In this document: piece after piece, positions 1 through 64,000 of the stretch
How the letters are laid out: every line of letters begins with the position of its first letter
How positions within the stretch are numbered: the first letter of the stretch is position 1
Notes under the pieces: model-generated
The model's database searches: none
Told to the model about the DNA's origin: nothing
What the model saw: only the letters and a program-made list of their open reading frames with translations
Source: Rhodovulum sp. PH10
GTDB taxonomy: Bacteria > Pseudomonadota > Alphaproteobacteria > Rhizobiales > Xanthobacteraceae
Assembly (NCBI RefSeq): GCF_000293785.1
Contig: NZ_AKZI01000001.1
Coordinates: 1 to 64,000 of the forward strand
Reading direction: 5' to 3'
Length of the DNA stretch: 64,000 nucleotides
Made by a program: the position numbers and the translations under genes

Positions 1-27
1 GCCTGCCCGTGTTCGGCACGTGACGTT

Positions 28-53
28 CGCAAGTCGGGCAAGCCCGACTTGCG
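28..53. repeat. Perfect 12-bp inverted repeat with 2-nt spacer
   Basis: Two perfectly complementary 12-base arms (28-39 and 42-53) are separated only by AA. A stop codon (TGA at 21-23) closes a frame running in from the window edge, so this palindrome may lie just past the 3' end of a gene truncated by the boundary. There is no T-run after it, so it is not a canonical Rho-independent terminator. The tiny loop suggests a DNA-level palindrome as much as an RNA hairpin. Confidence 0.6.
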
Positions 54-365
54 TGGGTTGCGGGGCGAACGCCGGCCGCGGCGTCGAAAAGCTCACCGAT
101 ATCGGCATCGCTTTTCTCCTGGCCTCCGGCAGTTCGCGCCGCAACGCAGCCCGCGTCCGAGTTTCCAAACGGGCTCTAACCACCCGGATCTCCCGACGAG
201 CGGTGCTTTTCTTCTCTTCACCTCGCCCCGCTCGGAGCCTCTTTTCATCTCTCCCCGCTCGCGGGGAGAGGTCGACGCGCGAAGCGCGGCGGGTGACGGG
301 CGGCTTCGAGCCGGGCACCTGCGCCATCGCCCTTCCGAGCGAAAAATCCTCGCGGAGACGCAGAC
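54..365. other. Intergenic region with a CTCTCCCC hairpin
   Basis: I see no convincing gene here; the open frames that cross it lack family resemblance. It contains a hairpin at 249-270 whose arms are CTCTCCCCGC and GCGGGGAGAG, a member of an intergenic hairpin family seen again near 3917, 36000, 53020, 53110 and 57228. The 5' end of the cupin gene follows at 366. Confidence 0.5.
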
Positions 366-785
366 ATGACCGCCGACGAGGTGATCGCCCTGCTCGGCCT
401 CGTGCCGCACCCCGAGGGCGGGCATTTCCGGGAAACGTTTCGTGACCCGACCGAGGTGGCGCCGGGCCGCGCCGCCTCGACCGCGATCTATTTTCTGCTG
501 GCGAAGGGCGAGCGCTCGCACTGGCACCGGGTCGATGCCGCGGAGGTGTGGCACTGGCACGGCGGCGCGCCGCTGCGGCTGTCGGTCGCCGCCGACCGCG
601 CGACGCCCGAGACCGTGACGCTCGGCCAGAATCTGGCGGCTGGCGAGCGGCCGCAGGCGGTGGTGCCGGCACATGCCTGGCAGGCGGCGGAATCGCTCGG
701 CGACTGGACGCTCGTCGGCTGCACCGTCGCGCCGGGCTTCTCGTTCGAGACCTTCGAGCTCGCCCCGCCCGATTTTGCGCCGTAG
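366..785 (+). CDS. DUF985 / cupin-5 family protein
   Basis: The 139-residue product matches the small single-domain cupin family DUF985. It begins with the typical helix and then HPEGGHFRETF around residues 15-25, followed by a run of beta strands with a WHWHGG segment near residue 62 that fits a cupin metal or ligand pocket. Members of this family are soluble and mostly of unknown function; a sugar- or nucleotide-related role is only a guess. The ATG at 366 puts the conserved motif at the usual distance from the N-terminus. The gene is convergent with the phosphatase gene that ends at 819 on the other strand. Confidence 0.85.
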   Translation: MTADEVIALLGLVPHPEGGHFRETFRDPTEVAPGRAASTAIYFLLAKGERSHWHRVDAAEVWHWHGGAPLRLSVAADRATPETVTLGQNLAAGERPQAVVPAHAWQAAESLGDWTLVGCTVAPGFSFETFELAPPDFAP

Positions 786-818
786 CCGAGCGGCCCCAGA
801 GCGGCCCGGCAGCACTTC

Positions 819-1850
819 TCATCCGTTTTGGGCGGCCCCGACCGCCCCACCCGAGCGCGCTCCCACGAGACGCCACCGCGTGCCGACATCCCCCCCCGAG
901 AGGCGTCCGAACAACCTGGACGTCAGGGCAGTAGCGAGGATCGCCACGGCGATCCCGCCCAGGATATCGACGAGGTAGTGGCTGCCGTGCACGGGCGTCG
1001 CTACCAACATCAATCCTTCGACCGCCAAGAACAGCCATCTGAGCCAAGGCACGTGCCAGGCGGCGCGTGCGTACAGGACGGCAGATGCCGCATGATAGGA
1101 GGGGAACGAGATCAGGCCGACCATCTCCGGACGTGTTCCGTCCGGGGCTCCGGATCTGAGCCATTCGATCGGTGCGAGCATTTTCCCCCCGGTCATCAGC
1201 GACAGATGAGGGTGATCAGCTGCCGAGATGTGAAGATGATCGTAAGTGCCGATCGCCGGCAGGATCAGCGCAACGAGCATCGTCACCAGGAGCGCGAGAG
1301 CCATTGCAACGATCAACTCGTATAGAGGCGTCGCCTTCTTGCCGCCGGCCAGCACCACCGCCAGCACAAAAGGCTGAAGGAAGATGGAATTGTAGGCCAT
1401 ACGCGCAATGTGGTCGAAACCGGGGTGGCGGTCGAACCAGGCGAGATAGGCCCGCCAGTCGAATCCCAGCAGCGCATCTGCGGTCGCCAGCCAATCATCG
1501 ACGAAAGGGAAACCGCGGCCGGTATAAAATACTTGGCACGAAGCAGGAAAGCCGCTCAGCATGCCGAGTATGATCAAAGCAATGGAATTACAGAAAGTAG
1601 CAATACGCACGTCGTGTCGAACGAATTGGTAGAACAAGCCCACCGGTGCGAACACCGCCGCCAAGCACAGGATCTGCCATGCCACCGACATCGGCCCGAG
1701 GGCGACATAAATGAGGAAAACCGACGCGATCGGAAGCGTGACGGCCGCGGCGACACAAAAGGAGCGCGCGCTTTCGGCTACGCACTTGCGCGGGTCGACA
1801 AAAGGCATGATCGAAAACCCAACCAAAATTGGCGGACAATATTTTTGCAA
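819..1850 (-). CDS. PAP2-superfamily membrane phosphatase
   Basis: A polytopic membrane protein with several hydrophobic helices (for example around residues 35-55, 60-77, 180-200 and 270-285). Two PAP2 signature blocks are visible: SFPSYHAAS at about 248-256 and HGSHYLVDILGG at about 288-299, which supply the two catalytic histidines (about 253 and 291) and the Asp of the charge relay. The arrangement matches the Aur1/Ipt1-like PAP2 subgroup, which acts on lipid phosphates or inositol phospholipid head groups. The substrate is not determinable from sequence. An alternative start is the ATG at 1808 (MPFVD); neither start has a clear ribosome binding site. Confidence 0.8.
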   Translation of the reverse strand: MQKYCPPILVGFSIMPFVDPRKCVAESARSFCVAAAVTLPIASVFLIYVALGPMSVAWQILCLAAVFAPVGLFYQFVRHDVRIATFCNSIALIILGMLSGFPASCQVFYTGRGFPFVDDWLATADALLGFDWRAYLAWFDRHPGFDHIARMAYNSIFLQPFVLAVVLAGGKKATPLYELIVAMALALLVTMLVALILPAIGTYDHLHISAADHPHLSLMTGGKMLAPIEWLRSGAPDGTRPEMVGLISFPSYHAASAVLYARAAWHVPWLRWLFLAVEGLMLVATPVHGSHYLVDILGGIAVAILATALTSRLFGRLSGGDVGTRWRLVGARSGGAVGAAQNG

Positions 1851-2486
1851 TGTTTTTATCCAGAGATCATGGCCGCCAATTGCTCACGATCGGTTAACCG
1901 AGGAGGCCCCCAGCACCCGTTTTTACAAACTTATAATAGGTTTTACCACGATGCGAAAATTCGCTTGTCGACCCTCGGTCTCGGAACGCTACACGGGGTC
2001 CCACGTCGCCGGCAGGATCACCAACACGGCCGGACGATCGGAAAAACGACAAGATAAAATGCGGACACGGAGCACGGTCGATGCCGATGACGGATCGACG
2101 AGAGCGTCCCCACTCGTCGCCACCCAAGCAGGAACCCGGAAGCGCGATGACGTCACCGGCTCGCTTGGTCTCCGCGCGCGCCAGGTGATGAACACGAGAG
2201 CCGAATGCCGAGGGTTTCAGCTGGAGCCGGAGGGGCGCCGAGCACACCGATATCATCGCCGGGCCGGCCGCAGGCCCGCCACCCGGTGATCCATCGAATC
2301 GAAAAGAAAGACGTTCTTCGATCTCGACGGATGCGCGGGCCGAAGCCCGCGCATCCTCGATTCATGCATCCGACGCGATGTGTGCGATCCATGGTGCACA
2401 CGGAGCCCGCCGATGCTTGCTCAGTCTACGCTCCCGCCACCTTTCGCGGCCCGGCAGCGCCGGCCCGCCCGCGGGCAGAGCGAAAC
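1851..2486. other. Long intergenic region between PAP2 and apt
   Basis: This stretch between the 5' end of the phosphatase gene and the 3' end of apt holds no ORF with family resemblance. Its left part (1851-1960) is relatively AT-rich and probably carries the promoter of the phosphatase gene. Its right part contains a two-hairpin intergenic repeat, described separately at 2253-2356. Confidence 0.45.
2253..2356 (+). repeat. Two-hairpin intergenic repeat, copy A
   Basis: About 104 bases. The first half pairs ATCGCCGGG with a slightly degenerate CCCGGTGAT, and the second half is a perfect hairpin with arms GGATGCGCGGGC (2329-2340) and GCCCGCGCATCC (2345-2356) around CGAA. The same layout and much of the sequence recur at 36171-36270 (opposite strand) and at 63913 to the window end. 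It resembles palindromic intergenic elements common in Bradyrhizobium-like genomes. Confidence 0.75.
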
Positions 2487-3035
2487 TCAATCGCCCTCGA
2501 ACTGCACCAGCGTGCGCACCGGCACGTCGAGCCGGCGCAACTTGTCGGCGCCGCCGAGGTCGGGCAGGTCGATGATAAAGCAGGCGGCCAAGACTTCCGC
2601 GCCGAGCTGGCGCAGGAGCTTCACCGCGCCTTCCGCGGTGCCGCCGGTGGCGATCAGATCGTCGACCAGCACCACCCGCTCGTGCGCCTGCACGGCGTCG
2701 GCGTGCATCTCCATCTCGTCGAGGCCGTATTCCAGCGAATAGGCGATGCTCACCCGCTTGTGCGGCAGCTTGCCCTTCTTGCGGATCGGCACGAAGCCGG
2801 CCGACACCTGATGCGCCACCGCCCCGCCGATGATGAAGCCGCGCGCCTCGATGCCGGCGACCTTGTCGATCTTCATGCCGGCCCAGGGCTGGACCAGCTC
2901 GTCGATCGCGCGGCGGAAGGCCCGCGGGTCGCCGAGCAGGGTGGTGATGTCGTGAAACAGGATGCCGGGCTTCGGATAATCCGGAATCGAGCGGATCGAC
3001 GCCTTGAGGTCGTTCTCGAGAGCGGGACTGATCAT
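2487..3035 (-). CDS. apt: Adenine phosphoribosyltransferase
   Basis: The 182-residue cytosolic enzyme condenses adenine with PRPP to give AMP in purine salvage. The PRPP-binding block [13 protein letters not shown] lies at about residues 121-133, and the N-terminal [15 protein letters not shown] and central GIEARGFI segments are diagnostic of bacterial Apt. The ATG at 3035 gives the normal family length (about 170-185 residues); the frame stays open upstream but shows no family similarity there. The gene stands alone. Confidence 0.95.
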
Positions 3036-3077
3036 CGTCTTGCAATCTGAAGGGGGTGGGACTCGGGGACCGGTGGA

Positions 3078-3127
3078 GACACGGGACCTATCGGACACGG
3101 GACTTGTCGGGACACGGGACTTGCAGG
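3078..3127 (+). repeat. Three-unit 16-17-bp tandem repeat
   Basis: Three units beginning GACACGGGAC follow one another at 3078-3093, 3094-3110 and 3111-3127, with small differences at their 3' ends. They lie between the divergent starts of apt and the small membrane protein gene, so they are in a promoter region. Confidence 0.7.
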
Positions 3128-3176
3128 GCGGCTCACTGTGGCGAACCATGGCGCGGAGCACAACCGGAGAGCCGCC

Positions 3177-3377
3177 ATGGACGAAACCTCGCAAAAGATC
3201 GTCGTCGTCGATCTTCGCATCCCCTTTTTTCGACTGGTGCTGTTCCTCGTCAAGCTCAGCCTGGCGGCGATTCCGGCCGCGATCATTCTGGGGCTGATCG
3301 GCTTCGCGGTGTCGGCGATCCTCGCCACTCTGTTCGGCGGGCACATGGACGTCATGATGCGGCGCTGGAACATGTGA
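3177..3377 (+). CDS. Small predicted membrane protein
   Basis: A 66-residue protein with a short polar N-terminus, then a long hydrophobic stretch from about residue 17 to 53 that could form one long or two short transmembrane helices with glycine-rich turns. The end is basic and Met-rich. I do not recognise a named family. The start at the ATG at 3177 (MDETSQ) is preferred over the ATG at 3138 because the hydrophobic protein then begins with a compact soluble tail. It is divergent from apt, with a three-unit tandem repeat in the gap. Confidence 0.5.
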
Positions 3378-3418
3378 GCGGATGCGCCGGCCGCCCGTGC
3401 GGCCGGTCCCTTGCGGCC

Positions 3419-3880
3419 TCACCAATACGCCCGCATCAGCTCGCGTGCAAAGGTCGGCTCGCGGATCGTGCCGCGCGGGGCGAAGCCGGTGATGTGAGGC
3501 TTGATGTCGAGCACCGGCGTGCCGGCGACCGCGTCGAGCCCGCGCACCCGCAGCCGCAGACCGTCGACCGCGACCAGCGCGCAGGTGGTGACGCCGATCC
3601 GGTTCGGCCGCGAGCGGGCCGGCTGGGCGAGGATGCCGACCCGCGGCCAGTCGGTGCGCTCGCGCGGGTGGCGGGCGCCGCGCTCCACCGCCTCCTCGGA
3701 CACGAGGTGCATGTGGAACACCACCGTGACGTGGCTGAAGGAGGAGAGGCCGAGCGTCGCCTCCGGGCTCAGCTGCGCCGGATCGAGCACAATCTCCGCC
3801 TCGACGGCATCCCAGCCGTCGTCGGTCGGCTCGGCGCGCCCGCCCAAAACTTCGCCGATCGGCTCGAGAACGATCGCCAT
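3419..3880 (-). CDS. TsaA/TrmO-domain protein (possible tRNA methyltransferase)
   Basis: The 153-residue protein contains the TsaA/TrmO beta-barrel signature: a [19 protein letters not shown] block near residues 76-94 and a [10 protein letters not shown] block near residues 121-130. E. coli TrmO uses S-adenosylmethionine to methylate N6-threonylcarbamoyladenosine 37 in certain tRNAs. This protein is shorter than TrmO and lacks its C-terminal extension, so the tRNA methyltransferase role is a family-level inference. It lies on the same strand just downstream of mtnP, with a CTCCCCGC hairpin between them (3917-3935), so co-transcription is possible but not clear. Confidence 0.75.
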
Positions 3881-3916
3881 GCTTCCCCTACCCTCTTCAT
3901 GCGCGTTCCTGCACCT

Positions 3917-3935
3917 CTCCCCGCAGTGCGGGGAG
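3917..3935. repeat. CTCCCCGC/GCGGGGAG hairpin
   Basis: Eight-base arms (3917-3924 and 3928-3935) around AGT lie between the mtnP and TrmO-like genes. It belongs to the same hairpin family as those at 249-270 and near 53020. Confidence 0.6.
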
Positions 3936-3994
3936 CGGGAGAACCGGCCCGATCCGCCTCACGCCCCGTTTCGCGGGGGCGAGGGAGAGCGGGC

Positions 3995-4870
3995 TCACCC
4001 GTTCAAGACCCGTCCGGCGACCGCATCGAGCTTCTTCAGCAGCGCCGGGTCGCGCGCCTCGGGGGCGGTGATCAGGGCATTGTCGAGCGCGCGGTCGGAG
4101 CCGTTCGGGCACGCCTCGTGCTCGCGGGGGAAATCGCGCGCCAGCCTCGCGACCAGCCGCTTCGCCTTCTCGGCGTTGCCGGTGAGGACCGTGACGATGT
4201 CCTGCACGGTGACGGCATCGTGGTCGGGGTGCCAGCAGTCGAAGTCGGTCACCATCGCCACCGTCGCGTAGCAAATCTCCGCCTCGCGGGCGAGCTTGGC
4301 CTCCGGCAGGTTGGTCATGCCGATCACCGAATAGCCCGCCTGCTTGTAGGTGATGCTCTCGGCGTAGCTCGAGAATTGAGGGCCCTCAATGCACACGTAG
4401 GTGCCGTCGCGCACCACCGTGATGTCTTCCGCCATCGCCGCCTCGGCGAGATGGATGCGCAGCCGCGGCGAGACGGGGTGCGCCATCGACACGTGCGCCA
4501 CGCACCCGGTGCCGAAGAACGAGGTGGCGCGGGCAAAAGTGCGGTCGACGAACTGGTCGACCAGCACGAAGGTGCCGGGCGGCAGCTCCTCCTTGAACGA
4601 GCCGCAGGCCGACAGCGACACCAGGTCGGTGACGCCGACGCGCTTCATCGCGTCGATGTTCGCGCGATAATTGATGTCGGTCGGCGACAGGCGGTGGCCC
4701 TTGTCGTGGCGCGACAGGAAGACGATCGGCAGCCCGGCGATCTCGCCCATCAGGAGCGGCCCGGAGGTCTCGCCCCACGGGCTCTCGACCCGCTTCTCGA
4801 CCACCTTCTCCAATCCCGGCAGATCGTAAATGCCCGACCCGCCGATGATGCCCAGAACCGATTTGGCCAT
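3995..4870 (-). CDS. mtnP: S-methyl-5'-thioadenosine phosphorylase
   Basis: The 291-residue enzyme is a class II purine nucleoside phosphorylase that splits 5'-methylthioadenosine into adenine and 5-methylthioribose 1-phosphate, the first step of methionine salvage. Visible signatures are GGSGIYDLPGLE at residues 9-20, SRHDKGH near 53-59, and the MTAP-type IEGPQFSSYAES block near 162-173. The adenine it releases can be recycled by Apt, encoded close by. The ATG at 4870 gives the normal family length. It is divergent from proC. Confidence 0.92.
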   Translation of the reverse strand: MAKSVLGIIGGSGIYDLPGLEKVVEKRVESPWGETSGPLLMGEIAGLPIVFLSRHDKGHRLSPTDINYRANIDAMKRVGVTDLVSLSACGSFKEELPPGTFVLVDQFVDRTFARATSFFGTGCVAHVSMAHPVSPRLRIHLAEAAMAEDITVVRDGTYVCIEGPQFSSYAESITYKQAGYSVIGMTNLPEAKLAREAEICYATVAMVTDFDCWHPDHDAVTVQDIVTVLTGNAEKAKRLVARLARDFPREHEACPNGSDRALDNALITAPEARDPALLKKLDAVAGRVLNG

Positions 4871-5089
4871 AATCGCCTCGATGTCTCGCGTCAGTGAACC
4901 CGGAACAGTGAACCGATCGGAACAGTAACTTGCATCGCTGTGCGCAATCGCTCATCCCCTCGGCGAGCGTCGCCCCTCGGGCGCCGTCCGGCCGGCGGGA
5001 ATGCGCCCGCGGTTTTGGACGATGGCGCGGCGGCGGGTCAACGTGATTCGGCGGCCGGGCAGCGCCGCGCGAGAAAAGGACGAAGGCGG

Positions 5090-5995
5090 ATGGCCACGAC
5101 GGACAAGAGCGGCAAGGACGCGAGCACGGCGGCGGCCGCAGCGGCAGCGAGCACGGCGGCGACGGCCGCGGCGAAGCGGACGCTGGCGGAGATTTCGGGC
5201 GACGTCGTGCTGGTGGGCGCGGGCAAGATGGGCGGCGCGCTGCTCGACGGCTGGCTGGCGCTCGGGGTCGATCCGGGGCGGATCGCGGTGATCGAGCCCA
5301 AACCCTCGCCCGAGATGGCGGCGCAGGCGATCTCCGGGCTCCGCCTCAACCCCGATCCGGCGCGGCTGAAGCCCGCCGCGGTGGTCTTGGCGGTGAAGCC
5401 GCAGGTGGCGCCCGACGCGCTGCCGCCGCTCGCCGGCCTCGCCCGCGAGGGGACGGTGGTGATCTCGATCATGGCCGGCCGCCCGCTCGCCTATCTCGCG
5501 AGCGTGTTCGGCGAAAAATCCTCCGCCGTGCGGGCGATGCCCAACACGCCGGCGGCGATCGGCCGCGGCATGATCGTGGCGGTGCCGAACCCGCACGTCT
5601 CGGCCGGCCAGCACGCGCTCGCCAACGCGCTCCTGTCGGCGACCGGCAAGGTCGAGTGGGTCGAGGACGAGGGCTTGATCGACGCGGTGACCGCCGTGTC
5701 GGGCTCGGGCCCGGCCTATGTCTTCCTGCTGGTGGAGAGCCTCGCGCGCGCCGGCATCGCCGCCGGCCTGCCGCCCGCCCTGTCGCAGAAGATCGCGCGC
5801 GAGACGGTCGCGGGCTCGGGCGCGCTCCTCGCGCAGTCGCCGCTCGACGCCGCGACCTTGCGCAAGAACGTCACCTCGCCCGGCGGCACCACCGCCGCGG
5901 CGCTCGACGTCTTGATGGCGCCGGACGCGCTCGACCCCTTGATGGAGAAGGCGATCGCCGCCGCCACGAAACGCTCGCGCGAGCTCGCCGGCTGA
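5090..5995 (+). CDS. proC: Pyrroline-5-carboxylate reductase
   Basis: This 301-residue enzyme makes the last step of proline synthesis, reducing 1-pyrroline-5-carboxylate with NAD(P)H. The Rossmann motif VGAGKMGGALL is at about residues 42-52. Conserved AMPNTPA and SGSGPAYVF blocks follow, then the C-terminal dimerisation motif TSPGGTTAAAL. The N-terminus carries about 30 Ala/Ser/Thr-rich residues before the fold, which is longer than usual. The ATG at 5090 (MATTDK) is preferred over an upstream ATG at 4940 because the extra upstream sequence has no family match. Confidence 0.92.
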   Translation: MATTDKSGKDASTAAAAAAASTAATAAAKRTLAEISGDVVLVGAGKMGGALLDGWLALGVDPGRIAVIEPKPSPEMAAQAISGLRLNPDPARLKPAAVVLAVKPQVAPDALPPLAGLAREGTVVISIMAGRPLAYLASVFGEKSSAVRAMPNTPAAIGRGMIVAVPNPHVSAGQHALANALLSATGKVEWVEDEGLIDAVTAVSGSGPAYVFLLVESLARAGIAAGLPPALSQKIARETVAGSGALLAQSPLDAATLRKNVTSPGGTTAAALDVLMAPDALDPLMEKAIAAATKRSRELAG

Positions 5996-6092
5996 CCGCC
6001 GGCTGCGCTTCGTATTCCCTCGGCGCCGCCCGGCAGTCCGCGAAAGAAGGCCGGGCGTGCGGACCTCCCCCGAACCGCAACCGAGGACGACC

Positions 6093-7835
6093 ATGCGTCT
6101 TCTCTCGACGACCCTCGTCGCGCTGGTGATCGCCACCGGCACCGCCTTCGCGCAGATGCCGGCCCATGCGCCGGCGACCGATCCGAGCACCGGTCCGATC
6201 AGGGCCGAGGCGGTGACCGCCCGCCACGGCATGGTGGTGAGCCAGGAGGCGCAGGCGAGCAAAATCGGCGCCGACGTGCTCGCCCGTGGCGGCAATGCGG
6301 TCGATGCGGCGGTCGCCACCGCCTTCGCGCTCGCCGTGACGCTGCCGCGGGCCGGCAATCTCGGCGGCGGCGGTTTTTTGGTGCTGCACCGGGCGGACGG
6401 CAAGAACACCACCATCGATTTCCGCGAGAGCGCGCCGGCGGCGGCGACCGCCGACATGTTTCTCGATGCCGCCGGCAATGCCGATCCGGAAAAATCGCGG
6501 TCGGGCGCGCTCGGCATCGGCGTGCCGGGCAGCGTCGCCGGGCTCGCGCTCGCGCACGAGCGCTACGGCTCGGGGCGCTTCTCGCTCGCGGAGCTCATCG
6601 CGCCGGCGGAAAAGCTCGCCCGCGAAGGCGTGAGGGTCGAAGGCGATCTGCTCGATTCGCTGCTCCTGCTGGCGCCGCGCCTCGCCCGCTTTCCGGCGTC
6701 GAGAAGGATTTTTCTGAAGGCGGACGGCAGCGCGCCGGCCGAGGGCGAAAAGCTGGTGCAGACCGACCTCGCCGACACGCTGGCGGCGATCGCCAAGAAC
6801 GGACCAACCGCCTTTTACGAGGGGCCGATCGCGGACAAGATCGCGAATGCCGTACAGGCGGCGGGCGGCCGCATCACCACCGCCGACCTGGAAGCGTATC
6901 GCGCGGTCGAGCGTGAACCGGTCGTCGGCACGTATCGCGGGCACGAGGTGATCTCGATGGCGCCGCCCTCCTCCGGCGGCGTCCATCTGATCGAGATGCT
7001 GAACATTTTGGAGGGCTTCGACCTCGCCGCGCTGGGCGCCGGGTCGCCGAAGGCGCTGCATCTCGAGATCGAGGCGATGAAGCGCGCTTATGCCGACCGC
7101 GCCGCCTTTCTCGGCGATCCCGCCCGCACCGACCTGCCGCTCGAAAAGCTGATCTCGAAGAGCTACGCCGCCTCCCTCCGCAAGGACATCGACCCGGACC
7201 ACGCGACGCCGGCGGAAAAAATCAGGCCGGACAGCCCGGCGCTCGGCGGCGCCGCGCACGACACGACGCATCTCTCGGTGGTCGATCGCGGCGGCAACGC
7301 GGTGGCGCTGACGACCTCGCTCAACTTCAATTACGGGGTCGGGATGGTGGCGGAAGGCACCGGCGTGCTGCTCAACAACACGCTCGACGATTTCTCCGCA
7401 AAGCCCGGCGCGCCGAACGCATTCGGGCTGATCGGTGGCCCGGCCAACGCGCCGGGGCCGGACAAGCGGCCGCTCTCCTCGATGACGCCGGCCGTGGTGC
7501 TCGACGCCGGCAAGCCCGTGCTGGTGACCGGCGCGCCGGGCGGCAGCCGAATCATCTCCACCGTCCTGCAGGTGATCGTGAACCGGCTCGCCTTCGGCCT
7601 TTCACCGGCCGAGGCGGTCGCAGAACCGCGGGTGCATCACCAGTGGCGGCCGGACGTGGTGCTGGCCGAGCGCACGCTGCCGGCGGCGACCGTCGAGGCG
7701 CTGCGGGCGATGGGCCACCCGGTGCGGATGGCCTCGACCTTCGGTGCGGCCCACACGATCGCGGTCGGCCCGGACGGCAGCCTGGTCGGGGTCGCCGACC
7801 AGCGCTCGCGCGGCGCGTTCGCGGCGGGATTTTAG
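6093..7835 (+). CDS. ggt: Gamma-glutamyltransferase
   Basis: The 580-residue proenzyme is a periplasmic N-terminal nucleophile hydrolase that hydrolyses or transfers the gamma-glutamyl group of glutathione. The first ~21 residues form a classic signal peptide ending in AFA. The autoprocessing site is the TTHLSVVD motif, with Thr at about 391 becoming the new N-terminus of the small subunit, essentially the same position as in E. coli Ggt. The downstream PLSSMTP and GAPGGSRI blocks are also present. The start at 6093 places the signal peptide right at the N-terminus. It follows proC by about 100 bases. Confidence 0.95.
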   Translation: MRLLSTTLVALVIATGTAFAQMPAHAPATDPSTGPIRAEAVTARHGMVVSQEAQASKIGADVLARGGNAVDAAVATAFALAVTLPRAGNLGGGGFLVLHRADGKNTTIDFRESAPAAATADMFLDAAGNADPEKSRSGALGIGVPGSVAGLALAHERYGSGRFSLAELIAPAEKLAREGVRVEGDLLDSLLLLAPRLARFPASRRIFLKADGSAPAEGEKLVQTDLADTLAAIAKNGPTAFYEGPIADKIANAVQAAGGRITTADLEAYRAVEREPVVGTYRGHEVISMAPPSSGGVHLIEMLNILEGFDLAALGAGSPKALHLEIEAMKRAYADRAAFLGDPARTDLPLEKLISKSYAASLRKDIDPDHATPAEKIRPDSPALGGAAHDTTHLSVVDRGGNAVALTTSLNFNYGVGMVAEGTGVLLNNTLDDFSAKPGAPNAFGLIGGPANAPGPDKRPLSSMTPAVVLDAGKPVLVTGAPGGSRIISTVLQVIVNRLAFGLSPAEAVAEPRVHHQWRPDVVLAERTLPAATVEALRAMGHPVRMASTFGAAHTIAVGPDGSLVGVADQRSRGAFAAGF

Positions 7836-8255
7836 AACGATCCGAGAGCAGGACGCGGTGGGGCGGGTCGGGCGACCGAGCCGTCGCCACCGACGTCATC
7901 GCCCCGCGCCGATCGGCACCGGATGTAATTCGAACGGCGGTGCGCCGTCTCGGCGCATCCCGTCACGTCGCGAATCGAACAGTGCGGACGAATCGGGTCA
8001 GGAGACCTTGCGGCGGGCCTCGATCAGGCGACCGAGCTCGCGCCGGGCGCGGCCATGGCCGGGCGGGCGGGCGTTGACGCGGATCGACGAGGCGCTGCGA
8101 TAGTCGGGAACGAACAGAGGTGCGGTCTTGGATCGGCCGGCAGGCGGCGTCTGCGGCGAGCTGAAAACAGGAAGGGAGCGCGATAAAAGCGGCAACATCA
8201 CCTTCACCCGAAAATACGCCGGCCAGCCGTGATGACGACGTGCCGAAAAAAAAAC
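7836..8255. other. Intergenic region between ggt and tRNA-Gly
   Basis: No supported gene. A 100-codon minus-strand frame (7998-8300) runs through the tRNA gene, so it cannot be translated as it stands. A shorter version starting near 8200 has no recognisable family. On the minus strand the last bases next to the tRNA form a run of nine T, a likely termination signal for the tRNA transcript. Confidence 0.45.
8246..8254 (-). terminator. T-run after tRNA-Gly
   Basis: Nine consecutive T on the minus strand begin one base after the encoded CCA end of the tRNA. A U-run directly behind a folded tRNA is enough for intrinsic termination in many bacteria. Confidence 0.5.
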
Positions 8256-8330
8256 TGGAGCGGGCGAAGGGATTCGAACCCTCGACCCCAACCTTGGCAA
8301 GGTTGTGCTCTACCCCTGAGCTACACCCGC
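8256..8330 (-). tRNA. tRNA-Gly (anticodon GCC)
   Basis: A 75-base cloverleaf including an encoded CCA end. The acceptor stem pairs GCGGGTG with CGCCCGC (one G-T pair), followed by discriminator T. The D arm carries the usual GTAGCTCA...AGAGC, the T arm reads GGGTTCGAATCCC, and the anticodon loop is CTTGCCAAG with GCC (complement of 8296-8298). It decodes GGC/GGU glycine codons, GGC being heavily used in this GC-rich genome. Confidence 0.97.
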
Positions 8331-8361
8331 ATCCCGTGGCGGCACGTCCGCCGCGGCCGCA

Positions 8362-8390
8362 TTCCTACTCAAAGCCGGGGCGATTGGCAA
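8362..8390 (-). promoter_or_regulatory. Candidate sigma-70 promoter of tRNA-Gly
   Basis: On the minus strand a TTGCCA hexamer (8385-8390; one mismatch to TTGACA) stands 17 bases from TAGGAA (8362-8367), and the tRNA begins about 30 bases further on. The -35 box and spacing are good and the -10 is weak. Confidence 0.4.
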
Positions 8391-8551
8391 CCTCCGTCCG
8401 ACACCGAAAATCAACAAACCTGATGTGCGCACCGACACTGCCGGAAATGCTTGCTTTTCGGGCCTTGACGAGGGCAGGCGAGCCGGTTGCACTGCCTCGT
8501 GGCGGCCCCGAAAGCCGCCGCATCAGACTTTTTTCCAATGCCGTGATCAGC

Positions 8552-9115
8552 ATGCCCGCCACGCCCGACGATCTGTTCGCCTTTCTCGACCGCCTCTCCG
8601 TCGTCCACCAGACAGTGCGGCATCCGCCGCTGTTCACGGTGGAGGACTCACGCGCGCTTCGAGGCGAGATTCCAGGCGGGCACACGAAAAACTTGTTTCT
8701 GAAGGACAAACGCGGCACCCTCTTCCTGGTGACGGCGCCGGAGGACGCGGCGATCGATCTGAAAGGGTTGCACCGTCTGCTCGACGCCGGGCGCTTCTCG
8801 TTCGGCTCGGCCGAGCTGATGCAGGAGGTGCTGGGCATCACGCCCGGCGCGGTGACGCCGTTCGCCGCCATCAACGACACCGCCGGACGCGTGACGGTGG
8901 TGATCGACGAGGCGTTGCTCGTGCACGAGACGATCAACTGCCATCCGCTGGTCAACACCATGACCACCTCGATCGGCCGCGACGATCTGCTGCGGTTCCT
9001 GCGCGCCACCGGCCACGAGCCGCGCATCGCCGCGGTCTCCGAACCGGCCGCCGACGCATCCTCCGATCCGCCCACGGATGCGCCCACCGGCCCGGCTGCC
9101 GGCGCGCCGGCATGA
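8552..9115 (+). CDS. ProXp-type aminoacyl-tRNA deacylase (YbaK domain)
   Basis: The 187-residue protein has a YbaK/prolyl-tRNA synthetase-associated domain over residues 1-165. Diagnostic features are the GGHTKNLFLKDKRG segment near residues 40-53 and the INCHPLVNTMTTSI block near 132-145. Relatives such as PrdX/ProXp-ala are free-standing editing factors that hydrolyse mischarged Ala-tRNA(Pro). The last ~25 residues are a low-complexity Ala/Pro/Asp tail. The ATG at 8552 is used because the frame further upstream runs through the tRNA gene. Confidence 0.85.
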   Translation: MPATPDDLFAFLDRLSVVHQTVRHPPLFTVEDSRALRGEIPGGHTKNLFLKDKRGTLFLVTAPEDAAIDLKGLHRLLDAGRFSFGSAELMQEVLGITPGAVTPFAAINDTAGRVTVVIDEALLVHETINCHPLVNTMTTSIGRDDLLRFLRATGHEPRIAAVSEPAADASSDPPTDAPTGPAAGAPA

Positions 9116-9221
9116 CGCGGCGCACGACGACGCGATTGCATTGAGTTCCGCGCTCCCCCATGTAACGCACCAGGAAACGGGCCAGGAGGGGCGCTGCGGT
9201 GCCCCGGTGAAGGGATTTCCC

Positions 9222-10124
9222 ATGCTACAGGACGGCGGAGCGGCGGTGGCCGCGGACGGGCTCATCAAGGACACCACCACGCAAACCTTCGTGCGCGACG
9301 TGATCGACGAATCGCGCCGCCAGCCGGTGCTGGTCGATTTCTGGGCGCCGTGGTGCCAGCCCTGCAAGCAGCTCGGCCCCATCCTCGAGAAGGCGGTCAG
9401 GGCGGCCAAGGGCAAGGTGAAGCTCGTCAAGATGAACATCGACGATCACCCCACCATCCCGACCCAGATGGGCATCCAGTCGATTCCGGCGGTGATCGCC
9501 TTCGCCGACGGCCAGCCGGCCGACGGCTTCATGGGCGCGCTGCCGGAGAGCCAGGTGAACGCCTTCCTCGAGCGGCTGACCAAGGGCAAGGTCGGCGGCG
9601 AGGAGCAGGACGCGCTGGAGGCGGCCGACGCCGCGCTGGTCGACGGCGACCCGGCGAGCGCCGCCCAGATCTATGCCGAGGTTCTGGCGCAGAACCCGGA
9701 GAGCGTCCACGCGCTCGCCGGCCTCGCCCGCTGCTATGTCGAGACCGGCGCGCTCGACCGGGCCAAGCAGACGCTGGCGATGGTGCCGGCCTCCAAGAGC
9801 AACGAGGCGCCGGTCGCCGCCGCCCGCGCCGCCCTCGAGGTCGCCGAGCAGGCCGCCTCGCTCGGGCCGATCGCCGAGCTCGAGGCCAAGGTCGCTGCCG
9901 ACCCGCTCGACTTCCAGGCGCGCTACGACCTCGCCCTCGCGCTCGCCGCCAAGGACCGCAAAATCGAAGCGGTCGAGCACCTGCTCGAGATCGTCCGGCG
10001 CGACCGCGCCTGGAACGAGGACGGCGCCCGCAAGCAGCTCGTGCTGTTCTTCGAGGCGTGGGGGGCGACCGACGAGGCGACCATTCTCGGCCGCCGCCGG
10101 CTGTCCTCGATCCTGTTCGCCTGA
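9222..10124 (+). CDS. Thioredoxin-domain protein with TPR-like C-terminus (CnoX/YbbN type)
   Basis: The 300-residue protein has a thioredoxin fold at residues 15-120 with the active-site motif WAPWCQPCK (Cys 45 and 48), followed by a helical TPR-like region at about 130-300. This is the architecture of YbbN/CnoX, a holdase that protects proteins from oxidative damage and hands them to chaperones. Unlike E. coli YbbN, this protein keeps both cysteines of the CxxC motif. The ATG at 9222 gives the usual short N-terminus. It leads an apparent three-gene operon with the LON-domain and Trm112-like genes, a neighbourhood common in alphaproteobacteria. Confidence 0.88.
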   Translation: MLQDGGAAVAADGLIKDTTTQTFVRDVIDESRRQPVLVDFWAPWCQPCKQLGPILEKAVRAAKGKVKLVKMNIDDHPTIPTQMGIQSIPAVIAFADGQPADGFMGALPESQVNAFLERLTKGKVGGEEQDALEAADAALVDGDPASAAQIYAEVLAQNPESVHALAGLARCYVETGALDRAKQTLAMVPASKSNEAPVAAARAALEVAEQAASLGPIAELEAKVAADPLDFQARYDLALALAAKDRKIEAVEHLLEIVRRDRAWNEDGARKQLVLFFEAWGATDEATILGRRRLSSILFA

Positions 10125-10157
10125 GCGCTCCGTGGCGTGGCGTCGGGGAGGCATCGC

Positions 10158-10829
10158 ATGCCGATGAACGTGACGTATCGGGGTCCTTCGGAGCTGCCCG
10201 CGACGGTACCGGTGTTTCCGCTGCCGGGGGCGCTGCTCCTGCCGCGCGGGCAGATGCCGCTCAACATCTTCGAGCCGCGCTACCTCGCGATGGTCGACGA
10301 CGCGCTGCGCGGCAACCGGCTGATCGGCATGATCCAGCCCGACACCGCGCATCCCGGCCCGGAGGACAAGCCGAATCTCTACCGGGTCGGCTGCGTCGGC
10401 CGCATCACCCAGTTCGCCGAGACCGGCGACGGGCGCTATCTCCTGCAGCTCACCGGCGTCGCCCGCTTCCGCATCGAGCAGGAGCTCGCGGTCGACACCG
10501 CCTACCGCCAGTGCCTGGTCGACTACACGCCGTTCTCCGACGACTTCGTCGCCCGCAAGGGCGAGAAGGAGGTCGACCGCGACGAGCTTCTGTCGGCGCT
10601 GCGCGACTTTCTCCGTGCCAACGATTTGAAGGCCGACTGGGACGGCATCGAGGCGGCGCCCAACGAGGCGCTGGTCAATGCACTGGCGATGATGTCGCCC
10701 TACGGCCCGGCGGAGAAGCAGGCGCTGCTGGAAGCCCCGGACCTGAAAACCCGGGCGGAAATCCTGATCGCCGTCACCAAGATCGAGCTCGCCAAGAGCC
10801 GCACCCCCGGCGACCCGCCGCTGCAGTGA
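10158..10829 (+). CDS. LON substrate-binding domain protein
   Basis: The 223-residue protein consists of the N-terminal domain of Lon protease (PUA-like) without ATPase or protease domains. The signature VFPLPGALLLPRGQMPLNIF lies near the N-terminus and is followed by EPRYLAMV. Stand-alone versions are widespread in alphaproteobacteria and of uncertain role, probably substrate or peptide recognition. The ATG at 10158 is preferred to the one at 10137 as it is closer to the domain start. It lies 33 bases after the thioredoxin-domain gene. Confidence 0.88.
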   Translation: MPMNVTYRGPSELPATVPVFPLPGALLLPRGQMPLNIFEPRYLAMVDDALRGNRLIGMIQPDTAHPGPEDKPNLYRVGCVGRITQFAETGDGRYLLQLTGVARFRIEQELAVDTAYRQCLVDYTPFSDDFVARKGEKEVDRDELLSALRDFLRANDLKADWDGIEAAPNEALVNALAMMSPYGPAEKQALLEAPDLKTRAEILIAVTKIELAKSRTPGDPPLQ

Positions 10830-10949
10830 CGGCACGGCCGGACGGCCGCCCGCGAAAGGCCCGGCAAAAGCCCGGCATTGCCGCGGCCGGCCCCCCCGGC
10901 TATGGTCGCCGCCGGCCGCGCCGCGGCCGATCCCGTCAACCGGACATGA

Positions 10950-11153
10950 TTGTCGATGACCTCGCCCACCACCCGTGCGGCCGGACCGGTCGATCCGAAG
11001 CTCCTCGAGATTCTGGTCTGCCCGCTCACCAAGGGTCCGCTCGAATACGACGCCGAGCGCCAGGAGCTGATCTCGCGCGGCGCCAAGCTCGCCTACCCGA
11101 TCCGCGACGGCATCCCGATCATGCTGGTCGACGAGGCGCGCCGGCTCGGCTGA
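10950..11153 (+). CDS. Trm112-like / UPF0434 (YcaR) family protein
   Basis: A 67-residue protein of the Trm112p-like family. It shows the family pattern [14 protein letters not shown] at about residues 18-31, then the strand/loop with [12 protein letters not shown] near 47-58. Trm112 in eukaryotes activates methyltransferases; the bacterial members are small and mostly uncharacterised. The usual second metal-binding cysteine is not evident. Start at 10950 (MSM) or 10956 (MTS) cannot be distinguished. It follows the LON-domain gene. Confidence 0.88.
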
Positions 11154-11180
11154 TCCGGCCGCCCGCGGCCCTGCCGCCAC

Positions 11181-11240
11181 GATGCGCCTCGCCACGATGC
11201 GCCTCGCCACGATGCGCCTCGCCACGATACGCCTCGCCAC
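11181..11240 (+). repeat. Four-unit 15-bp tandem repeat upstream of the GST gene
   Basis: Units GATGCGCCTCGCCAC at 11181-11195, 11196-11210 and 11211-11225 are identical; a fourth (11226-11240) has one change (GATAC for GATGC). A partial unit precedes them. The array ends 40 bases before the GST start codon. It is in frame with that gene and would encode repeated MRLAT, but the family fold begins only at 11281. Confidence 0.9.
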
Positions 11241-11280
11241 GCCGTCGAGCCGAAAGCACGAAAAGAAACGGAGAGCCGCG

Positions 11281-11904
11281 ATGAAGATCTGGGGCCGCAA
11301 CACCTCGTCCAACGTCCAGAAGGTGATGTGGGCGGTCGGTGAGCTCGGGCTCGCGCACGAGCGGATCGATCTCGCCGGCCGGTTCGGCGGCAACCGCGAG
11401 CCGGCCTATCTGGCGAAGAACCCCAACGGGCTGGTGCCGACCATCGAGACCGACGACGGCTTCGTGATGTGGGAATCGAACGCGATCGTGCGGTTCCTCG
11501 CCGCCGCCCACGGCGAAGGCTCGATCCTGCCGGCCGACCTCCACGCCCGCGCCCGCGCCGACCAGTGGATGGACTGGCAGGTCACGAAGTTCGCGCCGGC
11601 GATCACCCCGGTCTTCTTCGGGCTGGTGCGCACGCCGCCGGAGAAGCGCGACGAGGCGGTGATCGCCGAGGGCAAGGCGAAGTGCATCGAGGCGATGACC
11701 ATCCTCGACGCCGCCTTGTGCAACAGCACCTATGTCGCCGGCAGCGCCTTCTCGTTCGGCGACATCCCGCTCGGCGTCAATGTCCGCCGCTTCCTCGAGC
11801 TGGTGACCGACCGGCCGCCGCTGCCGAACCTCGAGCGGTGGTTCTCGGCGATCTCGGCCCGGCCGGCGTTCCGCGAGCACGTCGCGTCGATCCCGCTGTC
11901 GTGA
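11281..11904 (+). CDS. Glutathione S-transferase family protein
   Basis: The 207-residue protein has an N-terminal thioredoxin-like GST domain (residues 1-80) and a helical C-terminal domain. The N-terminus [14 protein letters not shown] carries the likely catalytic Ser of the bacterial GST type, and [10 protein letters not shown] plus [11 protein letters not shown] are the glutathione-binding segments. Substrates are unknown. The ATG at 11281 is chosen since the GST fold starts at its first residues; the upstream open frame is a 15-bp tandem repeat. Confidence 0.88.
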
Positions 11905-11932
11905 CGGCGGGCCGGCCTGCCGGGAGGGCCAC

Positions 11933-12481
11933 GTGCAGCGCATCACCATCACGATCGACGACGACCTCCTGACCGCGCTCGACGACCTGTGCGCCCGGCG
12001 TGGCTATCAGACCCGTTCGGAGGCGATCCGCGACATCGTGCGCGACGCGCAGGCGAGCGAGCGCACCGAGAACGCCCCCGACGCGCCGTGCTGCGCGGCG
12101 CTCACTTACGTCTACGAGCACGAGACCCGCGACCTCGCGCGCCGGCTCACCACCAGCCAGCACGACCATCACGACCTGTCGATCGCGACGCTGCACGTGC
12201 ATCTGACGCACGACGACTGCCTGGAGATCGCGGTGCTGCGCGGCACCGTGCGCTCGGTGCGCGATTTCGCCGACAGCGTGACGACCCAGCGCGGCGTCAA
12301 GCACGGCAATCTGTACATCGTGCCGGCGAGCGAGTCCGGCGAGGCCCATTCCCACGCACCGGGACATGCGCACGCGCACGGCCACTCGCACGCGCCGCAC
12401 GCAGACGACCATCACGACGTCTCGGAGGGGCCGCAGCACGAGACGTCCGACGAGATCACGCCCCACGACGACGAGCACTGA
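11933..12481 (+). CDS. nikR: NikR-type nickel-responsive regulator with His-rich tail
   Basis: Residues 1-50 form a ribbon-helix-helix DNA-binding domain ([15 protein letters not shown] and [12 protein letters not shown]), followed by an ACT-like nickel-sensing domain. The four high-affinity Ni ligands known from E. coli NikR are all found, shifted by one position: His77, His88, His90 and Cys96. NikR binds operators of nickel uptake genes when nickel is plentiful. The protein extends past the normal end (about 133 residues) with a ~47-residue tail carrying 13 His, likely a metal-binding extension. No nickel transporter, urease or true NiFe hydrogenase gene is in this window. It starts 28 bases after the GST gene. 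Confidence 0.9.
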
Positions 12482-12608
12482 CGCGTCGCCGGCGCTCCGG
12501 GAAGACCAGCGCGCGGCGAGTGCATCAAATTCGCCCCTCGTGCCGAAGAGCGGCCGCAGGTGCCGCTCGCGCGCCTCTGCCCACCCGACCGGCCACGGCT
12601 CGCGTCCC

Positions 12609-14096
12609 TCACCGGCTGGCGCGCTCGAACTGCCGCAAAAACTCGTTGCCGCGGGCGACCGCGGCGTCGAGCGCGGCCTTGGCCGTCTTGCCGCCGGCGA
12701 GCGCGGCCTCCATCTCCTCCTCGATCACGTCGCGCACCAGGATGAACGAGCCGAGCCGCAGCGCGCGTGAATTGTCGGTCGGCGGATTGAGCGTCACCTC
12801 GCGGATGGCGAGCTCGGCGTCCGGATGCTCCTCGTAAAATCCTTGCGCGCGGCTCGCCTCGTAGGCGGCGCGGGTGATCGGCAGATAGCCCGTCTCGCGG
12901 TGCCAGGCCGACTGGATGTCCGGCCGGCCGAGCCAGGCGAAGAAGCGGGCGACGCCGCGATACTCCTCGTCCGGCCGGCCGCGCAGCACCCACAGGCTGG
13001 CGCCGCCGATCATGGTGTTCCGGGGCGCCGCCGGCACGTCCGGCCAGTAGGGCAGCATGCCGTAGCCGATCTCGAAGCGGGCATTGGCGCGGACGTCGGC
13101 GGCGAGCGCCGAGGAGCCGATGAAGATGCCGCACACGCCGTTCGGAAACATCGGCTCGGCCGTGGTGCCGCGTCCGCCATAGCGAAAAATGCCGCGCTGC
13201 TGCCAGCTCGCCAGCGCCGTAAGGTGGCGCTCGAGCAGCGGATTGCTCAGCGTCAGCTCGGCGTCGAGGCCGCGCAGCCCGTTGGCGCGGGTGGCGATCG
13301 GCAGGTCGTGATAGGCGGAGAAATTCTCCACGTTCACCCAGGACGGCCAGTGGGTGGAAAAGCCCGCCTGCATGCCGGACACCTGCAGCCGCGCCGCGGC
13401 TTTTTCCAGCTCCGGCCACGTTTTCGGCGGCGCCTTGGGGTCGAGCCCGGCGGCACGGAAGCGGGTCTTGTTGTAGTAGAGGATCGGCGTCGAGGCGTTG
13501 AACGGATAGGACAGGAGCTTGCCGTCCATGTCCGAGTAGAAGCCGGCCACCGCCGGCACGATCGCCGAGGCGTCGAACGGCTCGCCGGCGTCGTGCATCA
13601 GCTCGTCGACCGGGCAGATCGCCCCCTTGGCCGCCATCATGGTGGCGGTGCCGATCTCGTTGACCTGGACGATCGCCGGATGGGCGCCGCTGCGCACCGC
13701 AAAAATCGCCGCGGTGACGGTCTCGGTGTAGCTGCCCTTGTAGACCGGCACCACGCGGTACTCGCCCTGAGCGGCGTTGAAGCCGGCGACCACCCGCTCG
13801 AGCGCGCGGCCGAGCTCGCCCGACATTGCGTGCCAGAACCGGATCTCTCGCAGGGTTCCCGGCGATCCGCTCCCCTTGCCCCCCGCCGGCCCGACCATCG
13901 CCGGATGGGCCGGCCCCGGCGCCGGGCCGTCGGCCGCGACCGAGAGACCGGCAGCACCGAGCCCCCCCGCCCCCACCGCGGTGGCGGCGAGCCCCGCCAG
14001 CACCGCCCGCCGGCCGATCTTTCCCGCCTCGTCCGGCAGGGCGACGGACGCGGCGGAGGCGGCGGTGGGATCATCGGGACCGGTCGGCACGCTCAT
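12609..14096 (-). CDS. UgpB-like ABC transporter solute-binding protein, Tat signal
   Basis: The 495-residue protein belongs to the family 1 extracellular solute-binding proteins and most resembles the glycerol-3-phosphate binder UgpB: an IRFWHAMSGELGRALE start of the mature fold, KGSYTETV, YPFNASTPILYYNK and WPELEKAAARL blocks are visible. An N-terminal GRRAVLAGLAATAVGAGG segment looks like a twin-arginine signal, so export in folded form is likely. No permease or ATPase gene is adjacent, so the protein is an orphan here. Alternative starts are at 14108 (four residues longer) and 14165. The gene runs divergently from the kinase gene pair. Confidence 0.85.
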   Translation of the reverse strand: MSVPTGPDDPTAASAASVALPDEAGKIGRRAVLAGLAATAVGAGGLGAAGLSVAADGPAPGPAHPAMVGPAGGKGSGSPGTLREIRFWHAMSGELGRALERVVAGFNAAQGEYRVVPVYKGSYTETVTAAIFAVRSGAHPAIVQVNEIGTATMMAAKGAICPVDELMHDAGEPFDASAIVPAVAGFYSDMDGKLLSYPFNASTPILYYNKTRFRAAGLDPKAPPKTWPELEKAAARLQVSGMQAGFSTHWPSWVNVENFSAYHDLPIATRANGLRGLDAELTLSNPLLERHLTALASWQQRGIFRYGGRGTTAEPMFPNGVCGIFIGSSALAADVRANARFEIGYGMLPYWPDVPAAPRNTMIGGASLWVLRGRPDEEYRGVARFFAWLGRPDIQSAWHRETGYLPITRAAYEASRAQGFYEEHPDAELAIREVTLNPPTDNSRALRLGSFILVRDVIEEEMEAALAGGKTAKAALDAAVARGNEFLRQFERASR

Positions 14097-14237
14097 GCGC
14101 TGCTCCATCCACGGATTCAGGTACCTTGCTACCGATTCCGGCGTGCCGGATGGTAGCGCGACCATCCTTTCGCTAAATTCGCGGGATCACCTCGGCTTTC
14201 CCTCGTGCCTACAAGGCGGTGCAATTTTGTCGCCAGC

Positions 14238-16427
14238 ATGGATCGCCCGCGCGCTCGTCCGGTCTCGCCGGCGGCCGGCCACCCCGACCTCCGTCCCGAC
14301 GGCGGGCCGGCCCGGCGGGCGCGTGGCCGGTCGGGCGGTGCCGTGACGCCGGCCGACTCCGCCATGCTCGAGCCATCCGGGCGGCCGACGCCCGCGGCCG
14401 CCGCGACCGCGCCCCGAAAACCGCGCCGGCTCGACCCCGAGCGGCTGGTGCGGGTGCTGCCGATTCGCTGGCGCATCCTGTCGATCGCGGTGCTCAACAC
14501 CGCCGTGGTGGTGATCCTCGCCGGGCTGATCTGGAACGGCGCCAACGCCCTCTCGCGCGCCTGGGACGAGGTGCGGCAGGTGCGCGAATCGGATGCCCTG
14601 CTGGTGCTGCTCGAGGGCGAGTCCGGGCGGCTGCAAAATCTCATTCATCGCTACATCAACGAGCCGAGCCCGCAAATCCTCGCGGAAATCCTTCTGGTGC
14701 GCGAGGCGGTGCTCGGCACGCTGCGCACCCGAAAGCCGGCCGACCCGATGTTCGCCGGCGCGATGGACGGGCTCGCCGGGGTGACCGAGCGCTTCATCGC
14801 CGGGTTCGGCGACCTGCGCACGGTGCAGGCCTCGATCAACCGCACCTACGAGGAGGAGGTGCTGCACCCGGCCAAGCAGATGGCGACGCTCTATGCGACG
14901 ATGGAGGCGATCGCCGGGCCGCACGACGCGCCGATCTGGGCCCCGCTCGCCCGCTCGCGCGAAGCCTTCACCGCGAGCGTGGTGGCCGCCAACGCCTATT
15001 ATCTCTCGCTCGCCACCGCCGCCGCCGCCGAGGCGAGCCGCGGCCTGGAGACGGTGGAGAACACCATCCCGCTGATGGCGGCGATCGCCGACACCGACCG
15101 CGAGCGCGAAACCCTGGACGCGCTCGGCCGGCGCGCCGCCGCGCTGCGCAAGGGGCTCGCGACGCTGTCCGAGCAGTTCTCCGCCCGCACCCAGCTGCTG
15201 CGCACCGCGATCGACGGCAACCAGGCCGAGATGATCTCCACCATCGACGGGCTGCAGAAGGAGATGCGCCGCCGCGAGAACCGCGCCCAGGCGAGCCTCG
15301 AGCGCACGCTCGCCGCCACCTACCGCACCGTCGCGCTGGTGGCGACCAGCTTCCTGTTCGCCATCCTGATCGGCGCCTGGGTGGTGACCCGCTCGATCCG
15401 CAATCCGCTGCGCGAGCTGATGGCGGCGATGCACGCGATCGTCGCCGGGCAGTACGGCCGGGTGATCCGCTCCACCGAGGAGCGCGACGAGATCGGCGAG
15501 ATGGCGCGCGCGGTCGAGGTGTTTCGCGAGAACGCGATCGCCAAGCGGCAGGCCGAGAACGACCTCCGCGCCGCCAAGGACAACGCCGAGACCGCGCTCG
15601 CCGAGCTGCGCGAGGCGCAGGAGAGCCTGGTCGACGCCGAGAAGCTCGCCGCGCTCGGCAGCCTGGTCGCCGGCGTCGCGCACGAGGTCAACAATCCGGT
15701 CGGCATATCGCTCACCGTCGCCTCCAGCCTCGAGCGGCGCTGCGAGACGTTTTCCCAGGAGATCGGCGCCGGGCCGCTCAAGCGCTCGAAGCTCGACGAG
15801 TTCGTCGCCGCCACCCGCGACGCCGCCCGCCAGCTGGTCGGCAACCTGCACCGCGCCGGCGAGCTCATTCAGTCGTTCAAGCAGGTCGCGGTCGACCGCA
15901 GCCATGCCGAGCCGCGGGAGTTCGACCTCGCCGAGGCGACCGAGCAGATCGCCGCGAGCGTCCGCCCGGTGCTGCGCAAGGCGCAGGTCGTGCTGCATCT
16001 CGAGGTGCCGCCGGGCATCGTGATGGAGAGCGATCCGGGCTCCTACGGCCAGGTGCTGACGAATCTCTTCCTCAACGCGATGTCGCACGCCTTTCCGGAC
16101 GGCCGCCCCGGCACCATCGACGTGATGGCGCGCCCGCTCGGCGCCGGCAACGTGGAGATCACCGTCGAGGACGACGGCGTCGGCATGGCCGAGGAGGTGC
16201 GCCGCCGCGCCTTCGAGCCGTTCTTCACCACCCGCCGCGGCCAGGGCGGCACCGGGCTCGGCCTGCACATCATCCACGGCCTGGTGACCCGCAGCCTCGG
16301 CGGCCGGCTGTCGCTCGAATCGGCGCCGTCGCACGGCACCGTCTTCCGCATGGTTCTCCCCCGCAAGCTGCCGCGCACGGCCGACGCCACCGTCGCGGAG
16401 AAAGCCACGGACGCCTCCTATGGTTGA
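14238..16427 (+). CDS. Membrane sensor histidine kinase
   Basis: The protein (about 729 residues) has a transmembrane helix near residues 80-100, a long helical periplasmic sensor region, a second membrane helix near 375-395, a HAMP segment and a coiled coil. The kinase core follows: the phosphoacceptor is in GVAHEVNNPVG, the N box is LTNLFLNAMSHAF, and the G boxes are VEDDGVGM and GGTGLGLHIIHG. The HEVNNP variant and the two helices flanking an all-helical sensor are typical of kinases paired with a DUF3369 response regulator. It overlaps the next gene by 8 bases. The start is uncertain (GTG at 14205 or GTG at 14343 are alternatives). Confidence 0.85.
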   Translation: MDRPRARPVSPAAGHPDLRPDGGPARRARGRSGGAVTPADSAMLEPSGRPTPAAAATAPRKPRRLDPERLVRVLPIRWRILSIAVLNTAVVVILAGLIWNGANALSRAWDEVRQVRESDALLVLLEGESGRLQNLIHRYINEPSPQILAEILLVREAVLGTLRTRKPADPMFAGAMDGLAGVTERFIAGFGDLRTVQASINRTYEEEVLHPAKQMATLYATMEAIAGPHDAPIWAPLARSREAFTASVVAANAYYLSLATAAAAEASRGLETVENTIPLMAAIADTDRERETLDALGRRAAALRKGLATLSEQFSARTQLLRTAIDGNQAEMISTIDGLQKEMRRRENRAQASLERTLAATYRTVALVATSFLFAILIGAWVVTRSIRNPLRELMAAMHAIVAGQYGRVIRSTEERDEIGEMARAVEVFRENAIAKRQAENDLRAAKDNAETALAELREAQESLVDAEKLAALGSLVAGVAHEVNNPVGISLTVASSLERRCETFSQEIGAGPLKRSKLDEFVAATRDAARQLVGNLHRAGELIQSFKQVAVDRSHAEPREFDLAEATEQIAASVRPVLRKAQVVLHLEVPPGIVMESDPGSYGQVLTNLFLNAMSHAFPDGRPGTIDVMARPLGAGNVEITVEDDGVGMAEEVRRRAFEPFFTTRRGQGGTGLGLHIIHGLVTRSLGGRLSLESAPSHGTVFRMVLPRKLPRTADATVAEKATDASYG

Positions 16428-18180
16428 GCTCGACGACATCGTCGACCTGATCGACGACACCGCCGATCCGGTCGCAGCCGACCTCGCGCCGCGCTGGACC
16501 ATCCTGGTGGTCGACGACGATCCCGCCGTCCACGAGGGCACCCGCTTCGCGCTCGCCGACTACGAGCTGAACGGCCGCGGGCTCGACATCCTCTCGGCCT
16601 ATTCGGCAGTCGAAGGACGCGCGGCGCTGATCGCGCATCCGGAGATCGCGGTGGTGCTGCTCGACGTGATCATGGAGACCGAGACCGCCGGTCTCGATCT
16701 GGTCGACGTGATCCGCACCGAGCTGAAGAACGAGACGGTGCGCATCGTGCTGCGCACCGGCCAGCCCGGCCAGGCGCCGGAGCGGCGCATCATCGTCGAT
16801 TACGACATCAACGACTACAAGGCGAAGACCGAGCTGACGGCCGACAAGCTGTTCACCTCGCTCACCGCGGCGCTGCGCGCTCATCAGCAATTGCAACGCA
16901 TGAACGAGACGCGGCGCGGCCTCGAGATCATCGTCGACGCGGCCTCCACGCTGTACGACTTCAAGTCGATCCAGAGGCTCGCGGAAGGCGTGCTGGTGCA
17001 GCTCGCCTCGCTGCTCGCGGTCGAGTGCGACGGCATCCTGTTCGCCCACGACGGTGGCGACGAGCGGCTGGTGTCGGTGGTGGCGGCGGCCGGCTGCTAT
17101 CGCCACCATCTCGGCGCGACCGGCACCGACGGGCTCGATCCCGATCTCGCCCGGCTGATCGACCAGACGTTCGAGGAGCGGCACCACTGCTTCGGCCCGC
17201 GCTGGTCGGTGCTGTACGTTCGCACCGGCAGCGACCGCGAGATCGCCGTGGTCTTGCAGGTGACACGCCCGCTGTCCGACACCGACCGCACGTTGGTGGA
17301 GATCTTCACCGGAAAACTGTCGATCGCCTTCGACAACGTGATCCTCTACGAGAAGCTGCAGGAGGCGAACAGCCGGCTCGAGCAGCGCGTCGAGCAGCGC
17401 ACCCGCGAGCTGACCTCGGCCAACCGCCGCCTCGCCGCGCAGTGGTCCAGGCTGCAACGGGCCAATTCCTTCAAGACGGAGGTTCTCTCCACCGTCGCGC
17501 ACGACCTGAGAAACCCGCTGTCGGTGATCACCGGGCGCGCCGAAATCCTCGAGCGCATGCTCGCCGATCCCGCCATGAAGACCGACGCGGCGACCACCCA
17601 GATCGGCCACATCCACGCCGCGGTCGACCGCCTCTCGGAGATGGTGGAAAGCCTGATCGCCGACGCCATGGCCGACGCGCTCGACATCACCATCCGCCGC
17701 GAGCCGGCCGACCTCGCCGCCGTCGTGCGCGAGGTGGTGGAGGCGAACCAGCCGCTCGCCGCCAAGAAGCAGCAGGAGATCGTCGTCGACGCACCGAAGT
17801 CGCTGGCGATCGCCTGCGACCACGACCGCATCCGCGAGGCGATCGACAACCTTCTCAGCAACGCCATCAAGTACAGCGCGATCGGCGGCGAGGTGACGGT
17901 GACGCTGGCGGCGACGGCGGAGGGCGCGCGGATCGCCGTCACCGACGCCGGCCCCGGCATGTCGGAGCAGGATCTCTCACGCCTGTTCGGCCGCTTCCAG
18001 CGGCTGTCGGCGCGACCGACCGGCGGCGAGAGCTCGACCGGGCTCGGCCTGTCGATCGTCAAGCGGATCGTCGATCTGCACGGCGGCACCGTCTCTGCCG
18101 AAAGCCCCGGCCTCGGTCACGGCTCGACCTTCGTGCTGACGCTGCCGGCCCGCACCGCCGAGCCCGCCGCGACGGGCTGA
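16420..18180 (+). CDS. Hybrid receiver - DUF3369 - histidine kinase
   Basis: This 586-residue cytosolic protein has an N-terminal receiver domain with DDD acidic pocket (residues 32-34) and phospho-accepting Asp near 82. A DUF3369 sensor-like domain follows at about 150-310, then a coiled coil and a second kinase core with His near 361 (STVAHDLRNPLSV), the LLSNAIKYSAIGG N box and GLGLSIVKRIV. It therefore can be both a partner of the upstream membrane kinase and a kinase itself. It has no DNA-binding domain, so output must go through a further protein. Translational coupling with the upstream gene is suggested by the 8-base overlap. Confidence 0.88.
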   Translation: MVELDDIVDLIDDTADPVAADLAPRWTILVVDDDPAVHEGTRFALADYELNGRGLDILSAYSAVEGRAALIAHPEIAVVLLDVIMETETAGLDLVDVIRTELKNETVRIVLRTGQPGQAPERRIIVDYDINDYKAKTELTADKLFTSLTAALRAHQQLQRMNETRRGLEIIVDAASTLYDFKSIQRLAEGVLVQLASLLAVECDGILFAHDGGDERLVSVVAAAGCYRHHLGATGTDGLDPDLARLIDQTFEERHHCFGPRWSVLYVRTGSDREIAVVLQVTRPLSDTDRTLVEIFTGKLSIAFDNVILYEKLQEANSRLEQRVEQRTRELTSANRRLAAQWSRLQRANSFKTEVLSTVAHDLRNPLSVITGRAEILERMLADPAMKTDAATTQIGHIHAAVDRLSEMVESLIADAMADALDITIRREPADLAAVVREVVEANQPLAAKKQQEIVVDAPKSLAIACDHDRIREAIDNLLSNAIKYSAIGGEVTVTLAATAEGARIAVTDAGPGMSEQDLSRLFGRFQRLSARPTGGESSTGLGLSIVKRIVDLHGGTVSAESPGLGHGSTFVLTLPARTAEPAATG

Positions 18181-18239
18181 CGGCGCCATCGGCGACGACC
18201 GGCCGCAACGACCTGCCGGCCGCCGGACGAAGCCGCCGG

Positions 18240-19385
18240 TCACCCGGCGTTCTGCTCGAGATGCTGGCGGAGATCGTCGATCGAGGCGAAGCGCAGCACG
18301 CCCTGCTCGAACTCGGCGTCGATCGAGCCGTCGGTGTAGAGCGTGTAGCGCATCCCGTCGATCTCGCCGGACTTGAGCACCTGCACGGTCTCCTCGGCCG
18401 CCGGCGTCTCGCGCGACGGTTCTTGGCGCGACGACTCGCTGCGAGGCGGCTCGAACCGAGACGGCTCGCTGCGGGAAAACTCGTTGCGGGAATACTCGTT
18501 GCGGGGAAACCGCGGCGGCGGCGCAAAGCCGCGCTCGGGCGGCGGCGGCTCGTCGTCACGCGGCGCCTCGGCGTCCGGGCTCACCGTCTGGCGGCGCCGG
18601 GTCCAGGCGAAGAAGCGCTTGCGCTCGCTGCCGGACAAAGGCTCGCCGAGCGGGTCGCGCTCCCACGCGGCCGGCCCCCCGCCCGTGTCGCGGCCCTCGT
18701 CGCGTGCCCGCTCGTCGCGATCGCCGGCGTACGGGCGGCGCGTCTCCTCGGCGCCCGCCGGCGCCCCGAATGTCGGCGGCTCGACTCGCGGCGGGGACAT
18801 CGACGGGGCAGGCATCGACGGAGCGGACATCGACGGAGCGGGCGACGACGGTGGTGGCGCCACCACCGGCGGACGATAGCCGGCCGGCGACTCGGAGGCG
18901 GCGGGATCGAAGCCCGGTGTGCGGCGCAGCGGCGGCGGGGTCGGTGGCGCCTTGAGCGGCGGCTGCGGCGGCAGCGGCGCCGAAGCCGACGCGGGCGAGG
19001 CGGAGTCCGGGCGGTCGAACATGCCGACCCGCGGCAGCGACGGCGACGCCCGCAGCCGCTCGGCGGCGACCGCGGCCGACGGCGGCTCCGGCTCGGCCGG
19101 CGGCAGCGACGGCTCGCGCACGCGGCTGCGCAGCGGCGGCGCCTCGTCCTCCTCGAAGTCCTCGGCGGTCACCGCGACCGCCGCCTCGAGCGCGTTGCGC
19201 AGCGAGCGCAGCTCGCGCAGCACGGCGGCGAGCCCGATCAGCAGAATGCCCGCCGAGGCCGCCGTGGTGCCGGCGGTGATCAGCAGGTTGCCGACGTCGA
19301 ACTCCTTGTTCGGAATGCCGGACAGCACGGCGAGAAGACCGAGCACCGTCACCAGTGCGCCGACCGACATCAAACCCAGAACCAT
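18240..19385 (-). CDS. Proline-rich membrane-anchored protein of unknown function
   Basis: The 381-residue protein begins with two hydrophobic segments (about residues 2-22 and 33-60), then has a long disordered Pro/Ala/Ser/Arg-rich linker, and ends in a compact ~50-residue domain that starts VLKSGEIDGMRYTLYTDGSI and closes with ASIDDLRQHLEQ. The C-terminal domain resembles the tail of uncharacterised membrane proteins of Bradyrhizobium-like bacteria. Two low-complexity stretches are repeat-derived: a 15-bp triplicate at 18796-18840 encoding SMxAP units, and hexad-like R/S-E/N-P/F repeats encoded around 18420-18505. No function is known to me. Confidence 0.7.
   Translation of the reverse strand: MVLGLMSVGALVTVLGLLAVLSGIPNKEFDVGNLLITAGTTAASAGILLIGLAAVLRELRSLRNALEAAVAVTAEDFEEDEAPPLRSRVREPSLPPAEPEPPSAAVAAERLRASPSLPRVGMFDRPDSASPASASAPLPPQPPLKAPPTPPPLRRTPGFDPAASESPAGYRPPVVAPPPSSPAPSMSAPSMPAPSMSPPRVEPPTFGAPAGAEETRRPYAGDRDERARDEGRDTGGGPAAWERDPLGEPLSGSERKRFFAWTRRRQTVSPDAEAPRDDEPPPPERGFAPPPRFPRNEYSRNEFSRSEPSRFEPPRSESSRQEPSRETPAAEETVQVLKSGEIDGMRYTLYTDGSIDAEFEQGVLRFASIDDLRQHLEQNAG
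18796..18840 (-). repeat. Three-unit 15-bp in-frame repeat
   Basis: Three consecutive 15-base units (18796-18810, 18811-18825, 18826-18840), each built on a CATCGACGGNGC core. They encode successive Ser-Met-Pro/Ser-Ala-Pro steps in the linker of the proline-rich membrane protein. Confidence 0.8.
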
Positions 19386-19798
19386 CGCTACGCCCTCTGC
19401 GCGACCTCGTTCGGGCGAGCGCGGCGTGCGGTCGCGTCGCCGGCGCCCTTGCCGCCGGGGCGCCCCCGCGACGTCTTCGAGGCAAGGAGCGACATCAATG
19501 GTCGCGTCCCGACATTGGCACGCATCTACTCGTCTCGTCCGGCCGGAAGATTATCCAGGCCTTTGGCATTCAACAACCATTTTCGCCCCGCCCACCATTC
19601 GTGGCAACCGCGGGATGCACGCCGGCGGGGTTTCGGACCGCCGTGCCGAAAAGGGACGCCGGCGGCCGGGCGATCGATCGTCGCGCCCGAGGTTGCGAAT
19701 GACCGGACCGATCTCTACCTGAGAGGCGTCGATTACCATCCCCCGTCCCGGACGGCCACGGCGGCCGCTGCCGGGCTCTCAGAACCAGGAGCACCGTG
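19386..19798. other. Intergenic region between two divergent genes
   Basis: No supported gene. It holds the divergent 5' regions of the proline-rich membrane protein gene and the superoxide dismutase gene. I could not find a promoter with confidence in it. Confidence 0.4.
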
Positions 19799-20401
19799 AT
19801 GTCCTTTACGCTGCCGGACCTGCCGTATGCCTACGACGCGCTCGCCCCCTACATGTCGCGCGAGACGCTCGAATATCATCACGACAAGCATCACAATGCG
19901 TACGTGACCACCGGCAACAATCTGCTCAAGGGCAGCGAGTGGGAAGGCAAGTCGATCGAGGAGGTGGTGAAAGGCGCCTACGGCAAGAACCAGGGCCTGT
20001 TCAACAATGCCGGCCAGCACTTCAACCACACCCACTTCTGGAAATGGATGAAGCCGAACGGCGGCGGCGACAAGCTGCCGGGCGAGCTGGAGAAGGCGAT
20101 CGTCGCCGATCTCGGCTCGCTCGCCAAGGCGAAGGAGGACTTCGTGCAGGCCGGCACCACGCAATTCGGCTCCGGCTGGGCGTGGCTCGCGGTGAAGGAC
20201 GGAAAGATCACCGTGATGAAGACGCCGAACGGCGAGAACCCGCTGGTGCACGGCGCCACCCCGATCCTCGGCGTCGACGTGTGGGAGCACTCCTACTACA
20301 TCGACTACCGCAACCGCCGCCCCGACTACCTCAAGGCGTTCGTCGACCATCTGGTGAACTGGGAGTACGTGGCGGAGCTTTACGCGGCTGCCTCGAAGTG
20401 A
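19799..20401 (+). CDS. sodB: Superoxide dismutase, Fe/Mn family
   Basis: The 200-residue enzyme converts superoxide to hydrogen peroxide and oxygen. The metal ligands are recognisable: His27 in EYHHDKHH, His in NHTHFWKWM near residue 78, and Asp and His in DVWEHSYYIDY near 160-166. The AGTTQFGSGWAWL block is of the Fe-type (SodB-like) pattern, though cambialistic use cannot be excluded. There is no signal peptide, so it is cytosolic. A GTG lies directly before the ATG at 19799; the ATG is chosen. Confidence 0.95.
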   Translation: MSFTLPDLPYAYDALAPYMSRETLEYHHDKHHNAYVTTGNNLLKGSEWEGKSIEEVVKGAYGKNQGLFNNAGQHFNHTHFWKWMKPNGGGDKLPGELEKAIVADLGSLAKAKEDFVQAGTTQFGSGWAWLAVKDGKITVMKTPNGENPLVHGATPILGVDVWEHSYYIDYRNRRPDYLKAFVDHLVNWEYVAELYAAASK

Positions 20402-20417
20402 TCCGCGTGGTGTGATA

Positions 20418-20465
20418 TGCGATCCGGCGCCGGCCTCGCCATCCGCGAGCGCCGGCGCCGTCGCA
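20418..20465. other. GC-rich stem-loop between sodB and the GT39-like gene
   Basis: TGCGA (20418-20422) pairs with TCGCA (20461-20465), and the inner CGGCGCCGG pairs with the complementary GC-rich half with one bulge. There is no T-run after it. It may attenuate transcription into the next gene or stabilise the sodB message. Confidence 0.4.
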
Positions 20466-20502
20466 TGTCGTCCAGCACCAACGGATACCATCGGGGCCCT
20501 CG

Positions 20503-22194
20503 ATGTCCCACACCGGCCTGACGCTGCCTCGCTCCGATCCGGCCCCGCGGCCGGACCTCGCCACCGCTCCCGCCCGCACCGCGCTCGCCCGCGGCCTGCG
20601 CATCGCCGATCTGCTCGCCGTCATGGTGCTGATCGCGGTGGCGGTGGTGGTCGTCACAACGTTTCGTGATTTCGGCCTCGGCTGGGACGACTACACGCAC
20701 GCCGAGTACGGCGGGCTCTTGATGCGGCTGTACGGCTCGGGCTTCACCGACCGCCGCGCGCTCTCCTTCGTCAATCTGTACGCCTATGGCGGCGGCTTCG
20801 ACATGTTCGCAGCCCTGGTCGCCAAGGTGACGGCGCTGCCGATCTTCGAGGCGCGCCGGCTCGCCGGCGGCTTGGTCGGGCTCGCCGGGCTCGGCATCAC
20901 CTGGCGGCTCGCCCGCGGGCTCGGCGGCCCACTCGCCGGCTTCATCGCGGTGACGCTGCTCGCCGCCTGCCCGCTCTATCTCGGGCACATGTTCATGAAC
21001 CCGAAGGACGTGCCGTTCGCGGTGGCGATGCTCGCCGCGACGCTCGGCTTCGTGCACGCCTTCTCCGAATACCCCAAGCCCTCGGTGCCGACCATCGCGC
21101 TGCTCGGGCTCGGGCTCGGCCTCTCGTTCGGCACGCGGGTGATGGGCGCGCTCGCGGCGATGCCGGCGATCGCCGCCTTCGGGCTGATCGTCGTCGTCGA
21201 GGCCCGCCGCACGGAATTTCGCGCAGCGCTGCGGCGAGCGGGCGTGTTCGTGCTGCGGCTCCTTCCCGCGCTGGTGATCGGCTACGCGCTGATGGCGCTG
21301 ATCTGGCCGTGGTCGGTGGTGTCGCCGCTCAATCCGCTGCGGGCGCTCGTCTACTTCTCGCACTTCTTCGAAAAGCCGTGGGACGAGCTGTTCGACGGCA
21401 CCGCGCGCCTCGTGATCGACATGCCGCGCACTTACGTGCCGATGCTGCTCGGCCTGAAGCTGCCGGAGATTTTGTGGGTGCTCGGGGTCGCCGGGGTGGT
21501 CGCCGCGCTGGTCGTCGCGATGCGCCGCGACGGCCCGCTGAACCGCCGCGCGAGCTTGGTGTTTCTCGCCGTGTCGGTGCTGTTCCCGGTGCTGTTCACG
21601 GTGGTGACCCGGCCGGCGATGTACAACGGCGTGCGCCACATGCTGTTCGTGATCCCGCCGCTGGCGATCCTCGCAGGCCTGGTCGGCGCGCTCCTGATCG
21701 ACCGGCTCGGCGGCGGCCCGGCGCGCCGCGCGCTCACCGCCGCGGTGCTGCTCGCGCTCGGGCTCGCCCACCCGGTCGCCGCGATGGTGCGGCTGCACCC
21801 CTACGAGTACACCTACTTCAATCCGATCGCCGGTGGCGTGCGCGGCGCCGACGGCCGCTTCATGCTGGATTATTGGGGCCTGTCGATGAAGCAGGCTTCG
21901 GAGCTCCTGCTCGACCGGGTGGCGAAGGAGCGCATCCAGCCGCCGCCGAAGCACAAATGGAAGGTCGCGGTGTGCGGGCCGGAGCGCACCGTGCAGGTCT
22001 CGCTCGGGCCGGGCTACAAGCTCGACTGGAAGCCGGCCGGCGCCGACTTCGCGATCTCGCTCGCCGAGTTCTATTGCGCGAAGCTCGATGCCCCGGTGAT
22101 CGCCGAGGTGACCCGCGACGACGTGGTCTATGCCCGCGTCTACGACCTGCGCAGCCACCCGGTGGCGGACCTCTTGACCCGCCCGCCGCCGTGA
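20503..22194 (+). CDS. GT39/PMT-like polytopic membrane glycosyltransferase
   Basis: The 563-residue protein has about ten or more hydrophobic helices. The first lumenal-side loop contains the acidic FGLGWDDYTHAEYGG motif near residues 58-72, the DD of which is characteristic of the GT-C fold family 39. The MNPKDVPFA segment near 165 also fits. Such enzymes transfer sugars from polyprenyl-phosphate donors, e.g. to lipid A or glycans, but the acceptor here is unknown. Start ATG 20503. Confidence 0.75.
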   Translation: MSHTGLTLPRSDPAPRPDLATAPARTALARGLRIADLLAVMVLIAVAVVVVTTFRDFGLGWDDYTHAEYGGLLMRLYGSGFTDRRALSFVNLYAYGGGFDMFAALVAKVTALPIFEARRLAGGLVGLAGLGITWRLARGLGGPLAGFIAVTLLAACPLYLGHMFMNPKDVPFAVAMLAATLGFVHAFSEYPKPSVPTIALLGLGLGLSFGTRVMGALAAMPAIAAFGLIVVVEARRTEFRAALRRAGVFVLRLLPALVIGYALMALIWPWSVVSPLNPLRALVYFSHFFEKPWDELFDGTARLVIDMPRTYVPMLLGLKLPEILWVLGVAGVVAALVVAMRRDGPLNRRASLVFLAVSVLFPVLFTVVTRPAMYNGVRHMLFVIPPLAILAGLVGALLIDRLGGGPARRALTAAVLLALGLAHPVAAMVRLHPYEYTYFNPIAGGVRGADGRFMLDYWGLSMKQASELLLDRVAKERIQPPPKHKWKVAVCGPERTVQVSLGPGYKLDWKPAGADFAISLAEFYCAKLDAPVIAEVTRDDVVYARVYDLRSHPVADLLTRPPP

Positions 22195-22285
22195 GCGGCG
22201 GGAGATGGCGGCGAGGCGACGGACTCGGCCCATGGCATTCGTCGAAGCGCCGGTTTGCCGGCGTCGATCGTGAACGATACAGTTC

Positions 22286-22981
22286 GTGAACGGCTCTCTT
22301 TTCGATGTCGTTCAGGATGCGAAAATGTTCGTGTTCGACGCCTATGGCACGCTGTTCGACGTCGGTGCGGCGATCGCCCGGCATCGTGAAAAAGTCGGGC
22401 CGGAGGCCGACCGGCTGTCCGACATCTGGCGGACCAAGCAGCTCGAATATTCCTGGACGCTGACGCTCGCCGGCCGGTTCGTCGATTTCTGGACGCTGAC
22501 CGAGCAGGCGCTCGACGTCGCGCTCGGGTCGTGCCCCTCGGTCGACCGCGGACTGCGCGGCGATCTCCTCGATGCCTACCGCACGCTGGACGCCTATCCG
22601 GACGCGCGTGTGGCACTACGCGCCCTGAAGGCGAAGGGTGCGCGCACCGCGATCCTGTCGAACGGCTCGGAAAAGATGCTGGCGGACGCGGTGGCGGCGG
22701 CCGGGATCGGCGGCGATCTCGACGCGGTTCTGTCGGTCGATCCGATAAAACTCTTCAAGCCGCGGCCGGAGGTCTATCGGCTGGTGCTGGAAAAATTTTC
22801 GGTGGCGCCCGGCGAGGTGATCTTCGTCTCGTCGAACGGCTGGGACGTGATGGGCGCGCGCGCGTTCGGTTTTCGCCCGGTGTGGGTGAACCGTGCCAAA
22901 AAGCCGGCGGAGTATCCCGACGTCACACCGATCCGCGTGATCGACGATCTTTCGGGCCTGCTCGACCTCGCGCCGTCTTGA
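22286..22981 (+). CDS. Haloacid dehalogenase type II (HAD superfamily)
   Basis: The 231-residue enzyme carries the four HAD motifs in order: VFDAYGTLFD with nucleophile Asp18, LSNGS near 122, Lys in KLFKPRPEVY near 153-162, and SSNGWDVMGAR near 180-190. The SSNGWD block is characteristic of L-2-haloacid dehalogenases, which hydrolyse 2-haloalkanoic acids to 2-hydroxy acids. The physiological substrate is not certain. The gene stands alone, followed by two palindromic repeats. Confidence 0.9.
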   Translation: MNGSLFDVVQDAKMFVFDAYGTLFDVGAAIARHREKVGPEADRLSDIWRTKQLEYSWTLTLAGRFVDFWTLTEQALDVALGSCPSVDRGLRGDLLDAYRTLDAYPDARVALRALKAKGARTAILSNGSEKMLADAVAAAGIGGDLDAVLSVDPIKLFKPRPEVYRLVLEKFSVAPGEVIFVSSNGWDVMGARAFGFRPVWVNRAKKPAEYPDVTPIRVIDDLSGLLDLAPS

Positions 22982-23017
22982 TCGGGTCGACGTGAGACCA
23001 ACGGTGACGGAGTTCGA

Positions 23018-23064
23018 CCTCGTCCAGAGGAGCACTCCGCAGGAGTGCGCCTCGAAGGGCGAGG
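23018..23064. repeat. Intergenic palindrome, copy 1
   Basis: CCTCGTCC at 23018-23025 pairs with GGCGAGG ending at 23064; inside, GCACTCC and GGAGTGC form a tight hairpin around GCA. The overall layout matches the neighbouring palindrome at 23089-23132. Confidence 0.65.
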
Positions 23065-23088
23065 GCAAGGTCGAAGGCAGGACCCGGG

Positions 23089-23132
23089 CCTCATCCTTCG
23101 AGACGGCCGCTTCGCGGCCCCTCAGGATGAGG
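23089..23132. repeat. Intergenic palindrome, copy 2
   Basis: CCTCATCC (23089-23096) pairs with GGATGAGG (23125-23132) around an inner GGCCGC-TTC-GCGGCC hairpin. Elements of this form (CCTCATCCTTCGAGAC...) recur widely in intergenic DNA of Bradyrhizobium/Rhodopseudomonas-like genomes. It sits between the dehalogenase and lrgB genes, whose 3' ends converge. Confidence 0.75.
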
Positions 23133-23170
23133 TCGAGGTCTCCTGCGTGGGTATGATCGAGCCGTCGTGA

Positions 23171-23887
23171 TCAGGTCGGCAGCCAGGGCAGCACCAGCGG
23201 CACCAGCACCGCGGTGAGCAAGCCGTTGAGGCCGAGCGCGATGCCGGCAAAAGTGCCGGCGAGCTGATCGACCTGAAACGCCCGCGCGGTGCCGATACCG
23301 TGCGAGGCGAGGCCCGCCGCAAAGCCGCGAGCGGCATAGTTCTTCACGCGGAGCAGGTTCATCAGCGGGGTGACGACCATCGCGCCGACGATGCCGGTGA
23401 GGATCACCAGCACGGCGGCGAGCGCCGGATCGGCGCCGATCACCTCGGCGACGCCCATCGCGATCGGCGTGGTGGCGCTCTTCGGCGCGAGCGCGAGCGT
23501 GGTTCCGGCATCGAGCCCGAACAGCCGCGCGAGCAGCACCGCCGAGACGATCGCGGTGAGCGAGCCGACCACCAGTGCCACCACCATCGGCACCACCAGC
23601 CGGCGGACATGGGCGAGGTGCTGCACCAGCGGCACCGCGAGCGCCACCGTCGCCGGGCCGAGCAGGAAATGGACGAACTGCGCACCCGCGAAATAGGCCG
23701 GAAACGGCGTGCCGCTGCCGAGCAGCACCAAGGAGACCAGCACCACCGCGATCAGCACCGGGTTCGCCAACGGATGCCGGCGCGCGCGGATGAACACGGC
23801 CTCTGCGAGCGCATAGGCGATCAGCGTGGTGGTGAGCCACAGCAGCGGCCCGCTGGAGAGATAGACCCACAGATCGACCAGGCTCAC
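23171..23887 (-). CDS. LrgB family membrane protein
   Basis: The 238-residue protein has seven or so membrane helices and the LrgB/YohK signature: FALAPKSATTPIAMG-type block (here ALAPKSATTPIAMGV near residues 130-144), and the ASHGIGTARAFQ block near 195. LrgB and CidA family proteins act together at the membrane, in some bacteria as a holin/antiholin-like pair, in others as transporters of glycolate, pyruvate or similar acids. It overlaps the upstream cidA-like gene by 4 bases (ATGA), implying co-translation. Confidence 0.9.
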   Translation of the reverse strand: MSLVDLWVYLSSGPLLWLTTTLIAYALAEAVFIRARRHPLANPVLIAVVLVSLVLLGSGTPFPAYFAGAQFVHFLLGPATVALAVPLVQHLAHVRRLVVPMVVALVVGSLTAIVSAVLLARLFGLDAGTTLALAPKSATTPIAMGVAEVIGADPALAAVLVILTGIVGAMVVTPLMNLLRVKNYAARGFAAGLASHGIGTARAFQVDQLAGTFAGIALGLNGLLTAVLVPLVLPWLPT

Positions 23888-24264
23888 GGCGCGCCCTCCC
23901 CCGGCTTGCCGTGCTCGACGCCGATCCCCATCAGCCGGGCGACGCCGGCAAAGACCAGCGCCGTCACCGCCAGCGCGATCACGGTGGAGAGCACCAGCAC
24001 CGCCAGCACCCGAAGCCCCTCGGAGCCGACCTTGTCGAGATGCTGCACCACCCCGACGCCGGCCGGCACGAACAGCAGCGACAGGTGCTTCAGAAGCGAG
24101 CCGCCGACCTCGCCGACGCCGCCCGGCAGCGGCACCCGCGCCGCCATCAGGAGGGTGAGCAGCACCATGCCCACCACCGGCCCGGGAATCGGCAGCGCCA
24201 GCGCGCGCACGAACGCCTCGCCCAGAAGCTGGCAGCCGAGCAGAATTGCGAACCCGTGAAGCAT
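23884..24264 (-). CDS. CidA/LrgA family membrane protein
   Basis: A protein of about 126 residues with four hydrophobic helices and the LrgA signature LALPIPGPVVGMVLL near residues 22-36. It is the partner of the LrgB-type protein encoded next. Start at 24264 (MLHGFA) is preferred since the family starts right at the first helix; the frame is open to 24303. Confidence 0.88.
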   Translation of the reverse strand: MLHGFAILLGCQLLGEAFVRALALPIPGPVVGMVLLTLLMAARVPLPGGVGEVGGSLLKHLSLLFVPAGVGVVQHLDKVGSEGLRVLAVLVLSTVIALAVTALVFAGVARLMGIGVEHGKPGEGAP

Positions 24265-24367
24265 GGCACCTCGCCGTCCGGACACCGTGATGAAGCGCCG
24301 CACCTAAACCGCTGCGCGGCCCGAAACAAGCGTGTTCGCGGAAGGAGTGCCCTGCCGCCGACGCTTG

Positions 24368-24390
24368 TAACGCATAACGTTCTGCGTTAT
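24368..24390. promoter_or_regulatory. Candidate operator of the higBA pair
   Basis: Two overlapping inverted repeats lie 10-32 bases before the toxin start: TAACGCA (24368-24374) with TGCGTTA (24383-24389), and ATAACG (24374-24379) with CGTTAT (24385-24390). HigA-family antitoxins usually bind palindromes just upstream of their own operon and repress it, so this is the likely autoregulatory site. Confidence 0.6.
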
Positions 24391-24399
24391 ACCGGGACC

Positions 24400-24681
24400 A
24401 TGATCGTGAGCTTTCGCGATCCGGAAACCGAGCGGATCTGGAGCGGCGTGCGCAGCCGAAAGCTGCCGGCCGACATCCAGGCGACGGCGCTACGCAAGCT
24501 GCGTCTGCTCGCCAATGCCCGCCGTCTCGACGACCTTCGGGTGCCGCCCGGCAACCGGCTGGAAGCGCTCGGCCACGACCGGCTCGGCCAATACTCGATC
24601 CGGATCAACGATCAGTGGCGGATCTGCTTCGTCTGGAGAGACGGCAATGCCCACGACGTCGAGATCGTCGACTACCACTGA
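24400..24681 (+). CDS. higB: HigB/RelE-type toxin
   Basis: The 93-residue basic protein has the RelE/HigB fold: alternating strands with LPADIQATALRKL, LGQYSIRINDQWRICF and a C-terminal DVEIVDYH. The conserved Arg, Trp and His positions of the ribosome-dependent mRNA interferases of this subfamily are present. It is the first gene of a toxin-antitoxin pair, toxin before antitoxin, as usual for higBA. It overlaps the antitoxin gene by 35 bases. Confidence 0.9.
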   Translation: MIVSFRDPETERIWSGVRSRKLPADIQATALRKLRLLANARRLDDLRVPPGNRLEALGHDRLGQYSIRINDQWRICFVWRDGNAHDVEIVDYH

Positions 24682-24967
24682 GCTGCTGCCCAACCCGCAC
24701 CCCGGCGAAATCCTCCTGAAGGAGTTCCTCGAGCCGATGGGGCTGTCGCAGACCGCGCTCGCCCGGGCGATCGGCGTGCCGCCGCGGCGGATCAACGAGA
24801 TCGTGCTCGGCCGGCGCGCCGTCACCGCCGACACCGACTTGCGGCTCGCCCGCTATTTCGGCCTGTCGGACGGCGTGTTTCTCGGCATGCAGACGGATTA
24901 CGAACTGATGCAGCGGCGGCGCGAGATCGGGCCCGCCCTGAAGGCGATCCGTCCCCGCGCCGCCTGA
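24647..24967 (+). CDS. higA: HigA-family XRE antitoxin
   Basis: A 106-residue protein with an XRE helix-turn-helix at about residues 20-65. The HPGEILLKEFLEPMGLSQ start and PPRRINEIVLGRRAVT recognition helix are typical of HigA antidotes. It would neutralise HigB by direct binding and repress the operon through the palindrome at 24368-24390. The start at 24647 lies inside higB; a later start is possible but would cut into the first helix region. Confidence 0.9.
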   Translation: MPTTSRSSTTTELLPNPHPGEILLKEFLEPMGLSQTALARAIGVPPRRINEIVLGRRAVTADTDLRLARYFGLSDGVFLGMQTDYELMQRRREIGPALKAIRPRAA

Positions 24968-24976
24968 GCGAAAACC

Positions 24977-26359
24977 TCAACCCGCGAGTGCCGCGAGAAT
25001 CCGCGCCCACGAGCGGATGCCCTTGTGGAACGAGAGGAGATCGTACTTCTCGTTCGGCGAGTGGATCCTGTCGTCGGCGAGCGCGAAGCCGATCAGGAGC
25101 GAGTCGAGGCCGAGCGTCTGCTTGAAGTCGGCGACGATCGGGATCGAGGCGCCGGAGCCGATCAGCAAGGCCTCGCGGCCCCACTCCGCGGTCAGCGCCT
25201 TCTGCGCCGCCGAAAGCTGCGGCAGGTCCCAGGCGAGCCCGACCGCCGGCGCGCCGGTGTGGTCGGTGAACAGCGCACGGCAGTCGGCCGGCAACAGCTC
25301 CCGCACGCGCGCCCGGAAGGCATCCCGCACCTTGTCGGGGTCTTGCCCCTTCACCAGCCGGAACGAGATCTTGGCCGACGCCTCCGCCGGGATCACCGTC
25401 TTCGAGCCGGCCCCGGTATAGCCGCCAAAAATGCCGTTGATGTCGCACGCCGGGCGGGAAAAAAGCTGCTCGACGATCGAGCGGCCGCGCTCGCCGGCCG
25501 GCTCGCCGAGCCCGACCGGCCCGAGATAGTTTTCCGCCGTCACGTCGAGCTTTCTCCACGCGGCGAGCACGTCGGCCGGCGGGTCCTCGATGCCGTCGTA
25601 AAAGCCCGGCAGGGTGATGCGGCCGTCGTCGTCCCACAGGCTGCCGAGAATTTTCGTCAGCACGCGGATCGGGTTGCGCGCCGGCCCGCCGAACAGGCCG
25701 GAATGGAGGTCGCGGCTCGGCCCCTGGATCGTCACCTCGTCGTAGACGAGGCCGCGCAGCGCGGTGGTGACGGCGGGCGTCGCCGCGTCCCACATGCTGG
25801 TGTCGCACACCAGCGCGACGTCGGCGGCGAGCGACGCCTTGTTGGCGGCGAGCCACTTCGGCAGGCTCTTGGAGCCGCACTCCTCCTCGCCCTCGATCAT
25901 CAGCGTGACCGGAACCGGCAGCGAGCCGGTGACGGCGATCCAGGCGCGGCACGCCTCGACGAAGGTCATCACCTGGCCCTTGTCGTCGGAGGAGCCGCGG
26001 CCGAGGATCGCCTTGCGGCCGTCGGGGAGCGTGGCGATGCGCGGCTCGAACGGCGGCGCGTCCCACTGGGCGACCGGATCGACCGGCTGCACGTCGTAAT
26101 GGCCGTAGAACAGCACGCGCTTGGCGCCCGCCTCCTCGGCGCTGCGGGCGAGCACCACCGGGTGGCCGCCGGTCTCCTGCAGCGACGCCGACAGGCCGAG
26201 CGAGGCGAGATCGGCGGAGAGATGCGCGGCGGCCGTGCGGCAGTCGCCGGCATGCGCGGGGTCGGTCGAGATCGACGGGATGCGCAGGAACGCAAAGAGC
26301 CGTTCGAGGCTCGCGTCGAGATCGGCGTCGATGCGGTCCAAGACCTTGTCGAGGGTCAT
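24977..26359 (-). CDS. M20 family dipeptidase
   Basis: The 460-residue cytosolic zinc peptidase belongs to the M20 family (dipeptidase clade). Metal and catalytic motifs are GHYDVQPVDP (residues near 90-99), GRGSSDDKGQ with the second Asp, and IEGEEECGS with the catalytic and metal-binding Glu pair. A dimerisation domain interrupts the catalytic one, as is normal. It lies 21 bases after the HerA-like ATPase gene on the same strand and may be co-transcribed. Confidence 0.9.
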   Translation of the reverse strand: MTLDKVLDRIDADLDASLERLFAFLRIPSISTDPAHAGDCRTAAAHLSADLASLGLSASLQETGGHPVVLARSAEEAGAKRVLFYGHYDVQPVDPVAQWDAPPFEPRIATLPDGRKAILGRGSSDDKGQVMTFVEACRAWIAVTGSLPVPVTLMIEGEEECGSKSLPKWLAANKASLAADVALVCDTSMWDAATPAVTTALRGLVYDEVTIQGPSRDLHSGLFGGPARNPIRVLTKILGSLWDDDGRITLPGFYDGIEDPPADVLAAWRKLDVTAENYLGPVGLGEPAGERGRSIVEQLFSRPACDINGIFGGYTGAGSKTVIPAEASAKISFRLVKGQDPDKVRDAFRARVRELLPADCRALFTDHTGAPAVGLAWDLPQLSAAQKALTAEWGREALLIGSGASIPIVADFKQTLGLDSLLIGFALADDRIHSPNEKYDLLSFHKGIRSWARILAALAG

Positions 26360-26380
26360 CGAAAAAATCCTTTTCGGAGG

Positions 26381-28060
26381 TCAGCGTCGGCGGGGACGCT
26401 TGGCAGTGTCGAACAGGCCGCGTCCGCCGGCCGCCCCGGACAGATCGGCGAGCCCGGCGAGATCGGCGAGGCTGTCGCCGGCGGAGCGGCGGCGCGATGC
26501 ATAACGCGCGGGGGCCCGCCGTGTCGTCCTCGACAAGCCCATGCCGCGCATCGCCTCGCGGGTCGCGGTGCGGGCGACCTGGGTCGCGACCCGCCCGACC
26601 AGGGGACTCGCCAGCACGGCGCCGACCCAGCCGAGAAGACGCGATCCGAGCCCCGGCCGCTCGGCCGGCGGCTCCTCGTCTCGCGGGACGCGGTCGCGGC
26701 GCGCGGTCGCCGTGCCGCTCTCGTCCCCCGTCTCGTCCTCCGCCTCGCCTTGCTCCATGGCGCCGGAGAGGATCGTGTCGAGCGGGCGGTGCGGGCGCGG
26801 CGTCTCGTATTTCCCGGCGAGCGGGCTCGCGGCGACGATCGCGCGGCGCTCGTTCTCCGTCAGCGGGCCGACGCGGGCGTGCGGCGGCGCGATCAGCGCG
26901 CGCTCGACCATCGAGGGCGTGCCGTTGCCTTCCAGGAACGACACCAGCGCCTCGCCCTTGCCGAGCGCGGTGATCACCTGCGCGGTGTCGAGCTTGGGGT
27001 TCGGCCGAAACGTCTCGGCCGCCGCCTTCACCGCCTTCTGGTCGCGCGGGGTGAAGGCGCGCAGCGCGTGCTGCACGCGGTTTCCGAGCTGCGCCAGCAC
27101 GCCGTCAGGCACGTCGAGCGGGCTCTGTGTGACGAAATAGATGCCGACGCCCTTCGAGCGGATCAACCGCACCACCTGCTCGATGCGGTCGACGAGTGCC
27201 TTGGGCGCCTCGTCGAACAGGAGGTGCGCCTCGTCGAAGAAGAACACGAGCTTCGGCTTGTCGAGATCGCCGACCTCCGGCAGCCGCTCGAACAGCTCGG
27301 CGACCAGCCACAACAGGAAGGTCGCGTAGAGCCGCGGGCTCTGCATGAGGCGATCGGCGGCGAGAATGTTGATGCGGCCCTTTCCCTCGGCATCGATCGC
27401 CATGAAGTCGTCGAGGTCGAGATCGGGCGCGCCGAAGAATTTCGCTCCGCCCTGGTTCTCCAGCACGAGGAGCTGGCGCTGCACCGCACCGATGCTGGCG
27501 GCCGACACGTTGCCGTAGCGCGCGCCGATCGCCTTGGCGTTCTGCCCGACATGGGCGAGCAGCTCACGCAAGTTCTCGAGGTCGACCAGATCGGCGGCGG
27601 TGCCGTCGGAGACGCCGTCCGCCTCGTCCATCACCTTGAAGGCGATCTCCAGCACGCCCGCCTGCACGTCGTTGAGATCGAGCATGCGCGACAGGAGCAG
27701 CGGCCCGAGCTCGTGCACGCTGGCGCGGATCGGATGGCCCTGGGCGCCGAACAGATCCCAGAACACCACGGGAAATTTTTCCGGCACGTAGTCGAGCCCG
27801 ATCTCACGGGCGCGGGCGACGAAGGCGGGCTTACTCTCGCCCATCGCGGCTATGCCGGAGAGATCGCCCTTCACGTCGGCCGCGAACACCGGCACGCCGG
27901 CGCGCGAAAACCCTTCGGCGAGCGTTTGCAGCGTGACGGTCTTGCCGGTGCCGGTCGCTCCGGTGATCAGGCCGTGGCGATTGGCGAGCGCGAGCGACAG
28001 CGCCTCCGGCTTCTCGCTGGCGCCGACCAGAATCGCCCCGCCGTCCGTCCGCTCGCTCAT
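26381..28060 (-). CDS. HerA-like helicase/ATPase (DUF853)
   Basis: The 559-residue protein is a DUF853/helicase HerA-like C-terminal family P-loop ATPase. Walker A is [10 protein letters not shown] near residues 34-43 and Walker [11 protein letters not shown] near 275-284. A conserved [13 protein letters not shown] block is also seen. The last ~110 residues are basic, Arg/Gly-rich and probably disordered. E. coli relatives (YjgR) are uncharacterised; a DNA-related motor role is inferred from the fold. Confidence 0.88.
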
Positions 28061-28522
28061 GGTGCCTCCGTTCGCCGCCGTGGGCCGTGCGCGGTCGTCG
28101 TTCCCGTGTCCGCGTCGCCCGCTTATAGTGGGGGTGCCGATGGCTCGCGAGCGGACGTTTCGCCGCCGTGGCGGCGGAGCACGCGCATTCGCCGCGCCAC
28201 CGCGAACCAGCGTTGCGAGAGGGCAACATCGGGCGGCAACATCTCGACCCGCAATCGTGGCTCGATTGTGTTTCGTGATCGCGATGTCAGAATGATGACC
28301 GCTCTACACACGGCGAGGGGGGACCATGGATCGGATCGAGCGCTCGATCGATCGCGATTCCGGTTCGGCACGAGGCGATTCGGCCCGTGCACCGGTGGAT
28401 CCCGCAGCCCTCTCGCCGATCTCGCACGCCTCGCCGCCGGCCGTCCGGCCCGACGATCGCGCTTGGGTTCGCCTCGCGCCGGGCGGTCGCGCGCCCGGTC
28501 CGCGCCGCTGAAAGACATCACG
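28061..28522. other. Intergenic region upstream of the DUF4332 gene
   Basis: Divergent 5' regions. It carries a candidate promoter (28266-28293) and a 61-codon ORF at 28326-28511 (MDRIERSIDR...) with a GAGGGGGG ribosome-binding-like stretch in front, whose stop lies 12 bases before the DUF4332 start. That ORF is Arg/Pro/Ala-rich with no known family, so it is noted but not called as a gene. Confidence 0.4.
28266..28293 (+). promoter_or_regulatory. Weak candidate promoter
   Basis: TTGTGT (28266-28271) and CAGAAT (28288-28293) with a 16-base spacer. It is in the right place to drive the DUF4332 gene, but both hexamers are weak matches to sigma-70. Confidence 0.25.
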
Positions 28523-28930
28523 ATGAGGTATTCGATCGCCGAGCTCGACGGCATCTCTCCGGGACTGGCACGAACCCTGAAATCGCACGGAATCCACACC
28601 ACCGGCCGGCTGCTCGAGGCGGCCAAGGATCCCAAGGGACGCAAGCTGCTCGCCGAGCGCACCGGCCTGACGCCGCAATGCCTGCTGCGGATCGCCAATT
28701 TCGCCGACAAGATGCGCATCAAGGGGGTCGGCGAGGACTATGCCGAGCTTTTGGAGGCGGCCGGCGTCGACACCGTGCGCGAGCTGAAGTACCGCAACCC
28801 CGGCAACCTCGCCAAGCGGATGGCCGAGGTGAACCAGAACCGCAAGCTGGTGCGCAACCTGCCGTCGGAAAAGGTGGTCGAGCGCTGGATCGAGACCGCC
28901 AAGGCGCTGCCGATCAAGATCAGGTATTGA
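28523..28930 (+). CDS. DUF4332 (helix-hairpin-helix) protein
   Basis: A 135-residue protein made of two helix-hairpin-helix-like repeats: ISPGLARTLKSHGIHTTG near residues 10-27 and IKGVGEDYAELLEAAGVDT near 70-88. This is the DUF4332 pattern, distantly related to DNA-binding HhH motifs. The function is unknown. The start at the ATG at 28523 places the first motif at the N-terminus as in the family. Confidence 0.85.
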   Translation: MRYSIAELDGISPGLARTLKSHGIHTTGRLLEAAKDPKGRKLLAERTGLTPQCLLRIANFADKMRIKGVGEDYAELLEAAGVDTVRELKYRNPGNLAKRMAEVNQNRKLVRNLPSEKVVERWIETAKALPIKIRY

Positions 28931-29032
28931 GCACCGGTCCTCGCGGGCGCGTCGGGCGCGTCGGTGCCCCGCCTTGCCCGCCCCCCCGACACGGCGCTTG
29001 ACAGTTTTTTGCGGGCGCGCAAAGCGAACCGC

Positions 29033-29920
29033 ATGCTCGACCAGGCCACTCGACCGACCGACGACGACAAGAGCCCGCCCCGACCGCTCGCCGCGCTGCT
29101 GCGCGAAGGGCGGCCGCTGGTGATGGGCGTCCTCAACGTCACCCCCGACTCGTTCTCCGACGGCGGACGATATCTCGACCCCGACCATGCGATCGCCCAG
29201 GCGAAGCGGCTGGTGGCGGAGGGCGCCGACATCATCGATGTGGGTGCGGAATCGACCCGGCCCTATGGCGGCGCGGCGCCGGTGTCGGCCGAGGAGGAGA
29301 TCGCGCGGCTGACCCCGGTGCTGCCGGCGGTCGCGGCGCTCGGCGTGCCGGTGTCGATCGACACCATGAAGGCGGAGGTCGCAGGCGTCGCGCTCGACAT
29401 GGGCGCCACCATCCTCAACGACGTGTGGGGCCTGCAGCGCGATCCGGCGATGGCGAAGCTCGCCGCTCTGCGCCGGGTGCCGATCGTCGTCATGCACAAT
29501 CGTGATGGCGCCGACCCGGCGATCGACATTTTGGCCGACATCGACGCCTTCTTCGCCCGCACGCTGGAGATCGCCGCGCAGGCCGGCATCTCGCGCGAGA
29601 ACATCGTGCTCGATCCCGGCATCGGCTTCGGCAAGACGCCCGAGCAGAGCATCGCGACGCTCGCCGCCCTGCCCCGCTTTTCGCGGTTCGGCCTGCCGCT
29701 GCTGGTCGGCGCCTCGCGCAAGCGCTTCATCGCCTCGGTCTCGCCCGCCCCGCCCGACAAACGGCTCGGCGGCTCGCTCGCCGCGCATCTCCTCGCCACG
29801 CTCGACGGCGCGGCGATCGTCCGGGTGCACGACGTCGCCGAGACGGTGCAGGCACTGAAGATCGCCCAGGCGATCCGGAACAAAGCGATCCGGAACCCGT
29901 CGATCCGGAGTTTTCGATGA
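29033..29920 (+). CDS. folP: Dihydropteroate synthase
   Basis: The 295-residue enzyme joins p-aminobenzoate to dihydropterin pyrophosphate in folate synthesis. Signatures: GVLNVTPDSFSDGG near residues 29-42 and the pterin/pABA pocket segments VGAESTRP near 72-79 and VGASRKRF near 225-232. The C-terminus is lengthened by three near-identical 15-bp units that encode IRN/IRS repeats. The ATG at 29033 is preferred over 28964. It begins the folP-folB-folK operon. Confidence 0.94.
   Translation: MLDQATRPTDDDKSPPRPLAALLREGRPLVMGVLNVTPDSFSDGGRYLDPDHAIAQAKRLVAEGADIIDVGAESTRPYGGAAPVSAEEEIARLTPVLPAVAALGVPVSIDTMKAEVAGVALDMGATILNDVWGLQRDPAMAKLAALRRVPIVVMHNRDGADPAIDILADIDAFFARTLEIAAQAGISRENIVLDPGIGFGKTPEQSIATLAALPRFSRFGLPLLVGASRKRFIASVSPAPPDKRLGGSLAAHLLATLDGAAIVRVHDVAETVQALKIAQAIRNKAIRNPSIRSFR
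29870..29914 (+). repeat. Three-unit 15-bp in-frame repeat at the folP 3' end
   Basis: Units at 29870-29884, 29885-29899 and 29900-29914 share the CGATCCGGA core. They encode AIRN-K, AIRN-P and SIRS-F at the extreme C-terminus of FolP. Confidence 0.85.
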
Positions 29921-30291
29921 GCCCGACCGACACGGTGTTCGTCACCGGCCTCGCCGTCCATGCCTATCACGGCGTGATGGAGCACGAGCAGGCGGTCGGC
30001 CAGACCTTTCAGCTCGACATCTCGCTGGAGATCGATCTGCACGAGGCCTCGGTGTCGGACCGCATCACCAGCACGGTGCCGTACGACGAGGTGGTGGCGC
30101 TCGCCGAGAAGGCGTTTGCCGCAAAGCGCCACCGGCTGATCGAGACGGCGGCGGGAACCGTCGCCGACGCGCTGCTGAGCAAGTTTCCGAAAGTGACCGC
30201 GGTGCGCATCACGGTGCACAAGCCGCATGCGCCGATCGCCGCCACCTTCGTCGATGTCGGCGTCTCGATCCTGCGCACACGGCATGGCTGA
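29917..30291 (+). CDS. folB: Dihydroneopterin aldolase
   Basis: The 124-residue enzyme converts dihydroneopterin to 6-hydroxymethyl-dihydropterin. It shows the FolB pattern: VTGLAVHAYHGVMEHEQ near residues 9-25 with the Glu of the active site, a PYDEVVALAEKAF block, and the final KPHAPIAATF block. Its start overlaps the folP stop by 4 bases (ATGA). Confidence 0.93.
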   Translation: MSPTDTVFVTGLAVHAYHGVMEHEQAVGQTFQLDISLEIDLHEASVSDRITSTVPYDEVVALAEKAFAAKRHRLIETAAGTVADALLSKFPKVTAVRITVHKPHAPIAATFVDVGVSILRTRHG

Positions 30292-30823
30292 GACGCCCCC
30301 GGACCGGGCGGCGACGCCGGCCGAGGCGGAGGCCGAGGCGGTGATCTCGCTCGGCGGCAATGTCGGAGACGTGCGGAAAACGCTGGCGCGGGCGATCGCG
30401 CTCCTGTGCGAGGACGGCACGGTGCGGCTGCTCGCCCGCTCGTCCGACTACCGCACGCCGCCCTGGGGCGACGAGAACCAGCCGGACTTCGTCAACGCCT
30501 GCATCCTGGTGGCGACCACGCTGGCGCCGCGCGCCCTGCTCGCCCGCATGCAGGCGGTGGAGCGCACGCTCGGCCGCGACCGCACCCGCGAACGGCGCTG
30601 GGGGCCGCGCACCGCCGACCTCGACCTGATCGACTACGACGGCCGCACGATCGCCGAGCCCGACCTCGTGCTGCCGCACCTGGCGGCGCTCGCTCGCGCG
30701 TTCGTGATCGTGCCGCTCGGCGAGATCGCGCCCGACCGCATCCTTGCCGGAGTACCGCTTCGCGAGGCGCTGGGCCGGCTCGACGTCCGCGGAATTTTAC
30801 GCCTGGAGGATGCCGTCCGATAG
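30284..30823 (+). CDS. folK: 6-hydroxymethyl-dihydropterin pyrophosphokinase
   Basis: The 179-residue enzyme pyrophosphorylates hydroxymethyldihydropterin, the step between FolB and FolP. The signature SLGGNVGD is near residues 22-29 and the diagnostic RWGPRTADLDLIDY block near 103-116. Its start overlaps the folB stop by 8 bases, completing a tightly coupled folP-folB-folK operon. Confidence 0.94.
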   Translation: MAETPPDRAATPAEAEAEAVISLGGNVGDVRKTLARAIALLCEDGTVRLLARSSDYRTPPWGDENQPDFVNACILVATTLAPRALLARMQAVERTLGRDRTRERRWGPRTADLDLIDYDGRTIAEPDLVLPHLAALARAFVIVPLGEIAPDRILAGVPLREALGRLDVRGILRLEDAVR

Positions 30824-30972
30824 GGTTTCGGAACATGGCTCGCGGCCGCGCCGGCGCATGGCTCGGGCGGGCGAAACAGCCCGTGGCGCTTGTTCTTTAT
30901 TCCATGGTCGAGGTTCCGGGTTCCACAAACGTTCCTTGGCGAAATGCCCGTCTCGTGGCATGTTCGGGCGCC

Positions 30973-32862
30973 ATGACCGACACAGACACTCTTTCCCTTG
31001 CGGCCGCGTTTCCGCCGGCCACCCGTGAGCAATGGCTCGCGCTCGTCGATGGTGCGCTGAAGGGCGCACCGTTCGAGAAGAAGCTCGTCTCCAAGACCTA
31101 TGACGGGCTGCGCATCGAGCCGCTCTATCCCGCCGACCGCGCCGCCGTGCCGGTGGCCGCCCGCGCCAGCGGTGCGCCCTGGCAGGTGATGCAGCGGGTC
31201 GACCATCCCGACCCGGCCGCCGCCAATGCCGAGATCCTGAGCGATCTCGCGAACGGCGCGACCGGCCTCTCGCTGGTGTTCGCCGGCAGCCTGGGCGCCC
31301 GCGGCTGGGGCATCGGCGCCGACGCCGACACGCTGGCAAAAGTGCTGAAGGACGTCCGGCTCGACGCGATCGCACTCGAGCTGCAGCTTTCGCCGCAGGC
31401 CAAGGACGCGCCGCGGGCGCTCGCCGAGCTGATCGCCGCGCAGAAGCTGACGCCGTCGGCGCTCGACATCCGCTGGGCGATCGATCCGCTCGGCGCGATG
31501 GCCGCCTTCGGCACTGCGCGGATCGCCTGGCCGGACATGGCGAAGGAGTTTTCCATCCGCGTGCGCGACCTCGCCGCGCGCGGCTTCAAGGGACCGTTCG
31601 CGGTCGCCGACGGGCGGGTGGTGCACGATGCCGGCGGCTCGGAGGCGCAGGAGCTCGCCTGGCTGGTCTCGGTCGCGCTCGCTTATGTCCGCGCGCTGGA
31701 AGCCGACGGCGTTCCGCTCGACGCCGCGCGAAAAACGATCTTCTTCCGGGTCGCGGCGGACGCCGACCAGTTCCTGACGATCGCGAAGATCCGGGCGCTG
31801 CGGAAGCTGTGGGCGAGCGTCGAGGCGGCCTGCGGGCTCGCCCCCGAGCACGTGTTCGTCTCGGCCGAGACGGCGTGGCGGATGATGACCCGGCGCGACC
31901 CGGCGGTGAACATGCTGCGTGGCACCGTCGCGGTCTTTGCGGCCGGCGTCGGCGGGGCCGACGCGATCACCGTGCTGCCGTGGACGGCGGCGCTCGGCCT
32001 GCCGGAAGGCGGCGCGCGGCGCACCGCCCGCAACACCCAGCTGATCCTGCTGGAGGAGTCCTACCTCTCCAAGGTCGCCGATCCGGCGGCCGGCGCCGGC
32101 GGCCCGGAGGATCTGACGAAAAAGCTCGGCACCGCCGCCTGGGAGCTGTTCCAGGAAATCGAGGCGGCCGGCGGCATCTGGCCGGCGCTGACGCAGGGCC
32201 TGTTGCAGAAGAAGGTCGCGGCCGTCCGTGCGTCGCGCGAAAAGGCGGTGGCGAACCGGCGTGATCCGCTGACCGGCACCAGCGAGTTCCCGAACATCGC
32301 CGAAGGGCCGGCCGAGGTGTTGGACGTCGCGCAGCCGGCGGTGGCGCCGCTGCCGTCCGGCGTGGCGCTCGAGCCGATGCCGGCGATGCGGCTCTCCGCA
32401 CCGTTCGAGGCGCTGCGCGACGCCTCCGACGCGGTGAAGGAGAAGACCGGCGCACGGCCGAAGATCTTCCTCGCCAATCTGGGAAAGCTCGCCGCCTTCA
32501 CCGCGCGCGCGACCTTCACGAAGAACTTCTTCGAGGCCGGCGGCATCCAGGCGGTCGGCAACGACGGTTTTCCGGCCAATGGCGGCACCGATCTCACCGC
32601 GCTGGTGGAAGCCTACAAGGCGTCGGGCGCGACGCTCGCCTGCCTGTGCTCCTCCGACGACGGCTATGCCGCCGAGGCGGTCGCGGCCGCCAAGGCGCTG
32701 ACCGATGCGGGCTGTGCCCACATCTATCTCGCCGGGCGGCCGGGCGAGCAGGAGGCGGCCTTCAAGGCGGCCGGCGTCACCCGCTTCGTCTTCATGGGCG
32801 GCGACGTGCTCGGCATGCTGCAGGAAGCGCAAAAGCTCGCCGGGCAGGGTGCACGGCCGTGA
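30973..32862 (+). CDS. mutA: Methylmalonyl-CoA mutase small (beta) subunit
   Basis: The 629-residue protein is homologous to the catalytic subunit but lacks its catalytic apparatus: its cobalamin-binding domain has [12 protein letters not shown] in place of the DxHxxG axial-ligand motif. In heterodimeric mutases this subunit is structural. The ATG at 30973 lies 149 bases after folK, and no cobalamin riboswitch was found in that gap. The stop codon overlaps a GTG that opens a small ORF before the large subunit (see 32859). Confidence 0.93.
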
Positions 32863-32998
32863 GCATCGTGCAAGCCACCGGCACGGAGGAGACCGGCCCG
32901 GCCTCCCCCGGCACGGTCGCCATGGCGGCGGCCCGGGCCGCGACGGCCCTCATCGACACGGCGACCGGCGGGTCGCATCTGGTTCACGAGGCACGCAG

Positions 32999-33002
<4 letters not shown>
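32859..33002 (+). CDS. Possible 47-residue protein between mutA and mutB
   Basis: A GTG at 32859-32861 overlaps the mutA stop (GTGA). The frame runs to a TGA at 33000-33002, which overlaps the mutB start (ATGA). Both junctions are the 4-base type that signals translational coupling. The predicted 47-residue product is Ala/Thr/Gly-rich, with a mildly hydrophobic helix ([15 protein letters not shown]) and has no family I know. Third-position GC is very high, as in its neighbours, but that is not decisive in this genome. It may be no more than spacer. Confidence 0.35.
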
Positions 33003-35154
<2,152 letters not shown>

Positions 35155-35158
<4 letters not shown>

Positions 35159-35952
35159 GGCGGGTCGTGCGCCTCGCCGGCCTTCTCCTCGGCACCGCGC
35201 TGGCGGTGCTTGCCGGGTCGCTCTGCGGCCCGGCCCCCGCCGTCGCCGAGACGGTGGTGTCGTCCACCTCCCGCGCGGTCGAGCTGAAGCTTTCGATCGA
35301 CGACGCCGTCAAGACCATGCCGGCGTTGTTCGAGAGTTTGGCGAGCGAGGGCGAGCGCTGGCTCGACAAGAACCGGCGCGACGCCGACAAGGCGTTCCAC
35401 GACAATCGCGAGGATTTTTCCGACGGCCGGCAGTGGTCTTTCGACCGCGATTACGCGCTGCTGTCGACCGTCGGGCCTTACATCAGCATTCTGCGACGTG
35501 ATTATTTCTACACCGGCGGCGCCCACCCCAACACGGTGGTCGACACCATCCTGTGGGACACGACCGCGGGCAAGCCGATCAGCGTACGGCCGTTCTTCCA
35601 GGAGACCGCCGACGGCGGACAGACCATGCGCCTGCTCGCCAAGGCGATCCGCAGGGCGGTCGCCGTCGAGAAGAAGAAGCGTGGCGCCGAGGTCGGCAAT
35701 CCCGACACCGACGACTGGCTGAAGGGGATCGAGCCGTCGCTCCTGAAGCTCGGGCCGCTGGCGCTCGCCCGCTCGACCGAGCCCGGCAAGAGCGGTGGCT
35801 TCACGGTGCATTTTTCGCCCTATGCCGTCGGGTCCTATGCCGAGGGCATTTACACCGTGGTGATTCCCTGGCGGGTCTTTGCCGACCGCCTGTCGCCGAC
35901 CGGCCGCGCCGTGTTCGGTGGCGATCCGATCGCCCCGAAGGCGGACGACTGA
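35155..35952 (+). CDS. Secreted DUF3298 (RsiV-like) domain protein
   Basis: The 265-residue protein starts with a signal peptide (residues 1-31, ending near AVAE). The mature part has the DUF4163/DUF3298 pattern with the diagnostic YTGGAHPNT block near residue 118 and the terminal VVIPWRVF strand near 235-243. This fold is also the extracellular part of anti-sigma RsiV, where it binds lysozyme; here no sigma factor partner is adjacent and the role is unknown. A GTG at 35155 overlaps the mutB stop; a GTG at 35167 is a second option. Confidence 0.8.
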
Positions 35953-36413
35953 GCCTGTTTCCGAAAGATCGGTTCGGGGTTTTACCCTCTCCCGTGGGTA
36001 GCTCGGGGTTTTGGCCTCTCCCGTGGGGAGATGGTCGGCGAGCGGGCGTCTGCACCGACGATCTGCTCGAGTTCGCCTTTTCCCGGAGCCCCCGCTTTCG
36101 CTCGGACTCCGACCTCTCCGCGCGAGCGCGCTCGAGCATGCACACATCGCCTCGAGCGCATACTTTCGTCATACGCGGACTCCGACCCGCGCATCCGTCG
36201 AAATCAAAGAACGTTTTTGTTTTCGGTTCGAGGGATCGCCGGGTCGCGGCCTAGGCCGGCCCGGCGATGACGGCGGAGCACTCGGCGACCCCACGGCTCC
36301 AACTCGGGTCATTGGTTCTCGGTCGTTCCGGGGCGCCGCGCAGCGGCGAGCCCGGCAATGACGGGGTGACAACGGGGTGACGCCGGACGGCGATGAAGGC
36401 GGGCCGGTCCTCC
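35953..36413. other. Intergenic region rich in palindromes
   Basis: No supported gene. It holds CTCTCCCGTGGG-type hairpin remnants (about 35985-36035), a full two-hairpin repeat (36171-36270), and a GTCATTGCCGGG-type fragment on the minus strand near 36330-36365. It separates the convergent ends of the DUF3298 and TPR genes. Confidence 0.5.
36171..36270 (-). repeat. Two-hairpin intergenic repeat, copy B
   Basis: On the minus strand it reads TCATCGCCGGG...CCCGGCGATC, then CTCGAACCGA, an A/T-rich link and GGATGCGCGGGTC-GGAG-TCCGCGTAT. It matches copy A (2253-2356) and copy C (63913 onwards), with copy C closest. Confidence 0.8.
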
Positions 36414-37895
36414 TCACCCGCCGCGGCGGGCGACCAGCGCGATGAACCACGGCTCGCCGCGCACCGCGGCGAGGTCGTCGTCGGCGACGAGATGCGCCGC
36501 CGGCGGCAGCGCGCCGCCCTCCTCGGCGAGCGCCAGCGCGTCGCGGCAGGCGTCGAGCCGGCCGCGCAGGGCCTCGATGCAGGCGAGATTGTAGGCCGGC
36601 TGCGCGCCGGAGCGCAGCGCCGCCCGGCATTTCTGCTCGGCGTGCGCGAGCAGCATGGCGCGACGCTCGGGGTCGCGCTCGCGGCGCGCCCGCTGCATCA
36701 GCGTGGTCGCCCAGTCGTAGAGCGCGGCGTCGAGATCGGGGTCGGTGCAGACCGCTTCCGCGTACTTGTCCTCGGCCTCCTTGAACAGCCGCTCGGCTTC
36801 CGCCGCGGTGCCGGCGCGGGCGGCGCGCTCGGCGAGCGCGGTGCCCCAATTGACCAGCGCCTCCGGCCGGTCGGGACGCAGCGCCTGCGCCTGCGAGAAT
36901 TTCTCCTCCGCCGCCATCAGCAAGCGCTCGGCCGCCACCGGATCGCCGACCCGGCGGGCCCGCGCCATCAGCGCCGCGCCCCAGGAAAACAGCGCCTGGT
37001 GCTGGTCCGGCCGCAGCCGCAAGGCCTCGGCATAGGCCCGCTCGGCGGCGGCGAGCAGCGCCTCGCCGTCGTCGCCCGCGGTGCGGCGGGCGCGCTCGAT
37101 CAGCGCAGCGCCGAGATTGACGAAAATCTCCGGCCGGTCGGGGGCGAGCGCCAGCGCCGCCTGGTACTTCTCGGTCGCGGCCATGAGCAGTGCCAGCGCC
37201 GCCGCCGCGTCCGCCGCGCGACTCGCCCGCTCGGCCAGCGCATTGCCCCAGTCGTAGAGGATTTCCGGCCGGCCGGGCGCGAGCTCCAGCGCCTGCGAGA
37301 ACTTCTGGTCGGCCGCGGAGAACAGCCGCTCGGCCGCCGCCGGATCGTCGCAGCGGTCGGCCTGCTGGGCGAGCGCATTGCCCCAATTGACCAAGGCCTC
37401 GAATTTCTGCGGCGCGACCCGCAGCGCCGCCACGTACTTGTCGGCCGCCGCCCGCCACAGCCGGTCGGCCTCGGCCGGCTCGGCCGCGTGGCGCGCGCGC
37501 GCGGCGAGCGCGTTGCCCCAATTGTTGAGCGCCTCGTGCTCGTCCGGCCGCAGCTTCAGCGCCCGCTCGAACCTCTCCTCCGCCTCGGCGAGCAGCCGCG
37601 TCGTCTCGGCCGGATCGTCGGCGAGCGCCGCCCGCTCGGCGAGCGCGGTGCCGAGATTGTTGAGCGCCTCGTGCAGATCGGGCTTTGCCCGCAACGCAGC
37701 CGAAAACTGCTCCGCCGCCAGCCGCCACAGCCGGTCGGCGCTCGCTGCGTCGCGCGCCCGCTCGGCCTCGCCCGACAGCGCGATGCCGGCGGCGTTGAAC
37801 GCCGCGGGATCGTCGGGCTCGGGCCGACGCGCCGCGTCGTGATGCACCTGCGCATGACCGTCGTCGCCGACGGCACGGACGCCGTCCTCGCTCAT
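36414..37895 (-). CDS. TPR protein with an extended 45-residue repeat unit
   Basis: The 493-residue protein is built of about eight tandem units of some 45 residues. Each begins with a helix (EALVNWGNALAQQA-like), has a short linker rich in Asp/Pro/Ala, a second helix (AAERLFSAADQKFSQAL-like) and ends in a PDRPE-type loop. The helical pairing is TPR-like, but the classical unit is 34 residues, so the first helix or linker is enlarged. No signal peptide or membrane segment is visible. Probably a cytosolic scaffold with unknown partners. Confidence 0.8.
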   Translation of the reverse strand: MSEDGVRAVGDDGHAQVHHDAARRPEPDDPAAFNAAGIALSGEAERARDAASADRLWRLAAEQFSAALRAKPDLHEALNNLGTALAERAALADDPAETTRLLAEAEERFERALKLRPDEHEALNNWGNALAARARHAAEPAEADRLWRAAADKYVAALRVAPQKFEALVNWGNALAQQADRCDDPAAAERLFSAADQKFSQALELAPGRPEILYDWGNALAERASRAADAAAALALLMAATEKYQAALALAPDRPEIFVNLGAALIERARRTAGDDGEALLAAAERAYAEALRLRPDQHQALFSWGAALMARARRVGDPVAAERLLMAAEEKFSQAQALRPDRPEALVNWGTALAERAARAGTAAEAERLFKEAEDKYAEAVCTDPDLDAALYDWATTLMQRARRERDPERRAMLLAHAEQKCRAALRSGAQPAYNLACIEALRGRLDACRDALALAEEGGALPPAAHLVADDDLAAVRGEPWFIALVARRGG

Positions 37896-38010
37896 GGCCG
37901 TCTCCCCTGACGTTTTTACGGTCGTTTCTTTTCACGGTTCCCGGCGCACGAGCCCGGCGCGCCGGCAGTCCGGATCTCGTCTCCACCCCGGCCACCGCCG
38001 GCGCCGGGTC

Positions 38011-38598
38011 TCAGCCGATCGCGTCGAGCCGAACCGCAAAGCCCGGCAGCGCGTCGCAGGTCAGCGTCTCGTCGGGCCCGCGCGCGACGATCGAGCCGAA
38101 ACCGTCGCCGGCCGGGCCGGTGTGCACGAAGGTGGTCAGCGTCTCGCCGTCGATCACCCAGAATTCGCGGATGCCGTGCCGGGCATAGAGGCGCGCCTTG
38201 ACCTTGCGGTCGTAGGCGAGGCGCGAGACGGCGACCTCGATCAGCAGCACCACGTCGTCGGCGCCGGGGCGGGCAAAGCTCTGCGGGTCGGCGTCGTAGA
38301 CCGTGCGGGCGAGGACCGCGAGATCGGGCTCGACCAGCGTCGTCTCGCCGAGCTGGACGGTGGTCGCGCCCGCCACCCAGAGCTCCGGCCCGGCCGCCCG
38401 GGCGAGCGCCATCACCAAAGCGTGCTTGATCCGCTCGTGGGCGATGCTCTTCGCCTGCATCGGGACGATCTCCCCCTCGACCAGCTCGAACTTTTCGTCC
38501 TCGCCGATCAGGCCGACCTCGATCATCCGGCGCACCTCGTCGACCGTGAACGCCCGGCGGGGGAAACCTTCGGCACCACGGGTGACGGCGACGGTCAT
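38011..38598 (-). CDS. Uma2 family protein (DUF820, PD-(D/E)XK-like)
   Basis: The 195-residue protein shows the DUF820 pattern: FELVEGEIVPM near residues 39-49, VEPDLAVLA near 88-96, LLIEVAVSR near 115-123, and KARLYARHGIREFWVID near 131-147. The Glu/Asp residues of these blocks form a PD-(D/E)XK-like nuclease centre. Members often occur in multiple copies in cyanobacteria and alphaproteobacteria; their cellular role is not settled. The ATG at 38598 gives the normal length. Confidence 0.85.
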   Translation of the reverse strand: MTVAVTRGAEGFPRRAFTVDEVRRMIEVGLIGEDEKFELVEGEIVPMQAKSIAHERIKHALVMALARAAGPELWVAGATTVQLGETTLVEPDLAVLARTVYDADPQSFARPGADDVVLLIEVAVSRLAYDRKVKARLYARHGIREFWVIDGETLTTFVHTGPAGDGFGSIVARGPDETLTCDALPGFAVRLDAIG

Positions 38599-38741
38599 GG
38601 GGCGATCTCTCCTTTTTCGAGTATACGCGCCCGACGCGACCCTGGCGAGCCGAAGCGACCGGTGCCACCGCGGGAACCCCGACGAAAACGCCCCTCCCCG
38701 GACCCGTTCCCCTGCGCGCCGTCCTGCTCTACACAAGGGGC

Positions 38742-39755
38742 ATGAATCCGCGCCCTGCCCCGGCCGTTTCGGCCCCACCCGCCATCGATCTCGACCGCCT
38801 CGTCAAGGGCGTGCGCGCCGGCGAGCGCGCCCATATCGCCCGCGCCATCACGCTCGCCGAATCGAAGCGCGCCGACCACCAGCTGGCCGCCCGCCGGCTG
38901 GTGCAGGAGCTGCTGCCGGCGACCGGCAAGGCCGTGCGGGTCGGCATCACCGGCGCGCCGGGGGTGGGAAAATCGACCTCGATCGACACGCTCGGCGCGT
39001 GGCTCACCGAACGCGGCCACAAGGTGGCGGTGCTGGCGGTCGATCCCTCCTCGGCCCGCACCGGCGGCTCGATCCTCGGCGACAAGACGCGGATGGCGCG
39101 GCTCTCGGCCGACGAGAACGCGTTCATCCGCCCCTCGCCGTCGGCCGGCACGCTCGGCGGCGTCGCGGCAAAGACCCGCGAGACGATGCTCATTTGCGAG
39201 GCGGCAGGCTACGACGTGATCCTGGTCGAGACGGTCGGCATCGGCCAGTCGGAGACCGCGGTCGCCGACATGACCGACTTCTTCCTCGCGCTGATGCTGC
39301 CGGGTGCCGGCGACGAGCTGCAGGGCATCAAGAAGGGCCTCGTCGAGCTCGCCGACATGATCGCGGTCAACAAGGCGGACGGCGACAACGTGACGCGTGC
39401 GCGTGCGGCGGCGGCGGAATACCGCGCGGCGCTGCACATCCTCACCCCGCGCTCACCGAGCTGGCAGGTGCCGGTGATCACGTATTCGGGCTACACCGGC
39501 GACGGCATCGCCGCCCTGTGGAACCACGTGATGGAGCACCGCAAGACGCTGGAGCAGACCGGCGAGCTCGCCGAGCGGCGGCGCGACCAGCAGGTGAAAT
39601 GGATGTGGTCGATGGTCGAGGACCGGGTGCACGGCCGCATCGCCTCCGATCCGGCGCTGCGCGCAAAACTGCCGCAGATCGAGGCGGGCGTCGCCGATGG
39701 CCGCCTGTCGCCGGCGATCGCGGTCGACCAGATCTTCTCCGCGCTCGGATGGTGA
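38742..39755 (+). CDS. meaB: MeaB-type GTPase, methylmalonyl-CoA mutase chaperone
   Basis: The 337-residue G3E GTPase protects methylmalonyl-CoA mutase from inactivation and gates cofactor loading. Walker A is GAPGVGKST at residues 71-79; DPSSARTGG, ETVGIGQSE and the base-specificity motif NKADGDN follow. It lies 3.6 kb downstream of mutB, separated by unrelated minus-strand genes, but clearly serves the same enzyme. It overlaps the following pyroglutamyl peptidase gene by 7 bases. Confidence 0.95.
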   Translation: MNPRPAPAVSAPPAIDLDRLVKGVRAGERAHIARAITLAESKRADHQLAARRLVQELLPATGKAVRVGITGAPGVGKSTSIDTLGAWLTERGHKVAVLAVDPSSARTGGSILGDKTRMARLSADENAFIRPSPSAGTLGGVAAKTRETMLICEAAGYDVILVETVGIGQSETAVADMTDFFLALMLPGAGDELQGIKKGLVELADMIAVNKADGDNVTRARAAAAEYRAALHILTPRSPSWQVPVITYSGYTGDGIAALWNHVMEHRKTLEQTGELAERRRDQQVKWMWSMVEDRVHGRIASDPALRAKLPQIEAGVADGRLSPAIAVDQIFSALGW

Positions 39756-40456
39756 CGAAGACGATCCTGGTCACCGGGTTCGGTGCGTTTCCCGGCGCGC
39801 CGAGGAATCCGACGACGAGGATGGTCGCCACCCTCTTGCACGGGCGCCACGCCAGGCGTTCGGATCTCCGTCTGGTCGGCCACGTGTTTCCTACCTGCTG
39901 GGAGGCGGTCGACCGCGAGCTTCCGGCGCTCCTGAAGCGTGAACAGCCGGACGCCGTGCTGCTGCTCGGCGTGGCGACGCGAGCGAACACCGTGCGGATC
40001 GAGCGGGTGGCGCGCAACCGCGCCTCGGTGCTTCGCCCGGACGCAGCCAAACGCTCGCCGAGCAAACGTTCGATCGCGCCGGGCGCGCCGTTGTTCCGGC
40101 CCGGCCGGTTTCCCGCAGCCTCGCTGTGCGCGGCGCTGCGAGCGGCCGGCGCACGGCCGGTCTTCTCGCGCGATGCCGGCGGCTATCTGTGCAACTACGC
40201 CTATTGGCGCGCGCTCGAGGCGGCGGAACAGCCCGACGGACCGCGGCTGGTGGTGTTCGTCCACGTGCCGCCGTTGCCGCTCGCGCCGAGGCCCGAGCGA
40301 CATCCCGTGCGACACCAGGTGCGACGGCCCGTGCCCATGCGGAAGCGGCACACGCTCGCCGGTCACGTCGCCGCGGCGAACGCCGCCGTCGCCGCGCTGG
40401 CGAGCGCGCTGCGGCAGCGGCGCGTGTCGCAACGCACCGACGTCACGCCACGCTGA
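39749..40456 (+). CDS. Pyroglutamyl-peptidase I family protein (peptidase C15)
   Basis: The 235-residue protein has the C15 signatures: TGFGAFPGAPRNPT near residues 9-22, Glu85 in IERVARN, Cys148 in AGGYLCN and His172 in FVHVPPLP. These are the catalytic Glu, Cys and His of pyroglutamyl peptidase I, which removes N-terminal pyroglutamate. The C-terminus carries an Arg/Pro-rich insert. The start ATG at 39749 is inside meaB, consistent with co-translation. Confidence 0.88.
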   Translation: MVTKTILVTGFGAFPGAPRNPTTRMVATLLHGRHARRSDLRLVGHVFPTCWEAVDRELPALLKREQPDAVLLLGVATRANTVRIERVARNRASVLRPDAAKRSPSKRSIAPGAPLFRPGRFPAASLCAALRAAGARPVFSRDAGGYLCNYAYWRALEAAEQPDGPRLVVFVHVPPLPLAPRPERHPVRHQVRRPVPMRKRHTLAGHVAAANAAVAALASALRQRRVSQRTDVTPR

Positions 40457-40594
40457 CACGTCACCGTTTCGCCTCCTGTCGTCGCGTCGAAGCGAGCGCC
40501 GCGCCGCCTTCCGCGTCCGCCGGCGATGGAACTCGGTCCAGCGCCAGACGTTGTTCGGGCACAGGTGAAACGACAACGACAGCGGAGGTCATTC

Positions 40595-40792
40595 ATGAAT
40601 TGGGATCGTGTCGAAGGCGGTTGGAAGCAGGTCAAGGGCTCGGTGAAGGAGCAATGGGGCAAGCTCACCGACGACGACCTGTCGGAGATCGACGGCCGTC
40701 GTGATCAGCTCGAAGGCAAGCTCCAGGAGCGCTACGGCTACACCAAGGACCAGGTGAGCAAGGACATCGACGAGTGGCTCGCTCGCCACTAG
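40595..40792 (+). CDS. CsbD family stress protein
   Basis: The 65-residue hydrophilic protein has the family start NWDRVEGGWKQVKGSVKEQWG and a DQLEGKLQERYG middle. CsbD proteins are small, usually helical and induced by general stress; no biochemical function is firmly known. A strong GGAGG site (around 40583) stands 8-10 bases before the ATG at 40595, and a good Rho-independent terminator follows the gene. Confidence 0.93.
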   Translation: MNWDRVEGGWKQVKGSVKEQWGKLTDDDLSEIDGRRDQLEGKLQERYGYTKDQVSKDIDEWLARH

Positions 40793-40889
40793 CGGCTCCA
40801 CACGTGGCGCCACGCGTCCCGGCGCCACCGACGACGAGCAGTGCTCGCCGCTCGTGAGGACGCCATCAGATCACGAACGGCCGAAACTC

Positions 40890-40922
40890 GCGCCCGAGAT
40901 CGTCTCGGGCGCCTTTTTGTTT
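40890..40922 (+). terminator. Rho-independent terminator downstream of csbD-like gene
   Basis: Perfect 10-base arms GCGCCCGAGA (40890-40899) and TCTCGGGCGC (40903-40912) around TCG, followed by CTTTTTGTTT. Confidence 0.9.
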
Positions 40923-41031
40923 CTCGGCTTTGCTTCTCGGCTTCGTGTCTCGCTGCGCCGCCTCGTTTCTCGACGCGTCGCGGACGGCCGCGCTGGACAA
41001 TCGCCCGCCGCTCACCATCTCCGACGGCATC

Positions 41032-41850
41032 ATGCCGTCATCCCCCTCGCCCACGCCGAAGAAGAAGCGCCGCCTCACCGTGACCGTGCTCGCCGTGCTC
41101 GCGCTGTTTCTGTTGCCGATCGCGGTGCGCGCAGCGCTGTTCGCCGCCGGCGATGGGCCGCGCTCCTGGCGCGACGCCGACTGGTCGAGCATCGGTAGCC
41201 TGCCGGCGGCGAGCGCTCATCCGCCGGCGCGGCTCCTGGTGCTGTCCGGCCGCACCGGCGGCTGGAAGGGCGTCGTCGCGGTGCATTCCTGGATCGTGCT
41301 GAAGACGGACGGCGCGCCGAGCTGGACGCGCTACGACGTGGTCGGCTGGGGCCGCCCGGTGCGCATCAACGGCTGGGCGCCGGACGGGCGCTGGTTCGGC
41401 CATCCGCCGATGGTGGTGGCCGACCTGTCGGGCGAGGCGGCGGCCCGGCTGATCCCGCGCGTCGAGGCGGCGGTGAAGCGCTACACCTGGGCCAATGCCG
41501 GAGATTACCGCGCATGGCCCGGCCCCAACAGCAACACCTTCGTCGCCCACGTGCTGCGCGCGGTGCCGGAGCTTGCGACGACGCTGCCGGCGAACGCGGT
41601 CGGCCGCGATTTTCGGCCCGGCGCCTATGTCGGCGCGAGCGACAGCGGCACCGGCGTCGAGGCCAGCGTTTATGGCGTGCTCGGCGTCAAGGCCGGCTGG
41701 GTGGAAGGCGTCGAGGTCAATCTGCTCGGCCTGGTGGTCGGGCTCGATCTGCGCCGCCCGGCGCTGAAGCTGCCCGGCATCGGCCGCGTCGGGCTGCCGC
41801 CGGTGCCTCCCGCGTCTCCCGCGTCTCCCGCGTCTCCTGCCGATCCGTGA
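41032..41850 (+). CDS. DUF3750 domain protein, membrane anchored
   Basis: The 272-residue protein has a signal anchor at about residues 17-37 and then the DUF3750 domain, with AVHSWIVLKTDG near residue 80, a GWAPDGRWFGHPP block near 113-125 and WPGPNSNTFVAHVL near 158-171. The domain is of unknown function; conserved His, Asn and Cys-free active-site-like blocks hint at a hydrolase. The C-terminus ends in a 9-bp repeat-derived ASPASPASP tail (DNA near 41813-41842). Confidence 0.85.
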   Translation: MPSSPSPTPKKKRRLTVTVLAVLALFLLPIAVRAALFAAGDGPRSWRDADWSSIGSLPAASAHPPARLLVLSGRTGGWKGVVAVHSWIVLKTDGAPSWTRYDVVGWGRPVRINGWAPDGRWFGHPPMVVADLSGEAAARLIPRVEAAVKRYTWANAGDYRAWPGPNSNTFVAHVLRAVPELATTLPANAVGRDFRPGAYVGASDSGTGVEASVYGVLGVKAGWVEGVEVNLLGLVVGLDLRRPALKLPGIGRVGLPPVPPASPASPASPADP

Positions 41851-41886
41851 GATGCGTGAAATCGCATGTCCGGCGGGGTCGACCAC

Positions 41887-41935
41887 GATCGCGGTGAGAC
41901 AATCGCGGTGAGACGATCGCGGTGAGACGATCGCG
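41887..41935 (+). repeat. 14-bp tandem repeat, three and a half units
   Basis: Units GATCGCGGTGAGAC at 41887-41900, 41901-41914 (one change) and 41915-41928, then a partial GATCGCG. It lies between the DUF3750 gene and the small zinc-finger-like gene, outside coding sequence. Confidence 0.85.
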
Positions 41936-42125
41936 CGCGACCGCCGGCGTCGGCACATTTGCCGAACGGACTAAGTAAACATCCAGAAGACGGGCCGCCG
42001 CGTTCTCCTACCATGGCCCGCGCACGCTCAACCGCCGAGCCGACCAGTCGCAGACCCCCGGATCCGTTGCCGAACGATTGCCAGCAAGACGATACGACGC
42101 CGCGAGGGTTCAGGTGAAGGTCGTC

Positions 42126-42335
42126 ATGATCCGGTGCCCCTATCGGGGGCGATCCGTGTCCACCGGGATCGAGATCGACGAGGCGACATTCGCCGCGCTT
42201 CCCGACACGCTGATCCTGTCGCGCTGCCCGCTGTGCGGGCTCGAGCACGTGTGGTGGAAGAACGAGGCGTGGCTGGAGCCGACCCGCTACGACCGGGCGC
42301 CGCCGCGCGAGGGATCACACGACGAGCCGGAGTGA
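42126..42335 (+). CDS. Small CxxC-containing hypothetical protein
   Basis: A 69-residue protein with two cysteine clusters: RCPYRGRSVSTGIEID at the N-terminus and RCPLCGLEHVWW in the middle. Such short zinc-ribbon-like proteins are common conserved hypotheticals in alphaproteobacteria. The first cluster has one Cys only (CPYRG), so a complete four-Cys zinc site is not formed. Start could also be GTG at 42114. Confidence 0.75.
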   Translation: MIRCPYRGRSVSTGIEIDEATFAALPDTLILSRCPLCGLEHVWWKNEAWLEPTRYDRAPPREGSHDEPE

Positions 42336-42376
42336 CGCGCGCGAGCGACGCACCGAAAGACGCGGAAGCGACGGAC

Positions 42377-42802
42377 TCACGCCCGGCCGCCCGCCGCGGC
42401 GAGCTCCATCAGGCGCGAAGCGATCGCCTCGAACGCCGCGGCGTCCGGATCGGGCGCGTCCGCCTCGCCGTCCGGCGCGGAAGGATCCGCGGCGGGATCG
42501 GTCGACGTCACGATCGTGATCGGTGCGCCGGCGGGGTGCGCCGTGCGGTCCGCGTCCGGTCGCACCGGCCTCCGTGCGGCGGAGGCGCGCTCGTCGGGCT
42601 TCCACACCGCGACCGCCTTGGTCCAGGCCTCGACCTCGTGCATCGCGCGGCGCATGCGGTCGAGAAAATCCCGCTCCGGAAAATAGCGCTGCCAGCGGCC
42701 GCTCTTGTAGAGCTCGACCAGATGGGCCAGCCGGCGTTGCGCCAGCGCGAGCCCCTTGGCGGCGGTCTCGGCCGGAACCCCACGCGGAATCGTGTCGATC
42801 AT
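42377..42802 (-). CDS. TIGR03809-like hypothetical protein
   Basis: The 141-residue protein has a conserved N-terminal half (AQRRLAHLVELYKSGRWQRY and FLDRMRRAMHEVEAW) and an Asp/Ala/Pro-rich, probably disordered C-terminal half. The N-terminal half resembles the uncharacterised TIGR03809 family of Bradyrhizobium-like bacteria. Start at 42802 (MIDTIP). Confidence 0.65.
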   Translation of the reverse strand: MIDTIPRGVPAETAAKGLALAQRRLAHLVELYKSGRWQRYFPERDFLDRMRRAMHEVEAWTKAVAVWKPDERASAARRPVRPDADRTAHPAGAPITIVTSTDPAADPSAPDGEADAPDPDAAAFEAIASRLMELAAAGGRA

Positions 42803-43026
42803 GGACACGCTCTCTCGTTTCGAATCGTCGGAAAATACGCGGGGACAGACCCGCACCGAATCGATGCGGGCTTTCGCATGTTACGAATCGCAATGGAACC
42901 GGTAGACCGTAATTCGACGTAGCGACCGAAGCGGAGCTGATCCGCGCGCGCAGTGTGGCTCGCCGATCACGGATTGCACGCGGCGACGGCACCGCGCATC
43001 GCGCGGGGCGGATCCGCGAGCGGCGG

Positions 43027-43788
43027 CTAATCGGCGCGGGCGGCGAAGCCGATCACGTCGCGCTCGGCCTGCAACGCGTCGAGCAGCCGTGCGGTCTCCT
43101 CGCCGGGACGCGATCCGCCGGCGAGGCGCAGCCGATAGAGGCCGCCGGCCTTCGGGCCTTCGACGATCGCCGCGCGGTGGCCACGCAGCACGCGGGCGAT
43201 GTCGGTGGCCCGCGCCTCCGGCGCGAAGCGCACCAGCACGAACACGGTGGCGTCCTCGCGCGCCGCCGACAAACTCCGGGTCGGCACCGAGGACAGCGCG
43301 AGCGACCCCGGCCGGCCCGCCGTCGCGCCATCGCCGTCGAGCCCACCCTCGCCGCCGAGCAGAAGCGCGGTGATCACTCCCGCCTGCGCGACGATCACCA
43401 CCGCGGCCGCGGCTCCCGCCCAGGCGGTCGCGCGGGGCGAGAGACGTCCGAGAAGGCCGAGCATGCGGGCGCCGAGCGAGCGGAAACCGAGCGAGCGAGA
43501 ATCGAGCGAGCGTCCCGGCGGACCGCGCGCCCCCGCCTCCTCGGCGGCGATCGCGGCGATCAGCGTGTTCATCGCCCGCGACGACGGCGCGCCGAGGCTC
43601 TCGTTGACGCGGATCGTCTCGGCCAACTCCTCGCGCACCAGCGCGAAGCGGCGGGCGAGCTCGGGGTTTTCGGCGAGCGCACGCTCCACCGCCTCCGCCT
43701 CCCCGCGGTCGAGCGTGCCGGCGGCGTGCCACGGCAGCAGGGCCTCGATGTCGGCGGCCCCGAGATTGCGCGCGTCGGTCGTCGTCAT
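43027..43788 (-). CDS. Anti-sigma factor, transmembrane, cysteine-free
   Basis: The 253-residue protein has an N-terminal anti-sigma domain (residues 1-60; EALLPWHAAGTLDRGEAEAV), a linker with a 15-bp repeat-derived RSLxxRSLG segment, one membrane helix near 118-140 and a periplasmic C-terminal domain. It has no cysteine at all, so it cannot have the HxxxCxxC zinc site of ZAS anti-sigma factors. Its start overlaps the stop of the upstream ECF sigma gene by 4 bases, so it is the cognate regulator. It would hold the sigma factor at the membrane until a signal arrives. Confidence 0.85.
   Translation of the reverse strand: MTTTDARNLGAADIEALLPWHAAGTLDRGEAEAVERALAENPELARRFALVREELAETIRVNESLGAPSSRAMNTLIAAIAAEEAGARGPPGRSLDSRSLGFRSLGARMLGLLGRLSPRATAWAGAAAAVVIVAQAGVITALLLGGEGGLDGDGATAGRPGSLALSSVPTRSLSAAREDATVFVLVRFAPEARATDIARVLRGHRAAIVEGPKAGGLYRLRLAGGSRPGEETARLLDALQAERDVIGFAARAD
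43471..43515 (-). repeat. Three-unit 15-bp in-frame repeat
   Basis: Units at 43471-43485, 43486-43500 and 43501-43515 share the CGAGCGAGCG core. They encode the RSL/RSLG repeats in the linker of the anti-sigma factor. Confidence 0.85.
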
Positions 43789-44354
43789 GGCCAGCCTCGC
43801 TCGACCCCGGCGGCCTTCAACAGCTCGCCCAGCTTCTTTCGCGCGTAGAACATGCGCGTCTTCACGGTGTTCTCCGGGATGCCGACGATCGCCGCCGCAT
43901 CCTCCACCGACCGCTCGTGATAGTAAACGAGATCGATGATCTCTCGGTGCTCCGGGGAGAGGGATTGCAGGCACATGCGCAAGACGTCGCCCTTGTCCTT
44001 CTTCTGCACCGCGATCTCGGGATCGTCGGCGGGATCCTCGAGCGCGGCGGCGGCGTGGTCGTCGAGCGCCTCCTCGGAGCGCCGGCGCATCGCCGACAGC
44101 GCCTTGAAGCGGGCGATCGCCAGGATCCAGGTGGACACCGCGCTGCGCCCCTCGAAGCGGTCCGCCTGCCGCCACACGTCGAGAAATACCTCGCTGATCA
44201 AATCCTCGGCGACCGTTTCGTTGCCGATCAGCCGCACCACGAAGCGGTAGACCCGCACGTGATGCCGCGAGAACAGCACCTGCATCGCGAGCCGGTCGCC
44301 CGACGCGATCCGGCCGATCAGGTCGGCATCCGAGGTCACGGAGTTCGCGTTCAA
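43785..44354 (-). CDS. ECF-type RNA polymerase sigma factor
   Basis: The protein (about 189 residues) has sigma region 2 (RFVVRLIGNETVAEDLISEV and DRFEGRSAVSTWILAIAR) and region 4 (SLSPEHREIIDLVYYHERS with a helix-turn-helix at VEDAAAIVGIPENTVKTRM). This is the usual ECF two-domain plan. There is no ATG in the right place; a TTG at 44354 (LNANSV) is used here, and a GTG at 44339 is the alternative. It sits divergently from the methylmalonyl-CoA decarboxylase operon. Confidence 0.88.
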   Translation of the reverse strand: MNANSVTSDADLIGRIASGDRLAMQVLFSRHHVRVYRFVVRLIGNETVAEDLISEVFLDVWRQADRFEGRSAVSTWILAIARFKALSAMRRRSEEALDDHAAAALEDPADDPEIAVQKKDKGDVLRMCLQSLSPEHREIIDLVYYHERSVEDAAAIVGIPENTVKTRMFYARKKLGELLKAAGVERGWP

Positions 44355-44936
44355 CGGTCGGCTCGTCGGGTAGTCGCAGCGGTCGCGGCTCGGGTTCAAC
44401 GGAAGGCGGCGGTCGCCGGGCGGCCGCGCCTCGCGCCGCCCGGGTGCGTTTTTCTTGCAACACGCGCGGAACCGACGCCAGCCGAAAGAATCACCGCCGC
44501 CGGGTGCCTGCCATGCGGCGCGGCGGCGTGCCGGTGTCGCGCGAGGCGCCGGCCGCGGGGGCGGCGTCGGTCGCGGGCCGCGGCCGCGGCCGCCGCAATC
44601 CCGGGAACGATCCCGCGATCGCTTCCGCCCCCCGCGGCGATGCCCGTTGGTGCGCCGCACCCACCGTCCGGCTCGCGCCGCCGACGCCCGCCGGACGGCG
44701 CGTCGATTCGGCGGCGATCTCCGGTTCGTTTGCATAACTGGCGCGATTATAAGACGATTCGACGGGCGACCCCGCTTGTGGTGTATTCGCGTCGCCGCGG
44801 TCGGACGAATGCGGGGCGGATCTCGCATCCGCCGCATCGGCTCGGAACGACGCGCACGGCGTCGCCGCACGGCACGTGGACACCGGCTCGGGACCGGGCA
44901 TCGTCTCACGGACGTCGGTTGAAGGAGGGGGCGAGC
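44355..44936. other. Divergent intergenic region, sigma factor / mmd operon
   Basis: About 580 bases with no convincing gene. It includes a short AT-richer stretch near 44729-44757 (TTTGCATAACTGGCGCGATTAT region) which might be part of a promoter, though a 17-base-spaced hexamer pair is lacking. A good ribosome binding site (GGAGG near 44923-44927) precedes the mmdA start. Confidence 0.45.
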
Positions 44937-46499
44937 ATGCCGCTCGATGAAGAACTTCGGTCGAATCTCTCGGCCCGCCGCGACAAGATCGTGGCCGCGG
45001 GCGGGCCACGCAAGACCAAGGAGCGGCACGACAAGGGCCTGATGACCGCCCGCGAGCGGATCGAGGGGCTCTGCCAGGAGGGCACCTTCCAGGAATACGG
45101 CGCCCATGTGCGCCACGGCTGCACCTCGTTCGGGATGTCGGAGGTCGAGATCCCGGCGGACGGCGTGGTGGTCGGCACCGGCTTCGTCGAGAACCGGCAG
45201 ATCGCCGTGTTCAGCCAGGACTTCACGGTGGTCGGCGGCACGCTCGGCAAGATGCACGGCCGCAAGATCGTGTGGGCGCAGGACTACGCCACCAAGAACG
45301 GCTGCCCGCTGGTCGGCTTCAAGGATTCCGGCGGCGCCCGTATCCAGGAGGGCATCGACGCCCTGTCCGGCTACGGCGAGGTGTTCTACCGCAACGTCAA
45401 CCTGTCCGGCGTGGTGCCGCAGATCGCCATCATCGCCGGCCCGTGCGCCGGCGGCGCCTCCTACTCTCCCGCGCTGATGGACTTCATCATCATGACGCGG
45501 ACCAACGCCCAGATGTTCATCACCGGGCCGCAGGTCATCAAGACCGTGTCGGGCCGCGACGTCAGCATGGACGAGGTCGGCGGCGCCGAGATGCACGCCG
45601 CGGTGAGCGGCAACGTCCACCTGCTCGCCGACGACGACGCGCACGCCATCGCGCTGACCCGCAAGCTGCTCTCCTACCTGCCGAGCAACAACACCGAGGA
45701 CCCGCCGCACGCGCCCTATCCGGACCTCGACCTGAGCCCCGATCCGGAGATCGACCGGCTGGTCCGCTCGGACGCCTCCGACCCGATGGACATGCACGGC
45801 ATCGTCAAGCGCGTGCTGGACGACGGCGAGCTGTTCGAGATCCACACCAACTTCGCCAAGAACTTGATCGTCGGCTTCGGCCGCCTGCAGGGTCTGGTGG
45901 TCGGCGTGCTCGCCAACAACTCGATGGAGAAGGCCGGCTGCCTCGACATCGACTCCTCCGACAAGGGCGCGCGCTTCATCCGCTTCTGCAACGCCTTCAA
46001 CATCCCGATCGTCACCTTCGTCGACGTCCCGGGCTTCCTGCCGGGGGTCGACCAGGAGCGCGGCGGCATCATCCGGCACGGCGCGAAGATGCTGTTCGCC
46101 TATTCCTCCGCGACGGTGCCGAAGCTGACGGTGGTGACCCGCAAGGCCTATGGCGGCTCCTATCTGGCGATGTGCAGCCAGGAGATGGGCGCCGACGTGG
46201 TGTTCGCCTGGCCGACCGCGCAGATCGCCGTGATGGGCGCCGAGGGCGCCGTCAACATCCTCTACAACAAGGAGCTGAAGGCGATCGACGACGGCGCCGC
46301 CAAGCAGGCCAAGCGCAAGGAGTTCGTCGAGCACTACAAGGCCGAGTTCGCCTCGCCCTATCTCGCCGCCGCCCGCGGCTACATCACCGACGTGATCGAG
46401 CCGGAGACCACCCGCGCGGTGCTCTCGCTCGCGCTGCGCAAGCTGCTCGGCAAGCGCGAGCTGCGTCCCGCCAAGAAGCACGGGCTGATCCCGCTCTGA
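44937..46499 (+). CDS. mmdA: Methylmalonyl-CoA decarboxylase carboxyltransferase (alpha) subunit
   Basis: The 520-residue protein is an acyl-CoA carboxyltransferase of the MmdA/PccB family. Oxyanion-hole blocks are GPCAGGASYSPALMDF (near 162-177) and KAYGGSYLAMCSQEMG (near 402-417). The family also includes propionyl-CoA carboxylase beta, so the sequence alone does not fix the reaction. The downstream OadB/OadG-type membrane genes and free biotin carriers, and no biotin carboxylase, point to decarboxylase use: transfer of CO2 from (S)-methylmalonyl-CoA to biotin. Start ATG 44937 has a strong Shine-Dalgarno (GAAGGAGGGG). Confidence 0.88.
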   Translation: MPLDEELRSNLSARRDKIVAAGGPRKTKERHDKGLMTARERIEGLCQEGTFQEYGAHVRHGCTSFGMSEVEIPADGVVVGTGFVENRQIAVFSQDFTVVGGTLGKMHGRKIVWAQDYATKNGCPLVGFKDSGGARIQEGIDALSGYGEVFYRNVNLSGVVPQIAIIAGPCAGGASYSPALMDFIIMTRTNAQMFITGPQVIKTVSGRDVSMDEVGGAEMHAAVSGNVHLLADDDAHAIALTRKLLSYLPSNNTEDPPHAPYPDLDLSPDPEIDRLVRSDASDPMDMHGIVKRVLDDGELFEIHTNFAKNLIVGFGRLQGLVVGVLANNSMEKAGCLDIDSSDKGARFIRFCNAFNIPIVTFVDVPGFLPGVDQERGGIIRHGAKMLFAYSSATVPKLTVVTRKAYGGSYLAMCSQEMGADVVFAWPTAQIAVMGAEGAVNILYNKELKAIDDGAAKQAKRKEFVEHYKAEFASPYLAAARGYITDVIEPETTRAVLSLALRKLLGKRELRPAKKHGLIPL

Positions 46500-46532
46500 G
46501 CGGGCGAGCGCGGCGCACGGAGGCCCGTCCCG

Positions 46533-46727
46533 ATGTCCCACCACCCCTTCCCCGGCCTGCCGCCGTGGTCGGGGGTGGTGCGTCGGCACGCCGGTGCGGC
46601 CCGCCTCGAGCCGTGCGACATGCGCGGTCGCGACGCCGGGCCTGGTCCGGCGTCCGGGCCGTCCGGTCGTGACGGACCCTGCAAGACCCAGTTTCACTCC
46701 GTCGCCACGGGGACGACACCACCATGA
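46533..46727 (+). CDS. Possible 64-residue protein between mmdA and first biotin carrier
   Basis: An ATG at 46533 has a GGAGG site nine bases in front, and the TGA at 46725-46727 overlaps the start of the biotin carrier gene (ATGATGA). The predicted product is Pro/Gly/Arg-rich with two Cys and no known family. It does not look like the small epsilon subunit (MmdE) of the Veillonella enzyme. The spacing signals are good, but there is no homology support. Confidence 0.3.
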   Translation: MSHHPFPGLPPWSGVVRRHAGAARLEPCDMRGRDAGPGPASGPSGRDGPCKTQFHSVATGTTPP

Positions 46728-47143
46728 TGAGACATCTGCGGATCACCATCGACGGGCGGCCTTACGACGTCGTCGTCGAGGACGTCACCGACGCCGCCGG
46801 CGGCAGCTCCACCGTGCCGGTGCAGACGCCGAACGCCCCGGCGCCGGTCGGCCGGCCGCCGGCCTCCACGCCGATCGCCGGCACCGGCGCGGCGGGCGCC
46901 GTCTCCCATCCGACGCCGGCCGCCGGCGGACCGGACGACCGCACCGCGCCGCTCGCCGGCGTCGTGCTGGAGATCAACGTCGCGATCGGCGACGAGGTGG
47001 CGATCGACGATCCGCTGGTGATCCTCGAGGCGATGAAGATGAAGACCGTGATCGGCGCCCACAAGGCGGGCACCGTCTCGGCCATCCACGTCAAGGCGGG
47101 CGACTCGGTCGATTCCGAGCAGCCGCTGGTGACGATCTCTTGA
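46724..47143 (+). CDS. mmdC: Biotin carrier protein 1 (MmdC-like)
   Basis: The 139-residue protein has a conserved N-terminal part (MMRHLRITIDGRPYDVVVED), a Pro/Ala/Thr linker, and a biotinyl domain at about residues 73-139. The biotinylated Lys is in ILEAMKMKT near residue 104. It carries CO2 from the carboxyltransferase subunit to the membrane pump. A second very similar gene is at 48938; the C-terminal 65 residues share 49 identities. Start codon options are 46724 and 46727. Confidence 0.92.
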   Translation: MMRHLRITIDGRPYDVVVEDVTDAAGGSSTVPVQTPNAPAPVGRPPASTPIAGTGAAGAVSHPTPAAGGPDDRTAPLAGVVLEINVAIGDEVAIDDPLVILEAMKMKTVIGAHKAGTVSAIHVKAGDSVDSEQPLVTIS

Positions 47144-47258
47144 GGCGGAGCACGCGCGTGACCGGCGCAGACGACGCACGCCGGCCGGGCGGCCGGCGGA
47201 AACGGATCTCGCTTCCGTCCGGCCCGGCACGGACGACGCGGAGATCGGGAGCAGATCG

Positions 47259-47639
47259 ATGAACGAGACCTTGAGCTACGGCCTGTCCGTCGGCTTTTTC
47301 GCTTACGGCATGATGATCGTGATCGCCGGCCTGTGCGCCGTGCTGATCAGAGTGATCGTGACGGTGCTGGCCAAGACTTCCAAGGCCCCCGCCAAGGCTT
47401 CCTCCAAGGCGCCCGCTCCGGCGGCACCGAAGCCCGCCGCGGCCGCTCGTGCCGCACCGGCGGTACCGGTGCCGGGCTCCGCGGTCGACGACGGCGTGAT
47501 CGTCGCGGTGATCACCGCCGCGGTGCATGCCGCCCTCGGCGCCGGGCACCGCATCGTCCATCTCGAGGAGGCCTCGCACTCCGCCTGGACGCGCGACATC
47601 CGCGCGCGCCACCACACCTCGCACTCCCCCCATCGTTGA
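47259..47639 (+). CDS. OadG/MmdD-like small membrane subunit
   Basis: The 126-residue protein has one N-terminal membrane helix (residues 13-40), a ~35-residue Ala/Pro/Lys linker, and a C-terminal domain with VVITAAVHAALG-type helix and HSAWTRDIRARHHTSH. This is the OadG_2/MmdD plan; the family's small subunit holds the pump and carboxyltransferase together. It is encoded between the first biotin carrier and the pump subunit. Confidence 0.88.
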   Translation: MNETLSYGLSVGFFAYGMMIVIAGLCAVLIRVIVTVLAKTSKAPAKASSKAPAPAAPKPAAAARAAPAVPVPGSAVDDGVIVAVITAAVHAALGAGHRIVHLEEASHSAWTRDIRARHHTSHSPHR

Positions 47640-47682
47640 GCCCGTCGCGACCGACCAGCCCATCCAGAAAGAAGCTTTCGCC

Positions 47683-48894
47683 ATGAGCGAATTCCACATT
47701 CTCGACCTCTTCCAGGGCCTGGCGACGCTCGCGGCCGCCGAGCCGCACATCATCATCGGTCGCATCTTCCTGATGGGGCTCGGGCTGCTGCTGATCTATC
47801 TCGGCCACAAGGGCGTGCTCGAAGCGCTCCTGATGGTGCCGATGGGTCTCGGCATGGCGACCGTGAATGCCGGCGTGCTGTTCTTCCCCGGCGGCAAGAC
47901 CGGCACCCTGTTCCTCGATCCGCTCGCGAGCGGCACCGACCAGGTGATGACGCAGCTCCAGATCAACTGGCTGCAACCGATCTACACCTTCGCCTTCTCG
48001 AACGGCCTGATCGCCTGCCTGGTGTTTCTCGGCATCGGCACGCTGCTCGACGTCGGCTACGTGATGCAGCGGCCGTTCCGCTCGATGTTCCTGGCGATCT
48101 GCGGCGAGCTCGGCACGCTGGTGGCGTTCCCGATCGGCATGCTGATGGGCCTGCCGGCGCACGAGGCGGCGGCGACCGCGACGATCGGCGGCGCCGACGG
48201 CCCGATGGTGCTGTTCGCCTCGCTGATCCTGGCGCCGGAGATCTTCGTCCCGATCACCGTGGTCGGTTATCTCTATCTCGGCCTCACCTATGGCGGGTAT
48301 CCGTACCTCATCAAGGCGGTGGTGCCGAAGAAGATGCGCGCGGTGCAGATGCCGAACGAGCCCACCCGGCCGATCTCGGCCGGCGAGAAGATGGTGTTCG
48401 CGGTGGTGGCGTGCCTGCTGCTCTCGCTGCTCTTTCCGGTCGCGGCGCCGCTGTTCCTGGCGCTGTTCCTCGGCGTGATCGTGCGCGAGAGCGGGCTCAA
48501 CTACTTCTACGACCTGTTCTCCAACCAGATCCTGTACGGCGCGACCTTCTTCCTCGGGCTGGTGCTCGGCGTCTTGTGCGAGGCGAGCACCATTCTCGAC
48601 CCGAAGGTGCTGATCCTGCTGGTGCTCGGCATCCTGGCGCTGACCATCTCGGCGCTCGGCGGCCTGTTCGGCGGCATGGTGCTGTACTGGCTGTCGGGCG
48701 GAAAATACAACCCGGTGATCGGCATCGCCGCCGTGTCGTGCGTCCCGACCACCGCCAAGGTGGCGCAGAAGGTGGTCACCGCGGCGAACAAGAACGCGAT
48801 CATCCTGCCGCACGCGCTCGGCGCGAACGTGAGCGGCGTCATCACCTCCGCGATCTTCGCGGCGGTGCTCATCACGCTGCTGCGGCAAGGCTGA
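47683..48894 (+). CDS. mmdB: Na+-translocating decarboxylase pump (beta) subunit
   Basis: The 403-residue membrane protein is homologous to OadB/MmdB/GcdB. It has about nine to eleven membrane helices. Two ion-site blocks known from OadB are conserved: GGADGPMVLFAS with Asp172, and GANVSGVITSAI with Asn382. It decarboxylates carboxybiotin and in characterised members exports Na+. Na+ specificity here is inferred from those conserved residues. It lies 44 bases after the OadG-like gene. Confidence 0.93.
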   Translation: MSEFHILDLFQGLATLAAAEPHIIIGRIFLMGLGLLLIYLGHKGVLEALLMVPMGLGMATVNAGVLFFPGGKTGTLFLDPLASGTDQVMTQLQINWLQPIYTFAFSNGLIACLVFLGIGTLLDVGYVMQRPFRSMFLAICGELGTLVAFPIGMLMGLPAHEAAATATIGGADGPMVLFASLILAPEIFVPITVVGYLYLGLTYGGYPYLIKAVVPKKMRAVQMPNEPTRPISAGEKMVFAVVACLLLSLLFPVAAPLFLALFLGVIVRESGLNYFYDLFSNQILYGATFFLGLVLGVLCEASTILDPKVLILLVLGILALTISALGGLFGGMVLYWLSGGKYNPVIGIAAVSCVPTTAKVAQKVVTAANKNAIILPHALGANVSGVITSAIFAAVLITLLRQG

Positions 48895-48937
48895 GCGTCG
48901 CCCGGAAAAGCAACAAACGACGTTCGGGAAAAGAACC

Positions 48938-49363
48938 ATGATGAAACACCTGCGGATCACGGTCGAAGGGCGCGTCTACGACGTCGTCGTCGAGGACGTC
49001 GGCGAGAGCGGCAGCCCCGCCGTCGGCCACTCTCCTGCACCTGCCCCGGTGGCAGCCCCCGCCCCGGTCGCGGCGCGGCCCGCCGCTCCGGCTCCGGCCG
49101 CCCCTGCGGCGTCGGCTCCCGCCGCCAGCGGCAACGGCCCGAGCGGCGGCCCGGGCGACCGCGGCGCGCCGCTCGCCGGCGTGGTGCTCGAGGTGAGCGT
49201 GAAGGTCGGCGACACCGTCGCGGTCGACGATCCGGTGGTCGTGCTCGAGGCAATGAAGATGAAGACGGTGATCGGCGCCCACATGGCCGGCACCGTGACC
49301 GGCGTGCACGTCAAGGCGGGCGACGCGGTCGACGCCGAGCAGCCGCTGATCACCATCGGATGA
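48938..49363 (+). CDS. Biotin carrier protein 2, paralogue of the first
   Basis: The 141-residue protein repeats the plan of the first carrier: an N-terminal MMKHLRITVEGRVYDVVVED, a longer Ala/Pro-rich linker, and a biotinyl domain with VLEAMKMKT near residue 106. It is the last gene of the operon and is followed by a strong terminator. Having both carriers at the two ends of the membrane-subunit block suggests either a gene duplication or different partners. Confidence 0.92.
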   Translation: MMKHLRITVEGRVYDVVVEDVGESGSPAVGHSPAPAPVAAPAPVAARPAAPAPAAPAASAPAASGNGPSGGPGDRGAPLAGVVLEVSVKVGDTVAVDDPVVVLEAMKMKTVIGAHMAGTVTGVHVKAGDAVDAEQPLITIG

Positions 49364-49390
49364 CGCACGCCGAGCCTTTGGACGAACCGA

Positions 49391-49422
49391 CGCCCCGGCC
49401 GCACGGCCGGGGCGTTTTTTCT
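49391..49422 (+). terminator. Rho-independent terminator of the mmd operon
   Basis: Perfect 10-base arms CGCCCCGGCC (49391-49400) and GGCCGGGGCG (49405-49414) around GCAC, then TTTTTT. It acts on the plus strand only; the minus-strand hyf-like operon ending at 49464 has no T-run here. Confidence 0.92.
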
Positions 49423-49463
49423 TCGGTTTCGATGCCTCGCCGGCTTCGACGCCTCGTCGGGCG

Positions 49464-49988
49464 TCAGCGCGTCGCGCTCGCGCGCTCGACCAGCGCGATC
49501 AGGCCGGACAGGAGGTCGAGCGGCCGCGGCGGGCAGCCTTTTATGCAAAGGTCGACCGGCAGCACCGCCGAGACCGCGCCGACCACCGCATCGCTCTCGC
49601 GAAACACGCCGCAGCCGCAGCCGCAATCGCCGACCGCCACCACGAATTTCGGATCCGGCATCGCCGCAAAGGTGCGCTCGAGCGCGACCTTCATGTTGTG
49701 CGTCACCGGACCGGTGACCATCAGCACGTCGGCGTGGCGCGGCGAGGCGACGAATTTGAGGCCGAACCGCTCGCAGTCGTAGACCGCGTTGTTCAGCGCA
49801 TGGATCTCGAGCTCGCAGCCGTTGCACGAGCCGGCATCGACCTCGCGGATCGTCAGCGAGCGCCCGTAGATCTTCCGCACCCGCGCCTCGAGCGCGAGCC
49901 CGACCTCGGCGAGCGCCGCTTCGCCCGGCGCCGGCGCCTGCGTGGTGACGGGTTTTGCGAACAGCGATTTCAGCAGAAGCGTGCGCAT
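49464..49988 (-). CDS. HyfI/NuoB-like iron-sulfur subunit
   Basis: The 174-residue protein is of the NuoB/HyfI/HycG family. It contains SCNGCE (Cys55, Cys58), GPVT and KGCPPRP (Cys152), expected ligands of a single [4Fe-4S] cluster, and an unusual GDCGCGCG (Cys122, 124, 126) where relatives usually have one cysteine. It would be the last electron-transfer subunit facing the large subunit. It lies at the end of the operon. Confidence 0.9.
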   Translation of the reverse strand: MRTLLLKSLFAKPVTTQAPAPGEAALAEVGLALEARVRKIYGRSLTIREVDAGSCNGCELEIHALNNAVYDCERFGLKFVASPRHADVLMVTGPVTHNMKVALERTFAAMPDPKFVVAVGDCGCGCGVFRESDAVVGAVSAVLPVDLCIKGCPPRPLDLLSGLIALVERASATR

Positions 49989-50010
49989 GGCGGCCTCGAT
50001 GCGGCACCGT

Positions 50011-51528
50011 TCACAGATCCGCTCCGGCGTACGAGCAATTGAACGACTTGTTGCACAGTGGGAAGTCGGCGACGATATTGTTCTCGATCGCGGCTTCCAG
50101 CAGCGGCCATTGGAACCACGAGGCGTCGCGCACGTGACAGCGGCCGATCGCGCCGCCCGGCAGCACGCGCAGCCACACCAGCAGGTCGCCGCGGAACGCT
50201 TCCGCCACCGCCATGCCCTCGCACGGCGCCGAGATGTCCGGAAGCTCGGCGACGAGCGGCCCGTCCGGCAGCTCGACCAGCCAGCCGCGGATCAGCGCCA
50301 GCGAGGTCGCGATCTCGCGGATGCGAATTCGGATGCGCGCATCGACGTCGCCCGCGGTCAGCACCGGCACGTCGAGCGTCTCCGGCTCGTAGGGCGCATG
50401 AGCGAGATCGCGTCGGGCATCGAAGTCGCGCGCGGAGGCGCGTCCGACCGGCCCGCCGGCGGCGAAGCGCACGGCGAGATCGGCGGCGAGAATGCCGGTG
50501 CCGCAGGTGCGGTCCTGGATCGACGGGGTGTCCTCGTAGAGCCGGACGATCTCGGCAAAGGCCGGCTCGATCGCGTCGAGCGTGGTCGTGATCAGATGCG
50601 CGGCCTCGCGCGAGACATCGTGGGAGACACCGCCGGGAACGATGCGGTCCATCATCAGCCGATGCCCGAACGCCGCGCCGCAGGCGGCCAACACCTTCTC
50701 GCGAAAAATGCCGCAATGGGCGAGCGCGATGGCGAACGCCGCATCGTTGCAGATCGCGCCGACGTCGCCGAGGTGATTGGCAACCCGCTCGAACTCGGCC
50801 ATCACCCCGCGGATGATCTGCGCACGCGGCGGCGCCGCGATGCCGAGCGCGGCCTCGACAGCGCGGGCGAAGGCAAAGCTCGCGGCGACGGTGGAATCGC
50901 CCGACACCCGCGCCACCACCTTTGCGGCCCGCGCGATCGAGACGTTCGTGGTGAGAGCGTCGACGCCGCGATGGACGTAGCCGAGCCGCTCCTCGAGCCG
51001 GGCGACGATCTCGCCGTTGGCGGTGAAGCGGAAATGGCCGGGCTCGATGATGCCGGCATGCACCGGGCCGACCGGGATCTCGTGCAAGCCCTCGCCGATC
51101 ACCGGCAGCGTCGCATAATCCGCCGGATCGCGCAGCGGCGCTGTTTTGCGCGCGCCGAGCGGAGCAGCAAATCCCCAGGCGCCGTGATCGAGCCAGGGAC
51201 GCAGGTCGGGCGCCCCCTCCGGGACGTATCCGAACAGATCGTGCACCGCGCGTTCGAGCCTGATCGCCGGCGCATGCCACCGCCCGACCGAGGGGAAGCG
51301 CTCGTTCACCACCGGCGTGGAGACGATGCGCGGCGCCTCGCCGAGCGGACGCAGCGCGAGATGAACGATGCCCTCTTCCGCCCACAGCGAGAGGAGATCG
51401 ATGCCGCCCTCGCCCATCGCCTGCGCGACGCGGGCGAACACGTCCGCACGCACGGTGTAGCGCGGCCACGGGCGGGAATTCGGCTCGGCCGCGGTTCCAG
51501 CAATCAGACCTTGTATACGATCCGCCAT
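50011..51528 (-). CDS. HyfG-like large subunit without the NiFe cysteines
   Basis: The 505-residue protein fuses a NuoC-like domain (residues ~1-150) to a NuoD/NiFe large-subunit-like domain. The first NiFe motif RVCGxC of group 4 hydrogenases reads RVSGDS (Ser209, Ser212), and the C-terminus has PLCNKSFNCSYAG instead of the second CxxC (Cys492 and Cys498 are six apart). No nickel-iron site can form in the normal way. The fold and partners resemble Ehr complexes. The start at 51528 (MADRIQ) fits the family. Confidence 0.9.
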   Translation of the reverse strand: MADRIQGLIAGTAAEPNSRPWPRYTVRADVFARVAQAMGEGGIDLLSLWAEEGIVHLALRPLGEAPRIVSTPVVNERFPSVGRWHAPAIRLERAVHDLFGYVPEGAPDLRPWLDHGAWGFAAPLGARKTAPLRDPADYATLPVIGEGLHEIPVGPVHAGIIEPGHFRFTANGEIVARLEERLGYVHRGVDALTTNVSIARAAKVVARVSGDSTVAASFAFARAVEAALGIAAPPRAQIIRGVMAEFERVANHLGDVGAICNDAAFAIALAHCGIFREKVLAACGAAFGHRLMMDRIVPGGVSHDVSREAAHLITTTLDAIEPAFAEIVRLYEDTPSIQDRTCGTGILAADLAVRFAAGGPVGRASARDFDARRDLAHAPYEPETLDVPVLTAGDVDARIRIRIREIATSLALIRGWLVELPDGPLVAELPDISAPCEGMAVAEAFRGDLLVWLRVLPGGAIGRCHVRDASWFQWPLLEAAIENNIVADFPLCNKSFNCSYAGADL

Positions 51529-51533
51529 CGCCG

Positions 51534-52994
51534 TCACCCCAGCAGAGCCGCGACGCTGCGGAACCAGCGCACCAGCGGATCGGGCAGCCACAGGCCGGCG
51601 GCGAAGGCGAGCGCGAGATGCACGAACAGCGGGATCGCCGAGGCTTTCACGGCATCCGATTTTCCGGTCGGCGCGCCGAAGATCAGGCCCTGCATCCGCA
51701 TCACCAGCGCGCCGAGCGCGAGGATCACGCCGGCGACCAGAATTACGGTGAGCACCGGGTGGCGCGAGACCGACGCCGACACCAGCAGAAACTCGCTGGT
51801 GAAGACGCCGAACGGCGGCAGCCCGACGATGCCGATCACGCCCAGCGCGAGCCCGACCGCGAGCATCGGATGCGTCACCGACAGGCCGGAGATGTCGGCG
51901 ATGCGCTGCGTGCCTTTTGCCTGCACGACGTGGCCGACCGCAAAGAAGATCGCCGACTTGATCAGCGAGTGCATCGTCATGTGCAAGAGGCCGGCGAAAT
52001 TCGCGAGCGGCCCGCCGAGGCCGAAGGCGAAGGCGGCAATGCCCATGTGCTCGATCGAGGAATAGGCGAACAGCCGCTTGATGTCGCGCCGGCGATAGAG
52101 CATCAGCGCGGCGAAGACGAGGCTGGCGAGGCCGAGCGTCATCAGGATGGCGCCGACGTCGATCGCGTGCAGATTGCCGGCGACCACCATCTTGAAGCGC
52201 AGCAGCGCATAGAGCGCGACGTTGAGGAGGAGGCCCGACAGCACCGCGGAGATCGGCGTCGGGCCTTCGGCGTGCGCATCGGGCAGCCAGGCGTGGAACG
52301 GCGCGAGGCCGGCTTTGGTGCCGTAGCCGACCAGCAGAAACACGAAGGCGAGCGACAGGAGCTTGGAGTCGAGCGCGCCGGCGTTTTTCGCGATCTCGTC
52401 CCACGCCATCGCCGGAACGCCGGTGCCGACCACGCTCGACGCCACCATGTAGACGAGGATGGTGCCGAAGAAGGCGAGGCCGATGCCGACGCTGCCGAGG
52501 ATGAAGTATTTCCACGCCGCCTCGATCGCGGCCTCGGTGCGATAGATGCCGACCATCATCACGGTGGCGAGCGTGGCGCCTTCGACGCCGACCCACATCA
52601 AACCGATATTGTTGGCGACCAGCGCGAGGTTCATCGCCGCCATCATCGCCTGATACATCGCGTGATAGAAGCGCACGAAAGCGGGCGTGAGATGGCCGGT
52701 CTCGATCTCGTGGCCGATATAAGTGGCGCTGTAGACCGAGGTGGTGAAGCCGATGAAGGTCGTCAGCACCACGAAGAAGATGTTGAAGTCGTCGACGATG
52801 AGAAAGTCGCCGCGCTCGCGAGCGGCGGCGAGCAGCGCGAGGCCGGCGGCGAGCGTGAGGCCGGAGGCGATCACGTTGACGATCGCGCTCGCGCGATAGT
52901 TGGGGATCACGACGAGCAGCGGCACCGCGAGCGCCGGGATCACCAGCACCAGCTCGACCGGTGCGAGCGGCAGCGCAGCGAGGAGGGAGGTCAT
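51534..52994 (-). CDS. HyfF-like antiporter-type membrane subunit
   Basis: The 486-residue protein has about fourteen membrane helices and the proton-conducting transporter (NuoN/NuoM/MrpD-like) pattern: NIGLMWVGVEGATL near residues 108-121, GYGTKAGLAPFHAWLPDAH near 220-238, and LFAYSSIEHMGI near 316. Such subunits move H+ or Na+ in complex I-like machines. It is encoded upstream of the HyfG-like gene with only 5 bases between them, so translation is likely coupled. Confidence 0.92.
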   Translation of the reverse strand: MTSLLAALPLAPVELVLVIPALAVPLLVVIPNYRASAIVNVIASGLTLAAGLALLAAARERGDFLIVDDFNIFFVVLTTFIGFTTSVYSATYIGHEIETGHLTPAFVRFYHAMYQAMMAAMNLALVANNIGLMWVGVEGATLATVMMVGIYRTEAAIEAAWKYFILGSVGIGLAFFGTILVYMVASSVVGTGVPAMAWDEIAKNAGALDSKLLSLAFVFLLVGYGTKAGLAPFHAWLPDAHAEGPTPISAVLSGLLLNVALYALLRFKMVVAGNLHAIDVGAILMTLGLASLVFAALMLYRRRDIKRLFAYSSIEHMGIAAFAFGLGGPLANFAGLLHMTMHSLIKSAIFFAVGHVVQAKGTQRIADISGLSVTHPMLAVGLALGVIGIVGLPPFGVFTSEFLLVSASVSRHPVLTVILVAGVILALGALVMRMQGLIFGAPTGKSDAVKASAIPLFVHLALAFAAGLWLPDPLVRWFRSVAALLG

Positions 52995-53013
52995 GCCGGC
53001 CTCTCCACACGCT

Positions 53014-53133
53014 CATCTCTCCCCGCCCGCGGGGAGAGATCGGACGGCGCGCAGAAGCGCGGCGTCCGGGTGAGGGGGCGTGCGAGTGACCGAAAGAGCC
53101 CCTCGGCCCTACCCTCTCCCCGCGAGCAGGGAG
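53014..53133. repeat. Pair of CTCTCCCC hairpins inside the hyf-like operon
   Basis: Two members of the CTCTCCCC/GGGGAGAG family lie in the gap between the HyfF-like and HyfE-like genes: CTCTCCCCGCCCGCGGGGAG (53015-53034) and TACCCTCTCCCCGCGAGCAGG onwards (53109-53131). The 180-base gap is unusual inside this otherwise tightly packed operon. Confidence 0.6.
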
Positions 53134-53175
53134 AGGGAGCGCAGGCGCCTCGCCGGATCCGAACGGCGCTCCTCA

Positions 53176-53859
53176 TCACAAATGCTCCCGCTGCTCGCCG
53201 CGGAAGCGTTCGAGCACGTTGACGTCGACGGTGTCGAACCGCTCGCGGATGCGGAAGACGAACACGCCGAACACGATGAAGGCGATCAGCACCGAGAAGG
53301 CGACCGACACCTCGACCACCAGCGGCATGCCCTTGGCGCCGGTGGCGGCGAGGATCAGCCCGTTCTCGAGCGACATGAAGCCGACCACCTGGCTGACCGC
53401 ATTGCGCCGCGTGATCATCATCAGAAGCCCGAGCAGCACCACCGCGAGCGCAAAAGCGAAATCCTCGCGCGCGACCGGATCGGCGGTCTCGACCACCGGA
53501 TGCACGACCAGGATCGACAGCGCGACGAGGCCGAGGCCGGCGAGCATGGTCGGGCCGCCGCCGATCACCCGCTCGATCTCGCGATGGACGTCGAGCTTGC
53601 GCACGATCCGGTGCAGCGCGGTCGGGATGATCAGAGCTTTTGCCAGCAACGTGATCAGCGCGGTGACCAGGAGGTGCGGCGCGCCCTGCACCAGCGATTG
53701 CCAGCCGACCGAGAGCGCCAGCACCACCGCCTGCAGGGCGAAGACGTTGATCACCGCGGTGAGGCGGTCCTGCACCAGCAGCATCAGGCTCAGCACCAGC
53801 ACGCCGCCGGCGAGCAGATGGGCGATGTCGAACAGAAACGTGCTCGTGCCCGCGGCCAT
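53176..53859 (-). CDS. HyfE-like membrane subunit
   Basis: The 227-residue protein has about six hydrophobic helices and corresponds to HyfE of hydrogenase 4 (NuoK-like region with GFMSLENGLILAATG near residues 165-179). The start at 53859 overlaps the stop of the upstream HyfC-like gene by 1-4 bases (ATGA). Confidence 0.88.
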   Translation of the reverse strand: MAAGTSTFLFDIAHLLAGGVLVLSLMLLVQDRLTAVINVFALQAVVLALSVGWQSLVQGAPHLLVTALITLLAKALIIPTALHRIVRKLDVHREIERVIGGGPTMLAGLGLVALSILVVHPVVETADPVAREDFAFALAVVLLGLLMMITRRNAVSQVVGFMSLENGLILAATGAKGMPLVVEVSVAFSVLIAFIVFGVFVFRIRERFDTVDVNVLERFRGEQREHL

Positions 53860-54815
53860 CAGAACCCCCTCGACACGAAGCGCAGGAAGACCGCGAGCGC
53901 AGCCGCCGCAAAAGCGCTGCCGAGAAAGGCCGGGTAGCGAAACACGCGCATCTTCGCGACCGAGGTCTCGGCGATCGGCAACAACACGGCGAACAGCGTG
54001 AGCTTCGCCAGCCACGCGAGAATGCCGAGGGCGAGGTGAAGCGGCCCGGCGTCGCTGCCGGCGATGCCGAACGGCACGAACAGGCAGGCGATCAGCGAGA
54101 AATAGAGGACGAGCTTCACCTGCGCGGCGAGCTCGATCATCGCGAGATGGCGGCCGGAATATTCGAGGATCATCGCCTCGTGCACCATCGTCAGCTCGAG
54201 ATGCGTCGAGGGGTTGTCGATCGGGATGCGTGCGTTCTCGGCGATGCCGACCATGATCAGCGCCAGCAGCGCGAGGCCGAGCGAAACCCGCACGCCGACC
54301 TCGCCGGTAGAAAAGAGCGCAGCGATCGCCGACAGCTGGGTGGTGCCGGCGATCAGCGCCACCGCGAACGAGATCATCAGCATCGCCGGCTCGGCGAGCG
54401 AGGCGATCATCATCTCGCGCGAGGAACCGATGCCACCGAACGCGGTGCCGATGTCCATGCCGGCGAGCGCCAGCACGAAACGGCCGGTGCCGAGCAGCGC
54501 CACCACCGCGATCAGATCGGCCGACCAGGAGAACAGGAGGCCGGTCGCATAGGTCGGCACCAGACCGGCCGCCACCCAGGTGATCGCGAACAGCGCATAG
54601 GGCGCGCGGCGATACACCCAGCTCGCATTGTCGGCGACCACCGCCTCCTTGTGCATCAGCTTCCACAGGTCGTGATAAGGCTGAAGAAGCGGCGGCCCGA
54701 CGCGACGCAAGAGCCGCGCCCGCACCTTTCGGGTGACGCCCATCATCAAGGGCGCGATCGCCACCACCAGCACGATCTGGAGAAGCTGGAGCGGGAGGTC
54801 GAGGATCAGCGCCAT
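53859..54815 (-). CDS. HyfC/NuoH-like membrane subunit
   Basis: The 318-residue protein has eight helices and the NuoH/HyfC signatures: RRVGPPLLQPYHDLWKLMHKE near residues 37-57, ASLAEPAMLMISFA near 130-143 and NARIPIDNPSTHLELTMVHEAM near 192-213. In complex I-like enzymes NuoH forms the link between redox and antiporter arms. It overlaps the HyfB-like gene by about 10 bases. Confidence 0.92.
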   Translation of the reverse strand: MALILDLPLQLLQIVLVVAIAPLMMGVTRKVRARLLRRVGPPLLQPYHDLWKLMHKEAVVADNASWVYRRAPYALFAITWVAAGLVPTYATGLLFSWSADLIAVVALLGTGRFVLALAGMDIGTAFGGIGSSREMMIASLAEPAMLMISFAVALIAGTTQLSAIAALFSTGEVGVRVSLGLALLALIMVGIAENARIPIDNPSTHLELTMVHEAMILEYSGRHLAMIELAAQVKLVLYFSLIACLFVPFGIAGSDAGPLHLALGILAWLAKLTLFAVLLPIAETSVAKMRVFRYPAFLGSAFAAAALAVFLRFVSRGF

Positions 54816-56845
54816 GCCGCCACCACCAGCATGAGGACGACGAGGGCCGCGAACACCAGCGCGAGATAGCGGCGGATGGTGAGGAACTGCAGCCGGTTGA
54901 GGTGCTGCGCGCCGCGCACGACGAAGCGCGCGAGCGGCCCGTAGGCGAACCGCCAGGCGGGATCGCGCAGTCGGTAGCGGAAATGGCCGGCGCGGGTGTC
55001 GCCCGGCCGCGGCATGTCGACCCGCTCGGTGAGGCCGAACACGACGCTGCCGAAGACGCGGCGGATCGGCATGGCGAAGCTCGCGCTCGAATACTGCGTG
55101 CGCGGGCTCGGCAGCGGATAGCCGCAATCCCATGGCGGGCTCTTGCGGGTTGTCTTGCTGGCGAGGCGGTGCACTGCGAGCGCCGCCATCAGCGCGGCGC
55201 AGAACAGGAAGGCGAACACGACGAGCCCGTTGTAGGAGCTGCGGCTCTGGGCGATCGGCACCACCGAGAGCCACGGCACCTCGACCTGCGCCGGCAGCGC
55301 GCTGCCGGCGAGGTCACGCGTCAGCGGAGCGAGCATGTCGATCACCACGCCCGGCAGGATGCCGATCAGCACGCACAGCGTGGCGAGCGCGGTCATCGCG
55401 GCGAGCGAGAAGCCGTCGACCTCGTGGGCGCCGGCGGCGGCGGGCGTGCGCGGGCGACCGAGAAAGACGATGCCGTAGGCCTTGACGAAGCAGGCGCCGG
55501 CGAGCGCAGCGGCGAGCGCCAAAAGCGCGCCGACCACCGGCACCGCGAATTTCAGCCCCCACTGGGGAAGCTGCGGGCTCATCAGGATCGCCTGGAAGGT
55601 CAGCCACTCGGAGACGAAGCCATTGAGCGGCGGCAGCGCGGCGATCGACATGCAGCCGATCAGCACGACGACCGCGGTATGCGGCATCGTGTGAACGAGC
55701 CCGCCGAGCTTTTCGGTGTCGCGCTCGCCGGTCGCGGTCAGCACCGCGCCGGCGCCGAAGAACAGCAGCCCCTTGAACAGCGAGTGGTTGAGCACGTGCA
55801 GAAACGCCGCCGCCAGCGCGAGCGCCGCCGCCGGCCCCTGCCCCGCCGCGCGGAACGCCAGCGCGAGCCCGAGCCCGATGAAGACGATGCCGACGTTCTC
55901 GACGGTCGAGTAGGCGAGCAGGCGCTTCAGGTCGCGCTGCATCACCGCATAGAGCACGCCCATCACCGCGGTGGTGCCGCCGGCGATCACCACCACGAGG
56001 CCCGACCACGGATCGATGTTGCCGGCGACGTCGAACACGATGCGCACGAAGGCGTAGACGCCGACTTTCGTCATCACGCCGCTGAGCAGCGCCGAGACGT
56101 GGCTCGGGGCCGCCGGATGGGCGAGCGGCAGCCACACGTGCAGCGGCATCAGCCCGGCCTTGGAGCCGGCGCCGAGCAGCGCCAGCACGGTGGCGAGCGC
56201 GGCAAAAATTTCCGCCGGCGGCGAGGCGCGCATGTGGGCGAAGGTGAGGTGGTCGAAGCCGGCGGTGCCGCCGATCGCAGCGCCCGGCCCGGCCAGCAGG
56301 CCGAAGGCGAGCAGCAGGCACAGCGTGCCGAAGCTCGCCATCAGAAGATAGAGGAGGCCCGCGCGGATGCTCGCGCTCTCGCGGTGATGGACGACGACCA
56401 GCGCCCACGAGGCGAGCGACATGAATTCCCAGGAGAGCAGGAAGGTGAAGGCGTCGGCGGCGAGCAGCACGAGGTTCATGCCGGCGAGGAAGGCGCCGTA
56501 GAACGGCAGCACGCGGGCCGGCTCGGGCTCGTGGCGGCCGTAGCCGATGCCGTAAAAGCTCGCCGCGGCGGCGCCGAGATCGACCACCAGCACGAAGAAG
56601 GCGGACAGGGTGTCGAGCCGGAAATGGGCGCCGGTGCCGGGCAGGCCGATCGGCAACACCACCATCGAGGGGGGCGCCTCACCGAGCAGCACGCCGAGCG
56701 CGAGCGCGACCGCCGCCAGCGCCACCACGAAGGAGGCGCCGTAGACGATCGGCGTCGCGATACGCAGGCGGCCGAGCACGGCCCCCGAAAGGCCGATCCC
56801 GAAAAAGCCCGCGATGCAGACGAGCCCGATCGCGACGTCCGACAT
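54806..56845 (-). CDS. HyfB-like antiporter-type membrane subunit
   Basis: The 679-residue protein has fourteen or more helices and the proton-conducting transporter pattern: WEFMSLASWALVV near residues 130-142, GAGSKAGLMPLHVWLPLAHP near 225-244, and RLLAYSTVENVGI near 310. A C-terminal extension (after about residue 500) anchors the subunit. It is the first gene of the six-gene operon; start ATG 56845 (MSDVAI). A second antiporter-type subunit in the same operon is the HyfF-like one. Confidence 0.92.
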   Translation of the reverse strand: MSDVAIGLVCIAGFFGIGLSGAVLGRLRIATPIVYGASFVVALAAVALALGVLLGEAPPSMVVLPIGLPGTGAHFRLDTLSAFFVLVVDLGAAAASFYGIGYGRHEPEPARVLPFYGAFLAGMNLVLLAADAFTFLLSWEFMSLASWALVVVHHRESASIRAGLLYLLMASFGTLCLLLAFGLLAGPGAAIGGTAGFDHLTFAHMRASPPAEIFAALATVLALLGAGSKAGLMPLHVWLPLAHPAAPSHVSALLSGVMTKVGVYAFVRIVFDVAGNIDPWSGLVVVIAGGTTAVMGVLYAVMQRDLKRLLAYSTVENVGIVFIGLGLALAFRAAGQGPAAALALAAAFLHVLNHSLFKGLLFFGAGAVLTATGERDTEKLGGLVHTMPHTAVVVLIGCMSIAALPPLNGFVSEWLTFQAILMSPQLPQWGLKFAVPVVGALLALAAALAGACFVKAYGIVFLGRPRTPAAAGAHEVDGFSLAAMTALATLCVLIGILPGVVIDMLAPLTRDLAGSALPAQVEVPWLSVVPIAQSRSSYNGLVVFAFLFCAALMAALAVHRLASKTTRKSPPWDCGYPLPSPRTQYSSASFAMPIRRVFGSVVFGLTERVDMPRPGDTRAGHFRYRLRDPAWRFAYGPLARFVVRGAQHLNRLQFLTIRRYLALVFAALVVLMLVVAAWR

Positions 56846-57220
56846 GCCCCCCACCATTCTTGCCGCCGGGCGACGGGCCGCACGGTGCGGCCGCCGGGCC
56901 GCGGACGCGGCCGGGACCGACGCGCGGCGCCGAAAAACGCCGGGCTCTTCGCGAGAACGCCCGCACCCACGCACGCACCCCTGCGTCGGCGTTGCGCGCG
57001 CAAAATCGCAAAGTCCGGCTCACCCAAGTCGGAAGATATGATTCTTAAATCAGCGAATCGCCGGGGACCAGGACTATTTGCGCGCAGGAGCGTTGCGCGC
57101 GCACCGCCCGGCTTCGGATAGCGGAGGTTTTGCGCCTCGCCGCTGGGAGGGAACGACGGGCACCGTGCGCACGGAGAGCCGCCGGCAGGCCGGACGACGA
57201 AGCCGCGAACGCGCGCTCAT
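56846..57220. other. Upstream region of the hyf-like operon
   Basis: No supported gene. It probably carries the promoter of the minus-strand hyf-like operon. A near-palindrome TGATTCTTAAATCA (57039-57052; arms TGATT and AATCA, spacer 4) in an AT-rich stretch some 195 bases upstream of the first start codon is a candidate regulator-binding site. It is similar to but not the same as an FNR box. Confidence 0.4.
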
Positions 57221-57254
57221 AACAAAAGAGCCTCTCCCGCGTGGGGAGAGGCTC
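57221..57254 (-). terminator. Rho-independent terminator of the L,D-transpeptidase gene
   Basis: On the minus strand, 11-base arms (57228-57238 and 57244-57254) are perfectly complementary around a five-base loop and are followed by TTTTGTT. This is a member of the CTCTCCC/GGGAGAG hairpin family used as a terminator. Confidence 0.85.
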
Positions 57255-57317
57255 GGTAGCGTCGATTTTTCCGGCCGGCCGGCCGGGCCGGCGGCGTCCG
57301 GCGGCCGGACCACACCG

Positions 57318-58838
57318 TCAGCGGGTCAGCACGATGAAGTCGGTGCCCTTGCCGGTCTGCGGGCCGAGGCCCTTGTCGGAGACGATCAACGAGGCGCCGG
57401 GCGACATCAGCGGCCGCAGGAAGGCGAGCGCGGTCGGCGGCAGGGTGACGCGGTCGAGCACCTCCTTCGGGGTCGGCGCCGGGCTGGCGTCGGCGACCGT
57501 CTCGGCGGCCTTGCGGCCCTTGTGCGACTTGGTGGCCTTGGTGGAATCGACCGGCAGCGACAGCACCGACCATTTCAGGGTGGACTTCTGGTCGTCCTGG
57601 AACGAGGTGGCGGTGAACACCAGGGTGCCGAGCGGCTTCTCGGGATCGGCGATCTCGATCGGGGTCTCGTAGATCGGCTCGAAACCCTTGCGGACGAACA
57701 GCTTGCCTTCCTTCTTGCTGACGAAGATCGCGACCGGGCCGGGCTTGTAGGGCTGCGGCGGGCCGAACTCGACCAGCGGCGCCGAGGCGGCGGCGGGCGT
57801 CGCGGCCTGCGTGTCGCCCGCCTTGGCGGGGCTCGCCGGGGCGGTCGCCTCGGACGCCGAGAGGTCTTTCGCCGATGGCTGCAGCCCGACCTTTTCGGGC
57901 GCGGCGCCATCGGTCGCCGGCACCGCCGGGTCTGGCGCATCCGACACCGGGCGGGCGGCGGAGGCGGTCCGGGTGGCGATCGAGGCGTCGTCGGCGACCG
58001 GCACCGCCGGGTCGGCCTTGTTCAGGAGATCGAGGGTCGGATGCGAGAACGGCTCCGGCTTCACGTCGTCGCGGGCGACGATCACCCGGGTGCCGAGCTT
58101 GGTCATGCCCCACAGCTCGGCGGCGAACGAACGCGGCATCCGCACGCAACCGTGGGAGGCCGGATAGCCGGGCAGATGCCCCTGGTGCAGCGCGCTGCCG
58201 GACCAGGTGATCCGCTGCATGTAGGGCATCGGCGCGTTGTCGTAGAGGTTCGAGTAGTGCTGCCGGTGCTTCTGGATGACGCTGAACACGCCCATCGGCG
58301 TCGGGTGCTGCTTGGTGCCGGAGGAGATCGGCGATTCGGCCAGCTTGCCGGTCTCGTCGTAGACGCGCACCTTCTGGTCGCCGATCGAGACGACCACCGT
58401 CAGCGGCCCCTTCGTCGGGCGCGAGACGGTCTTTTCCGGCTTCGGCTCGGCCTTCGGCCGGCTCGCGCGCTTGCGCCGCACCGGCTCGTCGCGCGGCTGC
58501 TCGTAGGCGCGCGGATCACGATAGGTTCGGTACGGCTGATAGCTCGGGTAGCGCTGATACCCGTAGGGCTGATTCCCGTAATAGTAATAATAGGAGTATG
58601 GCGCCGCCTGCGCGGGCGCCACCGGCAGCGCGGTGACCAGCGCGCCGAGCGCGATCGCGCCGAGCGCGGCCGTCGCCGCGACGTGTCGGGCGACCGGACC
58701 AGCCGATCGCTTCGCGTGCTCGCCCGAGCGACGTTTGCCGATGTCGCGCTCGCCGATGTCGCGCTCGCCGATCCCGATCGGGCCTCTTCCACGCTCCGTG
58801 TCCGTGCCGCGCGTGGACGTCGCACCACCATCAGACAT
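57318..58838 (-). CDS. L,D-transpeptidase (YkuD domain)
   Basis: The 506-residue protein has a positively charged N-terminus, a signal sequence or anchor near residues 30-65 (ending APAQA), a Tyr-rich linker and a YkuD catalytic domain at about 140-260. The catalytic motif HLPGYPASHGCVRM, with Cys near 231, is intact. L,D-transpeptidases form meso-DAP cross-links in peptidoglycan or attach proteins to it. A second, less conserved C-terminal region of about 230 residues follows. Alternative starts are 58850 (GTG) and 58928. A 15-bp tandem repeat lies in the N-terminal region. Confidence 0.88.
   Translation of the reverse strand: MSDGGATSTRGTDTERGRGPIGIGERDIGERDIGKRRSGEHAKRSAGPVARHVAATAALGAIALGALVTALPVAPAQAAPYSYYYYYGNQPYGYQRYPSYQPYRTYRDPRAYEQPRDEPVRRKRASRPKAEPKPEKTVSRPTKGPLTVVVSIGDQKVRVYDETGKLAESPISSGTKQHPTPMGVFSVIQKHRQHYSNLYDNAPMPYMQRITWSGSALHQGHLPGYPASHGCVRMPRSFAAELWGMTKLGTRVIVARDDVKPEPFSHPTLDLLNKADPAVPVADDASIATRTASAARPVSDAPDPAVPATDGAAPEKVGLQPSAKDLSASEATAPASPAKAGDTQAATPAAASAPLVEFGPPQPYKPGPVAIFVSKKEGKLFVRKGFEPIYETPIEIADPEKPLGTLVFTATSFQDDQKSTLKWSVLSLPVDSTKATKSHKGRKAAETVADASPAPTPKEVLDRVTLPPTALAFLRPLMSPGASLIVSDKGLGPQTGKGTDFIVLTR
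58738..58767 (-). repeat. Two identical 15-bp in-frame units plus a third partial
   Basis: CCGATGTCGCGCTCG occurs at 58738-58752 and 58753-58767, with a decayed third copy starting at 58768. They encode the IGERD steps at the start of the L,D-transpeptidase. Confidence 0.85.
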
Positions 58839-59115
58839 CGTGTCCGTCACGAGAGACCCCCCGGTTCGAGAACCGGCGCGCCCGTCGCACACGCAGGGTG
58901 CACGGCGCACCGTGAATTGCAAACGCACGAAACTCGCCTCCGTTCCGCCGTTCGCATGCCGCAGTTTCGCGTGCGAACCTTAATCGACACACCTTCCGGG
59001 CGGCGGCTTTCGGCGCTCGCCCGGAAGACTTTTTCGACAAGGTTTCACGATTCTTGGTCGCCGGAAACAGGCTCCGGTTCGACCTCGCGCCCCGCTCGCC
59101 GGGGCAGCCGGCGGA

Positions 59116-59919
59116 TCACGTCTGCGCGAGCGCCTCCATCGGCTCCACCTCCGTCACCGTCCCGCCGACCGGCCGCAGCTCGTACAGCACGAACGCCTCG
59201 AAGCCGATCGAGCGCTCGCCGACCAGGCGCGCGTCGAAACCCGCCGTCTCGATCATCGTGCCGAGCAGATGCAGGTCGGAGTCGGAGGAGAACAGCACGT
59301 ACATCCGCCCGCCCGGCTTCAGCCGCGCGCGCGCCTGCTCGAACAGCGGCGCGATGTCGCGATAACCCGGCCCCGCCACCCAGGCGCGGTCGGCGACGTC
59401 GCGCGGCTCGCCCGGGAACGACGGCGGGCTCGACAGGATCACGTCGAAGCGCGGCTCCGCCGGCACTTCCGCCATCAGGTCGGAGCACAGGCCGGTGACC
59501 TTGTCGCCGAGCCCGTTGGCGACGGCGTTCTCGCTCGCCGCCCGCGCCGCGTTGGGGTTGATGTCGATCGCGGTCACCCGCTCGGCGCCGGCGCGCGCCG
59601 CCGCCAGCGCCAGGATGCCGGAGCCGGTGCCGACGTCGGCCACCGTCTTGCCGGACAGGTCGAGCGTGCCGAGGAAGCCGGCGAAGAACTCGCTGGTGAG
59701 GAAGCGCCGGGGATCGAACACCGTCGGCAGCACCGCGAGGCGGAAGCCCGCCGCCTCGACGAACCGGGTGTCGCGGCGTTTCAGAAACAGATGATAGGAG
59801 AAGAAGTGAATCGACGACCGGATGAACCGGCGGCCGAGCCCCTGGGGATTTCGCGGACGGCCGAGGCCGTATTTGTCCGTTCGGGGGCCGGCGAGCGTTT
59901 CGGTGAGGGTGTCGTGCAA
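59116..59919 (-). CDS. SAM-dependent methyltransferase (small, N5-Gln-like)
   Basis: The protein has the class I methyltransferase fold with motif I VADVGTGSGILALAAA and a LSSPPSFPG motif IV in place of NPPY. The overall plan resembles the methyltransferase-small/RsmC-HemK type; the substrate is unknown. The ATG at 60066 would overlap the start of the divergent DUF2189 gene, so a TTG at 59919 (LHDTLTETL) is preferred because a GGAGG box lies eight bases before it. This gives 267 residues. Confidence 0.75.
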   Translation of the reverse strand: MHDTLTETLAGPRTDKYGLGRPRNPQGLGRRFIRSSIHFFSYHLFLKRRDTRFVEAAGFRLAVLPTVFDPRRFLTSEFFAGFLGTLDLSGKTVADVGTGSGILALAAARAGAERVTAIDINPNAARAASENAVANGLGDKVTGLCSDLMAEVPAEPRFDVILSSPPSFPGEPRDVADRAWVAGPGYRDIAPLFEQARARLKPGGRMYVLFSSDSDLHLLGTMIETAGFDARLVGERSIGFEAFVLYELRPVGGTVTEVEPMEALAQT

Positions 59920-60064
59920 GCGAAGGTCCTCCGCAATCGAGCCTGAAAACGATGGGCGACCGTCCGTCGCGACCCCGGGTGGAACGCTCTCGACCGCCTT
60001 GCGGGCGACCACCGTTGCGGCAAACTCGTCCGTGTTCGGCCATCGACCCGTCGAGGGGACCCCC

Positions 60065-60928
60065 ATGAGCCACCAAGACAGTGCAGATCACAACGCCGAG
60101 ACCCCGCCGTCGGTTCTGCGACGCGACCCGCGGGTGCGCAGTGTCTCGGTTCGGGACATCGTCGAGGCGCTGGCGGCCGGCCTGCGCGACTTTCAGAGCG
60201 CCCCGCTGTACGGCCTCGCCTTCGGCGCGGTCTATGCCGGCGGCGGCCTGCTGATCGTCCTGTCGGCGCTCGCCGCCGGCGTCGGTTATCTCGCCTACCC
60301 GCTCGCCGCCGGGTTCGCGCTGATCGGCCCGTTCGTCGCGGTCGGGCTCTACGAGGTGAGCCGCCGCCGCGAGGTCGGCGACCCGCTGCGCTGGCGACTC
60401 GTGCTCGGCACCGTGCTCGAGCAGCGCAACCGCGAGCTCGGCTGGATGGCGTTCGTCACGCTGTTCGTGTTCGTGGTGTGGATGTATCAGGTGCGCCTCC
60501 TGATCGTGCTGATGCTCGGCCTGCGCTCCTTCACCTCGCTGCAGGAGTTTCTGGTGGTGGTCACCACCACGCCGGAGGGCTGGCTCTTCCTGCTGATCGG
60601 CCACGTGGTCGGCGCCGCGCTGGCGCTGGTGCTGTACGCGCTGACGGTGGTGTCGTTCCCGCTGCTGCTCGACCGCGAGGTCGACTTCATCACCGCGATG
60701 ATCACCAGCGTGCGGGCGGTGGTGGCGAGCCCGAAGCCGATGATCGGCTGGGCGGCGGTGATCGTGCTCTTGCTGGTCGTCGCCTGCCTGCCGGGCTTTC
60801 TCGGGCTCCTCCTGGTGCTGCCGATCCTCGGCCACGCGACGTGGCACCTCTATCGGCGTATCGTCGTGACGGATTCGCCCGCCGCGCCGTTCCCGGCGCC
60901 GGGCAAGCCCCCCTCGCCCCCGGAGTGA
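60065..60928 (+). CDS. DUF2189 polytopic membrane protein
   Basis: The 287-residue protein has a polar N-terminus with VRSVSVRDIVEALAAGLRDF near residues 24-43 and then six or so hydrophobic helices, with YEVSRRREVGDP in the first cytosolic loop. This is the DUF2189 pattern. The function is unknown; genes of this type are often near cytochrome oxidase or other respiratory genes, but that is not seen here. Confidence 0.88.
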   Translation: MSHQDSADHNAETPPSVLRRDPRVRSVSVRDIVEALAAGLRDFQSAPLYGLAFGAVYAGGGLLIVLSALAAGVGYLAYPLAAGFALIGPFVAVGLYEVSRRREVGDPLRWRLVLGTVLEQRNRELGWMAFVTLFVFVVWMYQVRLLIVLMLGLRSFTSLQEFLVVVTTTPEGWLFLLIGHVVGAALALVLYALTVVSFPLLLDREVDFITAMITSVRAVVASPKPMIGWAAVIVLLLVVACLPGFLGLLLVLPILGHATWHLYRRIVVTDSPAAPFPAPGKPPSPPE

Positions 60929-60933
60929 TCCCG

Positions 60934-62184
60934 ATGACCGCCATCGACGGCGCCCGCCTGCTCGACGACCTCGCCACCCTCGCCCGGTTCGGCGCCTGTG
61001 GGCCGGGGGTCGACCGGGTCGCGCTGTCGGAGGCCGACATCGCGGCGCGCCGCTGGCTGGCGGAGCGGATGCGCGAGGCCGGGCTCGAGGCCACCATGGA
61101 TCGGGTCGGCAACGTGGTCGGCCGCGACCCGCGGGCCGCGCTGGCGATTTTGATCGGCTCGCATTCCGACACGGTGCCGCGCGGCGGCCGGCTCGACGGC
61201 GCGCTCGGGGTGATCTACGCGCTCGAGATCGCCCGCAGCCTTCGCGAGCACGAGGCGGGCGGACCGGCGAGCCCGATCGGCATCGACGTCGTCTCGTTCC
61301 AGGACGAGGAAGGCACCTATCTGCCCTTCCTCGGCAGCCGCACCTTTTGCGGCACGCTGGACGAGGCCGAGATCGCGAGCGCCCGCTCGGCCGACGGACA
61401 CCCGCTCGCCGACGCCCTGCGCCCGCTCGCCGAGGAGCCCGCGCCGCACCGGCTCGATCCCGCCCGCCACCTCGCCTTCGTGGAAGCGCATATCGAGCAG
61501 GGGCCGCGGCTCGAGGCGGCACGAAAGCGGATCGGCGTGGTCACCGGAATCGTCGGCATCCGCCGCTTCCGCATCGTCGCGACGGGTGCGGCGAACCACG
61601 CCGGCACCACGCCGATGGCGCTGCGCCGCGACGCCGGCGCCGCGCTGATCCGTATCGCCGCCGACCTCCTGGACCGCTTCCCGGCGCTCGCCGGCGACGA
61701 GACGGTGTGGAACATTGGCGCGATCGCGTTTCGGCCGGGTGCCGCCAACGTCGTGCCCGGCGTGGCCGAGCTGTCGCTCGAGATGCGCGACCTCGACCCC
61801 GCCGTGCTCGACCGGCTCGAGCAGGCCGCCACCGAGCGGGTCGCGGCCGAGAGCGCCGCCGAGAGCGGCGCCGGCGTCTCCGCGACGATCGCGCGCACCA
61901 CCACCGTCGCCCCGACCGCGATGGCCCCCGACCTGATCGAGGCGATGACGGCGGCGGCACAAAGCCTCGGCGAGACGCCCGTGATGCTGCCGAGCGGCGC
62001 CGGCCACGACGCCATGGAGCTCGGCCGGGTGCTGCCGGCCGGCATGCTGTTCGTGCCGAGCATCGGCGGCATCAGCCACGACGTCGCAGAAGCCACCAGC
62101 GACGCCGACATCGTGCGCGGCTGCGAGGTCTTGGCCGAGGCCGTCGACGGGTTGCGCCGCAGGCTCGCCACCGCCGGACGTTGA
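60934..62184 (+). CDS. M20 family Zn-hydrolase (allantoate/carbamoyl-amino-acid type)
   Basis: The 416-residue enzyme is of the hydantoinase/carbamoylase subfamily of M20. GSHSDTVPRGGRLDGALG gives the first metal His and Asp (near 76-93), FQDEEG the catalytic Glu pair (near 119-124), HIEQGPRLE a third metal ligand, and PSGAGHDAMEL the last His. Such enzymes cleave N-carbamoyl amino acids, allantoate or ureidoglycolate-like compounds; the true substrate is undetermined. A GTG at 60925 overlapping the previous stop is an alternative start three codons up. Confidence 0.9.
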   Translation: MTAIDGARLLDDLATLARFGACGPGVDRVALSEADIAARRWLAERMREAGLEATMDRVGNVVGRDPRAALAILIGSHSDTVPRGGRLDGALGVIYALEIARSLREHEAGGPASPIGIDVVSFQDEEGTYLPFLGSRTFCGTLDEAEIASARSADGHPLADALRPLAEEPAPHRLDPARHLAFVEAHIEQGPRLEAARKRIGVVTGIVGIRRFRIVATGAANHAGTTPMALRRDAGAALIRIAADLLDRFPALAGDETVWNIGAIAFRPGAANVVPGVAELSLEMRDLDPAVLDRLEQAATERVAAESAAESGAGVSATIARTTTVAPTAMAPDLIEAMTAAAQSLGETPVMLPSGAGHDAMELGRVLPAGMLFVPSIGGISHDVAEATSDADIVRGCEVLAEAVDGLRRRLATAGR

Positions 62185-62450
62185 GCCCACAGGATTCACG
62201 AAACTTTCTTTCGTCCGAAACCCGAACGTGACGGCAGGATTGCGAAGAACCGCCGGATCACCTATGGGAGACGCCGAGAGGTAGGCGCCTCGCGATCGCC
62301 GCGCTTCGTTTTTCGGCCTTGCGCTCAATAACATCATACCGCGCAGGGTTCGGCGCATCGACTGGCCATCCCCCGGCCTCGCCGTCTCGATCCTCGCCGG
62401 CCGCCCGGTTCCCGGGCCGCCGGTGCATCGGCACGAACGAAGGGGACCGC

Positions 62451-63785
62451 ATGAATCCGCTCGCCTCCATCCGCCAGCCGACGACGCGGATGCTCGACCC
62501 GGCGGCCGAGACCATGCCGCGCCGCGACCTCGCCGCGCTCCAGCTCGCCCGCCTGAAGACGAGCCTCGAGCGGGCCTATGGCGTCCCGCACATGCGCAAG
62601 CGGTTCGACGAGCTGGGCGTGACGCCGGCTCATCTGAAGACGCTCGCCGACATCCGCCACTTCCCCTTCACCGGCAAGGCGGATCTGCGCGACAACTACC
62701 CCTTCGGGCTGTTTGCCGTGCCGCGTGAAAAGGTGGTGCGGCTGCATGCCTCGTCCGGCACCACCGGCAAGCCGATCGTGGTCGGCTACACCGCCGCCGA
62801 CATCGCCTTGTGGGCGAGCCTGATGGCGCGCTCGCTGACCAGCGCCGGGGTGACACCGGAGGACATCGTCCACGTCGCCTATGGCTACGGCCTGTTCACC
62901 GGCGGGCTCGGCGCGCATTACGGTGCCGAGGCGCTCGGCTGCACGGTGGTCCCGGTGTCGGGCGGCATGACCGAGCGGCAGGTGACGCTGATGCGCGACT
63001 TCGGCGCCAACGTCTTGTGCTGCACGCCCTCCTACGCGCTCAACATCGCCGAGGTGGCGGCGACCAGCGGCATCCGCATCGAGGATTTGAAGCTGCGGGT
63101 CGGCGTGTTCGGCGCCGAGCCGTGGAGCGAGGCGATGCGCCACGCGCTGGAGACGCATCTCGGGCTGCGCGCGGTCGACATCTACGGCCTGTCGGAAATC
63201 CTCGGCCCCGGCGTCGCCTGCGAATGCACCGAGCAGGCCGGCCTGCACGGCTGGGAGGACAACTTCCTGTTCGAGATCGTCGATCCGAAGACGATGGAGC
63301 CGCTGCCGCTCGGCGACACCGGCGAGCTGGTGATCACGACGCTGACGAAAGAAGCGTTGCCGATGGTGCGGTATCGCACCCGCGACATCACCCGCCTGGT
63401 CGAGGAGCCGTGCGCCTGCGGCCGCACCCACATCCGCATCATGCGCGTCACCGGCCGTGACGACGACATGATGATCATCCGCGGCGTCAACGTGTATCCG
63501 TCGCAGGTCGAGTCGGTGCTGGTCGGGCTGCCCGGCATCGCGCCGCATTATCAGCTCGTGCTGACCCGCTCGCACGCGCTCGATCAGGTCACCGTCGAGG
63601 TGGAGATCACCGCCGACGCGCCGCGCGACGACGCGTCCCGTGAGAAGATCGGCCGCGAGGTGCAGCACCGTATCAAGTCGACCGTCGGCATCAGCTGCGG
63701 CGTCGTCACCAAGCTGCCCGGCGAGGTGCCGCGCTCGCAGGGCAAGGCGGTGCGGGTGAAAGACCTTCGTCACGTTCCGTCGTGA
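62451..63785 (+). CDS. paaK: Phenylacetate-CoA ligase family protein
   Basis: The 444-residue AMP-forming enzyme activates phenylacetate or a related aromatic acid to the CoA thioester. It has the P-loop ASSGTTGKPIVVGYT near residues 100-114, AYGYGLFTGGLG, YGLSEILGPG near 244-253, and the VTGRDDDMMIIRGVNVYPSQ hinge near 332-351. The family includes benzoate/aryl-CoA ligases, and no other paa genes are in the window, so the substrate is not fixed. Start ATG 62451. Confidence 0.88.
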   Translation: MNPLASIRQPTTRMLDPAAETMPRRDLAALQLARLKTSLERAYGVPHMRKRFDELGVTPAHLKTLADIRHFPFTGKADLRDNYPFGLFAVPREKVVRLHASSGTTGKPIVVGYTAADIALWASLMARSLTSAGVTPEDIVHVAYGYGLFTGGLGAHYGAEALGCTVVPVSGGMTERQVTLMRDFGANVLCCTPSYALNIAEVAATSGIRIEDLKLRVGVFGAEPWSEAMRHALETHLGLRAVDIYGLSEILGPGVACECTEQAGLHGWEDNFLFEIVDPKTMEPLPLGDTGELVITTLTKEALPMVRYRTRDITRLVEEPCACGRTHIRIMRVTGRDDDMMIIRGVNVYPSQVESVLVGLPGIAPHYQLVLTRSHALDQVTVEVEITADAPRDDASREKIGREVQHRIKSTVGISCGVVTKLPGEVPRSQGKAVRVKDLRHVPS

Positions 63786-63912
63786 GCGCGTCTCACGCCA
63801 CGTGATCAGCTCGCCGAGAACCACTCCCCGCGAGCGGGCGATTGGATGAACGCAAGGGCAAGATGCCGAAGCGTTTCAGTGAGAGCGACGGAAATCGCCG
63901 AGATCTTCGTCG

Positions 63913-64000
63913 TCATCGCCGGGCCGGCCGCAGGCCGCGACCCGGCGATCCATCGAACCGAATACAAGAGAGTTTTTTGATTTCGATGGATGCGCGGGTC
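63913..64000 (+). repeat. Two-hairpin intergenic repeat, copy C, cut by the window end
   Basis: TCATCGCCGGGCC...GACCCGGCGATCCATCGAACCGAA and then GGATGCGCGGGTC, after which the window stops before the second half of the right hairpin. It is nearly identical to the reverse complement of 36171-36270 over the left hairpin. Confidence 0.8.

Follow-up and report, generated by a model that had tools for sequence, protein, structure and literature searches.

A proteobacterial hyfBCEFGI operon of the Ehr class with a large subunit devoid of the nickel ligands of hydrogenases

The window, by which we mean the whole stretch of 64,000 nucleotides analysed here, carries six genes named hyfBCEFGI, all on the minus strand, between positions 49464 and 56857. 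From upstream to downstream they encode the antiporter-like subunit HyfB (54806 to 56857), whose start codon is uncertain, a HyfC/NuoH-like membrane subunit (53859 to 54815), a HyfE-like membrane subunit (53176 to 53859), the antiporter-like subunit HyfF (51534 to 52994), a large subunit resembling HyfG/NuoCD (50011 to 51528) and a small HyfI/NuoB-like subunit (49464 to 49988). Antiporter-like membrane subunits and a small Fe-S subunit are found together in one cluster, as in the energy-converting (Ech) hydrogenase-related complexes, or Ehr. The operon had been described beforehand as intact and tightly packed. This description stands as far as the full Ehr gene set is concerned; it has to be amended in that hyfA, hyfD, hyfH and hyfJ have no gene in the cluster when compared with E. 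coli hyf, and the tight spacing is interrupted by a gap of 181 bp between hyfE and hyfF. This gap holds two palindromes of the form CTCTCCC...GGGAGAG (53015 to 53040 and 53112 to 53137), also present at 248 to 271. Allowing three mismatches, the pattern occurs nine times in the window against 4.4 expected, a count reached by 7 shuffles and not significant alone. A sodium-pump-type decarboxylase cluster on the plus strand (44937 to 49363), comprising a carboxyltransferase, OAD gamma, OAD beta and two biotin-carrier proteins, converges into the operon; methylmalonyl-CoA mutase subunits (30973 to 35155) and MeaB (38742 to 39752) are encoded farther away.

The large subunit is a protein of 505 amino acids translated from the minus strand of 50011 to 51528 (MADRIQ...NKSFNCSYAGADL), and the plus-strand frame across the same positions is unrelated to it. 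It possesses a NuoC-like N-terminal domain and matches the Pfam families Complex1_49kDa (2e-33) and Complex1_30kDa above cut-off and NiFeSe_Hases only below cut-off. Its best solved relative is HycE of formate hydrogenlyase (7z0s, E 7.5e-50), and the match to the hydrogenase and complex I families exceeds chance. When its AlphaFold2 model (pTM 0.84, mean pLDDT 76.8) was submitted to a structural aligner, HycE 7z0s came first (Z 39.8 over 471 residues, 3.4 Å) and E. coli complex I NuoCD second (Z 38.4 over 449 residues, 2.7 Å), the Z gap of 1.4 being small.

The most conspicuous trait of this protein is the loss of nickel ligands. The hexapeptide RVSGDS, at residues 207 to 212 (50893 to 50910, minus strand), stands where RVCGxC is expected, exactly where the earlier note had placed it. 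At the C-terminus, where PLCNKSFNCSYAG is found, the DPCxxC end of hydrogenases is replaced by PLCNKSFNCSYAGADL (50014 to 50061, minus strand), after which the protein has no extension. Both the RxCGxC and the DPCxxC ligands of group 4 [NiFe] hydrogenases of the Hyf/Hyc type are therefore missing from the large subunit. The comparison with HycE and HyfG of E. coli proposed in the earlier note, to which two intact group-4 hydrogenases from the same genome were added, aligns the four Ni sites with S209, S212, S499 and G502, all four ligands being replaced. The C-terminal segment, with SFNCSYAG at the position of the DPCxxC end, aligns without gaps: SFNCSYAGADL in the window protein corresponds to SIDPCYSCTDR in the contig 26 hydrogenase and to SLDLVFGEVDR in NuoD of the same genome, and phmmer against HycE 7z0s gave an identical register. 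The C-terminal motif was thus rightly said to differ from CxxC, with the refinement that a cysteine is kept as C498, one residue ahead of the first Ni-Cys position. The loss is, on alignment, family-wide: 110 loci yielded 96 distinct large subunits once proteins alike throughout their last 300 residues had been reduced to one, and 94 of these lack Cys at all four Ni sites, the other two having it at 209 only. A NiFe centre in the Ehr large subunit, from which the two CxxC motifs have disappeared, is implausible, in agreement with what had been claimed. The missing C-terminal extension was considered as a further sign of Ni loss and rejected: no Ehr row extends past this end and the contig 26 hydrogenase continues for 32 residues, yet the contig 89 enzyme lacks any extension and keeps its ligands intact.

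A second, intact large subunit serving the same complex would have to be sought elsewhere in the genome, which holds two intact group-4 enzymes, on contig 26 (DRVCGICG and DPCYSC) and contig 89 (ERICSLC and DPCVSC). Because each is set among its own subunit genes and is about 30-34% identical to the large subunit of the window, these enzymes are not spare parts of the Ehr operon. NuoD is encoded on contig 83, and further PF00374 matches lie on contigs 58, 25 and, weakly, 11. Inspected by eye, one of the two hydrogenase clusters lies near formate-channel-like and FdhD-like genes and the other near hypA/hypB-like genes. HypA- and HypB-like genes adjoin the contig 89 cluster, also by eye, so that the cell is probably able to mature NiFe enzymes.

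A scan of named genomes returned at least 572 confirmed relatives, in Alpha-, Beta- and Gammaproteobacteria, of which 80 were kept; among the matches listed, the closest named ones belong to Rhodoplanes serenus, R. tepidamans and R. elegans (73-75% identity), and Xanthobacter autotrophicus likewise has a member of the clade. Of 198 genomes from the same bacterial family, 103 give a match at E 1e-20, a count that takes in hydrogenases and NuoD, and 78 do so at E 1e-100 or better; in a sample of the phylum, 62 of 398 match at 1e-60. A tree of 49 rows was computed without the RVSGDS columns and without the segment that begins at CNKSFN. In it 37 Ni-less rows, the window protein among them, form a clade with support 100/99, and the addition of two long-branched Ni-less rows results in a group of 39 that is set apart from hydrogenases and NuoD at the low support of 80/51. 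This tree, which contains no published Ehr reference, is compatible with a single loss of Ni.

Because the gene caller overlooked genes in many loci, finding the large subunit in just 56 of 81, synteny was counted by tblastn. The order hyfB-C-E-F is conserved upstream in all 60 loci with room, hyfI lies downstream of the large subunit in 69 of 76, and two HyfH-like queries detected a HyfH-type ferredoxin subunit in none of 80. Clustering of the called genes around 81 loci gave no clue to a neighbouring substrate enzyme and no neighbour gene naming a partner; apart from the subunit genes themselves, all that recurs in at least ten loci are two antisense families, an XRE-type regulator (19 of 81 loci, near the hyfB start by position) and scattered ABC ATPases (10 of 81). 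The seven loci with room in which no hyfI adjoins the large subunit comprise five labelled Rhodopila and two proteobacterial MAGs. In four of these seven genomes there is a second Ehr, whose divergent Ni-less large subunit ends in ASGMDL, lacks NKSFN and has its own hyfI, distinct from the close hyfI that these genomes carry on another contig. The unlinked hyfI was seen by eye to adjoin an acyl-CoA-dehydrogenase-like gene in four Rhodopila-labelled genomes.

Taken as a whole, we are about 97% sure that the six genes encode a proteobacterial Ehr complex. The class reportedly goes back to Marreiros et al. 2013 and Coppi 2005. Ligand loss defines it in the passages cited here (PMC4378227, PMC10284858), with which the earlier note's attribution of that loss to Ehr agrees. 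The operon is an ordinary member of this published class and the original observation is explained by membership; what can be added to the cited passages concerns the residues of the pocket, the HyfC loop and the constraint on the HyfI cluster. A different substrate, as suggested earlier, fits. As to function, we give even odds to a redox-coupled ion pump, which possibly operates in the reverse direction. Electrons would pass straight between a soluble partner and the one cluster of HyfI, and would move to or from a small molecule lodged between HyfG and HyfC, in what was once the NiFe pocket. The reaction there would power ion transport by way of HyfB, HyfC, HyfE and HyfF or, conversely, be powered by it. 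The electron route is a guess, since no electron-input subunit was found at 80 loci with two HyfH-like queries.

The residues of the pocket bear on the nature of such a substrate. The site of Thermus thermophilus Nqo4 His38 is occupied by Ile161 in 96 of 96 proteins of the window clade, by Asp or Glu in hydrogenases and by His in NuoD, and that of Nqo4 Tyr87 by Gly210 in 96 of 96 and by Tyr in NuoD. We take His38 and Tyr87 to be the quinone-contact residues of complex I; as the large subunit keeps neither, its substrate cannot be called a quinone. Among the more distant Ehr rows, 9 of 10 have Ile161 as well; the six most divergent Ni-less rows lack it. Asp211 (95/96) and Lys494 (96/96) have a counterpart in none of five hydrogenases compared. 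In HyfC, a rebuilt loop (NPSTHLELTMVHEAMILEYSG), three residues longer than in Hyf/Hyc and bearing the signature NPxTHLELTMxHEAM, would face the large-subunit pocket. The best HyfC match in eight more distant Ehr genomes contains THLELTM in seven cases, and the weaker, divergent HyfC paralogues of those genomes are devoid of it. Because of the changed His38 and Tyr87 sites, of Asp211 and Lys494 and of this loop, the predicted pocket matches neither the hydrogenase type nor the complex I type. An ordinary quinone reductase, that is, a short complex I reducing ubiquinone in a normal NuoD/NuoH chamber, would account for a large-subunit fold near that of E. coli NuoCD (Z 38.4) and for the retained N2-type cluster ligands and HyfC Glu; it is nonetheless unlikely, given the invariant Ile161 and Gly210 and the different HyfC loop, which lines the chamber in complex I.

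The other subunits speak to a second alternative. Counting only rows within 85-125% of the length of the window subunit, the four cluster ligands of HyfI (C55, C58, C122 and C152) are retained in 71 of 71 relatives, and all four are present in each of the 85 rows of a mixed set including distant Ehr, duplicates and NuoB. Conservation is, under the same length limits, equally complete for E144, K233, K264 and E417 of HyfB (63/63), E138, K227 and E401 of HyfF (76/76), seven Glu of HyfC (70/70) and E165 and E183 of HyfE (74/74), residues to which we presume the pumping roles known from complex I. The cluster and pump residues are, as far as these alignments tell, under constraint, which does not imply activity. 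All 76 HyfF rows have Asn at the TM8 site; Asn258 was discarded as a mark of Ehr because HyfF of E. coli carries Asn too. The earlier note also envisaged a pure antiporter. In such a complex the peripheral arm would be a structural relic and the membrane arm would exchange cations for protons like Mrp. The two antiporter-like subunits with key residues intact are in keeping with this proposal, as are the electron-input module not found nearby (80 loci, two HyfH-like queries) and the 7 of 76 loci without adjoining hyfI. Against it stand the HyfI cysteines conserved in 71 of 71, the near invariance of the pocket residues over 96 proteins and the close hyfI encoded on another contig in all seven genomes concerned, on which account the absence of hyfI was dropped as proof of a non-redox complex. 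We rate a pure antiporter as distinctly unlikely, and a redox-coupled ion pump fits better.

The pocket might also bind another metal or cofactor via its remaining Cys, Asp, Ser and Lys, of which C498 (96/96), C492 (94/96), D211 and K494 are invariant or nearly so. This is improbable: among the 10 more distant Ehr rows C498 survives in just 5, for which reason it was rejected as a class-wide catalytic residue, and the model segments expected to form the pocket (residues 138 to 187 and 481 to 505) have pLDDT below 50, too low for a view of its geometry. That the complex is still a hydrogenase-4 with unusual ligands is scarcely credible, for even though HyfB and HyfF score above the cut-offs of the NCBIfam models for hydrogenase 4 subunits B and F, a part in making H2 from formate was proposed for the Ehr of Geobacter (PMC7894505) and Nitrospira hyfBCEFGI was taken as a group 4 hydrogenase (PMC5596200), Cys occurs at no Ni site in 94 of 96 relatives and, in the passages cited, HydDB gave the hyfBCEFGI cluster of At. 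ferrooxidans no hydrogenase class (PMC7735108) and Ehr expression in N. moscoviensis was not raised by H2 (PMC12342949).

Returning to the redox-coupled ion pump, we tentatively propose, at less than even odds, that the complex I/group-4 hydrogenase superfamily has in the Ehr pocket an active site of a third kind. Ser209-Asp211-Ser212, Lys494 and Ser499 would stand there beside Ile161 and Gly210, facing the HyfC signature loop, in a site made neither for Ni nor for a normal quinone. This site would bind a redox substrate supplied through a lone [4Fe-4S] cluster, no ferredoxin subunit taking part.

The question of what Ehr does is interesting at the level of the class, the copy in the window being an ordinary one. 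Ehr-type genes are common (78 of 198 same-family genomes at E 1e-100 or better), yet their subunits bear hydrogenase-4 names, so that genome surveys can misread them as hydrogen metabolism. As a possible case of this kind, H2 production and consumption were inferred in a 2026 paper for Rhodoplanes serenus from hya/hyb/hyc/hyf homologues (PMC13286885). With the signatures RxSGDS and NKSFN and that of the HyfC loop, annotators can more easily tell Ehr apart from true hydrogenase-4; the same signatures point to residues for mutation in culturable soil bacteria.

Ehr complexes have been described, in the portions of the literature cited, in Sulfobacillus with six syntenic genes (PMC4378227), in comammox Nitrospira (PMC10284858), in Nitrospirales (PMC12342949), in CPR (PMC7304191) and in Margulisbacteria and relatives, where a formate dehydrogenase partner was proposed (PMC6349859); in Geobacter, Ehr is more abundant on formate (PMC7894505). 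Published Ehr share with the window the same loss of Ni motifs in a group-4-type large subunit together with antiporter-like subunits (PMC4378227, PMC10284858, PMC6349859, PMC7304191), and we note no class-level difference from these accounts, the window operon having six genes and no formate dehydrogenase within the cluster. The hyfBCEFGI clusters of Cupriavidus (PMC2864759) and At. ferrooxidans (PMC7735108) have the same six names in the same order, a likeness drawn from their descriptions. E. coli hydrogenase-4 (Hyf) possesses homologous HyfB, C, E, F and I, and HycE 7z0s is the closest solved relative of the large subunit; they differ by all four Ni Cys, by hyfA, hyfD, hyfH and hyfJ and by a shorter HyfC loop. 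Complex I (NuoB, NuoCD, NuoH and NuoL/M/N) has in common the fold, the NuoC-like N-terminal domain, the N2-type ligands and the pumping residues, whereas the window operon has Ile and Gly in place of the quinone-contacting His and Tyr and contains no NADH module in its cluster. Mrp-type antiporters, finally, consist of membrane subunits only, unlike the window operon, which encodes HyfG and HyfI with their conserved residues.
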